DNA of 64,000 bases from Pedobacter sp. SYSU D00535 (GTDB lineage: Bacteria; Bacteroidota; Bacteroidia; Sphingobacteriales; Sphingobacteriaceae), in NCBI RefSeq assembly GCF_017355855.1, contig NZ_JAFEWD010000007.1, positions 62,001 through 126,000 on the forward strand, read 5' to 3'. Below, piece by piece: positions 1 to 64,000 of this stretch; the stretch's first letter is position 1, and the number at the start of each line of letters is the position of its first letter. The notes beneath the pieces were generated by a model. That model was not told the origin of the DNA and did no database searches. It was given only the letters and a program-made list of their open reading frames with translations. Position numbers and translations under genes: made by a program.

Positions 1-2271
1 CTCTTCCCACCAGTTTAAAAAGGAGCTGATGCCTCTTTCGCCCTGTTTGGTGAAGCTGCTCACCATATCGCGGAAAGCGATGAGGTAGGGCAGGTGAAGT
101 TTTATCGTATCTAGTTGGTAAGCACCGATTAATTGCTCGATCAATTCGAAAAGCGGCAGTTGCTGCCAGCTCTGCCAATTTTTACAAAGCGCTTCGGGTA
201 GATAGCCCGCAAGCTTTTCTGGCTCGGTACTGTTTAGCTTCAACCAGGTATCACCGTTCAGTTTAGTTTTAAGCTCCTTGTTGTAAAGGTGAATGCAGGT
301 GGATTTGTACAGCGAGTTTTGGTCCCGCTTGGCCACCATCGCGTAAAGCGTATTAATTATTAAACGAACCGCCGAGTTGTTTGCAATAAGCAGTGCCTCG
401 CCCGAAAGCACTTCGTAGGGCTTCCAGGGAGTGTTTACTCCCATTGCCAGATGTTGCTGTTCCCGCTGTTGCTGATCTTTCATCAAGGTTTCAATCACCG
501 AACGTGCTTCGCCATTGCTTCTTACCAGGATACAAATTTGGCCGGCTTTATACCTGCCTGAGCTTATCCATTCGTTCAGTTGTTCAGCAAGTTTTTGAAG
601 AGCAGCATCTTTACTCTCAGAACCTCGGGTGCGATTATCGGTAACCGGGATGAAGCTTACCTGCACACTGCCGCCAGCAGGGGTAGAAGGTGCTTTTTGC
701 TGGTAGCTTTGCTCGTAGGCGCTGCAAATAATGTTATCCAAACCCTCGGTTCTCCACCAATTTTCAAACAGTTCTGCTCCCCCGTCTTCAATAACCTTTG
801 CATTGATGTGATTTTGGAGGAAGGTTGGAGCATGCTTGAAAAGGAAATTATTAAACTCGATGATGTTGGCAGCGCTGCGGTAGTTCTCCTTCAGGCTGTC
901 GTCCAGCACGCGCTGGTCGCCGATGTTTTTCTTTGCATGACTGTGAAGAATGCGCCAATCGCCGTTACGCCAGCGGTAGATGGATTGCTTTACATCTCCT
1001 ACAATAAGGTGATCAATCAGTTTTCCATCTGCTTCCGCGACAGCGTTCCTTAGCAGTGGAAGGAAATTAAGCCATTGAAACGAGGAGGTGTCCTGGAATT
1101 CATCAAACAGGAAGTGCCGGTAGCGATTGCCCATTTTCTCCCAAATAAAAGAAGGGTTGTCAATCTGCTCCGCTGTAATCCCACGAAGGAGATTTTGTGC
1201 GTCGCTTATCATGAGGGCCCCGTTCTCTTGGCGGTATTCCTTCATTAAACCGGCCATCTCCTGCATCAACCTCAAATAATAGAGGTTGGCATTCAACGCT
1301 TTTGCCATTTGGTACTGGGGCAGCTCTTTCCCGTAAAAATCGACCAGGTCGCGAAGAACAGGATTAAGCTGTGCGTATAAGGCTGAGATGTTGCCGTCCA
1401 TACCACCTTTTTGCCACTCTTCCGGCTCATCGATCATCTTCTGCAGTCCCGTGATTTTTGCATAGTCACCATCGGCGATCTTGGTAAGATTGTTTAAGGG
1501 AGATCTAGATTTTCCTTTAAGCATTTCGATCAGTACCCCCGACTCTCTGAAAATGTGAACAGCTTCTCTCGCCAGTTCCATTATCGCGCTTTCAAAATAG
1601 CTGATCAGTTCTTTAGTAAGCTGCTGAAGGTCTTTAAAAAGCGTATCCGGATCGTGCGACTTTAATGCTTCTTCAAAGGGATGGTAACGTTCTTTGAAAA
1701 TCTCGTCGGCCAGGTTTATCAGTGTTTCCCGGTAGTTCCAGCTTTTGTTGTCCCGCACCCGCTCTAAAGCGAGGTTAATGATCCACTGTAGCAGCTCCGG
1801 CTTTTTCTCGAGTTGGTCATTCAGTTTTGCCGCCAGTTCCCGCTTTACTTTGTCGGTATTCATTTCGAGCTTGTAGCCCGCATCGAGGCCGAGCTCGAAA
1901 GAAAAGCTGCGGATTACCTTCTGCACAAAGCCGTCGATTGTATTTACGGCAAAGCGACTATAATCATGTAAAATCCTCCTGTAAATGGCATGCGCTTTTT
2001 CTTGTATCGATCCCTCATTTAAATCCGGATGAGATTGAAGGATGATATCCCGGAAGGTTTTTACGGACTGCTCCCCGAGCGCCAGACCTTTTAACACCTC
2101 CAAAATCCGACTTTTCATCTCCTCCGTTGCCTTATTGGTGAAGGTAACAGCAAGGATTTCACGGTATTTTGTTTCAGAAGAAAAAAGTAAGGTAAGATAA
2201 TGTGCGGTAAGGCTAAACGTCTTACCCGAACCTGCGGAGGCTTGAAGTATTTTAAGAGGCTTGTGTTGCAT
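1..2271 (-). CDS. UvrD/RecB-like (AddA-type) helicase-nuclease, 3' end outside window
   Basis: An open minus-strand frame starts at the ATG at 2271 and runs off the window at base 1, giving 757 visible residues. It is a superfamily 1A DNA helicase of the RecB/AddA type, which processes double-strand ends for recombination. Visible motifs are Walker A ASAGSGKT (residues 11-18), TFTNKATEEM (about 42-51), Walker B DEFQDTS (390-396), motif III VGDVKQSIYRWRNGD (from 424) and motif IV NYRSAANI (from 463). The C-terminal helicase half and any PD-(D/E)XK nuclease domain would lie beyond the window, so RecB-like versus helicase-only cannot be decided. The start lies 23 bp after a VapC stop codon, so it may be co-transcribed with the toxin-antitoxin pair. 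Confidence 0.88.
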   Translation of the reverse strand, partial: MQHKPLKILQASAGSGKTFSLTAHYLTLLFSSETKYREILAVTFTNKATEEMKSRILEVLKGLALGEQSVKTFRDIILQSHPDLNEGSIQEKAHAIYRRILHDYSRFAVNTIDGFVQKVIRSFSFELGLDAGYKLEMNTDKVKRELAAKLNDQLEKKPELLQWIINLALERVRDNKSWNYRETLINLADEIFKERYHPFEEALKSHDPDTLFKDLQQLTKELISYFESAIMELAREAVHIFRESGVLIEMLKGKSRSPLNNLTKIADGDYAKITGLQKMIDEPEEWQKGGMDGNISALYAQLNPVLRDLVDFYGKELPQYQMAKALNANLYYLRLMQEMAGLMKEYRQENGALMISDAQNLLRGITAEQIDNPSFIWEKMGNRYRHFLFDEFQDTSSFQWLNFLPLLRNAVAEADGKLIDHLIVGDVKQSIYRWRNGDWRILHSHAKKNIGDQRVLDDSLKENYRSAANIIEFNNFLFKHAPTFLQNHINAKVIEDGGAELFENWWRTEGLDNIICSAYEQSYQQKAPSTPAGGSVQVSFIPVTDNRTRGSESKDAALQKLAEQLNEWISSGRYKAGQICILVRSNGEARSVIETLMKDQQQREQQHLAMGVNTPWKPYEVLSGEALLIANNSAVRLIINTLYAMVAKRDQNSLYKSTCIHLYNKELKTKLNGDTWLKLNSTEPEKLAGYLPEALCKNWQSWQQLPLFELIEQLIGAYQLDTIKLHLPYLIAFRDMVSSFTKQGERGISSFLNWWEE

Positions 2272-2294
2272 GAGGGGAAGAAAAAACTCAACGG

Positions 2295-2708
2295 TTACTT
2301 GAACGGGTTTATTATAGTAAGCCTTCCTTCGATATTCAGATTGTGCTGCATATCTTCTGAGTACAAGATAGCGCATCCCGATTGTAAGGCAGAAGCAACG
2401 ATTAATGAATCGAATATCTGGAATTGAAACTTGGCAACCAGAAGGATAGCTTCATGAAAAGTTTGAGCATCAACGGGAAAAACGTTGCAGTCCTCAAGTA
2501 AGTCCGCCCAGAGGTTAAGCGTCTCGTCTTTGCTAAATCCTAGTTTCTTCCGACAAATGTTTCCTACTTCAGCGAGCACCTGCGAATTGATCACAGGAAC
2601 AAGTGCCATCAATTCTATAGCTCTTTCCCGCTTCTCGTTATTAGAGTCAAACAGATAGAGTATTACGTTAGAGTCGAGAAAAAAGCTATTCGAAGTCATT
2701 CGCTTCAT
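2295..2708 (-). CDS. PIN-domain toxin, VapC-like ribonuclease
   Basis: This 137-aa protein has the PIN fold signature: Asp12 in FFLDSNVILYLFD, Glu47 in VLAEVGN, Asp100 in FDSLIVASAL and Asp119 in YSEDM. These form the usual acidic quartet that binds metal for RNA cleavage. VapC toxins are endoribonucleases held inactive by a partner antitoxin. The gene overlaps the end of the upstream antitoxin ORF by 23 bp; starting at the second Met (2699) would shorten the overlap to 14 bp. The RNA target cannot be inferred. Confidence 0.8.
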   Translation of the reverse strand: MKRMTSNSFFLDSNVILYLFDSNNEKRERAIELMALVPVINSQVLAEVGNICRKKLGFSKDETLNLWADLLEDCNVFPVDAQTFHEAILLVAKFQFQIFDSLIVASALQSGCAILYSEDMQHNLNIEGRLTIINPFK

Positions 2709-2913
2709 CTCTGTTAAAAGTAAAACCAGAAAGGTCTTGTCTTTTGTATTTGGAATAAGCTTCTCGAAGCTTATCCACCTTTTTATCTTCCACCTCGTGA
2801 TACCCCGTCTCCTTCTCGATTACCATAATGAGCCGCACCTGCTCCCCTACGAACTCATCAGGAAGATCGATAGTAATCGACTTCGTCTTTGGAATAATTG
2901 TTTTAGTATACAT
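2686..2913 (-). CDS. VapC-partner antitoxin, small hypothetical
   Basis: This 75-aa protein sits immediately upstream of, and overlaps, the PIN toxin gene, which is the normal antitoxin position. The first 35 residues (TKTIIPKTKSITIDLPDEF onward) read as beta strands, resembling the N-terminal segment of small Bacteroidetes antitoxins that pair with PIN proteins. The second half is charged and probably helical, as expected for a toxin-wrapping tail. No DNA-binding domain is recognisable with certainty, so the antitoxin role is inferred from context. Confidence 0.65.
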   Translation of the reverse strand: MYTKTIIPKTKSITIDLPDEFVGEQVRLIMVIEKETGYHEVEDKKVDKLREAYSKYKRQDLSGFTFNRDEANDFE

Positions 2914-2929
2914 AACGTAGCTCTTAAAA

Positions 2930-2958
2930 CAAATTTACTAATAAAACACTCGTTTCAA
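2930..2958 (-). promoter_or_regulatory. Bacteroidetes-type promoter for the toxin-antitoxin/helicase operon
   Basis: On the minus strand TAAATTTG (2937-2930) matches the TAnnTTTG -7 box, with a TTG -33 element at 2958-2956 and 18 nt between. The antitoxin ATG follows 17 nt later. Confidence 0.6.
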
Positions 2959-2965
2959 GCCATGC

Positions 2966-3973
2966 CTATTCTATCCCCAGCCCCGGCAATTCCTTCAACT
3001 GCCACTTTCCATTCTCAAAGTCAGGCATTTTAAAAGGATTATTGGCCGTCAAAAACGGCCCGTCCAAGTCTGCCCAATCACATAAGGGAGCAAGCGCAGC
3101 ACCGGCAAGAGTGGCCACACTTGTTTCGCTCATACATCCGACCAAGACCTTCATGTCTAATTCCCGTGCCCGTTGGATCATTTGGTACGCTTCGTGCATG
3201 CCCGCGCTTTTCATGAGCTTGATGTTAATTCCGTGATACGCTCCTTTTATTCGATCAAGATCTTCCAGTCGCTGGCAAGCTTCGTCCGCCAGGATAGGAA
3301 TCGGACTTCTTTCTGTTATCCAGGCATTTCTATCCAGGTCTGTCTTCGGCATGGGTTGTTCCAAAATTTCGACCCCATTTTCTTTCAGCCAATGAAGGGT
3401 ATCTATTGCTTTTTCACGGTCGGTCCAACCCTGGTTTGCATCCGCGTAAAGCGGCTTGTTTGTTACCAGTCTGATCGTTTCTACCAGTAGCCTGTCGTCA
3501 TCCGAGCCCAATTTCACTTTCAGTACGTTAGCCAGCTCAGCTTCCCTTACTTTTTTTATAATCACCTCGGGAGTATCAATACCTATGGTGATAGAAGTGA
3601 CAGGCATTTGGTTTGGGTTTGAACCAAACATTGAATAACATGGCTGCTGCAACAACTTCCCCTGCAAATCATGCAGCGCTATATCTATAGCCGCTTTTAT
3701 TGCTGGGTTACCGGGAGCAATCGTATCGAGATGGACGCCAAGCTCTTGAAAATTAAAAGGGATACGCAGCCAGCTGAGGTCTACTTTTCGCAAAAAGGCC
3801 TCGGCTGTTTCAACGCTTTCTCCCAGGTATGGCACCATTGAAGCTTCTCCCAATCCCACTTTACCCTCATGTTCGATTTCCAGAAGAATAATTGGAGTGA
3901 ATGTTCTTGAGAAGCCGGATATCCGGAAAGGAAATTTTAAGTTAAGCTTAAAGGGCCGGGCAGAAATCTTCAT
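2966..3973 (-). CDS. L-Ala-D/L-Glu (dipeptide) epimerase, enolase superfamily
   Basis: This 335-aa enzyme epimerises dipeptides, classically L-Ala-D-Glu from murein recycling. Enolase-superfamily landmarks are present: K152-x-K154 in VLKVKLG, metal ligands Asp178 (ADAN), Glu205 (EQP) and Asp230 (ADE), and the opposing base Lys252 in NIKLMK. The DLDGP motif (302-306) is typical of dipeptide epimerases, which bind the substrate amino group there. The ATG at 3973 was chosen over a longer frame opening at 4174 because the extra 67 residues are not family-like and run into the divergent lipoprotein gene. Exact dipeptide specificity is not resolved. Confidence 0.85.
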   Translation of the reverse strand: MKISARPFKLNLKFPFRISGFSRTFTPIILLEIEHEGKVGLGEASMVPYLGESVETAEAFLRKVDLSWLRIPFNFQELGVHLDTIAPGNPAIKAAIDIALHDLQGKLLQQPCYSMFGSNPNQMPVTSITIGIDTPEVIIKKVREAELANVLKVKLGSDDDRLLVETIRLVTNKPLYADANQGWTDREKAIDTLHWLKENGVEILEQPMPKTDLDRNAWITERSPIPILADEACQRLEDLDRIKGAYHGINIKLMKSAGMHEAYQMIQRARELDMKVLVGCMSETSVATLAGAALAPLCDWADLDGPFLTANNPFKMPDFENGKWQLKELPGLGIE

Positions 3974-4034
3974 AAAAATCAAATATAGAGCACAATTTAA
4001 AGTATCGGATGTATAAGATATAAAACCAGTGCCT

Positions 4035-4700
4035 ATGAAATCGTTTATGTTGATGAAGATCAGCTTTTTACTTTCTGCCGTTTTCATATTATCAGCATGC
4101 GGGCTGCGGAACAGAACCCCTGAGCCAGTTGTTCCGATTGCGATCACCATTTCTGCCGATGATCCGGATCTCACTACTGTTAATTTTGATATCTATGCAT
4201 TCAGGGTAATCGATCGCCTTGAAGAGTTTAGCGCCATTAATCTTGATCTTACAGACGAGCTTGATACTGCACGTGTCCTTCTTAACATCGACATCGAGAA
4301 TTTTAATATGTTTCCTCCTGACCAGCGCATCTCAAGAAGAGTATTCAGACGAAATGTGCAGGTTGGAACGGATGCTAACGGCCGACCCGTTTATCAAACT
4401 GTAACCGCTTCCGCGGATATTGTGTCGTCACGTATTCGCACTTCTGCACTTTTCAGGACCAACCTGCGTATCAAGGGTAGCCCGGGGAAGAACTTTCAGA
4501 GAACTTTCAACAGTAATTTGAACCTGGATAATGTATATGTAACGAATATTCAGGGAGATTCGAGAGCCGTAGATCCCGGCCTCTATTCGCTCACCGCCCC
4601 GGCTTTTGAACCTCAGGTGCAGGACATCCTTCTGGCCTTGTCAAACCGTGAAATGCTCGACCGGCTGAACCGTGAAATACGATCTTATTATGATAAATAA
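4035..4700 (+). CDS. Hypothetical lipoprotein
   Basis: A 221-aa protein with a type II signal peptide: a hydrophobic stretch ending in a good lipobox, ILSAC. The mature protein has no domain I recognise. It alternates strand-like segments with Asn/Asp-rich turns (INLDLTDELDTARVLLNIDI) and ends in a charged helix. The ATG at 4035 was preferred to a GTG at 4029. It is divergent from the epimerase gene and about 30 bp upstream of the next gene, so the two plus-strand genes may be co-expressed. Probably anchored in a periplasm-facing membrane leaflet. Confidence 0.7.
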   Translation: MKSFMLMKISFLLSAVFILSACGLRNRTPEPVVPIAITISADDPDLTTVNFDIYAFRVIDRLEEFSAINLDLTDELDTARVLLNIDIENFNMFPPDQRISRRVFRRNVQVGTDANGRPVYQTVTASADIVSSRIRTSALFRTNLRIKGSPGKNFQRTFNSNLNLDNVYVTNIQGDSRAVDPGLYSLTAPAFEPQVQDILLALSNREMLDRLNREIRSYYDK

Positions 4701-4715
4701 GAAAAACGCGCTTTG

Positions 4716-4723
4716 TAAATTTG
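4716..4723 (+). promoter_or_regulatory. TAnnTTTG -7 box immediately before a start codon
   Basis: TAAATTTG ends 6 nt before the ATG at 4730. No good -33 TTG is visible at the usual spacing. If used, transcription would begin about at the start codon. Confidence 0.4.
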
Positions 4724-4729
4724 CCCGCG

Positions 4730-5704
4730 ATGAGCAAAGCACTTTTTCGTCCTTTTGAGAGATATAATTTCAGTGAGCAGGTTTGTTACCTGACAGGTGA
4801 ACCGGCAGAGATCCAGACAACGGTTTTTCCCGAGTGGGTCTTGAAGCAGTTTCAGTTGGAGGATAAACCTTTTAAGATGCTCGATGAAAGGATTGCCACC
4901 TATCGGGATATAAAAATTCCGGTTTCACAGAGGGCGCTTGATGCTATTAACCTGCTAGACCAGGAAATAGAATCGGTGTTTAACGGCGGCTACGAGACGG
5001 TCAAGGAGTTCGATCAGACCCGTCTTTTCCTGTGGATCGCCAAGCAAGTCTACGGTATCATTCACTGGGAAGTGCGTGCTGGAATCCGCCAGCAACGAGC
5101 CATTGGAGAAGATTTTAACTTTTCGCAATCTATCGCGCATAAATTCAGTAATCTCCATCTGATGCTGCAATCGCTGGTAGTCCCTGTTGAGTTTGAAGGA
5201 ATTTTGCCCTGGAGCATCAAAATATTTCCGGTCTCCAATCCTCCGGAAACCTTTAGTTATCGCGATGAAATCAACACGCTGGTTTTTTCACTCAGGATGA
5301 AAGATTTCGGAATCATTGCTTGCTTGCAGGACAATGGTGAGAGTTTGATCTATCACAGGGATGTGCTGAATAAAGTTTCTGAAAATCCGCTTCATCCCAT
5401 ACAGTTTGAAGAGCTTTGTGGGCGCTTTTTTTATTCGGCATACCTGTTCAACCGCTTGCCCGAGTATACAGTGATCTCTACAGACGAAGCTGTATACATA
5501 GATGCAATGCCGCTTCGAATCAGCAGCAGACCCGTGTACGACATCTGGCAGGCAAAAACCTACGGACAGGTGCTGGAGAACTTCTGGAAACCCTGGGGCT
5601 ATTCCTTATTTGAGATCATCAAAAATCCGGAACAGCCCATGAGTTTTTTATTGAATGAGGAAGGGGAGTTTATTGACGGACAGACGATTGAGTTGCCGAT
5701 TTAG
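4730..5704 (+). CDS. Conserved hypothetical, degenerate HNH-like protein
   Basis: This 324-aa protein is not assignable to a named family with certainty. Its N-terminal part follows the layout I know from HNH-type proteins with the pattern CxxC, HxFPxW, IPxCxxCN, LFLWxxKxxYG. Here it reads CYLTGE, TVFPEWVL, IPVSQRAL and LFLWIAKQVYGI, so the zinc cysteines and catalytic histidine are lost. If the relationship is right, it is a catalytically dead derivative. The ATG at 4730 was chosen over a TTG at 4721. Its 3' end overlaps the convergent peroxidase gene by 35 bp. Confidence 0.6.
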   Translation: MSKALFRPFERYNFSEQVCYLTGEPAEIQTTVFPEWVLKQFQLEDKPFKMLDERIATYRDIKIPVSQRALDAINLLDQEIESVFNGGYETVKEFDQTRLFLWIAKQVYGIIHWEVRAGIRQQRAIGEDFNFSQSIAHKFSNLHLMLQSLVVPVEFEGILPWSIKIFPVSNPPETFSYRDEINTLVFSLRMKDFGIIACLQDNGESLIYHRDVLNKVSENPLHPIQFEELCGRFFYSAYLFNRLPEYTVISTDEAVYIDAMPLRISSRPVYDIWQAKTYGQVLENFWKPWGYSLFEIIKNPEQPMSFLLNEEGEFIDGQTIELPI

Positions 5705-7496
5705 TAAGAGTTAGCTTATTGTCTTCTTTTTCTTCTACTTCATCTGTTAGTGTTTTAAGGAAGCTGATGATGGCTTTTTGCTCTTCCTTGGACAAGTTCA
5801 ATTTGTCTGTTGGTAGGGTCTGGTTTTCGAGATGGATACCTAGTCCGGCACCGCCGCCTTGTTCATAAAATTCCATCACTTCCTCTAAGGTTGCAAACGC
5901 CCCATTGTGCATGTAAGGAGCAGTGAGGGCAATATTGCGAAGTGTTGGAGTTTTGAAGGAAAATTTCAGCTCCTCGATTTTGTTATGTGCGTATCTTCCA
6001 AGGTCAGGGTCAATAACACCTGTTTTTGGTTTAACCGGCACGCCTAAAACTTCAGCTTCTGTGTTGGTAAAAGCCGGAGGAGCTGTGCCATTGAATACGG
6101 GTGAAAAGTGGCAGGTTCCGCATTTTGCCTTTCCCATGAAGAGGTTAAAACCTTTAATTTCCACCTGATTCATCTTCGATTCACCACCCCTCATGTACTG
6201 ATCGAAGCGGCTGTTGAAAGGGCTAAGCGAGCGGACATAGGTGGACACTGCGATCATCACATGTCTGGGTTTGATTTCGTGGTTGATAGTTGGAAAAGCA
6301 GCTTTGAACTGCTTTAGGTACGCTGGTTGATTATTTAGTCTTTTCGCCGCGTCTTCTACCGAGCCGTGCATCTCATCTTTGTTAGCCAGCACATCCAGCG
6401 CCTGATTTTCTAAAGAGGGCGACCTCATATCGTAGAACTGCGCTTGCTGAAGTCCGGCATAGTATAGAGAAGGTGCATTGCGTTTTACAAACTTTCCCGC
6501 GTCAAGAGCGGCACTTCTTGGAAGTCCATCTGTAAAAGCAAGTTTAGGATTGTGGCAACTTTGGCAGCTGCGTGTGGCTCCTGATAAAACAGGGTCGGAA
6601 AAAAGTTTTTTACCTAATGCGACCTTTTGCGTTGTAAATTCTGCTTCTGCATTGTCTGCGAAAAAATTGGGGTTGAGAAGGTCTTTATCAAAAAGGGTTT
6701 CGGCCTTTGCGTAAATGGCGAGCTCTGTTTCGGGGAAGAGCTTGTTCTCTTGCTGCCATTGAGAAATAGCTTTGGTTAAAGGATTGATGTATCGACGGAT
6801 AAATTCTGCGCGGTTGAACTCCTCGAAGTCCTCGTGCTTGTTAATATAGGCTATCGCTGCCTCCGAAAGCTCTTCCATTTCTCGGCCTGATCCTAAAATG
6901 GAAAGCACATTCTGAACCGACTTTATAGAAACCGCTGCTTCTGTGATGCTTGTGCTCGAAAGAGGAGTATCAAAGCCTGAAATACCTAAGCTAATTATCC
7001 TGAAAAGTTCGAGTTTGCAGGCGTCAGCGGCATTAGCTTCACTAAATTCAATGGCTTCCATGAACTTTTTGGCGTGCTTTATTCTGGAATTTAAAACCTT
7101 CACTTCCCTGATGAGCTCCGCTCTATTTTCTTCCTCAAACGGAAACAAGTGCTCTTCAATCACCTGCAGTCCCGAAGGCTCGAAAGTCTTTGTCTCTTCC
7201 ACCTCTATCTCTGGCAAGGGAGGTCCATTTATGGCCTTACTGGTAGTTGGGGCGTAGTATTCTAATGCCCACTCGACCTTTTTATAATCCAGCCGAACCT
7301 TTTTAAATGCTTTTTGTAGTTCAGGTTCTGAGCCTTTTTTTGCAAGCTCTAACAAATTTTCCTCTGTATTTGCATGGAAGCTGTCTATCTGCTCAAGGAC
7401 CTGCGACTTGATTTTTTGCGTTGCCGGTTGTTTCTCAGAGCAATAGAACAAAGTGGTTAAAAAGACAGATAGAAGAAGTAGCGTTTTCTTTTTCAT
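5670..7496 (-). CDS. Di-haem cytochrome c peroxidase (CcpA/MauG family) with extended N-terminal domain
   Basis: This 608-aa exported protein carries two c-type haem sites, CQSCH (311-315) and CGTCH (459-463), in the usual di-haem peroxidase layout. The family reduces hydrogen peroxide or oxidises partners in the periplasm. The N-terminus has a signal sequence with a weak lipobox (LFYC). Residues 25-290 are helical and lack haem motifs; this extra half resembles the imelysin-like module on some Bacteroidetes peroxidases (inference). It follows the PhoX-like gene by 60 bp, separated by a terminator-like hairpin. The end overlaps the convergent gene by 35 bp. Confidence 0.85.
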   Translation of the reverse strand: MKKKTLLLLSVFLTTLFYCSEKQPATQKIKSQVLEQIDSFHANTEENLLELAKKGSEPELQKAFKKVRLDYKKVEWALEYYAPTTSKAINGPPLPEIEVEETKTFEPSGLQVIEEHLFPFEEENRAELIREVKVLNSRIKHAKKFMEAIEFSEANAADACKLELFRIISLGISGFDTPLSSTSITEAAVSIKSVQNVLSILGSGREMEELSEAAIAYINKHEDFEEFNRAEFIRRYINPLTKAISQWQQENKLFPETELAIYAKAETLFDKDLLNPNFFADNAEAEFTTQKVALGKKLFSDPVLSGATRSCQSCHNPKLAFTDGLPRSAALDAGKFVKRNAPSLYYAGLQQAQFYDMRSPSLENQALDVLANKDEMHGSVEDAAKRLNNQPAYLKQFKAAFPTINHEIKPRHVMIAVSTYVRSLSPFNSRFDQYMRGGESKMNQVEIKGFNLFMGKAKCGTCHFSPVFNGTAPPAFTNTEAEVLGVPVKPKTGVIDPDLGRYAHNKIEELKFSFKTPTLRNIALTAPYMHNGAFATLEEVMEFYEQGGGAGLGIHLENQTLPTDKLNLSKEEQKAIISFLKTLTDEVEEKEDNKLTLTKSATQSSVRQ

Positions 7497-7500
7497 GCTA

Positions 7501-7535
7501 AAAATGGAAAAGCCCTTCGCAACATGCGAAAGGCT
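7501..7535 (-). terminator. Hairpin with T-rich tail between phoX-like and peroxidase genes
   Basis: Ten-base arms AGCCTTTCGC and GCGAAGGGCT (minus strand, 7535-7511, one mismatch, 5-nt loop) are followed by TTTCCATTTTT. It lies about 15 nt before the peroxidase ATG, so it could end the upstream transcript or attenuate read-through. Confidence 0.55.
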
Positions 7536-7556
7536 GATCTTTATGGAGATGAAGAA

Positions 7557-9023
7557 TTAACGTTGAATTCCTGTAATGATTACTGTTTGACCACCTTCTG
7601 TATTGGTGGTAATTCCACTACCGTCGGCGTTAGCAAATTTGGATTCTTGCCATGTATGCGGGTGAATATTCACCATAAAGGTGTTGGGTTTTCCAACGAT
7701 ATCTGAAATATCTAACATTGCTCCGTATTCCCAAGAACTTAAGCGACTACTGTTTGAAGGATTATACTTCGAGTTAAACTGGACGTCATTCCTTCTGTGG
7801 TTCATTTCCAACATTGGCTTCAAATCTTTAGTGGCGATATTGTACTGCCAGATTCTTCCGTCATGTTTGTTTTCAGCGTAGAAAGAGTCGCCATCCTCCT
7901 GAATATAAACGTAGTTCTGAGTTACGCAAATGTTGTCAGGGTTAACGATATGATTACCGGGATTTACGCCGCCATCCATTAAAGGAGTAAGTTTACCTTT
8001 AAGAGGGTCATTTGCATTCAGCTCCAGTTTGTAAATACGGCCCCACATGGTTTTGCCATCTACTGGAGTGATTTTATCTGCCTGAGAAATACCGGTAGCA
8101 GTGAAATAAATAACGCGACCAGCTTCAGCGCTGCCTTTGCCATAGTCCAGATCTTCTACACGAGCAAATTGAATAGCACCTTTTGCAACAGTTTGGGCAG
8201 CAAGCTGGGTTCCGGTGCTGGCTGTAACATCACTGTACTCTGCAAATTCGACATCGTAAGTAGTTCCAACGTTCATATCCATTTCTACTGAGTTCCGGTT
8301 AGGGCGTCTTAGCATGAAAAGTTTACCATTAGAAAGATCTCCAACAGTATTTGATAAATACAGATTCACCTGACCGTTCGAATCATCCTCACCAATAAGG
8401 ATGGCTGTTTTGCCAGGGAATGCAGTTTTAGGCAGTGGAACAGCATTTTCTGCGCTACATTTACCCAAGGCAGTTAATGTATGATCTTTTTTCTTGTCGT
8501 CCACAGATCCAAATGGATTAAGCTGATGGATCATTGATTCGGAACCTGATTCACCCGCTGTCAGGAATAGGGGGCCAAACCCATGTTCCTCCGGCGTCGC
8601 CATAGTAGCAGAACACAAGCGCATACCGCCTCCTGCTGCATCCAGAATGTATTCACCCTTTACTGGCTTTAGGTTTTTGTCCAGATGTACCCTTGAAACA
8701 GAGAAAAGAATCTCGTGATTATTAATCATAATATAGCCATCTCCATTAGGATCTTTCATGAATCCAGCACCGTCAGGCTGAGCACCAAATCTAAAATTGG
8801 GGGAACCTTCTAGTTGATCATCACTACTGATCAGCGGATAAATTTCTAGGCCCTCAAAGCCAGAAAGGGATTTTACAAGAGATGGAGTTACAGAGTGTGA
8901 TTGCAGGTTAAGAGCTTGTTGGTTGGTTTCTTTTCCGTCTTTATTACATCCCACCAAGGTGGCGGCACTAATTGCAGAAAAAGCAATGGCGGTAGATAAT
9001 TTACTTTGTACAAATAGTTTCAT
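7557..9023 (-). CDS. PhoX-like (DUF839) lipoprotein
   Basis: A 488-aa lipoprotein (lipobox LVGC near residue 26) with beta-propeller-like content. The segments MINNHEI, FLTAGESGSES and NPDNICVTQNYVYIQEDG match the PhoX/DUF839 family, some members of which are calcium-dependent alkaline phosphatases. It may therefore hydrolyse phosphomonoesters outside the inner membrane, but the family also contains non-phosphatases. The gene heads a unit with the di-haem peroxidase. A TAGCTTTG promoter box lies 19 bp upstream. Confidence 0.75.
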   Translation of the reverse strand: MKLFVQSKLSTAIAFSAISAATLVGCNKDGKETNQQALNLQSHSVTPSLVKSLSGFEGLEIYPLISSDDQLEGSPNFRFGAQPDGAGFMKDPNGDGYIMINNHEILFSVSRVHLDKNLKPVKGEYILDAAGGGMRLCSATMATPEEHGFGPLFLTAGESGSESMIHQLNPFGSVDDKKKDHTLTALGKCSAENAVPLPKTAFPGKTAILIGEDDSNGQVNLYLSNTVGDLSNGKLFMLRRPNRNSVEMDMNVGTTYDVEFAEYSDVTASTGTQLAAQTVAKGAIQFARVEDLDYGKGSAEAGRVIYFTATGISQADKITPVDGKTMWGRIYKLELNANDPLKGKLTPLMDGGVNPGNHIVNPDNICVTQNYVYIQEDGDSFYAENKHDGRIWQYNIATKDLKPMLEMNHRRNDVQFNSKYNPSNSSRLSSWEYGAMLDISDIVGKPNTFMVNIHPHTWQESKFANADGSGITTNTEGGQTVIITGIQR

Positions 9024-9042
9024 TGTCCTTTTAGTTTGCTGG

Positions 9043-9050
9043 CAAAGCTA
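9043..9050 (-). promoter_or_regulatory. -7 box upstream of the PhoX-like gene
   Basis: The minus strand reads TAGCTTTG, a full match to TAnnTTTG, ending 19 nt before the ATG at 9023. No -33 TTG at the expected spacing was seen. Confidence 0.4.
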
Positions 9051-9133
9051 TCGGACTAATGTAACTGGGGAATTAGCGACGTTTTAAATTTAAGTGAAGA
9101 GCTTCCCCTGGGTGTTAAGATTGAATTAACAGG

Positions 9134-9748
9134 TTAGAAAACAGTGGAGAGTTGACTAATAAAATGATTTATAATACCAGGGTAGAAAATGATAGTAATG
9201 ACTACTCCTGCAATGGCACCATAGAAGTGGGCATCGTGGTTGATGTTGCTGGATTGCTTAGACGCATAGGCGCTGTATAAGAGATATAAAACTCCAAACA
9301 CCACAGCGTTAATCGGAATAGGAATGAACATCAGGTAAAAAGATGCATCTGGATTGAACAAAATATAACTGAATACTACTGCCGACACTGCCCCTGAGGC
9401 CCCTAAACTGTTATACCAAAAGTGATCTTTGTGTTTAAGAATGGTGCTAAGATCGCTTAAAGCCAGACTTACAATATATAAAACAGCAAATTGTAAGGAA
9501 CCCAGATAGGTCTCTAAAGCAAATGCAAAGAAGTAGTAGGAGAGCATGTTGAAAAACAGGTGGCCCCAATCTTTATGGATTAAGCCACTGGTGAAAATGG
9601 AGTAAACGCGCTCTCCGCGACTAACACTGTAAGGATGTAACATAAACTTGCCATACACCTGTGGATTTGAAAAGGCGTACAGACTCGTTATAATAGTTAA
9701 TATAAAAATGATGCTGGCTACGGGAGTGTTGCTGATAAATTGTTCCAT
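9134..9748 (-). CDS. Rhomboid family intramembrane serine protease
   Basis: This 204-aa polytopic membrane protein has the rhomboid core: HKDWGHLFFNM (His63, Asn67, oxyanion side), GASGAVS with nucleophile Ser118, and HDAHFYGAIAG with catalytic His174. The family cleaves transmembrane segments inside the inner membrane. About six hydrophobic segments are visible and the length is normal for a minimal bacterial rhomboid. The substrate is unknown. It lies upstream of the PhoX-like gene on the same strand with a 110-bp gap that holds a separate promoter box. Confidence 0.9.
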   Translation of the reverse strand: MEQFISNTPVASIIFILTIITSLYAFSNPQVYGKFMLHPYSVSRGERVYSIFTSGLIHKDWGHLFFNMLSYYFFAFALETYLGSLQFAVLYIVSLALSDLSTILKHKDHFWYNSLGASGAVSAVVFSYILFNPDASFYLMFIPIPINAVVFGVLYLLYSAYASKQSSNINHDAHFYGAIAGVVITIIFYPGIINHFISQLSTVF

Positions 9749-9921
9749 TAAAATTTCCTCTCCACTTTCGTAAAGTACAATTATTACACCAAAGAAAGCA
9801 AGATTTTTACTACTGGACGAAAACTATTGATATCCTTGTGTTAAATTTTGCCGCAGGCCAAAGCAGCAGCAGAAACTCAATGTACTGCCCGCTGTTATAA
9901 ATGCGAAAGATTTAATGCCTG

Positions 9922-9955
9922 CGGAGGCGGCTTGGAAAAAGTAAAGTTGCCTCCG
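9922..9955 (+). other. Inverted repeat in the pepT 5' region
   Basis: CGGAGGC (9922-9928) pairs with GCCTCCG (9949-9955), ending 20 nt before the pepT ATG. The loop is A-rich. It could form in the leader RNA; function unknown. Confidence 0.35.
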
Positions 9956-9975
9956 ATTAACAAAAGTACTATCAA

Positions 9976-11232
9976 ATGGAAAGTTTAAAGAATTACAAAT
10001 ATACCTGCGTCGAACGGTTTTTAAGGTATGTAACTATTGACACTCAGTCTGATCCCTATTCACCAAGCAGTCCTTCTACCGAAAAGCAGAAAAATTTGGG
10101 CAGGTTGCTGGTTGAGGAACTGCAGCAAATGGGTGTTCAGGATGCAGAACTGGATGAATTCGGGTATGTATATGCTACCATTCCGGCTACTTCCAACAAA
10201 AATGTTCCTGTAATCTGCTTTTGCTCTCACATGGACACATCCCCTGACAGTAGCGGGGAGAACGTTAAGCCCACAATCCATAGAAATTTTAATGGGGAGG
10301 ATATTGTCCTTCCGGACGATTCGAACCAGGTGCTAAGACAATCTGAACATCCGGATCTACAACACCAGCATGGCAATGATATTATCACCGCTAGTGGCAC
10401 GACGCTATTGGGCGCCGACAATAAAGCCGGGCTTGCAGAGATTATGGATGCTGCACACTTTTTTATCTCACATCCCGAAATTAAACGTGGCAAAATTCGC
10501 ATTCTTTTTACCCCCGACGAGGAAATTGGTCGCGGTGTGGATAAGGTAAATATGGAAAAGCTGGGAGCCGATTTTGGGTACACGGTTGACGGAGAAACTG
10601 CAGGTTCCATTGAAAATGAGACTTTCTCGGCTGATTATGCCTTAATTACTGTCAAGGGCGTAAGCGCACATCCCGGTTTTGCAAAGGGTAAAATGGAAAG
10701 CGCCATCAAGATCGCCTCTGAGATCGTCGCTGCGATGCCTAAAGACCGACTAGCTCCCGAGAGCACCTCAGGAAAAGACGGCTTTATTCATCCCGTATCG
10801 ATAAAAGGGTCGGTGGAAGAAGCTAGCATAGAGTTTATTCTCCGCGATTTTGAGGAGGCTGAACTTCAAAATCATGAGCGGATATTGAAAGCGATAGCTG
10901 ATGAAATCATGGAGGGCTATCCTAACTCTTCCTATCAGTTGGAGATTAAGGAGCAATATCGCAACATGAAGCAGGTGCTGTCCAACCATCCCCAAACTAT
11001 TCAGTATGCGGAAGAGGCTATTCGCAGAGCGGGACTGGAACCGAAGCTGCAAAGCATCAGAGGGGGAACAGACGGTTCGAGACTTTCCTTTATGGGATTA
11101 CCATGCCCTAATATTTTTGCCGGCGAGCACGCGTTCCATGGCAAACAGGAATGGGTTTCGGTTCAGGATATGGAGAAAGCTGTTCAGACCATAGTCCATC
11201 TGGCTACTATTTGGGAGGAGAAAGCCGGGTAA
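9976..11232 (+). CDS. pepT: Peptidase T (tripeptide aminopeptidase)
   Basis: This 418-aa M20B metallopeptidase releases N-terminal residues from tripeptides in the cytoplasm. Zinc-site motifs are clear: CFCSHMDTSPD, LLGADNKAG, FTPDEEIGRGV, DGETAGSIENETFSAD and the C-terminal GEHAFHGKQEW. The dimerisation domain is inserted at about residues 210-330. Length and order match PepT closely. It is transcribed alone, with a 212-bp gap to the next gene; no clear terminator was seen beyond a weak ATTACAC/TGTAAT inverted repeat near 11254-11270. Confidence 0.95.
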   Translation: MESLKNYKYTCVERFLRYVTIDTQSDPYSPSSPSTEKQKNLGRLLVEELQQMGVQDAELDEFGYVYATIPATSNKNVPVICFCSHMDTSPDSSGENVKPTIHRNFNGEDIVLPDDSNQVLRQSEHPDLQHQHGNDIITASGTTLLGADNKAGLAEIMDAAHFFISHPEIKRGKIRILFTPDEEIGRGVDKVNMEKLGADFGYTVDGETAGSIENETFSADYALITVKGVSAHPGFAKGKMESAIKIASEIVAAMPKDRLAPESTSGKDGFIHPVSIKGSVEEASIEFILRDFEEAELQNHERILKAIADEIMEGYPNSSYQLEIKEQYRNMKQVLSNHPQTIQYAEEAIRRAGLEPKLQSIRGGTDGSRLSFMGLPCPNIFAGEHAFHGKQEWVSVQDMEKAVQTIVHLATIWEEKAG

Positions 11233-11432
11233 AGCGGATAACAGCAATTACACTAGATGTAATCTTACTTTACTATAGGTATATACCGAAAAATATCCTG
11301 CCGGAATAATTAAGTTTAGGCAGGGAGATAGTGTATTCAAAGTGCTATTGCTTTAAAGTCGCTGTTCTGCCGCTGTTCGTCGAAAATTCTATCCTTTTTA
11401 GCTCAAATAAATTTAGGAGTGGATTTCAACGA

Positions 11433-11440
11433 TATTTTTG
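11433..11440 (+). promoter_or_regulatory. TAnnTTTG -7 box just before the histidine kinase start
   Basis: TATTTTTG ends 4 nt before the ATG at 11445, so the predicted transcription start coincides with the start codon. The -33 side is weak. Confidence 0.4.
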
Positions 11441-11444
11441 TAGA

Positions 11445-12554
11445 ATGGCCATTAAACCACAGCAACTTAAATATATAACACCGGTTATCCATATTCTCTT
11501 TTGGATGCTGTTGTTTTTCCTTCCTTATATTCTCCGGCTTACCAGCACAGGCGTTCGGATGTCGGATAACATGCAGTTTCGACTGCTGTTAAATAATCTA
11601 GTTTTGATTGGTTTTTTCTACATCAACGCTTATTTCCTATACCCAAAAGTCTATGCAAACAAGCGTCTCGTGATCTACGCGATTACCCTGATTGCCTCAG
11701 TATTTTTGCTGATGAAAACGACCAGTTTTGTAGAGCGTGAATTTTTGCCTTTAAAGAGAAGCTCTGTTCCTGATAAGCAAACGGAAAAGGTAGTAGAGGC
11801 AAAGCCGAAGGTTCAGGAGGCGAAAAAGCGTAACTGGGATGGTAAAAAGGGGCCTTTTTTCTATTTCTCTCTGTTCCCATACATTTTCATCATTGGTATC
11901 AGTATTAGTTACAGGATTGTCAGGGATTCATCGAGGCAGGAAAAAATCCGCAAAGAAAAAGAAAACGAAACGCTGAAGTCAGAGTTGACATTCCTTCGTT
12001 CGCAGGTGAGCCCGCATTTTATGTTTAATGTTCTGAATACTTTGGTGTCTATGGCACGAAAGAAATCAGACCTGATGGAGCCCTCACTTATCAAGTTGTC
12101 GAACATGATGCGATATATGCTTTATGAGAGTAATGATGAGCGTATTACTGTCGAGCAGGAAGTTCAATATTTGAGAAGCTATATCGACTTGCAGTTGTTA
12201 CGATTTGGAGATGATCTCGATATCCGGCAGAACATCCAGCAGGATCTGGACGATTATCAGATTGAGCCGATGCTATTGATTGCATTTGTTGAAAACGCTT
12301 TTAAGCATGGGGTTGGTATGGTGGAGCAACCATTCATCAGGATAGCTCTGGCTGTCGACCGAAGCAAGCATCTTCTGCAGTTCAGGGTGGAGAATTCTGT
12401 GTCTCCAGTCGAAAGTGCGAAGGATAAGAGTTCCGGGATTGGTTTGACGAATATGCGACGACGCCTGGAGTTGCTTTATAAAGACCGCTACACGCTGGAA
12501 ACATCGGAGAATCAAGGGACCTTTGTCGCACAATTAAATATTTATTTAAAATGA
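11445..12554 (+). CDS. LytS/YehU-type sensor histidine kinase
   Basis: A 369-aa membrane kinase. Four hydrophobic segments occupy the first 155 residues, followed by a short coiled linker and the His_kinase motif [17 protein letters not shown] with the phospho-acceptor His in SPHF. The ATPase part shows FVENAFKHG (N-box) and [12 protein letters not shown] (G-box). It lacks a periplasmic sensor domain, as is usual in this family. The ATG at 11445 was chosen because a longer frame from 11331 adds 38 non-family residues and would cover the promoter box. It overlaps the response regulator by ATGA. Confidence 0.92.
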
Positions 12555-13261
12555 TCAAGTGCCTGATAATTGATGATGAGCGGTTTGCCATTGAACTTAT
12601 GGAAGATAACGTCAGCCAGGTGCCTTTTCTGGAACTGGTTGCCAGCTGCCGCAATGCAATGGACGCAATGAAGGTACTTAGTCAGCAGCCTGTTGATCTC
12701 ATTTTTTTGGATGTTCAGATGCCCGGCCTTACGGGTTTGCAGTTCCTGAAAACGTTGACCAGTCCGCCTATGGTGATCCTCGTGACTGCTTACGAGAAGT
12801 ATGCCCTGGATGGTTTTAACCTGGACGTGCTGGATTACCTGGTAAAACCTTTTCCCTTTGAACGCTTTCTGAAGGCTGTTAATAAAGCGCTGGAGTTGTA
12901 TAATCTGAAAAATCAACAAAGCACCGGTCAGCTTGCCGGAAATGACTGCTTGTTTGTGAATGCGGATTACTCGTTAGTCAAGATTAACATCCCCGATATT
13001 TTATATGTAGAGGGATTAAAGGATTACATCAAAATCTACCTTGCAGATGCAGAAAAGCCCGTGATTACGCGGCTTAGTATGCGTTTTATGGAAGAAAAGC
13101 TACCAGCAGATCGTTTTATGCGGGTGCACAAATCTTACATTATTTCACTCAATCGACTGGTGGCCTTTAAGAAAAACAGGGTAATGATCAGTTCTACTGA
13201 AATTCCTGTTAGTGATAACTATAAAGAGTCGCTTTTAGCCTACATGGGACAGCATAACTGA
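12551..13261 (+). CDS. LytTR-family response regulator
   Basis: A 236-aa two-domain regulator. The receiver domain (1-120) has acidic IIDDER, phospho-acceptor Asp in [10 protein letters not shown] and Lys in DYLVKPF. The LytTR DNA-binding domain (about 135-236) contains [16 protein letters not shown] and [12 protein letters not shown]. The start overlaps the kinase stop, so they form a two-component pair. LytTR proteins bind direct repeats upstream of targets; the adjacent barrel-protein gene 140 bp downstream is the obvious candidate target (inference). Confidence 0.93.
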
Positions 13262-13328
13262 AATCGATAGAATCCGAGCGTTTGTCTCTTTAATCGCCGG
13301 AGAAGTATCATTCAATTTTTTCGCCTTT

Positions 13329-13346
13329 AACTTGGATGTAAACTTG
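13329..13346 (+). repeat. AACTTG direct repeat upstream of the barrel gene
   Basis: AACTTG occurs at 13329-13334 and 13341-13346 (12-bp period), with a CTTG at 13349-13352. It lies about 60 bp before the start at 13402 and next to a LytTR regulator gene. Weak evidence for an operator. Confidence 0.25.
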
Positions 13347-13401
13347 CTCTTGAAATAACATCTAAACATAATTCACACGCTGAAGAAACAAAACAACGAC
13401 A

Positions 13402-16239
13402 ATGAAAAAAATTTTGCTTCTGTTAATAACTGTCATTTGTACATTAACAGCATCGGCCCAAATTGGTAGAGAAGTAACGGGTGTGCTACGCGACTCAACC
13501 GGGCAGAGTGTAATTGGCGCTACCATACGCCTCACTTCCCCCAGTGATACCCTCTCTGTAAGTAGCAACGTAAACGGAGCTTTTACCTTCCGGAATGTTA
13601 AATCCTCTCAGTTTCTTCTTAGTATTTCCTCTTTGGGATATCAGAATCTGAACAAGCGATTCTTGTTCAAAGAAGGAACTACTCCTCTTCAACTGGAGCC
13701 AATTGTACTAAAGACAGCAAGCAATGTGCTGAATGAAGTTCAGGTATCCGCAACCAGAGGAATCACCATAAAAGAAGACACAGTAGAATATCGCGCAGCT
13801 GATTTTCCGGTAAGAGAAAACTCAGTAGCAGAAGATATCATTAAAAAGCTACCTGGAGTTGAGGTTGACCGGGAAGGAAACGTTACCACACAGGGTAAAA
13901 GCGTTACTCGTGTAAGGGTTAACGGTCGTGACTATTTTGAAGGAGATTTGAAGACAGCTACTCAAAATCTTCCTGCGGAGATTATAGATAAGATTCAAAT
14001 CATAGACGATTATGGCGACCAGGCTGCTATTACTGGTATCCGCGAAGGTGAGGCGGACAAGATCATTAACATCCAGTTGAGAACTAATAAGGGGATGGTA
14101 ATCAATGGTACTGGCGGGCTAGGGAGTCAGGAAAGGTATCAGCTGACCGGAAACGGACAGTTTATGAATGATGATCAACAGTTGGCAATCATTTTAAATT
14201 TGAATAATAATAATGCTTCACCATTTAGTTTTGGAGGAGGTGGCGGAAGAGGCTTTGGTGGCGGCGGCGGCCGAAGCGGCAACTTCGGCGGTAGCTTCAG
14301 CGGCGGTGGCTTTGGTGGCGGTGGTGGTTTCGGAAATAACAGCGGCGGTATTACAAATACAACAGGCGGAGGCCTTAACTTCCGGGATGACTGGGGTAAA
14401 AAGGTAAAGGTTTTTGGTAGCTACCGATTTATGTCTCGTAACACCGATTTAATTTCAAACAGCGTAAGAACAGATTTTATCAGGGATACAACGCGGACCA
14501 ACACAAATGTGAGTCTCCTCACGGATATTTTTGAAGACAGGGATACCAGAACAAACAATCATAATTTAAACTTCAACCTGGAGTATCAGATAGATTCACT
14601 GAATTATTTGAGGGTGTCCCCTTTTGTTAGCATTTCAGGTAATAACACTGATAATATTTCCAACCAATTGCAACAGCGTGAGGGTGTCAATATACAGAAC
14701 AGGGAGCTATTTAACATGTCCGAATCTAGCAGCCCCTTTTTAGGTGGAAATATCATCTTTAATCATCGCTTTAGAAAACCTGGTAAAAATCTATCTATCG
14801 CCGGCACTATTGGTAGATCCAATAACACGTCTTACCAGGAGGCGAGGGATGATTTTGAGTTTTTTATTGAAGATGAGACCCGAGACTCGGTTTACCTCCG
14901 CCGGATAGACGTCAACAATCGCAGCATTAACACCAATGCTAATGTGACATACAGCGAGCCCCTGGGTAAATTCTCCAGACTTGATTTTGGGTATAATTTC
15001 TCGAAGGCTAATTATGATAATAGTCGTTTAACAGATGTTTTCAACAATCAGGGGGTTTTTGTTACCGATCCGGCATTGAGTAATGTATTCAATTACTCAT
15101 TTACTACCAATCGCTTTAGCTTGAATTATCGTTTTGACAAACAACGGCTGTACAATTTTAACCTCGGATTGACGGCTCAACCTACCTTGCTGGATGGCTT
15201 TTCGGAAACAAACCAGGTAAGTGTGAATAGAAAAGGCTTCAATTTGTTCCCTACAGCCCGTTTCTCTTATAATTTTGCCCGTACTCGCTCTCTAAATATT
15301 AACTACGCGGGTCGGAGCACTGAGCCGAGTTTTAGTCAGATTCAGCCGGTTCGTGATATCTCGGATATACAACGTCCAGTGGTAGGAAATCCTAAGCTAA
15401 ATGCAGCATTCACCCAATCACTAAACATATCTTACAATACTACCGACCCTAGAACCGGCTTATTTTTCAACGCAGGGCTAAACGGAAATGTGATTGATGA
15501 TCGTATTACCAGGAATGTGGTATTCCACGACCAGATAATTGCGGAAGGTGACACGATTTTCAACGTTCAGGAAACGAACTACCTGAATGCCGACGGCTAC
15601 TATTCTACCAATGCTAATTATTCTTTTGGGAAGTCTTTTGCGGAACGTAAATATCGGATTTCGTTAAACGGTTCATTGAATTTTAGCAATGACGTCACTT
15701 ACAATAATAATCAAAGGAATATAGGAAGGAACTGGTCGATCAGACAAGGTATTCGTGGACAGATTAACCCGAATCAGAATCTGGAGATTTACCCGGCCAT
15801 TAGTTACAGACGGACTTGGTTAAATTATACTTTACCTGTAAGCAACGATACCAAAGCGGAAACCTGGGACTTCGATCTGAACGGAAGGGTGTTTTTCTTC
15901 AAGACATTTATTTTGGGCTTAGATGCTAGTTACAATATTAATCGCGGCTATAGTTCGATCAACACTAGTCCTTTCATTTTGAATACCTATCTCGAGAAGC
16001 AATTCTTCAACAAGAGAGGTACTTTGAGGATGCAGGCCTTCGACGTAATGAAGGAAGCAGTGGCGGTAAACAGATCACAGGGAGAAAATTCTTTCACAGA
16101 TAGTCAGAATAACCGCTTAACCCGGTATTATATGCTAACGTTCAGCTATCGGTTCCAGAAGTATCCCGGGGGAATACAACCGAATTTCCAAAGAAACAGG
16201 GATATGATGAGAGGAACCCCTGGAGAACCGCGCGATTAA
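13402..16239 (+). CDS. Outer-membrane beta-barrel protein, TonB-receptor-like, with carboxypeptidase-regulatory-like N-domain
   Basis: A 945-aa exported protein with signal peptide (cleavage after TASAQ). Residues about 25-110 form a carboxypeptidase-regulatory-like domain (VTGVLRDSTGQSVIGATIRL). Next comes a plug-like region (EDIIKKLPGVEVDREGNV) and a large C-terminal barrel rich in alternating aromatic strands. This is the OMP_b-brl_3 type of Bacteroidetes barrel protein. It lacks a SusD partner nearby, so it is not an obvious polysaccharide-uptake pair. A Gly-rich insertion of about 45 residues starts near residue 276. Substrate unknown. It may be controlled by the LytS/LytTR pair just upstream. 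Confidence 0.85.
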   Translation: MKKILLLLITVICTLTASAQIGREVTGVLRDSTGQSVIGATIRLTSPSDTLSVSSNVNGAFTFRNVKSSQFLLSISSLGYQNLNKRFLFKEGTTPLQLEPIVLKTASNVLNEVQVSATRGITIKEDTVEYRAADFPVRENSVAEDIIKKLPGVEVDREGNVTTQGKSVTRVRVNGRDYFEGDLKTATQNLPAEIIDKIQIIDDYGDQAAITGIREGEADKIINIQLRTNKGMVINGTGGLGSQERYQLTGNGQFMNDDQQLAIILNLNNNNASPFSFGGGGGRGFGGGGGRSGNFGGSFSGGGFGGGGGFGNNSGGITNTTGGGLNFRDDWGKKVKVFGSYRFMSRNTDLISNSVRTDFIRDTTRTNTNVSLLTDIFEDRDTRTNNHNLNFNLEYQIDSLNYLRVSPFVSISGNNTDNISNQLQQREGVNIQNRELFNMSESSSPFLGGNIIFNHRFRKPGKNLSIAGTIGRSNNTSYQEARDDFEFFIEDETRDSVYLRRIDVNNRSINTNANVTYSEPLGKFSRLDFGYNFSKANYDNSRLTDVFNNQGVFVTDPALSNVFNYSFTTNRFSLNYRFDKQRLYNFNLGLTAQPTLLDGFSETNQVSVNRKGFNLFPTARFSYNFARTRSLNINYAGRSTEPSFSQIQPVRDISDIQRPVVGNPKLNAAFTQSLNISYNTTDPRTGLFFNAGLNGNVIDDRITRNVVFHDQIIAEGDTIFNVQETNYLNADGYYSTNANYSFGKSFAERKYRISLNGSLNFSNDVTYNNNQRNIGRNWSIRQGIRGQINPNQNLEIYPAISYRRTWLNYTLPVSNDTKAETWDFDLNGRVFFFKTFILGLDASYNINRGYSSINTSPFILNTYLEKQFFNKRGTLRMQAFDVMKEAVAVNRSQGENSFTDSQNNRLTRYYMLTFSYRFQKYPGGIQPNFQRNRDMMRGTPGEPRD

Positions 16240-16263
16240 CTTTTATACTAAGCACGAATGGAA

Positions 16264-16287
16264 AAGGCCTGCAATTTTGCAGGCCTT
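16264..16287. terminator. Bidirectional terminator hairpin
   Basis: AAGGCCTGCAA and TTGCAGGCCTT form an 11-bp stem with a 2-nt spacer between the convergent barrel and GH3 genes, flanked by A- and T-rich sequence on both sides. Confidence 0.75.
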
Positions 16288-16292
16288 CTTCG

Positions 16293-18041
16293 TTAATTTA
16301 TCTGCCCCGTTACTACTTTCGGTACCGGGAAGTACTCAATCCCATCGCCATTTTTATATTTAGGACTGATATCCACCGGTAGTTTTCCAGAACCTTGCAT
16401 CTCTCCGCCGATAATCTTTGCGGAAGCTCGCTGCAGCTCGTCGCTATTCTGATAATTCACCAGTAGCGTCTTGCTTTGTTCTACTCCGGGAAGCCCTGAA
16501 ATAGTGTAGGGATTGGCAAAAAGAGCTGAAACAGTGTTCATCTTTGCTAAGCGTGCAATGAACGATTTAAGTTCGTTATTGTAGTCAATCGTGCGCTGCG
16601 GCCTTTTTCGATAATCGTGGATTCCAACGATAATCTGATTGTAATTGCTCAGTTCTTTCTGCATCCGGGAGATATCACTCGCGGAAGCAATTTTTGATAA
16701 CAGGAAGTTAGTGGAATTGGGAAACCGCTTGCTTATTTCCTGTTGAAACGCGGTCAGTTCAGTTACTCCAACGCTGATAATTGCTGTTTTTTCTACGGGA
16801 TTAAGTGCTTTCAGTAAGCTGTCGCTGTTTAAAACCGTAACGGCGGCGTCAGCTAGCCGTTGATTTAAAGCCATTGCTTCCGGACGGTTCAAAACCTCGT
16901 GCAAACGGGTAGTATCAAGATCAACAGGTTTGTTTAAGCCTGCCCAATACTTGGCAGCCAAAATCTTTTTTACGCTGTTGTTTACTTGTGTCCAGCTGAG
17001 TCTTTTCTCCCGGAGCGCCTGTTTGGTTAATTTAATAGCCCGCCGGGTATCTTCAGATAGCTCGATAATATCGTTACCTGCAATTATTGCTCTCACATCT
17101 GCTTCTCCTCCAGGAAAAAACTTTACTACGCCCTTCATTTCCATGGCGTCAGAAATAACTAGCCCTGTGAACCCTAGCTGTTCTTTCAACAGGCCGGTAA
17201 CAATAGGTTTCGACAAAGTGGAGGGCAGATTAGGAGTACTATCCAAAGCTGGAATGTTCATATGGGCCACCATAACGCCCGATGCGCCCTGCCGAATCAA
17301 TTCTTTAAAGGGATATAGTTCAAGGGTATCCAGGCGAGTTTTAGGAAAAGGCAGTTTGGGAAGATCGTAATGCGAATCTACGTCAGTATCTCCGTGTCCG
17401 GGGAAGTGTTTAATACTGACTAAAACACCTCCATCCTGCAACCCGTTCATGTAAGCCGAAGCTCTTGTCGCTACTTTAAACTTATTGTCTCCAAAAGATC
17501 TGTAGTTGATTACCGGGTTTCTTGGATTGTTATTGATATCCACAACAGGCGCGAAATTGAGATGCATTCCAAGAGTTTTAAAATCTTGTGCAATTGCTCT
17601 TCCCATGTCGTAAATCAGACGGTTATCTTGAATCGCACCGAGGGTCATCTGATAGGGATAAGACATCGTGCTGTCTAAGCGCATTCCTAAACCCCATTCG
17701 GCATCCATGGCTATCAATAAAGGAGTCTCGGATAATTGCTGGTAGCGCTCTGTTAAAATTGCCTGCCTACCTGGACCACCCTGAAAAAAAACCAGTCCAC
17801 CTACCTTTTCTCGTTTGATCATTGCTGCGACTGAATCTTCGTATGCTTTTCCCTTATCCGTATGAGCCCGAACAAAAAAGAGTTGCGCAATTCGCTCTTT
17901 CCTGTTTAATTTTCGAAAAACCGAGTCTACCCACTTTTCCTGGATTGAGTTCGTAGCATTGAACGGAATCTTTCCTTGCCCCACTGCGATTAAAGAACTG
18001 GCAAGTAGCTGCAGGAAGATGAAGAGTGCGCGGTTATTCAT
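16293..18041 (-). CDS. Glycoside hydrolase family 3 (beta-N-acetylhexosaminidase-like)
   Basis: This 582-aa exported enzyme has the GH3 N-terminal TIM barrel: KHFPGHGDT followed by DSHYDLP (the NagZ-type His/Asp pair) and nucleophile Asp in LVISDAMEM. Such enzymes remove N-acetylglucosamine from murein fragments or other glycans. A signal peptide occupies residues 1-21. The last 200 residues read as a GH3 C-terminal-type domain. Many Bacteroidetes homologues are about 1000 aa and end in a serine beta-lactamase-like domain, which is absent here. It is divergent from the small porin gene. Confidence 0.88.
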   Translation of the reverse strand: MNNRALFIFLQLLASSLIAVGQGKIPFNATNSIQEKWVDSVFRKLNRKERIAQLFFVRAHTDKGKAYEDSVAAMIKREKVGGLVFFQGGPGRQAILTERYQQLSETPLLIAMDAEWGLGMRLDSTMSYPYQMTLGAIQDNRLIYDMGRAIAQDFKTLGMHLNFAPVVDINNNPRNPVINYRSFGDNKFKVATRASAYMNGLQDGGVLVSIKHFPGHGDTDVDSHYDLPKLPFPKTRLDTLELYPFKELIRQGASGVMVAHMNIPALDSTPNLPSTLSKPIVTGLLKEQLGFTGLVISDAMEMKGVVKFFPGGEADVRAIIAGNDIIELSEDTRRAIKLTKQALREKRLSWTQVNNSVKKILAAKYWAGLNKPVDLDTTRLHEVLNRPEAMALNQRLADAAVTVLNSDSLLKALNPVEKTAIISVGVTELTAFQQEISKRFPNSTNFLLSKIASASDISRMQKELSNYNQIIVGIHDYRKRPQRTIDYNNELKSFIARLAKMNTVSALFANPYTISGLPGVEQSKTLLVNYQNSDELQRASAKIIGGEMQGSGKLPVDISPKYKNGDGIEYFPVPKVVTGQIN

Positions 18042-18203
18042 TTATAATAGAAGTTTTAGGAGTGTGTTTAAAAATAGACAGTTGTAGTTGATTTTAAAGT
18101 CAAATTATTACAAATATTAGCAAATACTTGTTTTTATCTAACTATAAAACAGATGGCATTATTATTTCTATTAGTTTTGAAACACACATCAACACTTAGA
18201 ATT

Positions 18204-18812
18204 ATGAAACGGATATTAATTACTTCATTAATTGCTCTGGCAGCAACTGTTGTAAACGCCCAGAGTGTGACCGTAAAGGCGGGTTTAAATTACTCAAATA
18301 TTACCCGCACCGGGGACGATAACTTTAAAACAGATTTCAAAACCGGCTTTCATGCCGGCGTAGGGGTAGATATTCCTCTGGTCGACCGCCTTTCTCTTGC
18401 ACCTGAAATTATGTACTCTCAAAAGGGATACGAAGTAGAAACGTCAGGGGTATTTGGTACTGGTGAGCGTACCATCACTTACAATTTTGTTGAGATTCCT
18501 ATCCTTGCTAAAATTACTGCAGCACCAGGCTTCAATATTCACCTGGGACCGCAGGTGTCTTTCCTCACTTCAACGACAACCACTTTTAAGTCGGGAGACA
18601 ATCAGTACCGCGAGAATGTGGAAGAGGACAATGATAACCTACGTAAGAACTTGATTGGAGGAGTAGTAGGAGTTGGCTTCGACATCAGCCCGAAAGTTAA
18701 TCTTCATGGTCGTTATGCACTAGATCTGAAGAGGAATGACGGAAGCGGCAATTCTACAACTCCCGAGTTTAGAAACCAGGTATTTCAGGTAGGATTAGGC
18801 TTCAGGCTTTAA
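18204..18812 (+). CDS. PorT-like outer-membrane beta-barrel protein
   Basis: This 202-aa protein has a signal peptide ending VVNAQ and a repeating amphipathic strand pattern ending in a terminal aromatic strand (QVFQVGLGFRL). It fits the small 'porin family / outer membrane protein beta-barrel' group (PF13568-like). The ATG at 18204 is preceded by a longer in-frame opening at 18153 whose residues are not signal-like. It has its own strong terminator. Function in the outer membrane is unknown. Confidence 0.8.
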   Translation: MKRILITSLIALAATVVNAQSVTVKAGLNYSNITRTGDDNFKTDFKTGFHAGVGVDIPLVDRLSLAPEIMYSQKGYEVETSGVFGTGERTITYNFVEIPILAKITAAPGFNIHLGPQVSFLTSTTTTFKSGDNQYRENVEEDNDNLRKNLIGGVVGVGFDISPKVNLHGRYALDLKRNDGSGNSTTPEFRNQVFQVGLGFRL

Positions 18813-18840
18813 GTTGCAATCGATCAGTTAATAATAAGAA

Positions 18841-18876
18841 AAAAGACCCGTTCAATTTTGAACGGGTCTTTTTTTT
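18841..18876. terminator. Strong bidirectional terminator
   Basis: A 15-bp perfect stem (18841-18855 with 18858-18872; core GACCCGTTCAA/TTGAACGGGTC) is followed by T's on the plus strand and by a T-rich run on the minus strand. It separates the porin gene and the Gly-Thr lipoprotein gene. Confidence 0.85.
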
Positions 18877-19129
18877 AAGGAGCTGGAGTAGTAGTGGTGC
18901 CGGTACCTGTACCCGTGGTATCGGTCGTTGTGCCAGTACCTGTGCCAGTACCTGTTCCTGTACCAGTACCCGTGCCTGTAGTGTCAGTGGTGGTTCCTGT
19001 GCCTGCAGGATCTGTGGTTCCTGTTCCGACGGCTGTGCTATCTGTCCCCGTCGTTCCCGTTCTGCTTGAAGAGCAAGCTGCCAGACCCAACCCTGAGGCT
19101 AGCAGTAGTGAAAAAAGTTTTGTTTTCAT
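18875..19129 (-). CDS. Low-complexity Gly/Thr-repeat lipoprotein
   Basis: An 84-aa protein with a clear lipoprotein signal (LGLAACSSS). The mature part is almost only Gly, Thr, Asp, Pro and Ala in GTGT and TTDTTG repeats. It has no globular domain and is probably a flexible envelope tether or wall-spanning tail; function unknown. The ATG at 19129 was chosen over 19159 because it begins the signal peptide (MKTKLF). The coding repeats are hexamer-based and may vary in length by slippage. Confidence 0.65.
   Translation of the reverse strand: MKTKLFSLLLASGLGLAACSSSRTGTTGTDSTAVGTGTTDPAGTGTTTDTTGTGTGTGTGTGTGTGTTTDTTGTGTGTTTTPAP
18898..19035 (-). repeat. Hexamer-based repeat tract encoding Gly-Thr
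   Basis: The tract consists of variants of a GGTACN/GGCACN hexamer in frame with the lipoprotein, interrupted by two copies of a Thr-Asp-Thr-Thr unit. Wobble positions vary, so it is an old, partly decayed repeat. Confidence 0.7.
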
Positions 19130-19257
19130 AGATAGATCATCAAATCTTACTACTAACAAAACCTTTTACCTTCGGTTTAAGAATAATTACTAAAATGTTA
19201 TACCTGACCGATTTATGTTAAATTCTCTTATAAGTTGGGTTCGTAACACAGCTAATG

Positions 19258-19545
19258 CTATTCGGTGGTTTGCTTAAACTCGCCGGCTGTATCTTGTCCT
19301 ACATGTGTTCTGGTACCACCAGAGTTAGTTTCTGAAGGTTGGTCTTGAGCAGGCTCTGTCCTTTGCGCCCCTTTGCCTTCGACTGTTTGTACCTGGGTAG
19401 AATCAAGTGCCGACTGTGATCTGTTGCTATCAAGGACTGAGCTTGTGTCTGAATAGTTCTCATTACTTTGCTGCGAGCGGTTGCTGGGAGTACAAGCGGC
19501 AAAGGCTAATCCTCCAAGAATGTATAAATATGCTTTTATTTTCAT
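19258..19545 (-). CDS. Small Ser/Gln-rich lipoprotein, hypothetical
   Basis: A 95-aa protein with lipobox FAAC at residues 16-19, then a polar disordered chain rich in Ser, Gln, Thr, Asn and Glu. No domain is recognised. Its general form (lipid anchor plus disordered tail) is the same as that of the preceding Gly-Thr protein, though the sequences differ. The ATG at 19545 begins the signal peptide; a longer frame from 19581 is less likely. Confidence 0.6.
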   Translation of the reverse strand: MKIKAYLYILGGLAFAACTPSNRSQQSNENYSDTSSVLDSNRSQSALDSTQVQTVEGKGAQRTEPAQDQPSETNSGGTRTHVGQDTAGEFKQTTE

Positions 19546-19609
19546 AGCTGGTTTTGTCTTAATTATTCTTTTGACTAACAAATTAAAGCTGCATTAGATT
19601 TGGCAGAAA

Positions 19610-19641
19610 AATAAAAAGCCCTGCAGTAATGCTGCAGGGCT
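19610..19641 (-). terminator. Terminator of nrdJ
   Basis: On the minus strand AGCCCTGCAG and CTGCAGGGCT form a 10-bp stem (19641-19617) followed by a TTTTTATTTTT tail. Confidence 0.8.
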
Positions 19642-19669
19642 AACCTTTTTTGTATTTATTAAACCTTAA

Positions 19670-22600
19670 TTAAGAGCATCCTCCCTGGGTGCCGCAATTC
19701 AAACACTTGTAACAAGTTCCTGAGCGCACCATTATATGACCACAGTTTGTACAGGCTGGAGCGTCAGACTGTCCTCCTCCTGAAATGTCTAGCACCGGTT
19801 TTAATACCTTATCAGACGATACTTTTGATGCTTCTGTTACAGGCTCTAGTGAAGGATTTACATCTTCATCAGCCATCTGCGGGTTACCCAGAACAGCGTT
19901 CTGCTCGGTTAACACGTGTACCAGATCGGTACGGTTCAAATACTCATAGCCAAGCAAGCGGAAAATATAGTCGATGATGGAAGTCGAACTCTTGATGTTA
20001 TCGTGTCCGCTAACCATACCTGATGGTTCGAAACGAGTAAATGTAAACTTGTCAACAAACTCTTCAAGTGGTACTCCGTATTGTAAACCAACCGAAACGG
20101 CAATAGCGAAACAGTTCATCAACGACCGGAACGTTGCCCCTTCTTTGTGCATATCCACGAAGATTTCTCCTAAAGTACCATCTTCGTACTCACCTGTCCG
20201 AACGTAAACTGTTTGTCCGCCAACGGATGCTTTTTGTGTAAAGCCACGACGCTTAGCAGGCATCACCTTGCGTTCAACAACTGATGATAGCTGACGTTTG
20301 AAGGTTGTATCGGTCGACTTTTCTATGATAGCACGAGCTGCCTCTAACACTTGCTCCGGAGTTAGATCGCTAAGTTTAACGTTTGCTGCTTCGCCTAATA
20401 CTTCTTCTACAGAATCAATAGACTCGTCGTCTTTCTTGTCAGATTTTGTAGAAAGTGGTTGAGATAGTTTACAGCCATCACGATAAAGAGCATTAGCCTT
20501 AAGCGCAAGTTTCCATGAAAGTTCGTAGCAATCTTTAATCTCTTCAACAGTGGCTTCGTTTGGAAGGTTGATAGTTTTAGAAATCGCTCCGGATAAGAAC
20601 GGCTGAGCAGCTGCCATCATTTTGATGTGACCGTGTGCGTGGATGTAACGCTGACCTTTCGCTCCACATTTGTTTGCACAGTCAAAGATAGGATAGTGCT
20701 CTTCTTTTAGATACGGAGCGCCTTCAATAGTCATCGTACCACAGATGTACTCGTTTGCTTCCGCGATTTGTTGTCTGCTGAAGCCGATAGCACGAAGAAG
20801 ATTGAAATCCGGAGCATTGTACTGCTCGGTCTTAAAGCCTAGTCGTTTCAAGCAATCTTCACCCAGGGTCCATTGGTTAAATACAAATCCAATTTCAAAA
20901 GCTGCTAGCAGTGATTTGTCAATTTTCTCGAGTTCATCCTGAGTGAATCCTTTAGCAGAAAGTGTATCAAAGTTGATATGAGGAGCACCTTTTAAAGTAG
21001 CATGTCCTTTGGCATAGTTAACAATGGCTTCGATCTCATGCTCTTTGTATCCTTGGTTTCTCAGGGCTGCTGGAACACCTTGATTGATGATCTTGAAGTA
21101 GCCGCCGCCCGAAAGTTTTTTGAACTTAACCAGCGCAAAATCTGGTTCGATACCGGTAGTATCGCAATCCATTACCAAGCCGATGGTTCCTGTAGGAGCA
21201 ATAACTGTAGTTTGTGCGTTGCGGTAACCGTACTTCTCGCCTAGTTCAACTGCTTTGTCCCAGGCATTGCAAGCTGCCGATAAGAGATAGTCCGGACAAT
21301 ATTTTTGATCGATTCCCGGAGGCGCGATTTCCAGACCCTCGTAGTTCTCTGTCGCGTTGTAAGCCGCATAGCGGTGATTGCGCATCACACGCAACATATG
21401 TTGTTTATTGTCTTCGTATCTTCTGAACGATCCCAACTCTCTTGCCATCTCTGCAGAAGTTGCATAAGCGGTACCAGTCATGATAGCAGTAATCGCACCG
21501 CCGATAGCACGTGCTTTATCGCTGTCGTAAGGAATTCCTGCAACCATCAGCATAGAACCAAGGTTCGCGTATCCTAATCCCAAAGTTCTGTAATCGTATG
21601 ATAGCTGAGCAACCTCTTTTGATGGGAATTGAGCCATCAAAACTGAAATCTCCAACACAACAGTCCAAACACGGCAAGCATGCTCAAACCCTTTTACATC
21701 GAAAGTCAAGGTATCAGGGTTGAAGAAATGTGCGAGATTGATTGAGGCAAGATTACATGCAGTATTATCAAGGAACATGTACTCTGAACAAGGATTGGAA
21801 GCATTGATTCGACCTCCTTCAGGACAAGTATGCCATTCGTTAATTGTAGTATCATACTGAACTCCGGGATCTGCACAAGCCCATGCGGCGAAAGCAATAT
21901 CCTGCCATAGCTTCTCGGCAGAAATTGATTTCATGATACGGCCATCAGTACGGGCTTTTAAATCCCAGGTAGAGCCAGACTCAAGAGCTCTGAAGAACGC
22001 ATTTGGAATACGAACTGAGTTGTTCGAGTTTTGACCTGCTACGGTCCTGTAAGCCTCGCCTTCGTAGTCAGATGAGTAGCCGGCAGCAATTAGGGCCGCT
22101 ACTTTGCGTTCCTCTTCTACCTTCCAGTTCACAAAACCTTCTATTTCCGGGTGGTCTAGATCCAGACAAACCATTTTAGCTGCACGACGAGTGGTTCCTC
22201 CCGACTTAATCGCTCCAGCAGCCCGGTCACCAATTTTAAGGAAGGACATCAAACCAGAGGAGTAGCCGCCGCCGGATAAACGTTCGTTCTCGCCGCGAAT
22301 AGCAGAAAAGTTTGTTCCAACTCCTGAGCCGTATTTGAAGATTCGGGCTTCCCGCACCCAAAGGTCCATGATCCCACCTTCATTTACCAGATCATCTTCT
22401 ACTGAAAGAATAAAGCAGGCGTGGGGCTGCGGACGCTCATAAGCTGAAGTCGATTTCTTCAACTCTTCAGTTTCCGGATCTACATAATAGTGTCCCTGCG
22501 GTTTACCTGAAATGCCGTAAGCACTGTGCAAGCCGGTGTTGAACCACTGCGGAGAGTTAGGCGCTGCCAACTGACCCACAATGGTGTATACTAATTCATC

Positions 22601-22969
22601 GTAAAAAATGTCTGCATCCTGTGGAGTTGCAAAGTATCCGTAACGAATACCCCATCGTCTCCAGCAATCCGCCATTCGGTGCGCTACCTGCTTGATGCTT
22701 TTCTCAGAACCAGTAGTGCCGTCAGCTTGAGGTACACCGGCTTTTCGGAAATATTTTTGCGCTAGAATATCAGTTGCAACCTGGCTCCAGGAAGCCGGAA
22801 CTTCTACATCATTCATTTCAAACACTGCATCTCCTGCAGGATTTCTGATAACTGATGAACGCTTTTCATAAGTGAACAAATCATATACATTCACTCCTTC
22901 TTTCGAGAAGTAGCGCTGAAAGCCTAAGCCGGCTCCTTTTGCTTTTTTAGTTGCAGTATTCTTACCCAT
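19670..22969 (-). CDS. nrdJ: Adenosylcobalamin-dependent (class II) ribonucleoside-diphosphate reductase
   Basis: A 1099-aa class II enzyme that makes deoxyribonucleotides using B12. The N-terminal catalytic barrel includes [30 protein letters not shown] (active-site Cys), and [20 protein letters not shown], the NrdJ signature. The C-terminus carries a four-cysteine zinc-finger-like tail (CTNCGHI, CYKCLNC). Length fits the long NrdJ form. It is monocistronic: it has its own promoter and terminator. No cobalamin riboswitch was recognised in the 350-bp upstream region, but two DnaA-box-like sites are present. Confidence 0.95.
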
Positions 22970-23038
22970 ATCCTAGTATTATTTTTTGACTTTTTAATCT
23001 GTATTATCTCCTGTTGAAAAACTATAAGGAGTTTTTAT

Positions 23039-23069
23039 CAAATTTATCAGTCCCGGCGATCGGAAGCAA
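23039..23069 (-). promoter_or_regulatory. nrdJ promoter
   Basis: On the minus strand TTG (23069-23067) and TAAATTTG (23046-23039) are separated by 20 nt. Predicted start is near 23034, giving a leader of about 65 nt. Confidence 0.65.
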
Positions 23070-23075
23070 TTTCGG

Positions 23076-23161
23076 TTTTCCACAGCGATTTTTCAATTCT
23101 TAGCCTACGGGCTAAAAAATGTTCTAAATCATTTAATAGCAAGGTATTATAATGTGGAAAA
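23076..23161. promoter_or_regulatory. Pair of DnaA-box-like sites in inverted orientation
   Basis: TTTTCCACA at 23076-23084 (plus) and at 23161-23153 (minus) both fit the relaxed DnaA box TTWTNCACA. The first abuts the -33 element of nrdJ. Confidence 0.4.
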
Positions 23162-23327
23162 CTTCGAAAAACACTTGGTGTAAAGCGCAAAAAATTAAGC
23201 AAGGGGAAATTCCTGAAACTTAATGTAAAAAGAATTGAATCAGAAGGGGGAGATGCCGAAAAAAGGAGGAAAAAAATGAGAGCGTTTTGATCTTCCTGGC
23301 CGGAAGAATAAGCAGTAGAAGCGAAAC

Positions 23328-23525
23328 TTAGACGAGTTTTGAAGTGAGAACGGTCAAAACTTTCGCAATTACATAAGCAAAAAGAGTAGAAACGGCGGCA
23401 TATAGAAGCCCTGTTGCCAGTTGAACCTTGATGCTTTGCTCGGGTAAAGAAGTTTGTATTAAAAAGTAAATCATAAAGAAAAATACAAACTCAAAAAGGT
23501 ACAGAATAAGTGCTTGTTTTTTCAT
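23328..23525 (-). CDS. Small two-helix membrane protein, hypothetical
   Basis: A 65-aa protein with two hydrophobic segments (about 4-25 and 33-58) and a short loop. No family is recognised. The ATG at 23525 (MKKQALILYLFEF) was chosen because the longer frame to 23564 runs through a terminator hairpin. It follows pyk on the same strand but beyond that terminator. Confidence 0.6.
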   Translation of the reverse strand: MKKQALILYLFEFVFFFMIYFLIQTSLPEQSIKVQLATGLLYAAVSTLFAYVIAKVLTVLTSKLV

Positions 23526-23537
23526 ATCGCAAGATAA

Positions 23538-23569
23538 AAAAAGTGGCCGAACAAATTCGGCCACTTTTT
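23538..23569 (-). terminator. Terminator downstream of pyk
   Basis: Fourteen-base perfect arms with core GTGGCCGAA/TTCGGCCAC, a 4-nt loop and T5 on the minus strand, 18 bp after the pyk stop. Confidence 0.85.
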
Positions 23570-23586
23570 AAATTTTAATGTTGTTC

Positions 23587-25017
23587 TTAATCAACCACCG
23601 TTACTCTGATCATATTAGTTTTGCCTTTCTTTTCGATCGGCATTGCTGCTGTATTGATCACGATTTCTCCCGGCATTATTAATCTTTCATCTTTTAATAT
23701 ACGGTTCACATCGCTGATGGATTGATCAGTACTTTCAGATTTATCATAATAAAAGCCTCTAACTCCCCAAAGTAAACTAAGGGTATTCAACAGTGATTTA
23801 TTGCTGGTGAAGATGAAGGTACTTGCTTTCGGACGATGGCTTGAAATTTCAAAAGCTGTATATCCTGATGAAGTCATCGCTACAATACCAATCGCATTTG
23901 TTTTTTCTGAAAGATAAACTGCAGATCCGCAAACTGCGTCAGACATATATCTTGGAGAATTGTCATTTAGTTTTTTAGGCGTTTGATAAGGGTACGCTGT
24001 TTCCTCAATGTTCTTGATGATTTTCGCCATTGTCTCAATAACGATCAGCGGGAACTCGCCTACTGAGGTTTCCCCGCTAAGCATTACAGCATCCGCTCCA
24101 TCCAGCACAGAGTTTGCAACGTCATTCACTTCTGCACGGGTTGGACGTGGTGTAGTGATCATGCTTTCGAGCATCTGTGTAGCCACAATAACAGGCTTAG
24201 ATGCCTCACGACATTTACGTGCAATCATTTTTTGCAACACAGGCACCTGCTCCATTGGCATCTCCACACCCAGGTCTCCACGGGCCACCATTACCCCGTC
24301 AGTAGCAGCAATAATAGCATCTATGTTGTCAATAGCCTCTGGTTTCTCGATTTTAGCAATTACCCGCGCAGTCTTTCCGCTTCGGCTGATGATTCTTTTC
24401 AGATCAACGATATCTTCAGCTGTACGAACAAAAGAAAGTCCGATCCATTCAACATCGTTTTCCAAAGCTAGCTCAAGATTGCTTAAGTCTTCTTCAGTTA
24501 AGCTGGGGATAGAAATTTTAGTATTTGGAAGGTTTACTCCTTTACGGGATGTGAGAATACCACCATGAATAACTTCACAAACCACGGTATCTTTATTGTT
24601 TGTGTCGATTACCCGCATCTGCAGCTTGCCATCATCTAACAAAATGGTCTCGCCTGCTCTTACATCTTTTGGGAAGTTTTGATAGGTGATGTAGATCTGT
24701 TTGTCGTTGCCCAACATCTCATTAGTGGTAATTTCAATGCGATTACCATTAATTAAATGTATGCCACCATCTTGAACTTTACCGATTCGGATTTTTGGTC
24801 CCTGAAGGTCGGCAAGAATACCTACGTGGGTTTTATATTGTTTGTTGATTTCCCGGATGGTGTCGATAGTTTTCTGATGGTCGGCCTGGCTGCCGTGCGA
24901 AAAATTTAACCGGCAAACATCTACCCCAGCCTTAATCATGCTGAGTAGTGTTTCTTTACCCGACGATGCCGGGCCTAATGTTGCAACTATTTTTGTCCTT
25001 TTATGAACTTGTCTCAT
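23587..25017 (-). CDS. pyk: Pyruvate kinase
   Basis: This 476-aa glycolytic enzyme converts phosphoenolpyruvate and ADP to pyruvate and ATP in the cytoplasm. Recognisable motifs are TKIVATLGPAS at the start, CRLNFSHGS, ADLQGPKIRIG, the catalytic lysine segment ARVIAKIEKPEA, GVMVARGDLGVEMP and MLSGETSVGEFP. Length is typical of bacterial Pyk. It is separated by 58 bp from the IPExxxVDY gene upstream on the same strand, which may be co-transcribed with it, a linkage familiar in this phylum. Confidence 0.96.
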   Translation of the reverse strand: MRQVHKRTKIVATLGPASSGKETLLSMIKAGVDVCRLNFSHGSQADHQKTIDTIREINKQYKTHVGILADLQGPKIRIGKVQDGGIHLINGNRIEITTNEMLGNDKQIYITYQNFPKDVRAGETILLDDGKLQMRVIDTNNKDTVVCEVIHGGILTSRKGVNLPNTKISIPSLTEEDLSNLELALENDVEWIGLSFVRTAEDIVDLKRIISRSGKTARVIAKIEKPEAIDNIDAIIAATDGVMVARGDLGVEMPMEQVPVLQKMIARKCREASKPVIVATQMLESMITTPRPTRAEVNDVANSVLDGADAVMLSGETSVGEFPLIVIETMAKIIKNIEETAYPYQTPKKLNDNSPRYMSDAVCGSAVYLSEKTNAIGIVAMTSSGYTAFEISSHRPKASTFIFTSNKSLLNTLSLLWGVRGFYYDKSESTDQSISDVNRILKDERLIMPGEIVINTAAMPIEKKGKTNMIRVTVVD

Positions 25018-25075
25018 CGTAACCTATTTGTATAATTTCAAAATTGGTGTATTTTCTACACTATGAATAACTCTG

Positions 25076-25492
25076 CTAAAATATTAGATTTTCTTTAGAT
25101 TTCAACTTTTCCGGATTAACTTCCACGGCAACAACAACTTCAGGCAACTTGTTTAGACCATCTATAAAATGTGTCAAGTCCTCATCGTCAATGTAATTTC
25201 GGATAAGGATGAAGTAATCAACTTGCTTCATTTCCGGGATTAAGAATCCGTCGCTTCCCTTATTGCCTAGTAAAAAGAATTCTGTTTCAGAGCCTGGAGC
25301 CTGGTGCAGGTATCTGGAAAAGTAAACCGGTTCTTCCTTTTTAATTTGAAAGGAGAGCTCATCGATTTTGGAGAAGTCTACATTTAACTGCCTGTTGATT
25401 TTGAAGCAAAGCAAGTAGTCTTTTAATGAACACGTGATTGCTATTAAAACAAAATCCAGATCTAGTTCGTATTTTAATGTAAGCTTATTCAA
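25076..25492 (-). CDS. IPExxxVDY family protein
   Basis: A 138-aa cytoplasmic protein of unknown function carrying the family signature IPEMKQVDYF. The frame is open from an ATG at 25627, but the first 45 residues of that version are unlike the family and overlap a well-formed acpP promoter on the other strand. A TTG at 25492 gives MNKLTLKYELDLDFVLIAI, the expected N-terminus, and is preferred. The family is largely confined to Bacteroidetes, next to acpP and pyk. Confidence 0.8.
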   Translation of the reverse strand: MNKLTLKYELDLDFVLIAITCSLKDYLLCFKINRQLNVDFSKIDELSFQIKKEEPVYFSRYLHQAPGSETEFFLLGNKGSDGFLIPEMKQVDYFILIRNYIDDEDLTHFIDGLNKLPEVVVAVEVNPEKLKSKENLIF

Positions 25493-25575
25493 AACCTCAA
25501 TTAAACGCAACGAAATTACAAAAGAATACCAATTATAAGTGTGATGTTGCTCATTTTTGAGTGAAAACAAAAAGG

Positions 25576-25606
25576 TTTGATATTTATCAGAATTTATTTT
25601 TCTTTG
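25576..25606 (+). promoter_or_regulatory. acpP promoter
   Basis: TTTG (25576-25579), exactly 19 nt, then TTTCTTTG (25599-25606), one mismatch to TAnnTTTG. Predicted start near 25611, about 30 nt before acpP. Confidence 0.6.
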
Positions 25607-25641
25607 CACAGAATTATTAAAAACCACTAAAAATTAAAACT

Positions 25642-25878
25642 ATGTCTGATATCGCTTCAAGAGTAAAAGCAATTATCGTTGAAAAACTAGGTGTAGATGA
25701 GAGTGAAGTGACACCTGAAGCATCTTTCACTAACGACCTAGGTGCAGACTCTTTGGACACTGTAGAGCTAATCATGGAGTTCGAAAAAGAGTTCAACGTT
25801 GCTATTCCTGATGACCAGGCTGAAACTATCGGTACTGTTGGCCAGGCAATCGCTTATTTAGAGAAGAACGTAAAATAA
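25642..25878 (+). CDS. acpP: Acyl carrier protein
   Basis: A 78-aa acidic protein that carries growing fatty acyl chains. The phosphopantetheine attachment Ser lies in the canonical [17 protein letters not shown] motif. Length and four-helix pattern are typical. It is followed by fabF after 20 bp, forming the conserved acpP-fabF pair. Confidence 0.97.
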
Positions 25879-25898
25879 TCCACGCTGCCAAAATATAA

Positions 25899-27155
25899 AT
25901 GGAGCTTAAAAGAGTTGTAGTAACAGGGCTTGGTGCGCTTACCCCTATCGGAAATACTGTTTCAGAGTACTGGAACAGCTTGATCAACGGGGTAAGCGGC
26001 GCCGCTCCGATTACACGGTTTGACGCTACTAACTTCAAAACCAAATTTGCCTGTGAAGTAAAAAACTTCAATCCTGAAGATTTTCTTGACAGAAAAGAAG
26101 CACGTAAGGTTGACCCTTTCGTGCACTATGCGATTGCATCCACAGATGAAGCTGTTAAAGATGCGGGGTTTGATGATTTTAGTAAGTTTGATACCAATAG
26201 AATCGGCGTAATTTGGGGCTCAGGTATAGGTGGATTAAAAACTTTTCTGGACGAAGTGGTAAATTTCGCCAAGGGAGATGGAACCCCGCGATTTAATCCC
26301 TTCTTTATTCCTAAGATGATCCTGGATATAGCTCCTGGACATATTTCTATTAAGTATGGTTTAAGAGGACCTAACTTCTCTACTGTTTCTGCTTGTGCAT
26401 CCTCTACCAATGCGCTGATCGATTCTTTCAATTACATTCGCCTGGGAATGGCAGATGTGATTATTTCGGGAGGATCTGAGGCAATAATTAACGAAGCAGG
26501 GATGGGCGGTTTCAATGCTATGCATGCCTTGTCGACAAGAAATGATGATCCTACTACCGCTTCACGTCCCTTCGATAAAGATCGGGATGGATTCGTTGCC
26601 GGTGAAGGTGCTGGAACAATTATACTTGAAGAGCTTGAGCACGCCAAAGCCAGGGGCGCCAAAATCTATGCTGAAATTGTTGGTGGTGGTATGAGTGCCG
26701 ACGCGAACCATATTACAGCTCCTCACCCCGAGGGCTTGGGTGCCCGTCTTGTAATGACCAATGCATTAAAAGATGCAGGTCTAACTACCTCTGATATCGA
26801 CTATATCAACGTTCATGGGACCTCCACTCCTCTGGGAGATATTAGTGAATCTAAAGCTATAATCGACTTGTTTGGAGAAAATGCCTATGAGTTGAATATA
26901 AGTTCTACCAAGTCGATGACAGGACATTTACTTGGTGCAGCCGGGGCAATCGAAAGTATTGCTTCTATTCTGGCAGTGAAGAATAATATAATTCCTCCGA
27001 CAATTAATCACTTCACTGACGATCCAGAGATCGACCCTCGTTTAAATTTAACCTTCAACAAAGCTCAAGAGCGCACCGTTCGTGCTGCTCAGAGTAATAC
27101 TTTTGGGTTTGGAGGGCACAACGCCTCCGTAATCTTCAAGAAATACGAAGAATAA
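25899..27155 (+). CDS. fabF: Beta-ketoacyl-ACP synthase II
   Basis: This 418-aa condensing enzyme elongates acyl-ACP with malonyl-ACP in fatty acid synthesis. The Cys-His-His triad is visible: Cys in VSACASSTNALID, His in NVHGTSTPLGD and His in KSMTGHLLGAAGA. The N-terminus VVVTGLGALTPIG is typical. It is co-transcribed with acpP and ends in a strong terminator, so rnc downstream appears to be a separate or read-through unit. Confidence 0.97.
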   Translation: MELKRVVVTGLGALTPIGNTVSEYWNSLINGVSGAAPITRFDATNFKTKFACEVKNFNPEDFLDRKEARKVDPFVHYAIASTDEAVKDAGFDDFSKFDTNRIGVIWGSGIGGLKTFLDEVVNFAKGDGTPRFNPFFIPKMILDIAPGHISIKYGLRGPNFSTVSACASSTNALIDSFNYIRLGMADVIISGGSEAIINEAGMGGFNAMHALSTRNDDPTTASRPFDKDRDGFVAGEGAGTIILEELEHAKARGAKIYAEIVGGGMSADANHITAPHPEGLGARLVMTNALKDAGLTTSDIDYINVHGTSTPLGDISESKAIIDLFGENAYELNISSTKSMTGHLLGAAGAIESIASILAVKNNIIPPTINHFTDDPEIDPRLNLTFNKAQERTVRAAQSNTFGFGGHNASVIFKKYEE

Positions 27156-27161
27156 AAAGAG

Positions 27162-27196
27162 CAGGTTTTGGTTAGATAACTAAAACCTGTTTTTTT
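27162..27196 (+). terminator. Terminator between fabF and rnc
   Basis: CAGGTTTTGGTTA pairs with TAACTAAAACCTG (13 bp, one wobble pair) followed by seven T's. Confidence 0.8.
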
Positions 27197-27230
27197 ATAG
27201 ATATTGCTATTTTGATATAAAATAGACTAA

Positions 27231-27959
27231 ATGCCTTTCTCTAGTATCTATAAGCTGTACTTTTCCAAAAACAGGCAATACGTAAGATCATTAAAAAACC
27301 TTCTCGGCTTTGTCCCAGGGAATCTCAATCTTTATCGTATGGCTTTCAGGCACCGCTCTGTGGCAAAGCTTATGAAAAATGGTACGAAGAATAGCAATGA
27401 GCGACTTGAGTTTTTAGGCGATGCTGTACTCGGATCTGTAATTGCTGAAGAGCTATTCAAACGCTATCCGTATAAGACTGAAGGTTTTCTGACAGAAATG
27501 CGGTCTAAAATTGTAAGTCGAGCCAACCTCAATCAGTTAGCCAGGAAGATGGGTTTGAACGAGCTAATTGAATACGATAACCGCATTGTTAACTATCCCG
27601 CCAAACAGGGCTCCTTGCTTGGAGACGCTTTCGAGGCACTCATTGGAGCTATTTACCTCGACAAGGGTTATAACTTTACTCACTCTTTCATTCTGAATCG
27701 GATCATAAAACCGCACATCGATATCCATACTCTTGAAAACACAGAAACAAATTTTAAGAGTAAGTTGATAGAGTGGTGTCAGCGGCATAGTAAGGATGTT
27801 ACGTTTGAGCTAATCGCTAACAATGAAGGCGATAGCACAAAACTTTTTACAGTGCAAGTGACTATTGACGGTGAGACCAAGGGTACTGGTCGTGATTATA
27901 ATAAGAAAAATGCGGAGAAGCTAGCTGCGGAGAAGGCTTGCGAAGCCTTGAATATCTAA
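27231..27959 (+). CDS. rnc: Ribonuclease III
   Basis: This 242-aa double-strand-specific endoribonuclease processes rRNA and mRNA. The signature NERLEFLGDAVLGSVIAEEL and a second acidic site GDAFEALIGAIYLD are intact. The C-terminal dsRNA-binding domain ends in KKNAEKLAAEKACEAL. It follows acpP-fabF, a common gene order, and its TAA overlaps the ATG of the next gene (TAATG), so the glycosyltransferase downstream is likely translationally coupled. Confidence 0.95.
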   Translation: MPFSSIYKLYFSKNRQYVRSLKNLLGFVPGNLNLYRMAFRHRSVAKLMKNGTKNSNERLEFLGDAVLGSVIAEELFKRYPYKTEGFLTEMRSKIVSRANLNQLARKMGLNELIEYDNRIVNYPAKQGSLLGDAFEALIGAIYLDKGYNFTHSFILNRIIKPHIDIHTLENTETNFKSKLIEWCQRHSKDVTFELIANNEGDSTKLFTVQVTIDGETKGTGRDYNKKNAEKLAAEKACEALNI

Positions 27960-29578
27960 TGAAGTATTACCTTTTACATGGTCACAGCTTTCTGGTGCTA
28001 TGTATCATCGTGTTAACACCCTTTGCGCTTTTCTTAAATCTTGATTCCTATCAGCTAAGTTTTGAGGAACCCCGAAGGGGTCTTGTTGCAATTGAAATGC
28101 TGATTCGGGATAATTCCCTGGTTCCTACCACAAACGGTGTTCTCTATTACAATAAGCCGCCCTTGTATAACTGGGTATTAATTGTGCTTTTTCAGCTATT
28201 TGGTACCAGCGAATGGGTAGTGAGGCTCCCTACGGTGCTTTCTGTTATTGGGATTTCTGCAGTCCATTATTTTTTCAGTAAGAGATATATCGGAACAAAT
28301 GCTGCTTTGTTATCGTCGTTGTTTTTTATCACTTGTGCGGATATCCTCTTTTATTTTTCCTACTTAGGGGAGATTGATCTTTTTTATGCTTTTGTTGTAT
28401 ACCTTCAAGGAGTCTCTATATTCTACTTTTATCAGCGGCGGTCTTTTTGGTTATTATTTCTCGTCTCTTATTTCTTTACTTCTGTAGGAGTATTGACAAA
28501 AGGAATCCCATCTATTGTTTTTCAAGGCATCAGTCTTCTTATGGTTTTCATCCTTAACAGGGATTTAAAAAGGGTGTTTTCTTTTGCTCATGTGGGTGGT
28601 TTTGCGGCATTTGTCCTTATTTGCGGCGGATACTTCTATAGTTACTCAAAATACTATCCTGTTGAACCTTATCTAGCCCGCCTTTTCACCGAGACATTCT
28701 CCCGTTCGGCCATAGAGAATTCTACGGGAACCAACCTCAGTCACTTGCTGAAGTTTCCTGCCATGTTAATCAAAATTTCTGCGCCGTGGTGCCTTTTATT
28801 TTTGATTCCAGCACCTTACAAAAGGTTAATTCGGGACAATGCATTTCTAAAATATTGCCTCTGGTTTGTGATTGCTAATATCTCTATATACTGGCTGTCG
28901 CCCGGGACGAGAGACCGTTATTTGTACATGTTTTTCCCATTCATTTTGTCCATTCTTGCCTATGGCTTGCATGAGAGTCGCTGGGTAAAAAAGGACCTTT
29001 GGCTGAGGCGGTCCTCGAAAGGTATAGGTACACTTCTTGTCCTCGGCCTGTTTGTCCTTGCTTATTTTGGCTTCAAGACTTCTGCCGTCTTCTCGGCCTG
29101 TTTCTGCATAATTCTAGGCATTACGCTAGCTTATTTAGTCATTTCACAAAAGGGGAATACCCAGCCACTTTTACTACTTGTGATTATGTTACTTGTAGGT
29201 AGAATTGGTTTTGATCTTGTTGTGTTGCCCACTAAAAAGCGCGACGACCCTTACAAGGCAGATGCAAGAAAGATGGCTTCGATTGTGGACAATAACCCAA
29301 TATATCTTGTTGGAAAGCCCGAACTGGCGACAGATCAAGTTCGGTTTGGAGGAATAGAGTTCGCTACATTTAAAAGAGAAGAACCGACTTTCCTGTCCTT
29401 TCAAACCTCGTTTTATCTCTCGAAGTTTACCGGTAGGGTAGTTCAATATACTTCTAAAAAAGAATTGGATGGGTTTTATATTAGTAGGGAAGGCTTGGCT
29501 GAACCCAATAAGATCGAGGTATTCTATCGGTTTAAAAACAGAGAAAACCTCTGGTTTGTCCTATTCAAATACAAGTAA
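27959..29578 (+). CDS. GT39-like (ArnT-type) integral membrane glycosyltransferase
   Basis: A 539-aa membrane protein with 10-12 hydrophobic segments. The first periplasmic loop holds FEEPRRGLVAIEML and the substrate-facing NKPPLYNW motif, characteristic of the ArnT/PMT superfamily that transfers sugars from polyprenyl-phosphate donors. Targets may be lipid A or proteins. The ATG at 27959 overlaps the rnc stop and was preferred to an in-frame TTG at 27938. About 170 periplasmic-type residues form the C-terminal tail. Confidence 0.85.
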   Translation: MKYYLLHGHSFLVLCIIVLTPFALFLNLDSYQLSFEEPRRGLVAIEMLIRDNSLVPTTNGVLYYNKPPLYNWVLIVLFQLFGTSEWVVRLPTVLSVIGISAVHYFFSKRYIGTNAALLSSLFFITCADILFYFSYLGEIDLFYAFVVYLQGVSIFYFYQRRSFWLLFLVSYFFTSVGVLTKGIPSIVFQGISLLMVFILNRDLKRVFSFAHVGGFAAFVLICGGYFYSYSKYYPVEPYLARLFTETFSRSAIENSTGTNLSHLLKFPAMLIKISAPWCLLFLIPAPYKRLIRDNAFLKYCLWFVIANISIYWLSPGTRDRYLYMFFPFILSILAYGLHESRWVKKDLWLRRSSKGIGTLLVLGLFVLAYFGFKTSAVFSACFCIILGITLAYLVISQKGNTQPLLLLVIMLLVGRIGFDLVVLPTKKRDDPYKADARKMASIVDNNPIYLVGKPELATDQVRFGGIEFATFKREEPTFLSFQTSFYLSKFTGRVVQYTSKKELDGFYISREGLAEPNKIEVFYRFKNRENLWFVLFKYK

Positions 29579-29583
29579 TACAA

Positions 29584-29610
29584 CTCCCTCCCCATTTTAC
29601 GAAGAGGGAG
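29584..29610. terminator. Hairpin between convergent genes
   Basis: CTCCCTC (29584-29590) pairs with GAGGGAG (29604-29610). It lies between two convergent genes but lacks a clear T-tract, so termination is only likely. Confidence 0.45.
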
Positions 29611-29616
29611 CAGATG

Positions 29617-30873
29617 TTATTTAAGTTTGCTCAAGGCCTCTTTAACCCTCGGAATCATTGCTGCAATTTCCTCGGTCGAACATGCTCCTACGGAAGCTCT
29701 AAACCAATTCACTTCATGACCTGTGCCGAAAGCAGAAAAGGGAACCAAGGCTACTTTTGCTTCTTTTATCAAGTAAAAGTTGATGTCTGAGCTGTCCTTC
29801 AGCGTGTTTCCGTCGGGAGTTGTTTTGCCCGCGTAATCCAACTTGAGTGTAAGATAAATAGCCCCCATGGGTTCTATTGCATCTACAGCAAAGCCTTCTG
29901 ACTTCAATTCCTGAAAGCCCTTGTATAGCGTATCAAGACTTGCCTGGATACGATCTTTAAATCCGTTTAAATACGATGAGACTGCTTCACTATCATTCAG
30001 GTAATGAGACATGGCTACCTGTTCCGGCTTTGGTGCCCAGGCTCCCATATGGCCAACGATCGAGCGCATCTTATCAATAACATAAGCCGGTCCAAAGCCC
30101 CAGCCTACTCGCACTCCTGTTGCAGCAAAGCATTTGGATGCCCCGTCAATATAGACTACGTAATCTTTAAGTTCAGGACGAAGGCTAACCGGATCTACGT
30201 GCCCGTGGCTGCCGAAGGTCAACATCGCGTAGATCTGATCATACAAAATATAAAGGGGCTTTTCTCCTTCAGGGCGGTTCTTGTTTTCTTCCAACACCAG
30301 GTCGCAGATCTCCTCGAGGTTTTGTTTACCAAACATCGTTCCTGTCGGATTCAAAGGAGAACATAAAGCGAGTAAGGTAGCGCCTTTTATGTGTGGACGA
30401 AGATCGTCTGCCGTAGGCATGAAGTTGTTTTCTGCCTTGGTTGGAACCGCTATTCCCTTAGCGGAGGTCAAGTCACAATAGTGATTGTTATTCCAGGATG
30501 GTGCGGGGAAAATAACGGTATCACCGGGATCAACAAGCGCCAGATAAGTAGCGTAAATGATGGGACGCGAACCGCTTGAAATCAAAATCTCGTTCGTGTT
30601 GAGCTTCAATCCAAACTGTTTATCCATAAAACGACTCACGCTTTCGCGCAGTGTAAGCAGACCGTCTGCAGGGGGATAATTGGTTTGATGCTGATCGTAT
30701 GCGACTTTGATTCCTGCAGTTAATTCCTCAGGAATAGGAAACAGCGAAGCATCAAAATCACCGATTGTTAAATTCGCGATTTGTTGACCCTGTTTCTTTA
30801 ATTCGTTTATCTCGCCCGCTATCTTGATGATCTCAGAGCCTTTTAAATGTTGTGCTAAACGCGATACTGACAT
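29617..30873 (-). CDS. Pyridoxal-phosphate aminotransferase, class I/II (aspartate aminotransferase-like)
   Basis: A 418-aa fold-type I aminotransferase. The PLP lysine is in IDGASKCFAATGVRVGW; cofactor motifs include SSGSRPIIYATYLAL, FPAPSWNNNHY and NPTGTMF. It probably transfers an amino group between aspartate (or another amino acid) and 2-oxoglutarate. It starts 15 bp after the argH stop and is the last gene of the second arginine transcription unit, where it could supply aspartate for the argininosuccinate step (inference). Substrate not proven. Confidence 0.85.
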   Translation of the reverse strand: MSVSRLAQHLKGSEIIKIAGEINELKKQGQQIANLTIGDFDASLFPIPEELTAGIKVAYDQHQTNYPPADGLLTLRESVSRFMDKQFGLKLNTNEILISSGSRPIIYATYLALVDPGDTVIFPAPSWNNNHYCDLTSAKGIAVPTKAENNFMPTADDLRPHIKGATLLALCSPLNPTGTMFGKQNLEEICDLVLEENKNRPEGEKPLYILYDQIYAMLTFGSHGHVDPVSLRPELKDYVVYIDGASKCFAATGVRVGWGFGPAYVIDKMRSIVGHMGAWAPKPEQVAMSHYLNDSEAVSSYLNGFKDRIQASLDTLYKGFQELKSEGFAVDAIEPMGAIYLTLKLDYAGKTTPDGNTLKDSSDINFYLIKEAKVALVPFSAFGTGHEVNWFRASVGACSTEEIAAMIPRVKEALSKLK

Positions 30874-30888
30874 GGTATATTGAGTTCG

Positions 30889-32223
30889 TTATTCTGAAAC
30901 TAATTCTTGAATTGCAGCTTCTACCTTGTCAAAGTTGAAACCTGATTTGGTACTTTTGAAAGCCGCAGCAATTTGATCATTACATAGGTTACCGATGCTT
31001 CCTTCGTGCGTGTGTTGTACTTTTTCCGGGGCTTTGAATTCGCCTCTTTCAATCTCGTAGCCAACTTTCTTATACGCTTCGCGGAAAGGTACTCCTTTCA
31101 GTACTTCTTCATTAACTGCTTCTACGCTGAAAAGATAAAGGTACTTTTCATCCTTTAGAATCTCATCTTTAACTGAAATATTCTGAAGCATGAAGGTGGC
31201 CATCTCCAGACATTCGTTTAGTGATTGAAATGCAGGAAATAAGTTCTCTTTTAGCAACTGCAAGTCACGATGGTAGCCAGAAGGAAGGTTGGTCGTCATC
31301 ATTGCTATTTCATTGGGTAACGCCTGTATCTTATTACAACGAGACCGCATTAATTCAAACACGTCCGGGTTCTTCTTGTGAGGCATGATGCTCGAACCGG
31401 TGGTGAGTTCATCAGGGAAGCTGATAAATCCAAAGTTCTGGTTGATAAACAGCGTCACATCCATAGAAAACTTTGCCAGAGTGGCTGCAATGGAGGACAT
31501 CGCCTGAGCAAGAATCCTTTCTGTTTTTCCTCTTCCCATCTGGGCGTAGACGACATTGTAATTCAAAGAATCAAATCCTAACAATTCTGTCGTCATGGTA
31601 CGATTTAAAGGGAATGAGGAACCATAACCTGCGGCTGACCCTAGCGGATTTTTATTGCAAACCTTCCAGGCTGCCAGCATCATTTCAAGATCATCAACAA
31701 GGCTTTCCGCATAGGCTCCAAACCACAGGCCAAAGGAAGACGGCATGGCGATTTGCAGGTGCGTGTAGCCCGGAAGCAATTTTTCTTTATGTTCTTCGCT
31801 CAAGGTGATAAGTTGATTGAAGAGCGTTTCTGTGTTTTCTACCGTACGTTGGATCTGGCTTCTAAAGTAGAGCTTCAAATCGACCAAAACCTGATCATTC
31901 CTGGAGCGGCCGCTATGAATCTTCTTCCCAGCCTCGCCAACCCGCTGTGTAAGGAGAAGCTCCACCTGAGAATGGACATCTTCTACACCGTCCTCGATCA
32001 CAAATTGACCGTCCTCTATTTCCCTGTAGATATTCTTAAGCTCTTTCTGGACAAGGTCGAGGTCTTCTTTACTTAGCAGGTTGATACTCTCGAGCATTCT
32101 GGTATGAGCCAGAGAACCAAGTACATCAAAGGCTGCCATTTCAGCATCCAGCTCCCGATCTCGACCAACGGTGAATGTTTCTACTGATTTTTCTACCTGC
32201 TTATCTTTCTGCCAAAGCTTCAT
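30889..32223 (-). CDS. argH: Argininosuccinate lyase
   Basis: This 444-aa fumarase-superfamily enzyme splits argininosuccinate into arginine and fumarate. The signature GSSIMPHKKNPDVFE is intact, as are HSGRSRNDQV and the N-terminal LWQKDKQVEKSVE. Length fits the family. It is separated from argE by an inserted toxin-antitoxin pair, with 19 bp between the toxin stop and the argH start. Confidence 0.96.
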   Translation of the reverse strand: MKLWQKDKQVEKSVETFTVGRDRELDAEMAAFDVLGSLAHTRMLESINLLSKEDLDLVQKELKNIYREIEDGQFVIEDGVEDVHSQVELLLTQRVGEAGKKIHSGRSRNDQVLVDLKLYFRSQIQRTVENTETLFNQLITLSEEHKEKLLPGYTHLQIAMPSSFGLWFGAYAESLVDDLEMMLAAWKVCNKNPLGSAAGYGSSFPLNRTMTTELLGFDSLNYNVVYAQMGRGKTERILAQAMSSIAATLAKFSMDVTLFINQNFGFISFPDELTTGSSIMPHKKNPDVFELMRSRCNKIQALPNEIAMMTTNLPSGYHRDLQLLKENLFPAFQSLNECLEMATFMLQNISVKDEILKDEKYLYLFSVEAVNEEVLKGVPFREAYKKVGYEIERGEFKAPEKVQHTHEGSIGNLCNDQIAAAFKSTKSGFNFDKVEAAIQELVSE

Positions 32224-32242
32224 TTCTAGTTACGATTTTAGA

Positions 32243-32575
32243 TTAATAGATTTCAAGGCACGAAACTTCCTTGTCTTCTAAGAATTTTATGATTTGTTCC
32301 TCCTTTTGAATAAGAAGGTTTGCTATAAAAAGAGTTGTAGTGTTTCCTGTTCTCAGCCAGATTATTTTTGGAGGATGACCATACAAATTTGAAAAATCGT
32401 AGAAATCAGCATCAAAAGTTACAACAACGAAATTGTTCACCTTTGCGAATTCCCAGATTTCTTTGTCCCTGGCACCTTCCAAATTAAGCTGTCGGACTTG
32501 TTCGGAGCCAGAAAAATGATTACCAAGAATTTTGACAACTCGGAAAGAGATATTTTGGTCGAATAGCAGTTTCAC
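32243..32575 (-). CDS. DUF5615 PIN-like protein, putative toxin
   Basis: A 110-aa protein of the DUF5615/Mut7-C-like PIN group. It has the conserved start LLFDQNIS (Asp6), ARDKEIWEFA (Asp37) and VVVTFDADF (Asp55, Asp57), acidic residues suited to metal-dependent RNA cleavage. It begins with GTG overlapping the stop of the DUF433 gene by one base (TAGTG). DUF433/DUF5615 pairs are treated as toxin-antitoxin modules. It sits between argE and argH in the same direction. Confidence 0.8.
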   Translation of the reverse strand: MKLLFDQNISFRVVKILGNHFSGSEQVRQLNLEGARDKEIWEFAKVNNFVVVTFDADFYDFSNLYGHPPKIIWLRTGNTTTLFIANLLIQKEEQIIKFLEDKEVSCLEIY

Positions 32576-32793
32576 TATATTACGCGTATTCTATGTTCCC
32601 GATCGGCAGCATACGCCAAACAAGCTTGAACTGCTTCCTCTGTTAATTCCGGAAAATCTGAAATGATCTCTTCCATTGACATTCCGTTTGCAAGCCATCC
32701 CAGAACGTCCGAAACTGAGATTCTAGTCGATTTTACACACGGTTTCCCAAAACGTACTTCTGGTCTTATTTCAATATATTCTCTATAGTCCAT
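32575..32793 (-). CDS. DUF433 protein, putative antitoxin
   Basis: A 72-aa protein matching DUF433, a VapB-like winged-helix family: RPEVRFGKPCVKSTRISV, then VLGWLANGMSMEEII and DFPELTEEAVQACLAYA. It pairs with and is coupled to the downstream PIN-like gene. It has its own -7 box about 20 nt upstream, so the module may be expressed independently of the arginine genes that flank it. Confidence 0.82.
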   Translation of the reverse strand: MDYREYIEIRPEVRFGKPCVKSTRISVSDVLGWLANGMSMEEIISDFPELTEEAVQACLAYAADREHRIRVI

Positions 32794-32813
32794 GGTTGTG
32801 AAGGGAAATTTAT

Positions 32814-32821
32814 CAAAGATA
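32814..32821 (-). promoter_or_regulatory. -7 box for the DUF433/DUF5615 module
   Basis: The minus strand reads TATCTTTG, a full TAnnTTTG match, 20 nt before the DUF433 ATG. The nearest TTG upstream is 26 nt away, longer than usual. Confidence 0.4.
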
Positions 32822-32841
32822 CAAATTCCATTTATGGCGAA

Positions 32842-33903
32842 TTACCTCAACAATTTCTCCAAAATACTAATATATAGCTCTACGCCCTGGTAAATCTCGT
32901 CGATATGGATAAACTCGTCGGCAGAATGAGATCGAGCGCTGTCTCCGGGGCCTATTTTAACCGAAGTGATATCTAAAAGAGCTTGATCGCTGGTGGTTGG
33001 AGAGCCGTAGGCTTTACGACCTAAAGCAAGACCAGCCTGAACGAAGGGATGATCTATGCTTATTGAGGATGGCTTTAACCGAGTAGATCGCGGCGTAACC
33101 TCTGCCTCGACATGCTCTTTTATAATTGCGACAACCTCCTCATTCCGGTACGCATCAGTAACACGGACATCTACTGTAAACTTGCACTCTGCAGGAACAA
33201 CATTATGTTGAGATCCCGCATTGATCACAGTTACCGACATTTTAATAGGTCCAAAAAGCGTTGATTCTTTCGGAAACCTAAACGTTCGAAACCATTCAAT
33301 GTCTTTTAAGGCCTTGTAAATCGCATTTTCTCCTTCTTCTCTTGCTGCATGTCCGGCTTTACCGTGAGCTACGCAGTCTAACACGATTAGTCCTTTTTCG
33401 GCAATTGCCAGGTCCATCAAGGTTGGTTCACCTACGATAGCGAAGTCCAAAGGACCAAGCGAGGGTACTAATGATTCAATGCCATTCTTGCCCGATACTT
33501 CTTCTTCGGCTGTAGCAGCCATGCAGAGGTTATACCTTAAATCCTTCTGACCATAAAAATGCCTGAAAGTAGCAATCAGGGAAACCAGACAACCGCCTGC
33601 ATCATTACTGCCCAGTCCGTATAGTTTTCCATCTTCAACTTCTGCGGAAAAAGGATCGCGGGTATAGCCGGTATTAGGCTTTACTGTGTCGTGATGAGAG
33701 TTTAATAGGATGGTAGGCTTTGCAGGATCGTAATATTGATTAAACGACCAAATGTTGTTCTGCTGCCGCTTCGGATCAAGACCGTGTTCCCGAAAAAAGA
33801 ACTCGATAGCATCCGCTGTTTTATCTTCCTCCCGTGAAAAAGACGGAATAGCAATCAGGCCCTTTAATAAATCAATACTATCGTCGGCGAGCTGCTTTGA
33901 CAT
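32842..33903 (-). CDS. argE: N-acyl-ornithine/citrulline deacylase (ArgE-like, M20 family)
   Basis: A 353-aa zinc hydrolase removing the N-acyl group late in arginine synthesis. Motifs: LLNSHHDTVKPN (metal and catalytic Asp), GLGSNDAGGC, ATAEEEVSGKNGIESL (catalytic Glu) and a C-terminal SARSHSADEF. Because the carbamoyltransferase here is the N-acyl-ornithine type, the substrate is expected to be N-acyl-citrulline rather than N-acetylornithine (inference). Its ATG overlaps the proC stop as TAATG. Confidence 0.88.
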   Translation of the reverse strand: MSKQLADDSIDLLKGLIAIPSFSREEDKTADAIEFFFREHGLDPKRQQNNIWSFNQYYDPAKPTILLNSHHDTVKPNTGYTRDPFSAEVEDGKLYGLGSNDAGGCLVSLIATFRHFYGQKDLRYNLCMAATAEEEVSGKNGIESLVPSLGPLDFAIVGEPTLMDLAIAEKGLIVLDCVAHGKAGHAAREEGENAIYKALKDIEWFRTFRFPKESTLFGPIKMSVTVINAGSQHNVVPAECKFTVDVRVTDAYRNEEVVAIIKEHVEAEVTPRSTRLKPSSISIDHPFVQAGLALGRKAYGSPTTSDQALLDITSVKIGPGDSARSHSADEFIHIDEIYQGVELYISILEKLLR

Positions 33904-34724
33904 TAGTTCGTGTCTTTATAGAGTCCTGAAGCTTTAACCGCAGCGTGTTTGATTCCCTTGATCAAAGCGGCGCTGAAGCCGTTGTGCTCCATTTCGTTCA
34001 AGCCGGCGATGGTACAGCCCTTAGGAGAAGTCACTTTGTCGATCTCGTGCTCGGGATGTGTGCCATGAGCGAGCAATAGATCTGCTGCTCCTTTGGCAGT
34101 CTGAACCGCCATCTTTAAAGCATCTTCTGCATGAAAACCAATCTCGACACCACCCTGAGATGCTGCCCGAATTGATCTTAAGAAGAAAGCGATTCCGCTA
34201 GCGCATAAGGCTGTTGCAGACGACATCAGTTCTTCATTAATTTGAACCACTGAACCTACCGTTTCAAACAGGCGTTTTGTTAAGGCAACATTTACCTGAT
34301 TGGCGTTGTCAGTAGTAATACAAGTCATTGACTGCCCAATTGATATCGCTGTATTCGGCATTGCACGCACTACCTGAATATTTTCTTCTGCCAGTTGTGT
34401 CTTGATATCCCGACAGGCAACTCCCGTTACTACGGAAATGATTAGGTGCCTGCTAACATCAATTGCTTCTTTAATTTCAGCCAGCAGATTATTCAGCTGT
34501 TGTGGAAGAACAGCCAGCACTACGATTGAGGCGTTCGACACCGCTTCAAAGTTATTGATGGTGACATTGTAGCCCTGTTCCGCTTGCTTTGACAGGCCGT
34601 GCAGACTTCTGCGAGTTAACGTAATTTGAGAAGCCTGATAGGTTTGCGATTTTACCAATCCATCCGCGAAGGCTAAGCCCATATTGCCGCTTCCGAGTAT
34701 CGCCATGTTTCCGTTTAAGTCCAT
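33903..34724 (-). CDS. proC: Pyrroline-5-carboxylate reductase
   Basis: A 273-aa NAD(P)H-dependent enzyme making proline from pyrroline-5-carboxylate. The Rossmann motif MAILGSGNMGLAFADGL lies near the N-terminus, and the C-terminal signature region reads ALCASGIAFFLRSI and VTSPKGCTIAGLNEME. The ATG at 34724 (MDLNGNMA) begins one base after the argB stop; a TTG at 34733 is less likely. Its place inside an arginine operon suggests joint control of glutamate-derived proline and arginine. Confidence 0.92.
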   Translation of the reverse strand: MDLNGNMAILGSGNMGLAFADGLVKSQTYQASQITLTRRSLHGLSKQAEQGYNVTINNFEAVSNASIVVLAVLPQQLNNLLAEIKEAIDVSRHLIISVVTGVACRDIKTQLAEENIQVVRAMPNTAISIGQSMTCITTDNANQVNVALTKRLFETVGSVVQINEELMSSATALCASGIAFFLRSIRAASQGGVEIGFHAEDALKMAVQTAKGAADLLLAHGTHPEHEIDKVTSPKGCTIAGLNEMEHNGFSAALIKGIKHAAVKASGLYKDTN

Positions 34725-34725
34725 T

Positions 34726-35514
34726 TTATGCAAATAATCTGGTTCCGAATAATTGTTCTTTTAATGCCGGTAGCTCATCTGATTTACCGATATACACTTC
34801 TGTTACCCCACTATTGATTGCCTTGAAAGCATTCTCCAATTTGGGAAGCATGCCTCCTGCAATAATATTATCCGCTTTGAGGCTCTCAAATTCAGAGGAA
34901 CTGATTTCTCTGATCACCGAATCATCGCTCGTCACATCCCTTAAAACTCCCTTCTTCTCGAAGCAATAGACCAGGCTGGTTTTATGTGAACGCGCCATTG
35001 CTACCGCGATAGCCGACGCGATGGTGTCTGCATTTGTATTAAGGAGCTGGCCTTCGCCGTCATGAGTAATTGCCGAGAATACCGGAACTACTCCCGTTTT
35101 AAGCAGGGCGCTTAATTTCTCGCTGTCAACCGAATCCTCCTGAAGATCTCCAACGAAGCCATAGTCGATTTCCTTCACGGGACGACGTTTTGCACGGATG
35201 AGATTAGCATCCGCACCGGTTAAGCCGATAGCGTTGCATTGAAAGCGTTGCAATTGCGCCACAATATTTTTATTGATCAAGCCGGCGTAAACCATTGTTA
35301 CCACCCGGAGCGTCTCTATATCCGTAATTCTTCGGCCATCCACCATTTTAGGTTCGATACCAAGTGTGTGCGATAAATCCGTGGCGATTTTTCCTCCCCC
35401 ATGAATAAGGATTTTATACCCGTCTAAGGAACTGAAATCATTTAAGAAGTTATGGAGGTTTTCGGAGTTGTCGATGACATTTCCTCCAACCTTGATAATG
35501 TATAAAGGTTTCAT
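34726..35514 (-). CDS. argB: N-acylglutamate kinase
   Basis: A 262-aa amino acid kinase that phosphorylates N-acetyl- (or N-succinyl-) glutamate. It shows the N-terminal KVGGNVID, the phosphate loop HGGGKIATDL, VDGRRITD and GGMLPKLENA near the end. The ATG at 35514 overlaps the argF' stop (TAATG); a longer frame to 35562 would extend into argF'. The N-terminal helix of the arginine-inhibited form appears absent. Confidence 0.93.
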   Translation of the reverse strand: MKPLYIIKVGGNVIDNSENLHNFLNDFSSLDGYKILIHGGGKIATDLSHTLGIEPKMVDGRRITDIETLRVVTMVYAGLINKNIVAQLQRFQCNAIGLTGADANLIRAKRRPVKEIDYGFVGDLQEDSVDSEKLSALLKTGVVPVFSAITHDGEGQLLNTNADTIASAIAVAMARSHKTSLVYCFEKKGVLRDVTSDDSVIREISSSEFESLKADNIIAGGMLPKLENAFKAINSGVTEVYIGKSDELPALKEQLFGTRLFA

Positions 35515-36476
35515 TATTGCAAGCCCTCCAGAATTCCCTTCAACACCACCTGGGCAGCCCACACGCGGTTCGCTGCTTCCTTAATTACTAGTGAATCTTC
35601 GCTGTCCAGAATGTCTGAACCAAGTTCTAAATCCCGACGAACCGGTAAGCAGTGCATCACCTTGCCGCCATTGGTTACTTTCAGCTTCTCCTGATTCATC
35701 ATCCAGCCATCGCCGGCAGTTAAAATCTTACCATAATCCTCATAGCTGGACCAGTTCTTTACGTAGACAAAATCTGCTCCGGCTAAAGCTTCGTCCTGAT
35801 TGTAGGTGATTTTTGCTCCGGGAGTAAATTGTTCCGCCAGTTCATATCCTTCAGGATGGGTAATTACAAACTCAATCATTCCCTCCTGTTGCGCTTTGCA
35901 CATCCATTCGGCGAATGAATTAGGTACGGCCTGCGGAAGAGGCTTTACATGCGGAGCCCAGGTTAATACCACCTTTGGTTTCGCTGTGTTCTTATATTCT
36001 TCAATCGTGATCAAGTCGGCCAAACTCTGTAGTGGATGGCGGGTTGCACTCTCCAAACTAACTACTGGCTTACCGCTGAATCTAATAAACTTGTTAAAGA
36101 TATCTTCGCTGTAATCTTCTTCTTTATCTTTTAAAGATGGGAAAGAACGAATACCCAAAATATCGCAATACTCGCCCATTACGCCTGCAGCTTCCCGGAT
36201 ATGTTCTACTGTCGTCCCGTTCATCACAACCCCATCTCTCGTTTCTAATGCCCATCCCTCTTTGTCGATGTTCATTACAATCGGAGTCATGCCCAGATTA
36301 AGCGCTGCCTTTTGAGTACTTAAGCGGGTGCGAAGACTAGGGTTTAGAAATATTAAGCCGATGGTTTTATTTTTTCCGAGATCCTGATAAGCGAAAGGAT
36401 TTTTTTTAAGAGCTAATGCTTCCCGAACAATTGCAGGAACATTTGCAACATCGTGTACTGAAGTGAATAGTTTCAT
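35514..36476 (-). CDS. argF': N-acetyl-/N-succinyl-ornithine carbamoyltransferase
   Basis: A 320-aa transcarbamylase of the N-acyl-ornithine type. Carbamoyl-phosphate motif is FLNPSLRTRLSTQKA; substrate-loop segments are WAPHVKPLPQAVPNSFAEW and HCLPVRRDLEL. The proline-rich WAPH loop identifies the N-acyl subgroup rather than ordinary ornithine carbamoyltransferase. The residue that separates acetyl (Glu) from succinyl (Pro) enzymes aligns here with Val90 (GTTVEHI), so specificity is unclear. The ATG at 36476 was chosen; a frame to 36539 adds non-family residues. It begins the second transcription unit. Confidence 0.92.
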   Translation of the reverse strand: MKLFTSVHDVANVPAIVREALALKKNPFAYQDLGKNKTIGLIFLNPSLRTRLSTQKAALNLGMTPIVMNIDKEGWALETRDGVVMNGTTVEHIREAAGVMGEYCDILGIRSFPSLKDKEEDYSEDIFNKFIRFSGKPVVSLESATRHPLQSLADLITIEEYKNTAKPKVVLTWAPHVKPLPQAVPNSFAEWMCKAQQEGMIEFVITHPEGYELAEQFTPGAKITYNQDEALAGADFVYVKNWSSYEDYGKILTAGDGWMMNQEKLKVTNGGKVMHCLPVRRDLELGSDILDSEDSLVIKEAANRVWAAQVVLKGILEGLQ

Positions 36477-36536
36477 TTCTTTGAGGTGAAAGGTAAAAGC
36501 AGGAAGGTTAAAGATTCCCTGCAAAAGCCTTAAAGG

Positions 36537-36565
36537 CAAAATTATAAAAAAAGGCTATGCTTCAA
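36537..36565 (-). promoter_or_regulatory. Promoter of argF'-argB-proC-argE unit
   Basis: The minus strand has TTG (36565-36563), 18 nt, then TAATTTTG (36544-36537). The -33 element lies inside the upstream terminator loop and the -7 box overlaps the end of its T-run, so terminator and promoter are physically merged. Confidence 0.6.
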
Positions 36566-36592
36566 GCTTTAATCAGCCAGAAGCATAGCCTT
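36544..36592 (-). terminator. Terminator of the first arginine unit (after argD)
   Basis: AAGGCTATGCTTC pairs perfectly with GAAGCATAGCCTT (13 bp, 36592-36551), followed on the minus strand by a seven-T run. Confidence 0.85.
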
Positions 36593-36619
36593 ATCTTTAT
36601 TAGTTAAATAGTTTATGTC

Positions 36620-37768
36620 TTAGATGCTTACTTCTGCTGCTTTTAATATCCGATTGAAAGCGTCTAAGAATCGATCCGCATGAGCTTTCGATAAATTTAA
36701 AGCAGGAAGTAGTCTGATTACGTTTGGTTTTGCCTCTCCGGTAAAGATGTGGTGTTTGAACAACAGCTCTTTTTTTACATGACCCAGCTCCTCGGGTAAA
36801 TCAATTCCAATCATTAATCCACGACCCCTTACTTCTTTTATTTGAGGGAACTTTTGAAGCTCAGTTATGAGGTAAGTACCCACCTCAGAAGCATTTAGCA
36901 ACAAATTATCCTGTTCAATAACTTCTAGTACTGACAAAGCCGCAGCACAAGCCAGATGATTTCCACCGAATGTAGTTCCCAGCATTCCATGCCAAGGCTT
37001 GAATTTAGGAGCAATAGAGATCGCACCAATTGGAAAACCATTGCCCATTCCTTTCGCCATGGTGTATACGTCAGCATCTATTCCTGCAAAGTCGTGGGCA
37101 TAGAACTGACCGGTACGGCCGTATCCATCCTGAACCGAATCAGCAATAAAGACAGCATTGTATTGATCACAAAGCGAACGGATTTTCTGAAGGAAGGATT
37201 GTGAAGCTACCTTAATTCCACCAACGCCCTGAATTCCTTCAATAATCACTGCACAGATTTCATTGCCTTGTTCGGCAAATGCCTGTTCTATGGCAGCTTC
37301 ATCGTTATGAGGAAGGAATATTACGTTTTCGTTTTCATTAACCGGTGCTACGATCTTCGGATTGTCGGTAACCGTTACCGCTAAGGATGTCCGCCCGTGA
37401 AATGCGCCCTTGAATGCAATTACTTTTTTACGTCCGTTATAGAAGGAAGCAAGTTTCAATGCATTTTCATTGGCTTCCGCCCCCGAGTTAATTAAAAACA
37501 GGGTGTAGTCTTCTTTACCAGAGACCTGTCCTAGCGTTTCAGCCAGTTCCTTTTGAAGCGGTATTTCAACCGAGTTCGAATAAAATCCGAGTTGATTCAG
37601 CTGCTCTGTTACGCGAGCAACATAATGAGGATGAGTATGTCCGATAGAAATAACAGCGTGGCCGCCGTATAAATCAAGGTACTCTTGACCTTTGTTATCC
37701 CAAACTAAGCTACCCTGGCCTTTAACAATCTCAATAGGATTGATGGGGTAAACGTCAAATAAATTCAT
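36620..37768 (-). CDS. argD: N-acylornithine aminotransferase
   Basis: A 382-aa class III PLP aminotransferase forming N-acylornithine from the semialdehyde. The PLP lysine is in VYTMAKGMGNGFPIGA; LINSGAEANENALKLA binds phosphate and FKGAFHGRT follows. VYPINPIEIVKGQGSLVWD is the usual N-terminus. It ends the first arginine transcription unit before a strong terminator. Its 5' region carries purine-rich repeats that pair with a copy on the other side of the upstream ivp gene. Confidence 0.95.
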   Translation of the reverse strand: MNLFDVYPINPIEIVKGQGSLVWDNKGQEYLDLYGGHAVISIGHTHPHYVARVTEQLNQLGFYSNSVEIPLQKELAETLGQVSGKEDYTLFLINSGAEANENALKLASFYNGRKKVIAFKGAFHGRTSLAVTVTDNPKIVAPVNENENVIFLPHNDEAAIEQAFAEQGNEICAVIIEGIQGVGGIKVASQSFLQKIRSLCDQYNAVFIADSVQDGYGRTGQFYAHDFAGIDADVYTMAKGMGNGFPIGAISIAPKFKPWHGMLGTTFGGNHLACAAALSVLEVIEQDNLLLNASEVGTYLITELQKFPQIKEVRGRGLMIGIDLPEELGHVKKELLFKHHIFTGEAKPNVIRLLPALNLSKAHADRFLDAFNRILKAAEVSI

Positions 37769-37788
37769 ATTCTAAAGAGGTTAAAGGT

Positions 37789-38247
37789 GAAAGCTGAAAG
37801 GTAAAAGACCCCAACTATCTTCGCCACCACATCTTTTAGCTACTTTTCAGCCCTTAAAAATTTAATGAAACCAATAAGCATTGCCTTTACTTCATTGATT
37901 TCACTATTTACTTCTTCAAATTTACTAAAAGAGATATACTCGAGATCCTTGATTGGCAGCAAGGTATATTCCACTTCCAATGCTGACCCTAAGGAGTTAT
38001 CCAGGTAATGACAAAAATCTTTATCTGTATTTTTACCACATCCTTCAACAACATTCATAGGAACTGAATAAACCGATCTTCGAAGTTGGCTCGCTAACGC
38101 AGATTTTTCTTCGGCTGGCATCAGCGGAATAACTTCTTTATAAATTTTAAGAGTTAGCCGGTGAGCCTTTTGCCAAACTTCAAGCTTTTTATAATCTCTC
38201 ATTGTATGGTTAAAACGGAAAGGTAGGGCTTTTACTTTTCGCCTTTC
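37789..38247. repeat. Inverted repeats flanking the four-helix-bundle gene
   Basis: A 19-base purine-rich sequence at 37789-37807 (GAAAGCTGAAAGGTAAAAG) is matched in inverse orientation at 38229-38247 (16 of 19 positions). They bracket the ORF at 37840-38202. Similar GGTNAAAGG words occur at 36484-36513 and near 38262-38275. Confidence 0.6.
37840..38202 (-). CDS. Four-helix-bundle protein, S23/rRNA intervening-sequence (IVP) family
   Basis: A 120-aa protein of the S23/IVP family: starts DYKKLEVWQKAHRLTLKIY, then SQLRRSVYSVPMNVVEG and DSLGSALEVEYTLL-like helices, ending KFLRAEK. Members fold as a four-helix bundle and form pentamers; they are often encoded within 23S rRNA intervening sequences, but function is unknown. 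Here the gene sits between argC and argD, in their direction, bracketed by inverted purine-rich repeats. That suggests a mobile or dispersed element rather than an arginine enzyme (inference). Confidence 0.88.
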   Translation of the reverse strand: MRDYKKLEVWQKAHRLTLKIYKEVIPLMPAEEKSALASQLRRSVYSVPMNVVEGCGKNTDKDFCHYLDNSLGSALEVEYTLLPIKDLEYISFSKFEEVNSEINEVKAMLIGFIKFLRAEK

Positions 38248-38289
38248 CTGGTTTGCTAAAGCGCCTGGTCAATCCCTTTAACCTTTCGC

Positions 38290-39270
38290 CTAAAAGGCCT
38301 GTGCTTTAAGGCGAAGTCCTGCCCTCTCGTCTAAGCCAAACATCAGGTTCATGTTTTGAACCGCTTGTCCGGATGCCCCTTTTAATAAATTATCTATAAT
38401 GCTTAGTATCATTACCTTGTTTCCATGTTTCTCTACATGAACCAAGCATTTATTGGTATTCACGACTTGTTTTAAGTCGATGTTTTTCTTGCTTACATGA
38501 GTAAATTCATGCCCTGCATAATATTCTTCATATAGACTCTCCAGGTCCTCCTGGCTTAAGTCACATTCCGTGTATACCGAGGCCATGATGCCTCGGGTAA
38601 AGTCACCCCGGTACGGAATAAAGTTAATATCCGACTCAAATGCAGGCTGTAATTGCTTGATGCTCTCCCCGATCTCTTTCAAATGCTGATGACCAAAGGC
38701 TTTGTAAACGGATAAATTGTTATTCCTCCAACTGAAGTGGGAAGTAGCAGAAAGACTTTGTCCCGCTCCTGTCGAACCGGTGGTAGCGGAGATGTGTACT
38801 TCCTTGTTTAACAAACCAGCCTTGGCTAAAGGAAGCATTGCCAGTTGCAAACAGGTAGCGAAACAACCCGGGTTAGCAATATTCTGAGCGGATCTGATCT
38901 TGTCCCGGTTTAGTTCGGGCAAACCATAAACGAAGTTTTTACTAGCTATAGCTGCAGTTTTTCCCAGTCGGAAGTCCTGACTTAAATCGATAATTTTAAT
39001 TCGATCATCCACAGGATTTGCTTCCAAAAACTTTTTTGCGTCGCCATGTCCTACGCATAAGAAGAGCACGTCGATATCCTGAGATAAATCGCTAGTGAAT
39101 TTAAGGTCGGTATCGCCGATCAAATCCGTATGAACATCATAGATATAATTAACAGCGTTACTGTTACTGTGAACGAAAGAGATATCAACGTTAGGATGAT
39201 TTACCAGGATTCGAAGCAGCTCTCCTCCTGTGTATCCCGCTCCGCCTACAATACCTGCCTTAATTCTCAT
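38290..39270 (-). CDS. argC: N-acyl-gamma-glutamyl-phosphate reductase
   Basis: A 326-aa NADPH-dependent reductase producing the glutamate semialdehyde. The dinucleotide motif GGAGYTGGELLRIL is at residues 9-22, the catalytic Cys lies in NIANPGCFATCLQLA, and the conserved HQHLKEI and ATTGSTGAG follow. Its start overlaps the end of argG by 11 bp, indicating translational coupling. Confidence 0.95.
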   Translation of the reverse strand: MRIKAGIVGGAGYTGGELLRILVNHPNVDISFVHSNSNAVNYIYDVHTDLIGDTDLKFTSDLSQDIDVLFLCVGHGDAKKFLEANPVDDRIKIIDLSQDFRLGKTAAIASKNFVYGLPELNRDKIRSAQNIANPGCFATCLQLAMLPLAKAGLLNKEVHISATTGSTGAGQSLSATSHFSWRNNNLSVYKAFGHQHLKEIGESIKQLQPAFESDINFIPYRGDFTRGIMASVYTECDLSQEDLESLYEEYYAGHEFTHVSKKNIDLKQVVNTNKCLVHVEKHGNKVMILSIIDNLLKGASGQAVQNMNLMFGLDERAGLRLKAQAF

Positions 39271-40453
39271 CCGTATTTACGTTATGGTAAATTTTTACCT
39301 GGTTTCCAAATATCTTAGAGAAGCCTTTTACATCATCACCGGTATAACCTTCGTTCATTTCGCCATAGCTTCCAAACTTGCTAGCCATTAAATCATGTTT
39401 CGATTCAATACCGATCACCTGAAAACGATAAGGGTATAATTGCACAAAGACCTTTCCTGTAACCGTTTTTTGCGTATCAGCCAAAAATGCTTCAATGTTA
39501 CGCATCACCGGATCGTGGAATTGCCCCTCGTGCATCCAATTACCGTAGAACATAGAAAGTTGGTCTTTCCAGCTCAACTGCCATTTAGTTAAAGTGTGTT
39601 TTTCTAACGCATGGTGGGCTTTGATAATTACCATCGGAGCGGCAGCTTCAAAGCCAACCCGTCCTTTAATCCCAATGATCGTATCACCTACGTGAATATC
39701 ACGACCAATTCCGTAAGGAGCAGCGATAGCCTGAATAGCTTTAATTGCGTCTGTAGGATGCTCGTAGCTTGTTCCGTTCACTGCAACCAGCTCGCCTTTA
39801 TCAAACTCAACAATTAATTCTTCAGATTCAGTTTTAGTAACCTGAGTTGGCCATGCCTCTTCCGGAAGAACTCCTTTTGATTTCAGAGTTTCTTTTCCAC
39901 CTACCGAAGTTCCCCAAATACCTTTATTGATTGAGTAAGCAGCCTTTTCAAAGTTGAACTCCACTCCGTGGGATTTCAGGTACTCTATTTCTGCTTCACG
40001 GGATAATTTCAGATCTCGGATAGGAGTAATGATGCCAATATTAGGACAAAGGATATTGAAGATCATGTCGAACCGAACTTGGTCGTTGCCAGCACCAGTT
40101 GAACCATGGGCCACATAATCAGCTCCAATTTCTTTCGCATATTCAGCGATAGCAGTTGCCTGAGTTACACGTTCAGCACTTACAGAAAGCGGATAAGTAT
40201 TATTCTTCAACACATTACCATAAATAAGGTAACGGATGTAATCGTCATAATATCCCTTCACCGCATCAACAGCGTGGTGAGAAGCAACACCTAGAGCGTA
40301 TGCACGTTTCTCGATGTGCTCCAGCTCTTCTTTGCTAAAACCACCGGTGTCAACAATAACTGAGTGTACTTCAAGACCTAAGTCTTTAGAAAGGTAGATG
40401 GCACAATATGATGTATCTAATCCTCCGCTAAAGGCTAAAACTACTTTTTTCAT
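39260..40453 (-). CDS. argG: Argininosuccinate synthase
   Basis: A 397-aa enzyme joining citrulline and aspartate with ATP. The PP-loop LAFSGGLDTSYC lies at the N-terminus; GSTGAGNDQVRFD and GIWGTSVGGKE follow. The family is usually about 400 aa. The position before argC in the operon means citrulline must already be free, consistent with deacylation of N-acyl-citrulline by ArgE. An 87-bp gap separates it from the GNAT gene. Confidence 0.95.
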   Translation of the reverse strand: MKKVVLAFSGGLDTSYCAIYLSKDLGLEVHSVIVDTGGFSKEELEHIEKRAYALGVASHHAVDAVKGYYDDYIRYLIYGNVLKNNTYPLSVSAERVTQATAIAEYAKEIGADYVAHGSTGAGNDQVRFDMIFNILCPNIGIITPIRDLKLSREAEIEYLKSHGVEFNFEKAAYSINKGIWGTSVGGKETLKSKGVLPEEAWPTQVTKTESEELIVEFDKGELVAVNGTSYEHPTDAIKAIQAIAAPYGIGRDIHVGDTIIGIKGRVGFEAAAPMVIIKAHHALEKHTLTKWQLSWKDQLSMFYGNWMHEGQFHDPVMRNIEAFLADTQKTVTGKVFVQLYPYRFQVIGIESKHDLMASKFGSYGEMNEGYTGDDVKGFSKIFGNQVKIYHNVNTDEN

Positions 40454-40540
40454 TTGAGTGATATGTTATTAAGTTGAGATGTGGAAACTACATGCAGCAA
40501 AACAGGCCTGGCCTTAGTTTTACTGCACATAGTTCTTTCA

Positions 40541-41254
40541 TTATAAGTGTAAGTATTTTGGAACCAGCGTGACAAAGCCTACCAAAACTTTTGCTGAGCG
40601 TTTGATAGAATCTTCTATGCGCTCAAGCAGAGAAGATTTGTGCGTCATCTCCTTTTCTCTCGCTTCTTTAGCTGCCTTTTCGGCTGCTGCTCTTTCCTCA
40701 GCTTCCTTCTGTTTTTCAACAGGATCAAAAAGCATCGCCGTGCAGAGACAGTTTTTGCGGCCTTTTGCTGTTAGGATATCAAAGTTAACACAGCTCTGGC
40801 AGCCTTTCCAGAAATTCTCATCCTGTGTCAGTTCGGAGTAAGTCACGGGCTCGTAACCCAGCTCCGAATTGATTTTCATCACAGCCAGGCCTGTTGTTAA
40901 ACCGAAGATCTTTGCGTCAGGATATTTTTCTCTTGATAATTCAAAAATCCGCTTCTTAATAGCCTTTGCTAACCCGCACTTTCTAAACACCGGATTAACA
41001 ATCAGCCCCGAGTTGGCAACGAATTCTCCGTGACTCCAGGTCTCAATATAGCAGAAGCCCGCCCAGGTTCCATCTTTATGCAAAGCAATCACCGCCTTGC
41101 CCTCGATCATCTTATCAGCCACGTATTGCGGACTGCGACGAGCTATACCAGTGCCCCGAGCTTTCGCCGATTCTGCCATTTCATCACAAATCTGTTCTGC
41201 ATACCCGGCATGCGCTTCAGATGCTACTACTACAGAGAAATCGTTTTCGTTCAT
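40541..41254 (-). CDS. GNAT acetyltransferase heading the arginine operon, candidate N-acylglutamate synthase
   Basis: A 237-aa protein with one GNAT domain (about 5-145). The acyl-CoA loop follows the central strand FVANSGLIVNPVF and reads RKCGLAKAIKKRI. A cysteine cluster follows (CQSC 152-155, CLC 169-171), then a charged helix rich in Glu, Lys and Ala (178-205) and an amphipathic C-terminus. It is the first gene of an operon with argG and argC and no argA or argJ is visible, so it is the best candidate for the missing first step, acylation of glutamate (inference). The cysteines may bind metal or act in feedback control. Confidence 0.75.
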   Translation of the reverse strand: MNENDFSVVVASEAHAGYAEQICDEMAESAKARGTGIARRSPQYVADKMIEGKAVIALHKDGTWAGFCYIETWSHGEFVANSGLIVNPVFRKCGLAKAIKKRIFELSREKYPDAKIFGLTTGLAVMKINSELGYEPVTYSELTQDENFWKGCQSCVNFDILTAKGRKNCLCTAMLFDPVEKQKEAEERAAAEKAAKEAREKEMTHKSSLLERIEDSIKRSAKVLVGFVTLVPKYLHL

Positions 41255-41257
41255 TTC

Positions 41258-41277
41258 AAAAAATCCGTTTATACGGA
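41258..41277 (-). promoter_or_regulatory. Candidate attenuator hairpin before the GNAT gene
   Basis: The minus strand reads TCCGT-ATAA-ACGGA then six T's, ending 3 nt before the ATG at 41254. The TCCGT arm also occurs at an Arg codon of the leader ORF (minus 41405-41401), so the ACGGA arm could pair with either copy. The stem is only 5 bp. Confidence 0.45.
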
Positions 41278-41370
41278 ATAAGACTTTAATTGTTGTCTTT
41301 GGACCTAATCAGAAAATATTGTTAACTAAATTACCGCGAAAGGGTATATCAAAAGGGCTGCCAAACAGAA

Positions 41371-41502
41371 TCAAAATCTGGGCATGAACGGTCGTCGGGG
41401 ACGGAAGATTAATTTTTCACTGTATTTTGGACGTACCATAGCGCATACATAAGCAATTTTTGCTTCTGCTGCGGTAACGATATTTAAGATGGATACGTTC
41501 AT
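41371..41502 (-). CDS. Arginine-rich leader ORF (43 aa), candidate leader peptide
   Basis: ATG at 41502, TGA at 41371. The last twelve residues, IFRPRRPFMPRF, contain four arginines (codons CGT, CGA, CGA, AGA); a fifth Arg lies at residue 24. It is preceded at about 40 nt by a complete promoter and lies in the 5' leader of the arginine operon, 116 bp before its first gene. No SD sequence is visible, as is common in this phylum. It could instead be a chance ORF or a small functional protein. Confidence 0.5.
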   Translation of the reverse strand: MNVSILNIVTAAEAKIAYVCAMVRPKYSEKLIFRPRRPFMPRF

Positions 41503-41546
41503 TTTCTTTCTTCGACTAACAGTGCGTGAATTAGTTTAAAACAGTG

Positions 41547-41578
41547 CAAAAGTATTGAATAAAAAATAACTATTACAA
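41547..41578 (-). promoter_or_regulatory. Promoter of the first arginine transcription unit
   Basis: The minus strand has TTG (41578-41576), 21 nt, then TACTTTTG (41554-41547), a full match to the Bacteroidetes consensus. Predicted start is near 41541, which gives a leader of about 285 nt. Confidence 0.65.
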
Positions 41579-41651
41579 CCTGAATTAATTTTTTTTATTC
41601 AGCTGCATGTCAAGAAATTAAACAGAAATTTCAGCTGGAAAGGGAGCGAGT

Positions 41652-41679
41652 TTCAGCAGGAAAAAGTCTTCCTGCTGAA
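41652..41679 (-). terminator. Hairpin after ssb
   Basis: TTCAGCAGGAA and TTCCTGCTGAA form an 11-bp stem with a 6-nt loop about 10 bp after the ssb stop. There is no clear T-tract on the minus strand, so it may protect the 3' end rather than terminate. Confidence 0.45.
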
Positions 41680-41688
41680 TGAAGGCTT

Positions 41689-42123
41689 TTAGAATGGCAG
41701 ATCGTCTGCAGCATCATTATGGATACTCGCGATCTCGTCTTGAATCTTAGGAGTATTCGCTACATCACTGTTTGTGTAGCCGAACTCATTATCTTTTCTC
41801 CCCAAAAGAGTAAGATTTTCTGCCACAATCTCTGTCAGATACCGCTTATTGCCCTCTTTATCATCATAGGATCTGGTCCGTAGCTTGCCTTCAACATAGA
41901 CCTGTCTGCCCTTATGCAAATACTTGGCAGCAATATCAGCAAGCCCTCGCCAGGCAACTACATTATGCCATTCAGTTTGTTCAACCCGACGACCATCTTT
42001 AGTTGTGTAGGATTCGGAGGTAGCTATCGGAAACGTAGCTACAGAAACTCCATTTTCGAGGTGGCGAACTTCGGGGTCCTTGCCCAAGTTTCCCACCAAA
42101 ATTACTTTGTTTACGCTTGACAT
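41689..42123 (-). CDS. ssb: Single-stranded DNA-binding protein
   Basis: A 144-aa OB-fold protein that coats ssDNA in replication and repair. It begins NKVILVGNLGKDPEVR and contains TEWHNVVAWRGLADI and KGRQVYVEGKLRTRSY. The C-terminus ends in the acidic protein-interaction tip DDLPF. It starts 10 bp after mutY ends, so the two form one operon. Confidence 0.96.
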   Translation of the reverse strand: MSSVNKVILVGNLGKDPEVRHLENGVSVATFPIATSESYTTKDGRRVEQTEWHNVVAWRGLADIAAKYLHKGRQVYVEGKLRTRSYDDKEGNKRYLTEIVAENLTLLGRKDNEFGYTNSDVANTPKIQDEIASIHNDAADDLPF

Positions 42124-42133
42124 AGAATTTAGG

Positions 42134-43195
42134 TTAATAACTAGTTTTCAAGGTAATAAAGTTTTCAAGAAAACCAAAAATTAATTTCGGCATTGCATAT
42201 CGGGTTAGCTGATTGAGGGGGACATAGATCCATTCTTTCTCATGGAGGAAGTCGTCTTCGAAGTCCGTGAGCACGATAAAGTTAGCATATAGTTTCTGGT
42301 GGCTCAGCACGTGCTTTACCGGTCCCTGTATTGATGAAAGTATTATCTGTGATCCAAATAATCGGCGGACCTCAGGATTTGACAAAATTTCTATTCCCGC
42401 AGCCTTCTCGGTCTCAAAAAGAGGGAGTTCATACAAGTTTTCCCAGATGTCTTTCGGTCCCCGTTTGCTCAAAACGACGCTCTCATTTTTTAACAGAACA
42501 AAGTAGTTGAAATATCGGTCCCGCACCTTGGTCTTCTTCGATTTCAATGGTAGCACGTCCACCATACCTGATTGATATGCTCCACATCCCAATCGAAGGG
42601 GGCAGGTCGGGCAGTAGGGATTGACGGGTTTGCAATGCAGGGCGCCAAATTCCATCAGCGCTTGATTGCTAGTTCCTGGCTGGGCAGGATCTATCAAATT
42701 ATTGGCGAGCGATGTGAAAGTTCTTTTAGCTTTCGAGGAGTCTATGGGTTCTTCGATTTTGAAAAAACGGGAAAGAACGCGATACACGTTCCCGTCTACC
42801 ACTGCTTTTGCTTCGTCTGCGCAGAAGGAGGAAATAGCTGCCGCGGTGTATTCACCGATACCTTTGAGCTTTATCAGTTTATCGTAGCTTGTGGGGAAGA
42901 CGCCACCGTGTTCTTGCATAACTACTTTTGCGGTAGTGTGCATGTTTCGCCCCCTGGAATAGTAGCCTAAACCTTGCCACAGTTTCAATATCTCGTCTTC
43001 TTCTGCTTCCGCAAAATGGCGTACTGTGGGAAATCGTTCTACAAAACGCTCAAAATAAGGAAGCCCTTGTTCTACCCGCGTCTGTTGGAGGATGATCTCC
43101 GACAGCCAAATCACATAAGGATCTCTGGTTTTTCTCCAGGGAAGATCTCGCTTATGTTGCCCATACCATCCTATAACATCGGTAATAAAACTCAT
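42134..43195 (-). CDS. mutY: A/G-specific adenine glycosylase
   Basis: A 353-aa base-excision glycosylase that removes adenine paired with 8-oxoguanine. SEIILQQTRVEQGLPYF carries the catalytic Glu; the helix-hairpin-helix LKGIGEYTAAAISSFC is followed by AVVDGNVYRVLSRFF with the catalytic Asp. The 4Fe-4S ligands appear as C-x6-C-x2-C-x5-C (CKPVNPYCPTCPLRLGC). A NUDIX-like C-terminal domain recognises 8-oxoG. Its promoter is divergent from the HU gene. Confidence 0.95.
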   Translation of the reverse strand: MSFITDVIGWYGQHKRDLPWRKTRDPYVIWLSEIILQQTRVEQGLPYFERFVERFPTVRHFAEAEEDEILKLWQGLGYYSRGRNMHTTAKVVMQEHGGVFPTSYDKLIKLKGIGEYTAAAISSFCADEAKAVVDGNVYRVLSRFFKIEEPIDSSKAKRTFTSLANNLIDPAQPGTSNQALMEFGALHCKPVNPYCPTCPLRLGCGAYQSGMVDVLPLKSKKTKVRDRYFNYFVLLKNESVVLSKRGPKDIWENLYELPLFETEKAAGIEILSNPEVRRLFGSQIILSSIQGPVKHVLSHQKLYANFIVLTDFEDDFLHEKEWIYVPLNQLTRYAMPKLIFGFLENFITLKTSY

Positions 43196-43224
43196 TCTAA
43201 AAAAGAGGCACTTAGAAACTTTTG

Positions 43225-43232
43225 CAAAGGTA
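43225..43232 (-). promoter_or_regulatory. -7 box of mutY-ssb
   Basis: The minus strand reads TACCTTTG, a full TAnnTTTG match, 29 nt before the mutY ATG. The nearest TTG lies 25 nt upstream, slightly beyond the usual range. Confidence 0.45.
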
Positions 43233-43301
43233 GAAACGTAAGGGGAAAAGGCGGTTCCAAAAAATTATTTGAGTTTATTTTACGTTTTCGATATAAAGCA
43301 A

Positions 43302-43309
43302 TACTTTTG
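43302..43309 (+). promoter_or_regulatory. -7 box of the HU gene
   Basis: TACTTTTG matches TAnnTTTG. Predicted start near 43315, 46 nt before the HU ATG. The extended core AATACTTTTGCA is also present at the arginine operon promoter. Confidence 0.5.
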
Positions 43310-43360
43310 CAACCCCAAAACAATTAAGTGTTTACGAAATAGTTTAACCCAGATAAGACA

Positions 43361-43693
43361 ATGACTAAGGCAGAAATTATCGCAGAAATCTCTAGCAAGA
43401 CAGGTATAGAGAAGTTAGATGTGCAAGAAGCGGTAGAAGCGTTTTTTAAAGTGGTGAAGAATTCAATGGTGCAAGGTGAGAATGTATATGTGAGAGGTTT
43501 TGGGAGCTTTGTAGTAAAGAAAAGGGCAACAAAAACAGCACGTAACATTTCAAAAAATACGGCCATCATCATCCCGGAGCATTACGTTCCTAGTTTCAAG
43601 CCAGCAAAAGTATTTGTAGAGAAAGTAAAAAACGGTAATGTAACTAAATTGGCTGCTGCTGCTGCTGAAGCAGAGGCAAGTACAGAGGCTTAA
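43361..43693 (+). CDS. HU/IHF-family DNA-binding protein
   Basis: A 110-aa nucleoid protein. MTKAEIIAEISSKTGI is the standard HU start, and the DNA-arm region contains VYVRGFGSFVVKKRATKTARN and PSFKPAK near the family end. An Ala/Glu-rich tail of about 18 residues (KLAAAAAEAEASTEA) extends beyond the usual 90 residues. The motif IPEHYVPSFKPAK suggests an HU-beta/IHF-like dimer that bends DNA. It is followed at 11 bp by a TPR protein gene. Confidence 0.92.
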   Translation: MTKAEIIAEISSKTGIEKLDVQEAVEAFFKVVKNSMVQGENVYVRGFGSFVVKKRATKTARNISKNTAIIIPEHYVPSFKPAKVFVEKVKNGNVTKLAAAAAEAEASTEA

Positions 43694-43704
43694 TCTTAAA
43701 AAAA

Positions 43705-44547
43705 ATGTTAAAAGGAAAGCAACTAGCAGTAATAGGATTAGTAGTAGTGTTAATGGGGCTATTGTTTTCATTAGATATTAAGGGATTAGTTAAGGAAGAA
43801 GGACAACATTCAGGCGAAGCGGCAGAAAACGCTACTCAAACATCTTTAGTAACACTCCAAACTGTATCAGAAGCTGCTAAACAAACACTTAGTGCAAATT
43901 TATCAAGGCAGATTAATGATTTAGAGATACAGTTGAAGGATGCTAAAGGTGCTGAAGCGTTGGAGCTGCAAAGACAGCTGGTTCAAAAATGGGACGACGT
44001 AAATCAGCCGGCTGCGGGTGGTTTTTACCAGGAACTGATCGCACAGCAGACCAACACATTGGCCGATTGGTTAAAAACAGGTGATTTTTTCACCGAGGCT
44101 TACCAAAACATTCAGGACAGTGTTGCACAGCCAGCACTTGTTCAGAAAGCGATAGTTGCTTATCAAAAAGCAACAGAACTTGATCCAAAGAGCCTGGATG
44201 CCAAAACAGGATTAGGGGTAGCTTATGTTAGTGGGACACCTAATCCAATGCAAGGAATTCAATTACTGCTTGCTGTGGTGAAAGAGGATCCTAAGAATAT
44301 TAAAGCGAATATGAACCTGGGCTTATTCTCCATGCGCTCGGGTCAGTTTCAGAAGGCGGTTGACAGACTGAAGACTGTGTTAGAGCAGGAGCAGAAGCCT
44401 GAAAGCTGGTTTTATCTTGCAACTGCTTATGAGAATTTAGGGCAAAAGCAGGAGGCAATTGCGGCCTATCTGAAGAGCAAGGAGCTGGCTGCCGATCCTC
44501 AGATTACGCAGTTTGTTGATCACAAAGTTGAAGAACTAAGTAAATAA
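43705..44547 (+). CDS. Membrane-anchored tetratricopeptide-repeat protein
   Basis: A 280-aa protein with an N-terminal signal anchor (residues 6-24). A coiled helical region follows (40-110), then about three TPR units, e.g. AIVAYQKATELDPKSLDAKTGLG and a later AIAAYLKSKELA. TPR proteins act as scaffolds; the partner is unknown. It sits between HU and the small basic protein gene and is likely co-transcribed with HU. Confidence 0.8.
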   Translation: MLKGKQLAVIGLVVVLMGLLFSLDIKGLVKEEGQHSGEAAENATQTSLVTLQTVSEAAKQTLSANLSRQINDLEIQLKDAKGAEALELQRQLVQKWDDVNQPAAGGFYQELIAQQTNTLADWLKTGDFFTEAYQNIQDSVAQPALVQKAIVAYQKATELDPKSLDAKTGLGVAYVSGTPNPMQGIQLLLAVVKEDPKNIKANMNLGLFSMRSGQFQKAVDRLKTVLEQEQKPESWFYLATAYENLGQKQEAIAAYLKSKELAADPQITQFVDHKVEELSK

Positions 44548-44580
44548 TTAATTATAAAAAACATTTAAAAATTTAAAGCT

Positions 44581-44670
44581 ATGCCAAGCGGAAAAAAAAG
44601 AAAAAGACATAAAATGGCTACTCACAAACGTAAAAAACGTTTGAGAAAAAACAGACACAAGAAGAAATAG
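44581..44670 (+). CDS. 29-aa basic protein, AURKAIP1/COX24-like, ribosome-associated type
   Basis: A 29-residue ORF, ATG to TAG, too short for normal ORF calling. About two thirds of residues are Lys, Arg or His (KKRKRHKMATHKRKKRLRK). It matches the very short AURKAIP1/COX24-domain proteins that are conserved in Bacteroidetes. The composition suggests rRNA binding, possibly a small-subunit protein. It lies 33 bp after the TPR gene, with RNase G following. Confidence 0.75.
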   Translation: MPSGKKRKRHKMATHKRKKRLRKNRHKKK

Positions 44671-44685
44671 ATATACAGTTCAGTT

Positions 44686-44730
44686 GTTGTTGGTAACATG
44701 GTAATGTCATGTTACTAATCAATTAACAAC
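44686..44730 (+). promoter_or_regulatory. Structured leader hairpin upstream of rng
   Basis: GTAACATG pairs with CATGTTAC (8 bp, 7-nt loop GTAATGT), and outer GTTGTT pairs with AACAAC. A second G/C-rich inverted repeat lies at 44741-44775. They occupy the leader between the 29-aa gene and rng. Confidence 0.5.
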
Positions 44731-44838
44731 GATTAAGAACTTAGAAGACCTCCACGCTCTGTGCGAATGGGGGTTCTTGTGTTATCATTTTCTGTGTTGT
44801 ACCTGGCGGGTACCCTCCTGCCGTTAATTGAGTAGCTG

Positions 44839-46389
44839 TTGGTAAAGGAATTAATTATCAATTCAAGCCCCAATGGGGTGACTATCGCTTTACTGCAAGA
44901 CAAGCAACTCGTAGAACTTCACACAGAGCACGTTAACAACAATTATGCTGTTGGAGATATTTATCTCGGGCGGATCAAGAAGATCATGCCCGGGCTAAAC
45001 GCTGCTTTTGTAGATGTAGGCTACGAGAAGGACGCTTTCCTGCATTATCTTGACCTAGGGCCTCAGGTACAGTCGCTGATTAAGCTGACTAAGATTGTAA
45101 AGAATGGCAGTTATAAAGAAAAACTGCTGAATAGTTTTAGGCTGGAAGAGGACATAAACAAATCCGGCAAAATTTCGGAGGTACTGAATCGAAACATGTT
45201 GTTACCGGTTCAGATTGCTAAAGAACCTATTTCAACAAAAGGCCCACGATTAAGCTCAGACCTTTCCATCGCCGGAAGGTTTGTAGTACTAGTACCTTTT
45301 TCAGAGTCGATTTCCATTTCTAAAAAGATTAAGAGTAATACAGAAAGGAATAGGCTAAAAAAGATTGTAGAAAGCATTAAGCCTAAGAATTTCGGTGTAA
45401 TTATCCGAACCGTGTCTGAGGGCAAGGGAGTTGCAGAACTCCAGAAAGATTTACTGGATCTGATAGCAAGATGGGAAACTTTTTCAACCAGGCTTGATAA
45501 AACAGAACCATCGAAAAAGATTCTGGGCGAAATGGGAAGAACCTCAACAATTTTGAGGGATATCCTGAACGCCGACTTCGCTAACATTCATGTTAACGAC
45601 ACAAGTATTTATGAGGAAATCCGGACATATGTAAAAGACATTTCTCCGGAACTTGAGCGGATTGTTAAATTATACAAACACCGCGAACCAATATTTGAAC
45701 ACTTTGGAATTGAGAAACAAATAAAAGGTGCTTTTGGCAAGACTGTGAACCTACCAGGGGGAGCTTATCTTGTTATTGAGCACACAGAAGCGCTGCACGT
45801 TATCGACGTAAACAGTGGTAACAGGACCGCCAATCCTGAAAACCAGGAAGAGAACGCGCTGCAGGTTAACAAAGAAGCAGCTAAAGAAATTGCGAGACAG
45901 CTGCGCTTACGCGATATGGGTGGCATCGTAGTAATCGATTTCATTGACATGCACAAACCGGTTAACCGGAAGGAATTGTTCGACTACCTGAAAGGGCAAA
46001 TGTCGCTCGACCGAGCAAAACACACCATTTTGCCTCCAAGTAAGTTTGGTTTAGTGCAGATAACAAGGCAGCGCGTGCGGCCTGAAATGAACATCGTTAC
46101 TAACGAAAAGTGTCCTGCTTGTGATGGAACGGGAGAAATTAAAGCAAGTATCGTTCTTATGGACGATATCGAGAACAACCTTGATTTCATCATCAAAGAG
46201 CAGAACGAAAAAAATATCACACTTTGCGTGCATCCCTACATTGAGGCCTTCATCCGGAAGGGCATGTTCTCACTCCAGTGGCGCTGGTTTTTCAACTACG
46301 GTAAATGGATTAAAGTAAAAGGCATTGCGTCTTACTACCTTACCGAGTTCCATTTTCTCAACTCCAAAGAAGAAGAAATCAAATTATAA
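44839..46389 (+). CDS. rng: Ribonuclease G/E family endoribonuclease
   Basis: A 516-aa RNase E/G-type enzyme that processes rRNA and mRNA. The S1-like start is seen in GDIYLGRIKKIMPGLNAAFVDVG. The catalytic DNase I-like part has VIDVNSGNR and GGIVVIDFIDM, and the zinc link is CPACDGTGE. Translation starts at a TTG (44839) giving VKELIINSSPNG. The 170-bp leader is highly structured, which is notable because RNase E is known to control its own mRNA through its leader in E. coli. Confidence 0.93.
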   Translation: MVKELIINSSPNGVTIALLQDKQLVELHTEHVNNNYAVGDIYLGRIKKIMPGLNAAFVDVGYEKDAFLHYLDLGPQVQSLIKLTKIVKNGSYKEKLLNSFRLEEDINKSGKISEVLNRNMLLPVQIAKEPISTKGPRLSSDLSIAGRFVVLVPFSESISISKKIKSNTERNRLKKIVESIKPKNFGVIIRTVSEGKGVAELQKDLLDLIARWETFSTRLDKTEPSKKILGEMGRTSTILRDILNADFANIHVNDTSIYEEIRTYVKDISPELERIVKLYKHREPIFEHFGIEKQIKGAFGKTVNLPGGAYLVIEHTEALHVIDVNSGNRTANPENQEENALQVNKEAAKEIARQLRLRDMGGIVVIDFIDMHKPVNRKELFDYLKGQMSLDRAKHTILPPSKFGLVQITRQRVRPEMNIVTNEKCPACDGTGEIKASIVLMDDIENNLDFIIKEQNEKNITLCVHPYIEAFIRKGMFSLQWRWFFNYGKWIKVKGIASYYLTEFHFLNSKEEEIKL

Positions 46390-46397
46390 TTACGATT

Positions 46398-46449
46398 GAC
46401 GGTTTTAGATCAAAGACATTTGTCCAAGATCTGAAATCGTCTTTTTTTT
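46398..46449 (+). terminator. Terminator of rng
   Basis: GACGGTTTTAGATC pairs with GATCTGAAATCGTC (14 bp, two wobble pairs, 16-nt loop) followed by eight T's. Confidence 0.85.
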
Positions 46450-46511
46450 CCTTATTTTGGAATCCATCCTGATAAAATCGTAATTCGTTCATCAGTAAAT
46501 CATCAAGTAAA

Positions 46512-47891
46512 TTGGCAAAATCGAAATCGGCTTACTTCTGCCAGAGCTGTGGCTATGAATCGCCAAAATGGTTGGGTAAATGTCCTGCATGCAGTCAATG
46601 GAATACGTTCGTTGAAGAGGTAATTCAAAAAGCACCGGCTAACGTTCCCGACTGGAAGGCGAGCGGGGCAAGTTCAAGAATTGCTAAACCCTCGGCTATC
46701 CAGGACATTGCTTACTCTGAGGAGCACCGGATACAAACTTCAGACGGTGAGCTCAATCGGGTGTTGGGAGGAGGAGTAGTTCCGGGAAGTCTAGTGCTTA
46801 TTGGAGGCGAACCGGGAATAGGTAAATCCACCCTAATGTTGCAGCTCGCCTTGAATCTTCCGAATCTGAAGATTCTGTACGTTTCGGGGGAAGAGAGCGA
46901 ACACCAGATTAAGATGCGGGCGGAGCGGCTTTCTACTATAACAGGGGAGCGGGATACCTACATCCTGACAGAAACATCTACTCAGAATATCTTCAAGCAA
47001 ATTGAGCTGCTCGAACCTCAGGCAGTTATTATAGATTCTATACAGACGCTCCATTCTGCTCATATTGAGTCCACACCCGGAAGTGTGTCACAGGTTAGAG
47101 AATGTACAGCAGAACTCTTAAAGTTTGCGAAGGAAACGTCTACTCCCGTTTTTTTAATTGGTCACATTACTAAAGATGGCACTATTGCAGGTCCAAAGAT
47201 TTTGGAACATATGGTCGATACCGTCCTGCAGTTCGAAGGGGACAGACATCATGTGTACCGGATATTAAGGGCGGTTAAAAATCGTTTTGGTTCTGCCTCT
47301 GAGCTGGGCATTTATGAGATGCAGGGAAATGGGCTGAGAGAGGTTTCTAACCCTTCTGAAATCCTGCTATCCCAAAGGGAAGAGGAATTAAGCGGGATTA
47401 CGATCTCTGCTATGCTAGAGGGCGTGCGACCAATGCTCATTGAGACGCAGGCGCTGGTAAGTACTTCAGCTTACGGAACACCGCAGCGCTCCGCTACGGG
47501 GTTTGATACGAAGCGGATGAATATGTTGCTGGCTGTACTTGAAAAACGGTGTGGTTTTCGGCTCAGCGTCAAAGATGTATTTTTGAATATCGCAGGAGGC
47601 CTCCGGGTAGAAGACCCAGCGGTCGATCTTGGAATTATCGCTGCAATCATTTCCTCACATGAGGATATTCCTGTTTCTTCGAAAATCTGTTTTGCTGCGG
47701 AGGTGGGGCTTTCCGGAGAAATCAGAGCTGTGAATAGAATTGAGCAACGAATAGCTGAAGCTCAAAAACTTGGCTTTGAACAGATCTATATTTCGAAATA
47801 CAACCAGAAGGGTATCGATCTTCGACGATTCGACATTGAAATCAAGAGCTTGACCAAGATTGAAGAGGCCTTTGGCTTTTTGTTTGGCTAA
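46512..47891 (+). CDS. radA: DNA repair protein RadA
   Basis: A 459-aa recombination ATPase that processes branched DNA. The N-terminal zinc finger reads CQSCGYESPKWLGKCPAC, Walker A is GGEPGIGKST, the RadA-specific KNRFGS follows, and the C-terminal Lon-like domain contains RVEDPAVDLGIIAAI. The start is a TTG at 46512 that puts the zinc finger at the N-terminus. Length is typical. Confidence 0.95.
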   Translation: MAKSKSAYFCQSCGYESPKWLGKCPACSQWNTFVEEVIQKAPANVPDWKASGASSRIAKPSAIQDIAYSEEHRIQTSDGELNRVLGGGVVPGSLVLIGGEPGIGKSTLMLQLALNLPNLKILYVSGEESEHQIKMRAERLSTITGERDTYILTETSTQNIFKQIELLEPQAVIIDSIQTLHSAHIESTPGSVSQVRECTAELLKFAKETSTPVFLIGHITKDGTIAGPKILEHMVDTVLQFEGDRHHVYRILRAVKNRFGSASELGIYEMQGNGLREVSNPSEILLSQREEELSGITISAMLEGVRPMLIETQALVSTSAYGTPQRSATGFDTKRMNMLLAVLEKRCGFRLSVKDVFLNIAGGLRVEDPAVDLGIIAAIISSHEDIPVSSKICFAAEVGLSGEIRAVNRIEQRIAEAQKLGFEQIYISKYNQKGIDLRRFDIEIKSLTKIEEAFGFLFG

Positions 47892-47959
47892 ACCTTTGGA
47901 GGCTAAGCCATAAGTAGGCCCCAGGAAGTTTCTTCCATTTTGATGCTCAAGAAGCACTC

Positions 47960-48445
47960 TTATCGATTCAGACCTTCGTCTAACTCGTTCAGGTACTGCT
48001 GGAGCTCACTGATGTTTTTCCTGTAGACGTTTGTTCTCCTATAGATATAGAAGGCTATCATGAACATCATCAGCCCCATAGAAATCAAAATATCGGGATG
48101 GAAGATATCCCAAAAATCACCGTTCCCAAGATATTGAGAGAAGGCACGGCCGGATACGAATAGGACAGCGAATATCCCGACGATAAAAATAATCTCCTGA
48201 GCAAGAGATCTTTTGAGTTTAGAGATGTTTTCGGTGAGGGTTATCTTTAGATCTTTAGTGCCGACATTCGTTTGGAATGACGTGTATTTTAACCAGTAGA
48301 AGAACAGCACCAGCCAGCATAGAATAAGGAAACTAAGCAGGGTAAGCAGCCCAGAATAGGTTAGTCGAAAAACCGGGCCCTCCTCTCCCAATAAAAAATG
48401 GAGGAAGGGATGAATCAGGATGTTGAGTAATATTCCGACTAACAA
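47960..48445 (-). CDS. Hypothetical four-helix membrane protein, start uncertain
   Basis: At least 161 aa with four hydrophobic segments (the first at the very N-terminus) and a C-terminal polar tail rich in Asn and Glu that could coil. No family is recognised. The listed TTG start cuts into the first membrane segment. The frame stays open upstream to 48517 and reads KKKTEQIISF just before it, as a natural N-terminus would, but has no ATG, GTG or TTG there; an ATT at 48478 would give it. A start-codon oddity or sequence error is possible. Confidence 0.55.
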   Translation of the reverse strand: MLVGILLNILIHPFLHFLLGEEGPVFRLTYSGLLTLLSFLILCWLVLFFYWLKYTSFQTNVGTKDLKITLTENISKLKRSLAQEIIFIVGIFAVLFVSGRAFSQYLGNGDFWDIFHPDILISMGLMMFMIAFYIYRRTNVYRKNISELQQYLNELDEGLNR

Positions 48446-48584
48446 GAAGGATATAATCTGTTCTGTTTTCTTTTTAATCCGGTTAAGGTTCCTGCAGTTT
48501 TTTCTCGTAGGTGCTCAGGATTTCTTACATAAAGCCTGCAAGTTTTGTTTTTCGCGGGCGCATTTGCGACTTGGGAAGCGCGAA

Positions 48585-49883
48585 CTAGTGTGAGCTATTA
48601 GACGTAGATATTTCAGGTGCGTGAATTTCTTTCACGCTTAAAGGCAGCAGTTTTTTGGTTTTTAAATAAGTGAGGCTTACTACCACCAGCGTCATACTTC
48701 CCCCAAATACAATGGCTGGCACAGTTCCCATCAGTTTGGCTGTTAGGCCAGATTCGAAGGCTCCGATCTCGTTCGAAGAACCTATAAACATAGAATTTAC
48801 TGCAGAGACACGGCCTCGCATCTGGTCTGGTGTTAACAGCTGCATAATAGTAGAACGGATTACTACGCTGACACTATCAAACACGCCCTCGAGGAAGAGA
48901 AAAAACAGGGTTAAATAGAAGCTCGTAGATAAGCCGTAACAAATGATAGAAACGCCGAAGCCTGTAACGGCAAGGAGCAGATTTCTCCAGGGTTTGCTCA
49001 TAGGGGAGTGACGAGCCATGAAAAGCATAGTAAGCACAGCCCCTAAGGCTGGGGCTGCCCGCATCATACCAAACTCTTCAGCGTCAACTTTTAATACTTC
49101 GCTGGCTACAACTGGTATAAGTGCTACTGCTCCTCCGAAGAACACGGAGAAGAGATCCAAACTCATAGCACCGAGCATCATCCGGCTGTTAAATACAAAC
49201 TTTATTCCCTCGGTTAAGCTCTTAATAATATTTTCTTTTGGGATAAATTGCGGTGGTTTCCTTTTGATAAAAAAGATGCAGCAGAAGGAGATGGCCAAGA
49301 ATATAAGAATGATCAGGAAGGTGGCCTGAATGCCCGCATAGGCGTAGAGCAAACCTCCTGTGGCCGGGCCGGCAATAGAAGCAACTTGCCACCCCGCACT
49401 GTTCCAGGTGGAAGAGTTCGGGTAGTGATCGCGCGGTATAATCATCGCCATTAGTGAAAAAGTTGCTGGTCCAATGAATCCTCGGGCAATTCCGATCAAA
49501 AAAATCATCCCATAAATAATCCAGACTATCTGCGTCGCTGCTAGCCCTGTCGAGACGGATGGTATTGTAATTAGATACAAGACAGCAGAGCAAGAAAACA
49601 TGGCTGTAAGAATCCATTTCAGGAGAATTGTTTTCTCCGATTTGTCGGCTACATATCCTCCGTACAGCGCAATTCCAATAGCTGGAATCGCTTCGGCAAG
49701 GCCTATCAGGCCTAGAGATAATGGATCTTGGGTGAGTTGATAAACGTACCAGCCGATTACTACTGCCTGGATTTGGTAAGCAAACGTTAAAAAGAAACGC
49801 ATTCCTAGAAACGATCGGAATTCCGGAAAGCGTAAGGCAATATAAGGATCTTGTTTCTGTTGATTATTACTTTCTGATTCCAC
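48585..49883 (-). CDS. MFS transporter, DHA3/enterobactin-exporter-like
   Basis: A 432-aa major facilitator with twelve hydrophobic segments. The loop between helices 2 and 3 reads GYVADKSEKT, a version of the GxxxDrxGrr motif, and the second-half loop has LTPDQMRGRVSAVNSMFIGSSNEIG, typical of the MFS_3 drug or siderophore efflux group. Substrate unknown. It begins with GTG and a TAnnTTTG box lies 20 bp upstream. Transcribed in the same direction as recG, 41 bp downstream of its stop. Confidence 0.85.
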   Translation of the reverse strand: MESESNNQQKQDPYIALRFPEFRSFLGMRFFLTFAYQIQAVVIGWYVYQLTQDPLSLGLIGLAEAIPAIGIALYGGYVADKSEKTILLKWILTAMFSCSAVLYLITIPSVSTGLAATQIVWIIYGMIFLIGIARGFIGPATFSLMAMIIPRDHYPNSSTWNSAGWQVASIAGPATGGLLYAYAGIQATFLIILIFLAISFCCIFFIKRKPPQFIPKENIIKSLTEGIKFVFNSRMMLGAMSLDLFSVFFGGAVALIPVVASEVLKVDAEEFGMMRAAPALGAVLTMLFMARHSPMSKPWRNLLLAVTGFGVSIICYGLSTSFYLTLFFLFLEGVFDSVSVVIRSTIMQLLTPDQMRGRVSAVNSMFIGSSNEIGAFESGLTAKLMGTVPAIVFGGSMTLVVVSLTYLKTKKLLPLSVKEIHAPEISTSNSSH

Positions 49884-49903
49884 TTCTGCAACTTTTCAGT
49901 GTA

Positions 49904-49911
49904 CAAAACTA
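49904..49911 (-). promoter_or_regulatory. -7 box of the MFS gene
   Basis: The minus strand reads TAGTTTTG, a full TAnnTTTG match, in the short gap between recG and the transporter, 20 nt before the GTG start. Confidence 0.4.
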
Positions 49912-49924
49912 TAGGAAAGTATCA

Positions 49925-52030
49925 TCAGGAAATATTATTCCATGTAATGTGTCTGTCTTTTTTCAGGAAATAGTTTTTCAAGAGTTCGTTTTTTTCCTGA
50001 CTAAGCTCCGGGTCTTCATCAAAGATTTGGATCACTTCCTCACGGGCCTGATGTAACAATTGTTGATCATTAGCCAGGTCTGCAATCTTCAAATCCAGCA
50101 CGCCACTTTGCTGCGTACCCTGAATGTCACCCGGGCCTCTGAGCTGCAGGTCGATTTCCGAAATTTCAAACCCATCGTTCGTTCTCACCATGGTTTCTAA
50201 CCTTATTTTCCCTTCCCGACTTAGTTTATTTCCGCTCATTAATATGCAATACGATTGTTCTGCTCCTCGGCCCACTCTTCCCCGAAGCTGGTGCAGTTGA
50301 GAAAGGCCAAAGCGCTCTGCATTTTCTATAATCATTACACTCGCGTTTGGTACATTTACTCCGACCTCGATAACCGTTGTAGCCACCATAATCTGAGTTT
50401 CACCTTTTACAAAACGCTGCATCTCAAAGTCTTTATCTGCGGGCTTTAGCTTGCCGTGCACGATGCTCATGCGGTAGTCGGGTAGTGGGAACTCTCGACT
50501 AATTGCTTCTATGCCAGCTTCCAAATGCAGCAAGTCCAATTTCTCACTTTCCTTTATCAAGGGATACACTACATATACCTGCCTGCCTTTGGCAATCTCC
50601 TGTCTGATGAATCCAAACATCCGGAGTCTTTGGTTTTCATACAGGTGGATAGTCTTTATTGGCTTCCTACCTGCAGGCAGCTCATCTATAACAGACACGT
50701 CCAGATCTCCATAAAGAGTCATGGCGAGGGTTCGGGGGATAGGGGTGGCTGTCATTACAAGGATATGCGGAGGCACGCTGTTTTTCTTCCAGAGCCGCGC
50801 TCGTTGCTCTACTCCAAAACGATGTTGTTCATCGATGACGGCCAGTCCAAGGTTCTTAAATTGCACCTCGTCTTCAAGAAGGGCATGGGTGCCGATAAGG
50901 ATATCTAAACTGCCATCCTGAAGCGCTTCATGCAATTTCTTCCTTTCCTTTTTTGGGGTAGAGCCGGTAAGTATGCCGATGTTAACAAGGTCATCCCCCG
51001 TGAGTTTTTTCAGGGAATCGTAATGCTGTTGGGCAAGAATCTCGGTAGGAGCCATCATGCATGCCTGGCAGTCGTTATCGATAGCGAGCAACATGGTCAT
51101 TAATGCTACCGCAGTCTTCCCACTTCCTACATCTCCCTGTACCAAGCGATTCATTTGAATACCTCTTTGGGTATCTTGACGTATTTCCTTGATTACTCTT
51201 TTCTGTGCATTTGTGAGGTCGAAAGGCAGCCTTTCCTTATAAAATAAATTAAACTTCTCGCCCACTGTTTCAAATCGGATTCCCCTGAACTTGTGATTTC
51301 GCAACAGTTTATTTTTCAGAAGCTTTAGCTGAATGAAAAAAAGCTCTTCAAATTTGAGCCTTCTTCTGGCGGCTTCCAATGAAGACGTATCGGGCGGGAA
51401 ATGGACTTTTAAAAAAGCCTCCTGCTTGCCCATCAACTTGTACTTGTCGAGAATATAAGCAGGAATCGTTTCGTCAATATCCTTCAATATCTGCTCGAGA
51501 GCGGCAGCCTGCAACCTCTGGAGGCCTTTGGTGTCCAACGAATATTGCTTTAGTTTTTCCGTTGAACTATATACAGGTTGAAGGGTTAGGTTACCTAATT
51601 TTTTTGCGGAGGGATTATAAAGTTCTATCTCCGGGTGGGGAATGGAGAAACGACCGTTAAACTCATTTGCTTTCCCAAAAGCAATATAAACGGAGCCTGG
51701 TTGAATGGCTTTATCCAGCCACTGGACACCTTGAAACCAGACCAGCTCGAGTAGGCCGGTGTCATCTTTCAGAGTAACTACCAGTCTTTTTGAGCGTTTC
51801 TCTCCTACTATTTCTTTCGAGACAACTCTACCAATAATTTGGACTGCAGCAAGGTCTGGATGTATGTCTTTTACCTTGTAAAACTTAGTACGATCAACAT
51901 ACCTAAAAGGAAAGTGCTGAATGAGATCCTGATAAGTGAATATAGACAGCTCTTTTTTTAAGAGATCTCCCCTTTGAGGTCCTACTCCTTTTAAGTACTC
52001 TATAGGAGTTTGTAAACTATGTTGTAGCAA
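49925..52030 (-). CDS. recG: ATP-dependent DNA helicase RecG
   Basis: A 701-aa branch-migration helicase that remodels stalled forks. An N-terminal wedge/OB domain (TPIEYLKGVGPQRGDLLKKE, later IIGRVVSKEIVGEKR) precedes helicase motifs LVQGDVGSGKTAVALM, GTHALLE, VIDEQHRFGVEQR, MTATPIPRTLA and QLRGRVGRG. Translation begins at TTG 52030. Length agrees with RecG. Confidence 0.96.
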   Translation of the reverse strand: MLQHSLQTPIEYLKGVGPQRGDLLKKELSIFTYQDLIQHFPFRYVDRTKFYKVKDIHPDLAAVQIIGRVVSKEIVGEKRSKRLVVTLKDDTGLLELVWFQGVQWLDKAIQPGSVYIAFGKANEFNGRFSIPHPEIELYNPSAKKLGNLTLQPVYSSTEKLKQYSLDTKGLQRLQAAALEQILKDIDETIPAYILDKYKLMGKQEAFLKVHFPPDTSSLEAARRRLKFEELFFIQLKLLKNKLLRNHKFRGIRFETVGEKFNLFYKERLPFDLTNAQKRVIKEIRQDTQRGIQMNRLVQGDVGSGKTAVALMTMLLAIDNDCQACMMAPTEILAQQHYDSLKKLTGDDLVNIGILTGSTPKKERKKLHEALQDGSLDILIGTHALLEDEVQFKNLGLAVIDEQHRFGVEQRARLWKKNSVPPHILVMTATPIPRTLAMTLYGDLDVSVIDELPAGRKPIKTIHLYENQRLRMFGFIRQEIAKGRQVYVVYPLIKESEKLDLLHLEAGIEAISREFPLPDYRMSIVHGKLKPADKDFEMQRFVKGETQIMVATTVIEVGVNVPNASVMIIENAERFGLSQLHQLRGRVGRGAEQSYCILMSGNKLSREGKIRLETMVRTNDGFEISEIDLQLRGPGDIQGTQQSGVLDLKIADLANDQQLLHQAREEVIQIFDEDPELSQEKNELLKNYFLKKDRHITWNNIS

Positions 52031-52211
52031 TGGTACGATAAATAGAAACTAAGGAGCTGAAGCGCTAACTACGTCGCTTTCACGAAAGTAGAAAAAAGCT
52101 GTGATGAAAGCAGAATTATCCAGCTTGTTACTAATATGGAAAATCTTTAGCAGCTCAAAACTTTGAAAGATGCCGTAGAATAGATTTGATTCCCACCAAC
52201 TTTCTTCGCAA

Positions 52212-52592
52212 TTAACCCTTCATTGCAATGACTGAAATCTCTACGTTTACATTTCTTGGCAGGCCCGCCACGGCAACGGTTTCCCTGGCAGGATAGTCTG
52301 ATTTGAAGTAGGAACCGTAGACCTCGTTAACCTGTGGAAACAACGACATATCCGAAAGAAAAATCGTTGTTTTTACAATGTCTTCAAAAAGGAATCCCGC
52401 TTCCTTTAATACTGCTTCTAAGTTTTTCATTACCTGATGCGTTTCCTCCTCGGTTGAAGAAATAACAAGTTCATTTGTATCAGGATTTAACGCTACTTGT
52501 CCCGAGACAAACAGCAAGTTTCCCATAGAAATGGCTTGGTTGTAAGGGCCGATCGGTGCGGGTGCTTTTGACGTTTTTATTACTTTTTTCAT
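52212..52592 (-). CDS. RidA family reactive-imine deaminase
   Basis: A 126-aa protein of the RidA/YjgF family, which hydrolyses reactive enamines and imines. It shows the start KVIKTSKAPAPIGPYNQA, FVSGQVALNP and the conserved Arg in PARETVAVAGLPRNVNVEISVIA. Trimer formation is usual. It lies 2 bp after the end of the short DUF6728-like gene. Confidence 0.95.
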   Translation of the reverse strand: MKKVIKTSKAPAPIGPYNQAISMGNLLFVSGQVALNPDTNELVISSTEEETHQVMKNLEAVLKEAGFLFEDIVKTTIFLSDMSLFPQVNEVYGSYFKSDYPARETVAVAGLPRNVNVEISVIAMKG

Positions 52593-52594
52593 GT

Positions 52595-52735
52595 TTATTT
52601 AAGTATAAACCAATCTACCAACTTGTAAATCAATCCCGCCAGAAACAGAATAATAGCAGTCGTATTAATGACGTGCATTATTCTTAAATTGAAGTTGTTA
52701 GGGCGATTGGGGTCTTTTCTTCGGAAAAAGTACAT
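52595..52735 (-). CDS. DUF6728-like 46-aa membrane micro-protein
   Basis: A 46-aa protein, MYFFRRKDPNRPNNFNLR followed by one transmembrane helix (NTTAIILFLAGLIYKLVDW). The start pattern YFFRRKDPNRP is recognised from small DUF6728 proteins of Bacteroidetes. The ATG at 52735 is favoured over one at 52783, which would lie in the upstream terminator area. Function unknown; it is adjacent to ridA. Confidence 0.7.
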   Translation of the reverse strand: MYFFRRKDPNRPNNFNLRIMHVINTTAIILFLAGLIYKLVDWFILK

Positions 52736-52781
52736 GTACAAAGGTAAGGAGTATTGGTATGGGATGAAGGAAAATTGCTTC

Positions 52782-52812
52782 AAAAAAAAGAGGGCTTCAA
52801 TTGAAGCCCTCT
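52782..52812 (-). terminator. Terminator of the ompA-like gene
   Basis: AGAGGGCTTCAA/TTGAAGCCCTCT is a perfect 24-bp palindrome followed by an eight-T run on the minus strand. Confidence 0.85.
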
Positions 52813-52841
52813 CTGATAATATGCTTAGATACTATATTATC

Positions 52842-54128
52842 TTATTTTGTGATTTCAACACGACGGTTAAGTACGCGTCCTTCTTCAGTTGCATTTGAAG
52901 CAACTGGACGGCTCTCACCATATGCTCTCACAGTAACGCGGTTAGCGTCAACACCAGAGTTAACTAAGTAAGTTTTTACTGAGTTAGCTCTGTCGCGAGA
53001 CAGGTTCATGTTGTACTGCTCAGTACCTTCAGCAGAAGCGTGACCAGCTAAGTTGATACGTGCAGCAGAGTTTGCTTTTAAGTCAGTTGCAACTGCATCA
53101 AGAACAGGGTAAGAAGAAGTTCTTAACACTGAGCTGTCAAATTCAAACTGAATAACTGCGCTTTGACCGTTAAAAGTAGCTCCTGTTGTATCTTGTAGTT
53201 TGATTGGGCAACCTGCTCCATCTACTACTGTTCCAGCTGGAGTACCAGGGCATTTGTCAAATCTGTCAGATACTCCGTCACCGTCAGCATCAGCTGAAAG
53301 CTGGTTAACTGTACCTTCCAAAGTGTTAACACGGTTTCTTAAAGCTTCAACTTCCTGACGTAATGTAGGATCTTTTAATTCATCATACATTAACGCTACT
53401 GGATTGGACCACTGTAAGCTTGGCTTTGCTCTGTTTCCTAACGCGAACTCAAGTCCTGCATAAGCATAAGACCATTTGTCTTTGTTAGAAGCACCATTTC
53501 TCCAAGATCCATCTAAGTTGTCAGCATCAAGGAAGTTCGCATCATAACCAAGGTTTAAGGCAACAACTTCACCTAGTTTGAAGTTAGCACCTACACCCAC
53601 AGGAATAAACAGCTCATTTCTGTTGTTTGCATCTGGTTCGTAATTAACTAATCCAGCACCACCTTGTACAAAGAAACCAACGTTTTTAGTTCTGTTCAAG
53701 AAAGACACAGTTCCAACATTGATAACACCTTTCAATGATACCGCATAGTTGATTTCCGTTTTAAAAGAAGGAGCTACACCTGCAGGAAGAGGAGTTCTTC
53801 CATCGTTTGTGGCGTATTCACCAGCAACTGTTCCAAGGTGTCCGTCTAGCTTTAAGGCAAATGAAGGAGCTAATTGTTTTTTGATAAACAGGCCTGCACC
53901 AAATTGAGCATCCCACTCGTTGTAATCATTAGTTCCGAAAGGGATAATTGGAGTTAAAACGCCAGCGTTAACACCGATTGACCAGGTTCTGTACTGACCT
54001 CTCCCGCCAAACACCGTGGCAGTAGAGCTAGAAGTAGTTGCGGTTGTGTCTTGAGCAGAAGCGGCAGAGATACCTGCTACTGCTAAAGCTGACGCCGCAA
54101 AAACTTTCTTTAACGTAGAATAATTCAT
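52842..54128 (-). CDS. OmpA-family outer-membrane protein with TSP3 repeat
   Basis: A 428-aa major outer-membrane protein. Signal peptide (SAASAQ), an eight-strand-like barrel to about residue 240, a short coiled segment (DPTLRQEVEALRNRVNTLEGTVNQL), a calcium-binding thrombospondin type-3 segment (DADGDGVSDRFDKCPG), and a C-terminal OmpA domain (VIQFEFDSSVL and LSRDRANSVKTYLV) that binds peptidoglycan. This resembles the Omp40/41 proteins of Bacteroidetes. A complete promoter and strong terminator indicate a highly expressed single gene. Confidence 0.92.
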   Translation of the reverse strand: MNYSTLKKVFAASALAVAGISAASAQDTTATTSSSTATVFGGRGQYRTWSIGVNAGVLTPIIPFGTNDYNEWDAQFGAGLFIKKQLAPSFALKLDGHLGTVAGEYATNDGRTPLPAGVAPSFKTEINYAVSLKGVINVGTVSFLNRTKNVGFFVQGGAGLVNYEPDANNRNELFIPVGVGANFKLGEVVALNLGYDANFLDADNLDGSWRNGASNKDKWSYAYAGLEFALGNRAKPSLQWSNPVALMYDELKDPTLRQEVEALRNRVNTLEGTVNQLSADADGDGVSDRFDKCPGTPAGTVVDGAGCPIKLQDTTGATFNGQSAVIQFEFDSSVLRTSSYPVLDAVATDLKANSAARINLAGHASAEGTEQYNMNLSRDRANSVKTYLVNSGVDANRVTVRAYGESRPVASNATEEGRVLNRRVEITK

Positions 54129-54176
54129 GCTTTGTTTTTTTTAAGGTTAAACAATTTTTAATTGTGTAATTTTTTA

Positions 54177-54206
54177 CAAAAATAAATATAAGTTTGATTT
54201 AGCAAA
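54177..54206 (-). promoter_or_regulatory. ompA-like promoter
   Basis: The minus strand has TTTG (54206-54203), 18 nt, then TATTTTTG (54184-54177). The predicted start is about 45 nt before the ATG. Confidence 0.6.
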
Positions 54207-54275
54207 ATCAACCAAATACCGGTCTATTTTCTTCAGCATTAAACACGGTACCTCTGCAAAGGTTTGAGAATAATT

Positions 54276-54283
54276 TAAATTTG
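54276..54283 (+). promoter_or_regulatory. -7 box immediately before the aminopeptidase start
   Basis: TAAATTTG ends 6 nt before the ATG at 54290, so a transcript starting here would be leaderless. Confidence 0.4.
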
Positions 54284-54289
54284 TACCTT

Positions 54290-55579
54290 ATGAAATACGA
54301 TTCTATCAATAGCCAGCTCTTTGAAAACAATCGCCTCAACTATATAAACAAACTGAAAGACAACTCGATAGCCGTCTTCAATGCCAATGATGAATTTCCG
54401 AGAAGTGGTGATCAAAATTTTTCATTTAAGCAGAATAGTGACCTGTTTTATCTTACAGGAATAGACCAGGAACAAACAATTTTGCTTCTTTTTCCTCAAT
54501 GTCCAAATCCCAATTATCGTGAAGTCCTGTTTATTCGACAAACAAATGACCATATTGCCGTATGGGAAGGATATAAATATAGCAAGGAGCAGGCTGTCGC
54601 GACTTCGGGAATCTCAACGGTTTTGTGGTTGGAGGATTTTTGGAGCATCTTTTCCGCGGTTGTGCATTATGCAGATAACATCTACCTAAATACCAATGAG
54701 AACGATCGGGCAGCGCTCGAGGTACCTTATCGCGACCTGCGGTTTATAAGGGACATCCAAGGTCGATATCCTCTTCACCGATATGAACGCTCAGCTCCTA
54801 TCCTTCGCGACCTTCGGTCTCGGAAGTCAGATATTGAAGTTCAGCTAATAAAAAAAGCGTGCGACATAACTAAAGATGCATTTGTACGGGTTTTGAAATT
54901 TGTGAAGCCAGGAGTGAAGGAATACGAAATTGAAGCGGAGATTATTCACGAATTTATTCGTCAGGGAGCGACAGGTCATGCTTACAACCCAATAATTGCG
55001 TCCGGTAAAAACGCAAACATCCTTCACTATAACGACAATAATCAAGTTTGTAGAGACGGGGACGTCATTCTTTTCGATTTTGCTGCAGAATACGCCAACT
55101 ATAACGCTGACTTAAGTCGCTCCATTCCTGTGAACGGAAAGTTTACCGGGCGACAACGAGACGTTTACAATGCAGTATTGCGGGTAATGAAGCAGGCGAA
55201 AGCAATGTTAGTAGCGGGAACTGTTTGGAACGAGTATCATGAGGAGGTAGGAAAGATAATGGAGTCCGAGCTTATTGGGTTAGGTTTATTAGATAAACAT
55301 GATGTGGCAAAGCAAAACCCTGCTATGCCGCTATACAAGAAGTACTTTATGCATGGCACTTCGCATCACCTGGGCCTTGATGTACACGATTTCGCCAGCA
55401 GATATCAACCTTTTGAGGTTGGAAACGTACTCACTTGCGAGCCAGGAATCTATATCAGAGAGGAAGGATTAGGTATTCGGTTAGAGAACGACATATTAAT
55501 CACTGAAGGTGGCAATATCGATCTCATGGAAGACATCCCTGTCGAGTTAGAGGAAATTGAAGACCTGATGAATAGTTAA
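54290..55579 (+). CDS. Xaa-Pro aminopeptidase (aminopeptidase P)
   Basis: A 429-aa M24 metallopeptidase removing residues before proline. An aminopeptidase P N-terminal domain is followed by the catalytic pita-bread fold. Metal ligands are seen in FDFAAEYANYNADLSRS (two Asp), HGTSHHLGLDVHD (His), CEPGIYI (Glu) and IRLENDILI (Glu). The ATG at 54290 was chosen over the TTG at 54281. It has its own -7 box. Confidence 0.92.
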   Translation: MKYDSINSQLFENNRLNYINKLKDNSIAVFNANDEFPRSGDQNFSFKQNSDLFYLTGIDQEQTILLLFPQCPNPNYREVLFIRQTNDHIAVWEGYKYSKEQAVATSGISTVLWLEDFWSIFSAVVHYADNIYLNTNENDRAALEVPYRDLRFIRDIQGRYPLHRYERSAPILRDLRSRKSDIEVQLIKKACDITKDAFVRVLKFVKPGVKEYEIEAEIIHEFIRQGATGHAYNPIIASGKNANILHYNDNNQVCRDGDVILFDFAAEYANYNADLSRSIPVNGKFTGRQRDVYNAVLRVMKQAKAMLVAGTVWNEYHEEVGKIMESELIGLGLLDKHDVAKQNPAMPLYKKYFMHGTSHHLGLDVHDFASRYQPFEVGNVLTCEPGIYIREEGLGIRLENDILITEGGNIDLMEDIPVELEEIEDLMNS

Positions 55580-55587
55580 AAGATCGC

Positions 55588-55595
55588 CTATCTTT
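55588..55595 (+). promoter_or_regulatory. -7 box before the first GT2 gene
   Basis: TATCTTTG ends 9 nt before the TTG start at 55605. The -33 side is weak. Confidence 0.35.
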
Positions 55596-55604
55596 GTTCC
55601 TGCT

Positions 55605-56582
55605 TTGGAAAATCCCGGTATCTCAGTAATTATCCCCAATTATAATGGTGCTAGTCTTTTTGTGGACACACTTCCTGCTTTGTTTAAAGCGCTTGAAAGG
55701 GCAAGCTGCGATTATGAAGTGCTGGTTGTGGATGATTGCTCATCGGATAACTCAGTATCCTTCCTCTCAGATAATTATCCTCAAGTAAGGGTAATTAAAA
55801 ATGCAGAAAATAGAGGGTTTTCGCCAACGATTAATCGGGGTATCTTTGCTGCAACGAAAGAATTGGTTTTCCTTTTAAATAGCGATGTCAAGGTTACAGA
55901 GGATTATTTCTTACCGCTTTTTAAATATTTTGAAGACGAGGCGACCTTTGGTGTGATGGGAAGAATAATAGGCTGGGACGATGAAGATATTCAGGACGGG
56001 GCAAAGTATCCGGAGCAGCAGGGGTTCAAGTATAAAACTTCTCTCAATTGCCTTCCCGAAAAGGGAGGAAGTTTGCCTTCCTTTTACCTGTCAGGAGCTA
56101 ATACTCTTGCCCGAAGAGATAGGCTGCAGTTTCTCGGCGGATTTGATGAACTTTTTGCACCCTTTTATATAGAAGACGTAGAGTTATCTGTGCGAGCATG
56201 GAGGAGTGGTTGGAATTGTTACTACGAGCACAACGCAGTATGCAGACACAAGACATCTACGTCGATTAAGAGTAAGGCTAGAAAGCGCTATATCTCCGAA
56301 ATTTATAATCGAAACAAGTTTTATTTTCATTACCTCCACTTGGAGGGTTTGTCGCTATTGGGCTGGTTGGTTCAAACCACATTTGAAGTGCTGTTCCGGG
56401 CTATAATGATGAGAACTGATTTTTTGAAGGGATATCTTTCGTTTCTTTCAAATCTCCGGAAAGTAAGACAATCGAAAGCTCGTTTTGAATTATCCGTCCC
56501 GAAGGCAATTTCATTGGTTGAAGTGGTGAATGCGATAAAAGGTAAGATAGCAACCGAAGGAGCTAGTTTTTTTCGACGATAA
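55605..56582 (+). CDS. Glycosyltransferase family 2 (rhamnosyltransferase-like)
   Basis: A 325-aa cytoplasmic GT-A enzyme. Nucleotide-sugar motifs are ISVIIPNYNGASLF, VVDDCSSDN and LLNSDVKV, with DEXF-like acid region IEDVELSVRAWRSGW. A hydrophobic helix at 240-265 may attach it to the membrane. Starts at TTG 55605. It begins the glycan block: an ABC exporter and glf follow. Exact sugar unknown. Confidence 0.85.
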   Translation: MENPGISVIIPNYNGASLFVDTLPALFKALERASCDYEVLVVDDCSSDNSVSFLSDNYPQVRVIKNAENRGFSPTINRGIFAATKELVFLLNSDVKVTEDYFLPLFKYFEDEATFGVMGRIIGWDDEDIQDGAKYPEQQGFKYKTSLNCLPEKGGSLPSFYLSGANTLARRDRLQFLGGFDELFAPFYIEDVELSVRAWRSGWNCYYEHNAVCRHKTSTSIKSKARKRYISEIYNRNKFYFHYLHLEGLSLLGWLVQTTFEVLFRAIMMRTDFLKGYLSFLSNLRKVRQSKARFELSVPKAISLVEVVNAIKGKIATEGASFFRR

Positions 56583-56610
56583 TTAAGTGAGGCTAAGCGG
56601 GCTAAATCAC

Positions 56611-56618
56611 TACCTTTG
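56611..56618 (+). promoter_or_regulatory. -7 box before the ABC exporter gene
   Basis: TACCTTTG, a full TAnnTTTG match, ends 11 nt before the ATG at 56630. Confidence 0.4.
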
Positions 56619-56629
56619 CATCAATTTAG

Positions 56630-58450
56630 ATGAAAACATACTTCCGTTTATTATCCTTCGCAAAGCCAATAGAGAAATTTGCAATCCCTTATATCTTAAC
56701 GACCCTTCTGTTTATCTTCTTTAATACGCTGAATTTTGCCCTGCTTGCACCTCTTCTAGAAGCGCTCTTCTTGCCGGCTAAACAAGCCGACCTAGTTACA
56801 GAGAAGCCGGATATGTGGGATGTAATGGCGACTTTCAAATACTATGTTCATTACTTTACTTCTGAGTACGGTTCATGGACAGCATTGAAATTAGTGTGCG
56901 GAACGCTTGTTGTGGCGAATCTGTTAGCTAACGTCTTCAAGTATTTTTCTCAAAAAATAATGGAAGACCTGCGAGCACACACGCTCCTTAATCTTCGAAA
57001 GTCAGTATTTGATAATGTGATGGACCTACACATCGGCTTCTTCACCAACGAGAGGAAAGGAGATATTATCTCGAAGGTATCGTCAGATGTGCAAGTGGTG
57101 CAGTTCTCAGTTACCAGTACCCTCCAGGTTGTTTTTAAGGAGCCAGTTCAATTAATAGCCTACGTGGTATTTCTTTTCTTAATATCAGTAAAGCTTACAT
57201 TGTACTCACTCTTAGTTATTCCTGTTTCTGGATGGATTATTGCACTTATTGTAAAAAGGCTGAAGGCTCAGGCTACCAGCTCCCACCAGTCGCTTGGAAT
57301 TATGCTCAGCTTGTTGGATGAAGCGTTAACAGGGATGAAAATTATAAAAGCATTCAACGCAACTGAATTTGTGAAAAATCGGTTCAATCAAGAGAATCAA
57401 AGGTATACGCGGATTATAAAATCGATGGCACGCCGGCAACAATTAGGGTCGCCTGTGTCTGAGTTCCTCGGTGTATCTATGGTTGCGGTTATTTTGCTGT
57501 ATGGTGGTTCTTTGATTCTTAGCGGAACATCCGAGCTGGAGGCCCCGGCATTTATTGCTTATCTGGCGCTATTCTCTCAGGTTCTGCGACCCGCGAAAGC
57601 AATGACGGACGCGTTTAGCAATATCCACTCGGGAATAGCGGCAGGTGAGCGTGTCCTTGAACTAATAGATACGAAGTCAGAGATCAACGATGCAAAAGAC
57701 GCAGTCGTATTAGGCGACTTTCAGCATTCAATTCAATTTGACAACGTTACGTTTGCATATGATACAAAACCGGTACTCGACAGTATCTCGATGGTCATAC
57801 GAAAGGGGCAAACGGTTGCACTGGTAGGCCCATCAGGGGGTGGTAAATCTACCTTAATGGATTTGATCCCACGATTTAATGAATGCCAGTCGGGTCGAAT
57901 ACTAATTGATGACAAGGATATCAGAAAGATTAAAATGTCTTCTTTGAGGTCAAAAATGGGCATCGTGAACCAGGAGTCTATTTTATTTAACGACACTATT
58001 TATAATAATATAGCATTCGGAAAGCCAAGTGCCAGTATCGAGGAAGTAGAAGCTGCGGCCAGGATCGCGAATGCACACGATTTTATACTGAAAACTGCAG
58101 AAGGATACCAGACAAATATCGGCGATAGGGGTATGAAGCTTTCGGGAGGTCAAAAACAACGTATTAGCATCGCAAGAGCGGTCTTAGCTAACCCTCCCAT
58201 TATGCTTTTAGATGAAGCTACTTCTGCTTTAGATACCGAGTCGGAAAAACTCGTGCAGGATGCGCTTACTAAGTTGATGCAGAACCGTACATCTCTTATT
58301 ATCGCTCACCGTTTAAGCACTATTCAAAATGCCGACCGCATTATCGTATTGGATGCGGGAAAAATTGTTGAGGAAGGGACACATTTGGAATTGATGCGTC
58401 GTAATGGCCTGTATAAGAAACTTGTGGAGATGCAGACCTTTAATGATTAA
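56630..58450 (+). CDS. MsbA-like ABC exporter (permease-ATPase fusion)
   Basis: A 606-aa half-transporter: a six-helix permease (1-330) and an ATPase (370-606) with Walker A GPSGGGKST, signature LSGGQKQRISIARA and Walker B MLLDEATSALD. The family flips lipid-linked glycans or lipid A across the inner membrane. Placed between GT2 and glf, it may export the glycan made here (inference). Long first periplasmic loop (about 45-85). Confidence 0.9.
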   Translation: MKTYFRLLSFAKPIEKFAIPYILTTLLFIFFNTLNFALLAPLLEALFLPAKQADLVTEKPDMWDVMATFKYYVHYFTSEYGSWTALKLVCGTLVVANLLANVFKYFSQKIMEDLRAHTLLNLRKSVFDNVMDLHIGFFTNERKGDIISKVSSDVQVVQFSVTSTLQVVFKEPVQLIAYVVFLFLISVKLTLYSLLVIPVSGWIIALIVKRLKAQATSSHQSLGIMLSLLDEALTGMKIIKAFNATEFVKNRFNQENQRYTRIIKSMARRQQLGSPVSEFLGVSMVAVILLYGGSLILSGTSELEAPAFIAYLALFSQVLRPAKAMTDAFSNIHSGIAAGERVLELIDTKSEINDAKDAVVLGDFQHSIQFDNVTFAYDTKPVLDSISMVIRKGQTVALVGPSGGGKSTLMDLIPRFNECQSGRILIDDKDIRKIKMSSLRSKMGIVNQESILFNDTIYNNIAFGKPSASIEEVEAAARIANAHDFILKTAEGYQTNIGDRGMKLSGGQKQRISIARAVLANPPIMLLDEATSALDTESEKLVQDALTKLMQNRTSLIIAHRLSTIQNADRIIVLDAGKIVEEGTHLELMRRNGLYKKLVEMQTFND

Positions 58451-58464
58451 ATAACGGGTACTCC

Positions 58465-58489
58465 AAACTAAATTCCCAAAGTTTAGTTT
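58465..58489 (+). other. Inverted repeat before glf
   Basis: AAACTAAA pairs with TTTAGTTT (8 bp, 9-nt loop) in the 67-bp gap between the ABC gene and glf. No T-run follows; role unclear. Confidence 0.35.
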
Positions 58490-58517
58490 AAAAGCAAGAA
58501 ATCAGAATTAATAATTA

Positions 58518-59630
58518 ATGGCTATTCAAAAATACGACTACCTAATAGTTGGCTCCGGACTTTTTGGAGCTGTTTTCGCACACGAAGCTAAAAAAGCTGG
58601 AAAGACATGCTTGGTTATTGACAAACGTAAGCATGCAGGAGGTAATGTTTATTGTAGGGAGGTTGAAGGAATTAATGTGCACGAGTACGGAGCTCATATC
58701 TTCCATACGAACGATAAAGAGATCTGGGATTACGTAAACCAGTTTGCAGAGTTCAACCGGTACACTAATTCTCCGATAGCAAACTTTAGAGGAGAGTTGT
58801 ATAACCTGCCGTTCAACATGAACACCTTCTATGCTTTATGGAAAACTAAGACGCCGGACGAAGCTAAGAAGAAGATCGAAGAACAAATTGCAGGTTTAAA
58901 TATTACTGAACCAAAAAATTTGGAAGAACAGGCATTGAAGCTAGTCGGTAAAGATATTTACGAAAAGCTTATTAAGCATTACACCGAAAAACAGTGGGGT
59001 AGAAAAGCTACCGAGCTACCAGCATTCATTATTAAGCGTCTTCCGGTTCGGTTTACCTACGATAATAATTATTTTAACGATAAATATCAGGGTATCCCTA
59101 TTGGCGGCTATAACAAAATTATTGATGGCTTACTTGAGGGGATAGAAGTACGATTGGAATGCGACTTCTTTGAACAGCGGGATGAACTCTCCGCATTAGC
59201 AGACAAAATTGTTTTCACGGGTAAGATTGACGAGTTCTATAACTTTCAATTCGGAGAGCTCGAATACCGCGGTTTGCGGTTTGAAACAGAGGTATTAGAC
59301 CGAGAAAACTATCAGGGAAATGCTGTTGTCAATTATACCGACTCAGAGCCTGCCTATACCAGAATCATTGAGCATAAACACTTTGAATTTGGAACGCAGC
59401 CTAAGACAGTGATTACCCGGGAGTATCCGTTAACGGCAGCGAAAGGATCAGAACCGTATTACCCTGTAAATGATGAAAAGAATTCGGAGCTTGTAAAAAG
59501 ATATCTTGAGCTTGCGAAAGCTGAAACAAACGTTATCTTCGGTGGAAGATTAGCAGAATATAAGTATTATGACATGCATCAGGTCATAGGTTCTGCACTT
59601 GTAAAAGTAAGAAGAGAGCTTGGTAGATGA
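58518..59630 (+). CDS. glf: UDP-galactopyranose mutase
   Basis: A 370-aa flavoenzyme that converts UDP-galactopyranose to UDP-galactofuranose. The FAD site is VGSGLFGAVFAHEA, followed by NVHEYGAHIFHTND and the substrate-binding KQWGRKATELP. GGRLAEYKYYDMHQVIGSAL is the usual C-terminus. Its stop overlaps the next GT2 start as ATGA. It identifies the nearby glycan as probably galactofuranose-containing. Confidence 0.95.
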   Translation: MAIQKYDYLIVGSGLFGAVFAHEAKKAGKTCLVIDKRKHAGGNVYCREVEGINVHEYGAHIFHTNDKEIWDYVNQFAEFNRYTNSPIANFRGELYNLPFNMNTFYALWKTKTPDEAKKKIEEQIAGLNITEPKNLEEQALKLVGKDIYEKLIKHYTEKQWGRKATELPAFIIKRLPVRFTYDNNYFNDKYQGIPIGGYNKIIDGLLEGIEVRLECDFFEQRDELSALADKIVFTGKIDEFYNFQFGELEYRGLRFETEVLDRENYQGNAVVNYTDSEPAYTRIIEHKHFEFGTQPKTVITREYPLTAAKGSEPYYPVNDEKNSELVKRYLELAKAETNVIFGGRLAEYKYYDMHQVIGSALVKVRRELGR

Positions 59631-60532
59631 AGTTTATAGCCGTTATCGTAACATATAACAGATTTGAATTATTAAAGGAATGCATACAGGCAATAAGAGA
59701 TCAAACAAGTAAGGTAGACGAGATTCTGGTAGTAAATAATAATTCAACTGACGGAACAACGGAATGGCTTAACACTCAGACTGATATTACTCTAATCACC
59801 CAGGAGAACCAAGGCGGCTCCTGGGGATTTTATACAGGGCTAAAAGCAGGCTATTTAAAGGGATACGACTGGATATGGGTGATGGATGATGATACAATAC
59901 CTGATCCGGATGCCTTCGAAAAACTTAAAGCACAATCAGCGTTCTTGTCTAATCAGCCGGGAATCGATACGGGGTTTATTGGTTCGAAGGCAATTTGGAA
60001 AGATAGCCGCCCGCACTACATGAACCTGCCATCTGTACACACATTTTATCCTAAAGGATTCGCTTTTAACACTTTTGACGCTGAAGGTCTAATTAGTATT
60101 CAATCAACTTCTTTTGTGTCTTTATTAATTAACAGAGCTGCAATAAAGGCGGTAGGCTTACCTTTTAAAGAGTTTTTTATCTGGGCGGATGATGCTGAGT
60201 ATACTTATAGGATAACGAGGGCTGGTTTCTACGGTTTTTATTCATCGACCAGTGTGGTGAATCATAAAACCCCGGTAAATTACATGGCGGATATCTATAC
60301 AGATTCCATTAAGAATCTGTGGAAGTATAGGTATGGAATAAGGAATGAGCTTTTCTTGTTCAAACACTTTTATGGTAATAAAAAGTTCCTGTCGAAGCTG
60401 TTAAAACGGCTGTTTGTAATACCCTTTAGGATATACAGGCAACGGGAAGGAGATAAGTGGACGTTCATTAAGGCTAATTTTCTTGCTTCGGTTGAGTCTA
60501 TTACTTTTAGTCCTAGAGTAGAAAAAGTGTGA
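59627..60532 (+). CDS. Glycosyltransferase family 2, probable galactofuranosyltransferase
   Basis: A 301-aa GT-A enzyme with AVIVTYNRFELLKECI, ILVVNNNSTDGT, and the WVMDDDTIPD acid motif. The layout with DDDT and WADDAEYTYR resembles GlfT2/WbbI-like galactofuranosyltransferases. Overlap with glf (ATGA) supports use of UDP-galactofuranose as donor (inference). Overlaps the next gene by GTGA. Confidence 0.82.
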   Translation: MKFIAVIVTYNRFELLKECIQAIRDQTSKVDEILVVNNNSTDGTTEWLNTQTDITLITQENQGGSWGFYTGLKAGYLKGYDWIWVMDDDTIPDPDAFEKLKAQSAFLSNQPGIDTGFIGSKAIWKDSRPHYMNLPSVHTFYPKGFAFNTFDAEGLISIQSTSFVSLLINRAAIKAVGLPFKEFFIWADDAEYTYRITRAGFYGFYSSTSVVNHKTPVNYMADIYTDSIKNLWKYRYGIRNELFLFKHFYGNKKFLSKLLKRLFVIPFRIYRQREGDKWTFIKANFLASVESITFSPRVEKV

Positions 60533-61599
60533 GGTCCCTTCGGATTAATTTTATTCTTCCCGATGTTGCCAGCAAACCGGGCGGTGGTACAAAGATTATG
60601 TACGAATACGCTAACAGGCTCGCACTTCGGGGGCATCAGGTTCAGATCTATCACACCGTGCGCCGACCTTTCCGGCCCATGAAAACGCCCGTTTGGTTCA
60701 AATACTTTTCCCATAAAGTTAGAGGTAGCTATATTCCTAAATGGTTTAATTTCAGCGAAAACGTGGGCGTTTATATTATTCCGGATGTCACAGCTAAGTA
60801 TCTGCCTGATGCTGATGTTGTCATCTCCACGTGGTGGGAGCTAGCTTTCAGACTTGAGGAATTGCCAGCCAGTAAAGGCATAAAATTTAATTTGATTCAA
60901 GGCTATGAAGTTTGGCGTGGATTCGAAAGTAAGGTTCGCGAGTCATATACGCTTGCGATAAATCACCTCGTAATAGCTAGGTATCTTCAGCAGTTGATTA
61001 CAGATATTTCGGGGCGGTCGCCGGTTCTTTTGCCTAATGCGATAGACCTGGATCGATTTAAGCTTAGCGTACCGCAGAAAGAGAGAAGGGAGGGCAGTAT
61101 ACTTATGTTGTATTCAAGAGAACAAGTCAAGGGTTCTAAATACGGATTGGGCGCTTTGAATATGGTGAAAGAGCAGTTCCCGCAGCTTTCCGTAACACTA
61201 TTTGGCACCTCTCCCGCCCCTGCAGACCTGCCAGCCTGGATGAGATATGTACAAAGCCCCCAAAATCTTCCTGCGTTATATAATAGCGCTCAAATATTCA
61301 TCTCTCCAAGCCTCAGTGAAGGGTGGGCACTACCTCCTGCCGAGGCGATGGCATGTGGTTGCGCTGTTATTTGCACAGACATCGGCGGACATCAGGATTA
61401 TGCGATCGATCAGGAGACTGCTATTTTAGTTCCTACAAAAAATGTTCAGAAGCTTGCTGCAGCGATAATAAGTTTGATCGGGGACAATGACCTAAGAATA
61501 CGAATCGCGCAGAAAGGGCATGCAAATATTGTAAATAATTTCAGTTGGGACAGGTCGGTTGCTCAGCTCGAAGAGCTGTTTAACAACAGCTTAGCTTAA
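60529..61599 (+). CDS. Glycosyltransferase family 4
   Basis: A 356-aa GT-B enzyme. The N-terminal domain starts RINFILPDVASKPGGGTKIMYEYANRLA and the donor site is SPSLSEGWALPPAEAMACGC with the E-x7-E pair. The GTG start overlaps the previous stop (GTGA), so it is translationally coupled. It ends the glycan block; infB follows convergently beyond a terminator. Confidence 0.87.
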   Translation: MRSLRINFILPDVASKPGGGTKIMYEYANRLALRGHQVQIYHTVRRPFRPMKTPVWFKYFSHKVRGSYIPKWFNFSENVGVYIIPDVTAKYLPDADVVISTWWELAFRLEELPASKGIKFNLIQGYEVWRGFESKVRESYTLAINHLVIARYLQQLITDISGRSPVLLPNAIDLDRFKLSVPQKERREGSILMLYSREQVKGSKYGLGALNMVKEQFPQLSVTLFGTSPAPADLPAWMRYVQSPQNLPALYNSAQIFISPSLSEGWALPPAEAMACGCAVICTDIGGHQDYAIDQETAILVPTKNVQKLAAAIISLIGDNDLRIRIAQKGHANIVNNFSWDRSVAQLEELFNNSLA

Positions 61600-61620
61600 A
61601 TGTCTCTTCTGTCAAGCGTA

Positions 61621-61655
61621 AAAAAAAAGAGGCATGATCATTAGGATCTGCCTCT
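61621..61655 (-). terminator. Terminator of infB
   Basis: On the minus strand AGAGGCA and TGCCTCT arms (61655-61649 and 61634-61628), with an inner GATC/GATC pair, are followed by a run of T's. Confidence 0.7.
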
Positions 61656-61681
61656 CTTATATTTTCACTTAAAAACAGTTA

Positions 61682-64000
61682 CTACAACTTGCGTTTCACT
61701 TCTACGTTCTCGTAAGCTTCCACAATGTCACCTACCTTGATATCATTGAAGTTCTGAATATTTAGACCACACTCGTAACCCTTTGACACCTCTTTAACGT
61801 CGTCTTTGAAACGTTTCAATGAAGCCAGTTCTCCAGTGTAAACTACTACACCATCGCGGATAATTCTGATTTTGCTGTTTCTGTTGATCTTTCCGTCAAG
61901 AACCATGCATCCGGCGATAGTACCCACTTTGCTGATCTTGAAGGTCTCGCGGATTTCCACGTTCGCCGTAATCTGCTCTTCAAACTCAGGAGCAAGCATT
62001 CCTTCCATCGCAGCCTTAACTTCATTGATGGCATCGTAAATGATGGAGTACAGACGGATGTCGATTTCCTCCTGCTCGGCAAGTTTACGAGCACCTTGAG
62101 ATGGACGTACCTGGAATCCAATAATGATCGCGTCTGAAGCCGAAGCTAACAATACGTCCGATTCGGAAATTTGACCTACTGATTTATGGATAATATTAAC
62201 CTGAATTTCTTCCGTTGAAAGTTTCAGCAACGAGTCGGATAATGCTTCGATAGAACCGTCCACATCACCTTTAACGATGATATTAAGTTCTTTAAAGTTT
62301 CCGATTGCTAAGCGGCGGCCGATCTCATCAAGTGTAATATGTTTTTGCGTACGAAGTCCTTGCTCGCGCTGTAGTTGAAGACGTTTGTTTGCAATCTCAC
62401 GTGCTTCCACTTCGCTTTCCATAGCATTAAACTTATCGCCGGCGGTCGGAGCACCAGACATACCCAACACCTGAACCGGCGTTGATGGTCCAGCTTTGTC
62501 AACTTTTTGTCCACGCTCGTTAGTAAGCGCTTTTACCTTACCGCTATGGCTACCAGCAAGGATAGGATCTCCAACCCTGAGTGTACCAGCCTGAATAAGC
62601 ACCGTCGTTACAATACCACGTCCTTTGTCTAAGGCAGCCTCAATTACGGTTCCTGTTGCACGCTTATTTGGGTTAGCCTTCAGGTCAAGTAACTCCGCCT
62701 CAAGCAATACCTTCTCTAGAAGCAGGTCTACATTCAAACCTGTTTTAGCAGAGATTTCCTGCGATTGATATTTACCACCCCAGTCTTCCACTAAAATGTT
62801 CATCTGCGAAAGCTGCTCCCGAATTCTGTCAGTGTTAGCGCCCGGCTTGTCTATTTTACTGAAAGCAAACACGATAGGAATTCCTGCAGCCTGGGCGTGA
62901 TTTATCGCCTCTTTAGTTTGAGGCATTACACTATCATCTGCCGCTATTACAATAATTGCAATATCAGTTACTTTAGCACCACGAGCACGCATCGCGGTAA
63001 ACGCCTCGTGACCTGGTGTATCCAGGAAGGTGATTTTTCGACCGTCCTCTAATTGCACTTCATAAGCACCAATATGTTGGGTAATACCACCCGCTTCGCC
63101 CGCAATCACGTTGGTTTTACGAACAAAGTCAAGTAATGATGTTTTACCGTGGTCAACGTGACCCATTACCGTAACTATCGGAGCTCGCGGAATCAGATCT
63201 TCTGGTCTGTCTTCTTCTTCCAGACTTGCTTCTTCGTCCTCCGGTTTAACAAATTCTACTGCATAACCGAATTCGTCAGCGACGATGGTAAGAGTTTCCG
63301 CATCCAGTCGCTGGTTAATAGATACGAACATCCCAAGGCTCATACAGGTAGAGATTACCTGCGTTACCGGAACATCCATCATACTTGCCAGCTCGTTTGC
63401 GGTAACGAATTCCGTTACCTTCAGAACTTTAGACTGCAGTTCCTGCTCCATTGCTGCTTCTTCTGCCGACATTGCAACGTCATCACGTTTTTGTCTGCGA
63501 AGTTTCGCTCTCTGAGCAAATTTTCCAGATTTTCCGGCACCGCTCAAACGAGCAAGTGTTGCCTTAATCTGATCTTGTATTTCTTTTTCTGATGGTTCTT
63601 CTTTAGAACCTCCATCACCTCTGGCTCCTGGTGCTACCCGATTTCTGAAGTCGGGACGTCCCGGAGTCTGGCTTGGACGATTGGCGCCAGGCCCTGTAAA
63701 GCCCGGACGGTTGCCTTGTCCACCGGCGTGAGGAGGGCGTTGCTGGTTTTGACCACCACCAGTAGCTTGTTGTTGATTTTGGCCCTGTCCTTGTCCTGGC
63801 GGCAGGTCTTTGCGCTTACGCTTCCGTTTATGATCATTATTCACATTTGAGGAAGAAGCTACAGGCTGATCCTTCCTGCGGGGTTGTTGAGCAGAAAGAT
63901 CAATTTTGCCGATAACATTTGGACCACTCAAACGCTGAGCTTTAGCTCTGATAACTTCATCTTCTGCTGGTTCTTCAGCTTTAGGCTCTTCTTGAGCCGG
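61682..64000 (-). CDS. infB: Translation initiation factor IF-2, 5' end outside window
   Basis: The C-terminal 772 residues are visible; the frame runs through the window edge. A Gly/Gln/Pro-rich disordered N-terminal part precedes an IF-2N helix ([20 protein letters not shown]). GTPase motifs: G1 [11 protein letters not shown]2 [11 protein letters not shown]3 DTPGHEAF, and G4 as SKID instead of the usual NKID. Domains II to C2 follow. It places initiator tRNA on the ribosome. Confidence 0.95.

Follow-up and report, generated by a model that had tools for sequence, protein, structure and literature searches.

A short arginine-rich ORF precedes a presumed arginine operon

The window analysed here is a stretch of 64,000 nucleotides from Pedobacter sp. 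SYSU D00535, and the genes described below lie on its minus strand. The first of them encodes a GNAT-family protein (40541..41254) whose match to Acetyltransf_1 falls just under the cut-off and for which no NCBIfam match was obtained. Pfam/NCBIfam-type profile matches identify argG (39260..40453), and profile matches likewise assign argC (38290..39270) and an argD-like class III aminotransferase (36620..37768); between the latter two, on the same strand, sits a gene for a 23S rRNA intervening-sequence-type protein (PF05635; 37840..38202). There follow an argF-like gene (35514..36539), whose best NCBIfam match, below cut-off, is N-acetylornithine carbamoyltransferase, an amino acid kinase (34726..35562), a pyrroline-5-carboxylate reductase-like (proC-like) gene (33903..34733), an M20 peptidase-family protein (32842..33903) and a member of a lyase family (30889..32223). 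The kinase, peptidase and lyase are named argB-like, argE-like and argH-like by inference. Judged by gene order and spacing, the genes from GNAT to argH-like presumably form a single transcript. The GNAT protein, which has an orthologue in 228 of 251 genomes of the family, may be the source of the acetyl group if, as the argF-like gene suggests, the route runs through N-acetylated ornithine.

The full Bacteroidetes promoter that a first-pass annotation had placed upstream of the first gene is present on the minus strand (41547..41578). By sequence pattern it is of the Bacteroidota type, with TTG (41578-41576) separated by 21 bases from TACTTTTG (41554-41547), and a transcript start is presumed near 41540. 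Within the 150 bases upstream of the ORF described below, the pattern TTG-N17-23-TAnnTTTG occurs in 43 of 118 leader loci, compared with 49 of 4000 random 150-mers, the loci being counted without correction for kinship. Where present it always lies 26-44 nt ahead of the leader ATG; it was not found in the 150 bases searched upstream of the remaining 75 ORFs. Directly upstream of the -33 TTG, an imperfect palindrome, CTGAAT-N11-ATTCAG, spans 41602-41580. Two relatives (L033 and L034) carry AGATGAAT-N10-ATTCATCT at this position, and two others (L035 and L046) have no counterpart. A dimeric regulator binding there may add a second layer of control.

Between promoter and GNAT gene lies an ORF of 43 codons (41371..41502, minus strand), which we assign as a leader peptide ORF on its conservation in relatives. 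Read from 41502 to 41371 it encodes MNVSILNIVTAAEAKIAYVCAMVRPKYSEKLIFRPRRPFMPRF, with the C-terminus RPRRPFMPRF; as first described, four of the last twelve residues are arginines. An Arg-Arg pair encoded by CGA CGA (codons 36-37; 41392..41397) stands six sense codons ahead of the stop codon, and 116 bases separate the stop from the GNAT gene. The sequence CACTGT at 41524-41519 (and again at 41546-41541), 5' of the ORF, is complementary to ACAGTG at 41423-41418 inside it. Similar pairs were seen by eye in several relatives, and a long-range helix ahead of the Arg codons is possible.

The ORF and its Arg-Arg pair are conserved in relatives

Retention of the ORF across Sphingobacteriaceae had been named as the check on the proposal of an arginine leader peptide. 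Our strict test asked for an ATG-initiated ORF of 38-47 codons that ends 70-185 bases before the GNAT gene and has Arg-Arg (RR) in its last 13 residues. The ORF was retained: 59 of 60 family regions, chosen among the higher-scoring GNAT matches listed, passed, compared with 0/60 on the reverse strand and 0.27% of Markov-resampled sequences; the figure does not describe genus g13, because this low-scoring genus is absent from the matches listed. The same test was passed by 27/29 loci of one set (L003-L031) and 31/36 named loci of another (L032-L067), with some species in both sets, and two of the seven misses (L022 and L045) have an ORF with a GTG start. Among 44 named loci outside the family, 8 passed the strict test, and 38 passed when ATG, GTG or TTG starts and 28-60 codons were allowed (reverse strand 0/44; Markov-resampled sequences 2.05%). 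Of the GNAT loci in the phylum sample, 38 besides the two of family f11 described below were given a loose leader test, and only 15 passed, against 4/38 on the reverse strand; the leader is therefore not shown for all GNAT-bearing families. In family f23, short ORFs that end in PRRR and use CGG codons lie upstream of the GNAT gene at three loci (L236, L250 and L252).

Within the family, the leaders fall into groups that we name after loci with matching leaders: Sphingobacterium (L061 and L063), Mucilaginibacter (L043, L047 and L048) and Parapedobacter/Olivibacter (L044, L041 and L045), in addition to the group that contains the window. The length of the ORF is nearly fixed in each of three groups, at 43-44 residues in 22/23 window-group sequences, 44 residues in 21/22 Sphingobacterium-group sequences and 41 residues in 22/25 Mucilaginibacter-group sequences. 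Third codon positions vary most in all four testable groups (134 changes versus 95 and 79 at the other positions, 193 versus 136 and 127, 506 versus 360 and 413, and 191 versus 120 and 112). In the body of the ORF, non-synonymous codon changes exceed synonymous ones in every group (150 versus 71, 226 versus 97, 660 versus 253 and 207 versus 81), and amino acid constraint there is weak. The conserved part is the C-terminal motif R-R-x-[FIY]-x-P-R. Beyond the family, the tail takes other forms (SRRPRI, PRRGC, VRRP and IPRRR) and the Arg residues stay.

In g13, a large genus, all 26 loci analysed contain a similar ORF at the same place, with the pair reading RQ in 24, RH in one and RR in one (L268). 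The residues after the pair are kept, for example NFTPRI, giving the tail R-Q-x-[FY]-T-P-R-I, and the first tail Arg is CGG in the 25 loci matched. A second, more distant GNAT copy was seen in 11 of the 26 g13 genomes (L260-L285).

These patterns bear on the reading that the ORF is incidental and that the RNA is conserved solely as a structured 5' UTR or as a riboswitch. The conserved nucleotides overlap helices, the ORF body is weakly constrained, and no Rfam riboswitch, T-box or leader model matched the window or five relatives, which leaves room for an unknown RNA. The nearly fixed ORF length, the excess of third-position changes in the four groups and the persistence of the Arg residues while the surrounding RNA changes argue for a translated ORF, and we regard an incidental ORF as the least probable of the readings considered. 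Two leaders searched against Pfam had no match to DUF2618 or to any other family at E up to 1. A genome search for a second copy of the leader motif was discarded, having returned the leader itself and one site with one mismatch, compared with six matches for a reversed control pattern.

The arginine pair is written almost invariably as CGA CGA

To describe codon use at the pair, we took the distinct tails with a pattern requiring R and then R or P near the end of the ORF; loci without this pattern never entered the set. Of 130 such tails, three without RR were dropped and 127 counted, g13 not being included. CGA CGA encodes the pair in 105 of the 127, and CGA accounts for 230 of the 254 codons at the pair. 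In the same ORFs, only 37 of 158 Arg codons after the pair and 39 of 214 before it are CGA, and across 29 ORFs of the window CGA makes up 68 of the 617 Arg codons. The enrichment at the pair over these internal controls gives Fisher values of 1e-45 (after the pair) and 3e-61 (before the pair), uncorrected for kinship. More distant families use CGT or CGC (f4) or CGG (f23); the CGA rule therefore covers most of the family and most Chitinophaga-like loci, not the phylum. Relatives retain the regulatory Arg codons, with the exception of g13, in which the pair reads RQ at 24 of 26 loci.

In the genome of the window, 49 tRNA genes were found, including one tRNA-Arg gene for each of the anticodons ACG, TCT, CCG and CCT. 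No tRNA-Arg(TCG) was among the 49 genes, for which 150 of 314 first candidates were scored. The set found contains no tRNA-Ile, and one gene (L218) has no clear anticodon. Given the share of candidates scored and the gene without a clear anticodon, further tRNA genes may have been missed. Going by the tRNA genes found, CGA would be read by the single tRNA-Arg(ACG). Conversion of such an ACG anticodon to inosine is established knowledge.

Work on Salmonella offers a precedent for the sensitivity of such a pair. The same tRNAs are reported to read CGA poorly relative to CGU and CGC, and Arg-Arg pairs containing CGA to de-attenuate the his leader strongly; the slowest single codon in that study is AGG rather than CGA (PMC4046918). 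At Salmonella orf34, frequent Arg codons are described as being as effective as rare ones (PMC6386406). According to a theoretical treatment, attenuators prefer whichever codon responds most sharply to supply (PMC1183508). The commoner codons CGT and CGC should be decoded by this one tRNA as well, which makes the near-invariant CGA pair a natural experiment in the synonymous codon choice of attenuators.

The codon choice also bears on an alternative to codon starvation, arrest by the nascent peptide, in which the conserved C-terminus itself would halt the ribosome in response to arginine. TnaC, SpeFL and the fungal arginine attenuator peptide are the relevant comparisons. Several features would suit such an arrest: within the family, conservation extends to residues other than RR, the length of the ORF is almost fixed, and g13 keeps its characteristic tail with one Arg codon at the pair. 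The peptide sequence leaves the choice of CGA unexplained, however, and outside the family it is the Arg residues that stay while the tail around them differs. We consider peptide arrest improbable.

Arginine codons may pair with the GNAT start region in two groups

An RNA structure was drawn for the Sphingobacterium group from an alignment of 21 of its 22 sequences (L137, which is near L135, was left out). A hairpin across the leader stop and a second hairpin have complementary loops, a putative kissing interaction, and a long-range helix connects CGACCTA, at the RR codons, with TAGGTCG, which lies some 10-17 bases upstream of the GNAT ATG. The 28 pairs of this structure are formed in 90.1% of cells, compared with 25-39% when one side is slid by 1-3 columns, a control that favours the structure because it was drawn from the same sequences. 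Double-sided changes number 33 compared with 12.3 after shuffling, and none of 500 shuffles reached as high. This covariation falls mainly in the enclosed hairpins, mostly the second. Of the four helices, the one between RR and the start region is weakest, with 78.3% of cells paired: five of its pairs are invariant, one covaries (U-A, C-G, U-G), one is kept in 18/21 sequences and the two outer ones are mostly unpaired.

The predicted cost of opening the GNAT start in the Sphingobacterium group falls from 10.0-11.1 kcal/mol with RR free to 6.2 kcal/mol with RR masked (means, n=22). In the Parapedobacter/Olivibacter group it falls from 10.8-11.1 to 8.7 kcal/mol (means, n=14). Masking has little effect in the Mucilaginibacter group (5.9-6.2 to 5.4 kcal/mol, n=25) and no mean effect in the window group (10.1-10.7 to 10.1 kcal/mol, n=23). 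The two arms also score better with each other than with partners from other groups in the Sphingobacterium (18.1 versus 9.5) and Parapedobacter/Olivibacter (15.9 versus 11.1) groups, and no better in the Mucilaginibacter (10.7 versus 10.4) and window (11.2 versus 12.3) groups. A significant helix between RR and the start was found for only 3/25 Mucilaginibacter-group sequences and 4/23 in the window group, namely the window, L004 and the pair L019/L055, which share one leader. The helix therefore fails as a general rule: it does not apply to the Mucilaginibacter group or to most window-group members. From the Chitinophaga group no sequences were scored, because a clear ATG start of the GNAT gene was not found there.

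According to these models, pairing between the RR codons and the GNAT initiation region is possible in the Sphingobacterium and Parapedobacter/Olivibacter groups; a ribosome paused on the codons in the Sphingobacterium group would thus open GNAT translation. Covarying hairpin arms were found in the Sphingobacterium group, and few members of the window group have the helix from RR to the start.

The window is predicted to form a related helix. In its lowest-energy fold, CGTTCAT (41384..41390, minus strand), which begins within the Pro codon after RR, pairs with ATGAACG at the GNAT start codon (41248..41254), the 3' arm of the predicted OFF helix. CGTTCAT ends directly 5' of a predicted hairpin across the leader stop codon (P1, GCC/GGC plus CAGA/TCTG; 41360..41383), and the hairpin at this place covaries in the Sphingobacterium group. 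Masking the CGTTCAT region lowers the predicted opening cost from 11.0-12.5 to 8.0 kcal/mol, and the 7-bp helix has a shuffle p of 0.005. It is identical in one of the two genus-mates (L004) and absent from the other (L003). L019/L055, the latter being Hufsiella arboris, form a similar helix in a displaced position, and the remaining window-group members have no significant one. As few sequences share the helix, and as the fold taken as a whole is unexceptional (z -1.18), the switch logic in the window is a prediction, in which the 7-bp helix would play the role of the Sphingobacterium helix.

A terminator-like hairpin precedes the GNAT start

Two short hairpins lie between P1 and the GNAT ATG, and together they are matched by only 1 of 200 shuffles (z -2.98). 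The first, AAGAC/GTCTT (41280..41299, minus strand), was assigned by folding and alignment. Only a small hairpin emerged, among the output rows listed, when a common RNAalifold fold was sought for the whole window group, because the downstream region aligns poorly. The second, TCCGT-ATAA-ACGGA (41277-41264), is present as first reported, with six T (together 41258..41277), then GAA and the ATG at 41254; it may be terminator-like or a structure of the initiation region. The copy of its TCCGT arm reported at an Arg codon of the ORF exists too, at the Phe-Arg codons TTC CGT. The alternative pairing built on that copy did not survive comparison: the copy reads TTT CGT in the two genus-mates and is absent from the other groups.

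The main rival to translational control takes the same sensor to a transcriptional output. TCCG-loop-CGGA with its T run would be an intrinsic terminator, prevented by ribosome pausing as in trp- and his-type systems. Besides the terminator-like pattern at 41277-41264 and the rarity of the two hairpins among shuffles, the 21-row window-group alignment retains a CGG-T element holding this hairpin, with CGG followed by T-rich sequence and a run of at least four T in 17/21 rows, and its innermost stem pair varies between T-A, C-G, A-T and T-G (by eye). Against this, the stem has just 4-5 pairs, the T run is short in L005, L033, L040 and L055, and the terminator pattern alone is not rare (one in the window against a mean of 0.6 in shuffles). 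This hairpin was not found before GNAT in the rows listed of the Sphingobacterium or Mucilaginibacter alignments. The hairpin is predicted in every ribosome state tested in the window (0.97, 0.76, 1.0 and 0.98). We judge a transcriptional output unlikely, less so than peptide arrest. The original suggestion was that stalling either switches termination or masks the start region. Control at the start fits better, as the Arg codons can pair with it in the Sphingobacterium and Parapedobacter/Olivibacter groups; for termination, the kept T run speaks in favour, and the presence of the hairpin with or without a stalled ribosome (0.76-1.0) against.

A further possibility is Rho-dependent termination 3' of the leader stop, which translation of the leader would counteract; it would fit the C-rich, G-poor stretches noticed there by eye in several groups. 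A ribosome paused at RR would not cover such a stretch and would give the response no obvious direction. We consider this reading very improbable.

A leader peptide as a probable arginine sensor

As in ribosome-mediated amino acid attenuators, a short ORF lies before a biosynthetic operon and contains codons for the amino acid that the operon makes. The core of the first-pass annotation, an Arg leader peptide acting as arginine sensor, stands: its conservation, the near-invariant CGA-CGA and the lack of ArgR matches (below) strongly support a peptide that would sense arginine for the arg operon. We propose that a transcript from about 41540 would first encode the 43-residue leader peptide. With arginine short, the single CGA-reading tRNA-Arg would be poorly charged, and the ribosome would pause at CGA-CGA, masking the RNA at and just 3' of the pair. 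The GNAT start would then be left open and the arginine operon translated. With arginine sufficient, termination at the leader stop would be normal, and the RR stretch would pair with the GNAT initiation region, closing over the stop-codon hairpin; this helix would damp translation. Stalling, the direction of the response and a translational rather than a transcriptional output are inferred steps of this scheme. We hold it probable, with moderate confidence, that the leader acts as an arginine-responsive translational on-switch in which the pause opens the GNAT start, and such a switch is the most likely output.

By analogy, the closest known system is Salmonella orf34-speF. There, arginine is sensed by two adjacent Arg codons of a short ORF upstream. 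The ribosome binding site further downstream is governed by a hairpin 3' of the leader stop together with alternative structures, and low arginine switches expression on, as proposed here (PMC6386406). Unlike the present operon, its target is ornithine decarboxylase rather than arginine synthesis, and RR stands at codons 12-13. In that leader the rare CGACGA was functional and so was the frequent CGCCGC, Rho and RNase G take part, and the peptide belongs to DUF2618, which the leaders here do not match (PMC6386406). For codon logic, the nearest analogue would be rbfL of Staphylococcus aureus, in which rare Arg codons and one scarce tRNA-Arg affect downstream translation initiation. The paused rbfL ribosome, in contrast to our proposal, blocks the downstream start, so that low arginine represses, and the target is a biofilm regulator (PMC13009471).

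His and trp attenuation share with the present case a leader ORF that contains codons for the amino acid its operon makes and a strong synonymous bias at the regulatory codons (PMC1183508). The present operon, in contrast, is for arginine and probably has a translational output, and in the Sphingobacterium group the regulatory codons themselves contribute to the pairing arm. Within the same phylum, leader-peptide attenuators have been inferred before amino acid operons of Flavobacterium psychrophilum; the passages available name no arginine leader, and an arginine instance may already stand in the supplement (PMC9723704). In the main texts of the open-access literature searched, we found no arginine leader for Bacteroidota.

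ArgR and the GNAT gene rarely co-occur

No ArgR (PF01316) was found in the genome of the window, and membership of an ArgR regulon was not observed there. Nor was ArgR found in any of 151 family genomes, of which 138 are clean and have a completeness of 90% or more; as a control, the PF01316 search returned matches in 9 of 14 genomes, including Bacteroides ihuae. The leader is a candidate regulator of arginine synthesis for bacteria in which no ArgR is detected, and its two-codon sensor can be put to the test.

In an even sample of 296 genomes of the phylum, ArgR was detected in 110 and the GNAT gene in 125. We dropped as doubtful the ArgR of G279 (five copies, E 1.6e-7) and G302 (E 1.1e-5) and the GNAT of G422 (E 8.7e-4), which left 108 and 124 genomes, respectively, with both in only two (Fisher 3e-31, uncorrected for kinship). 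ArgR and this GNAT gene rarely co-occur in the phylum sample, and their near-exclusion suggests that protein-based and ribosome-based control have been exchanged for one another within one phylum.

A broader picture is put forward tentatively, as possible rather than probable. A large part of the Bacteroidota would lack an arginine repressor and have arginine synthesis under a leader peptide instead. The paired regulatory codons of this peptide, kept as the poorly decoded CGA, would also belong to the RNA arm that shuts the start of the first gene, uniting sensor and switch in a single short element. ArgR and the GNAT operon would replace each other across the phylum, argR lying directly before GNAT where both occur. 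The two genomes with both genes belong to family f11 (L233 and L234), with argR directly upstream of GNAT in each. No leader-like ORF was found upstream of the f11 argR genes: L234 has no RR ORF, and L233 has three short RR ORFs, unlike the leader and unlike each other.
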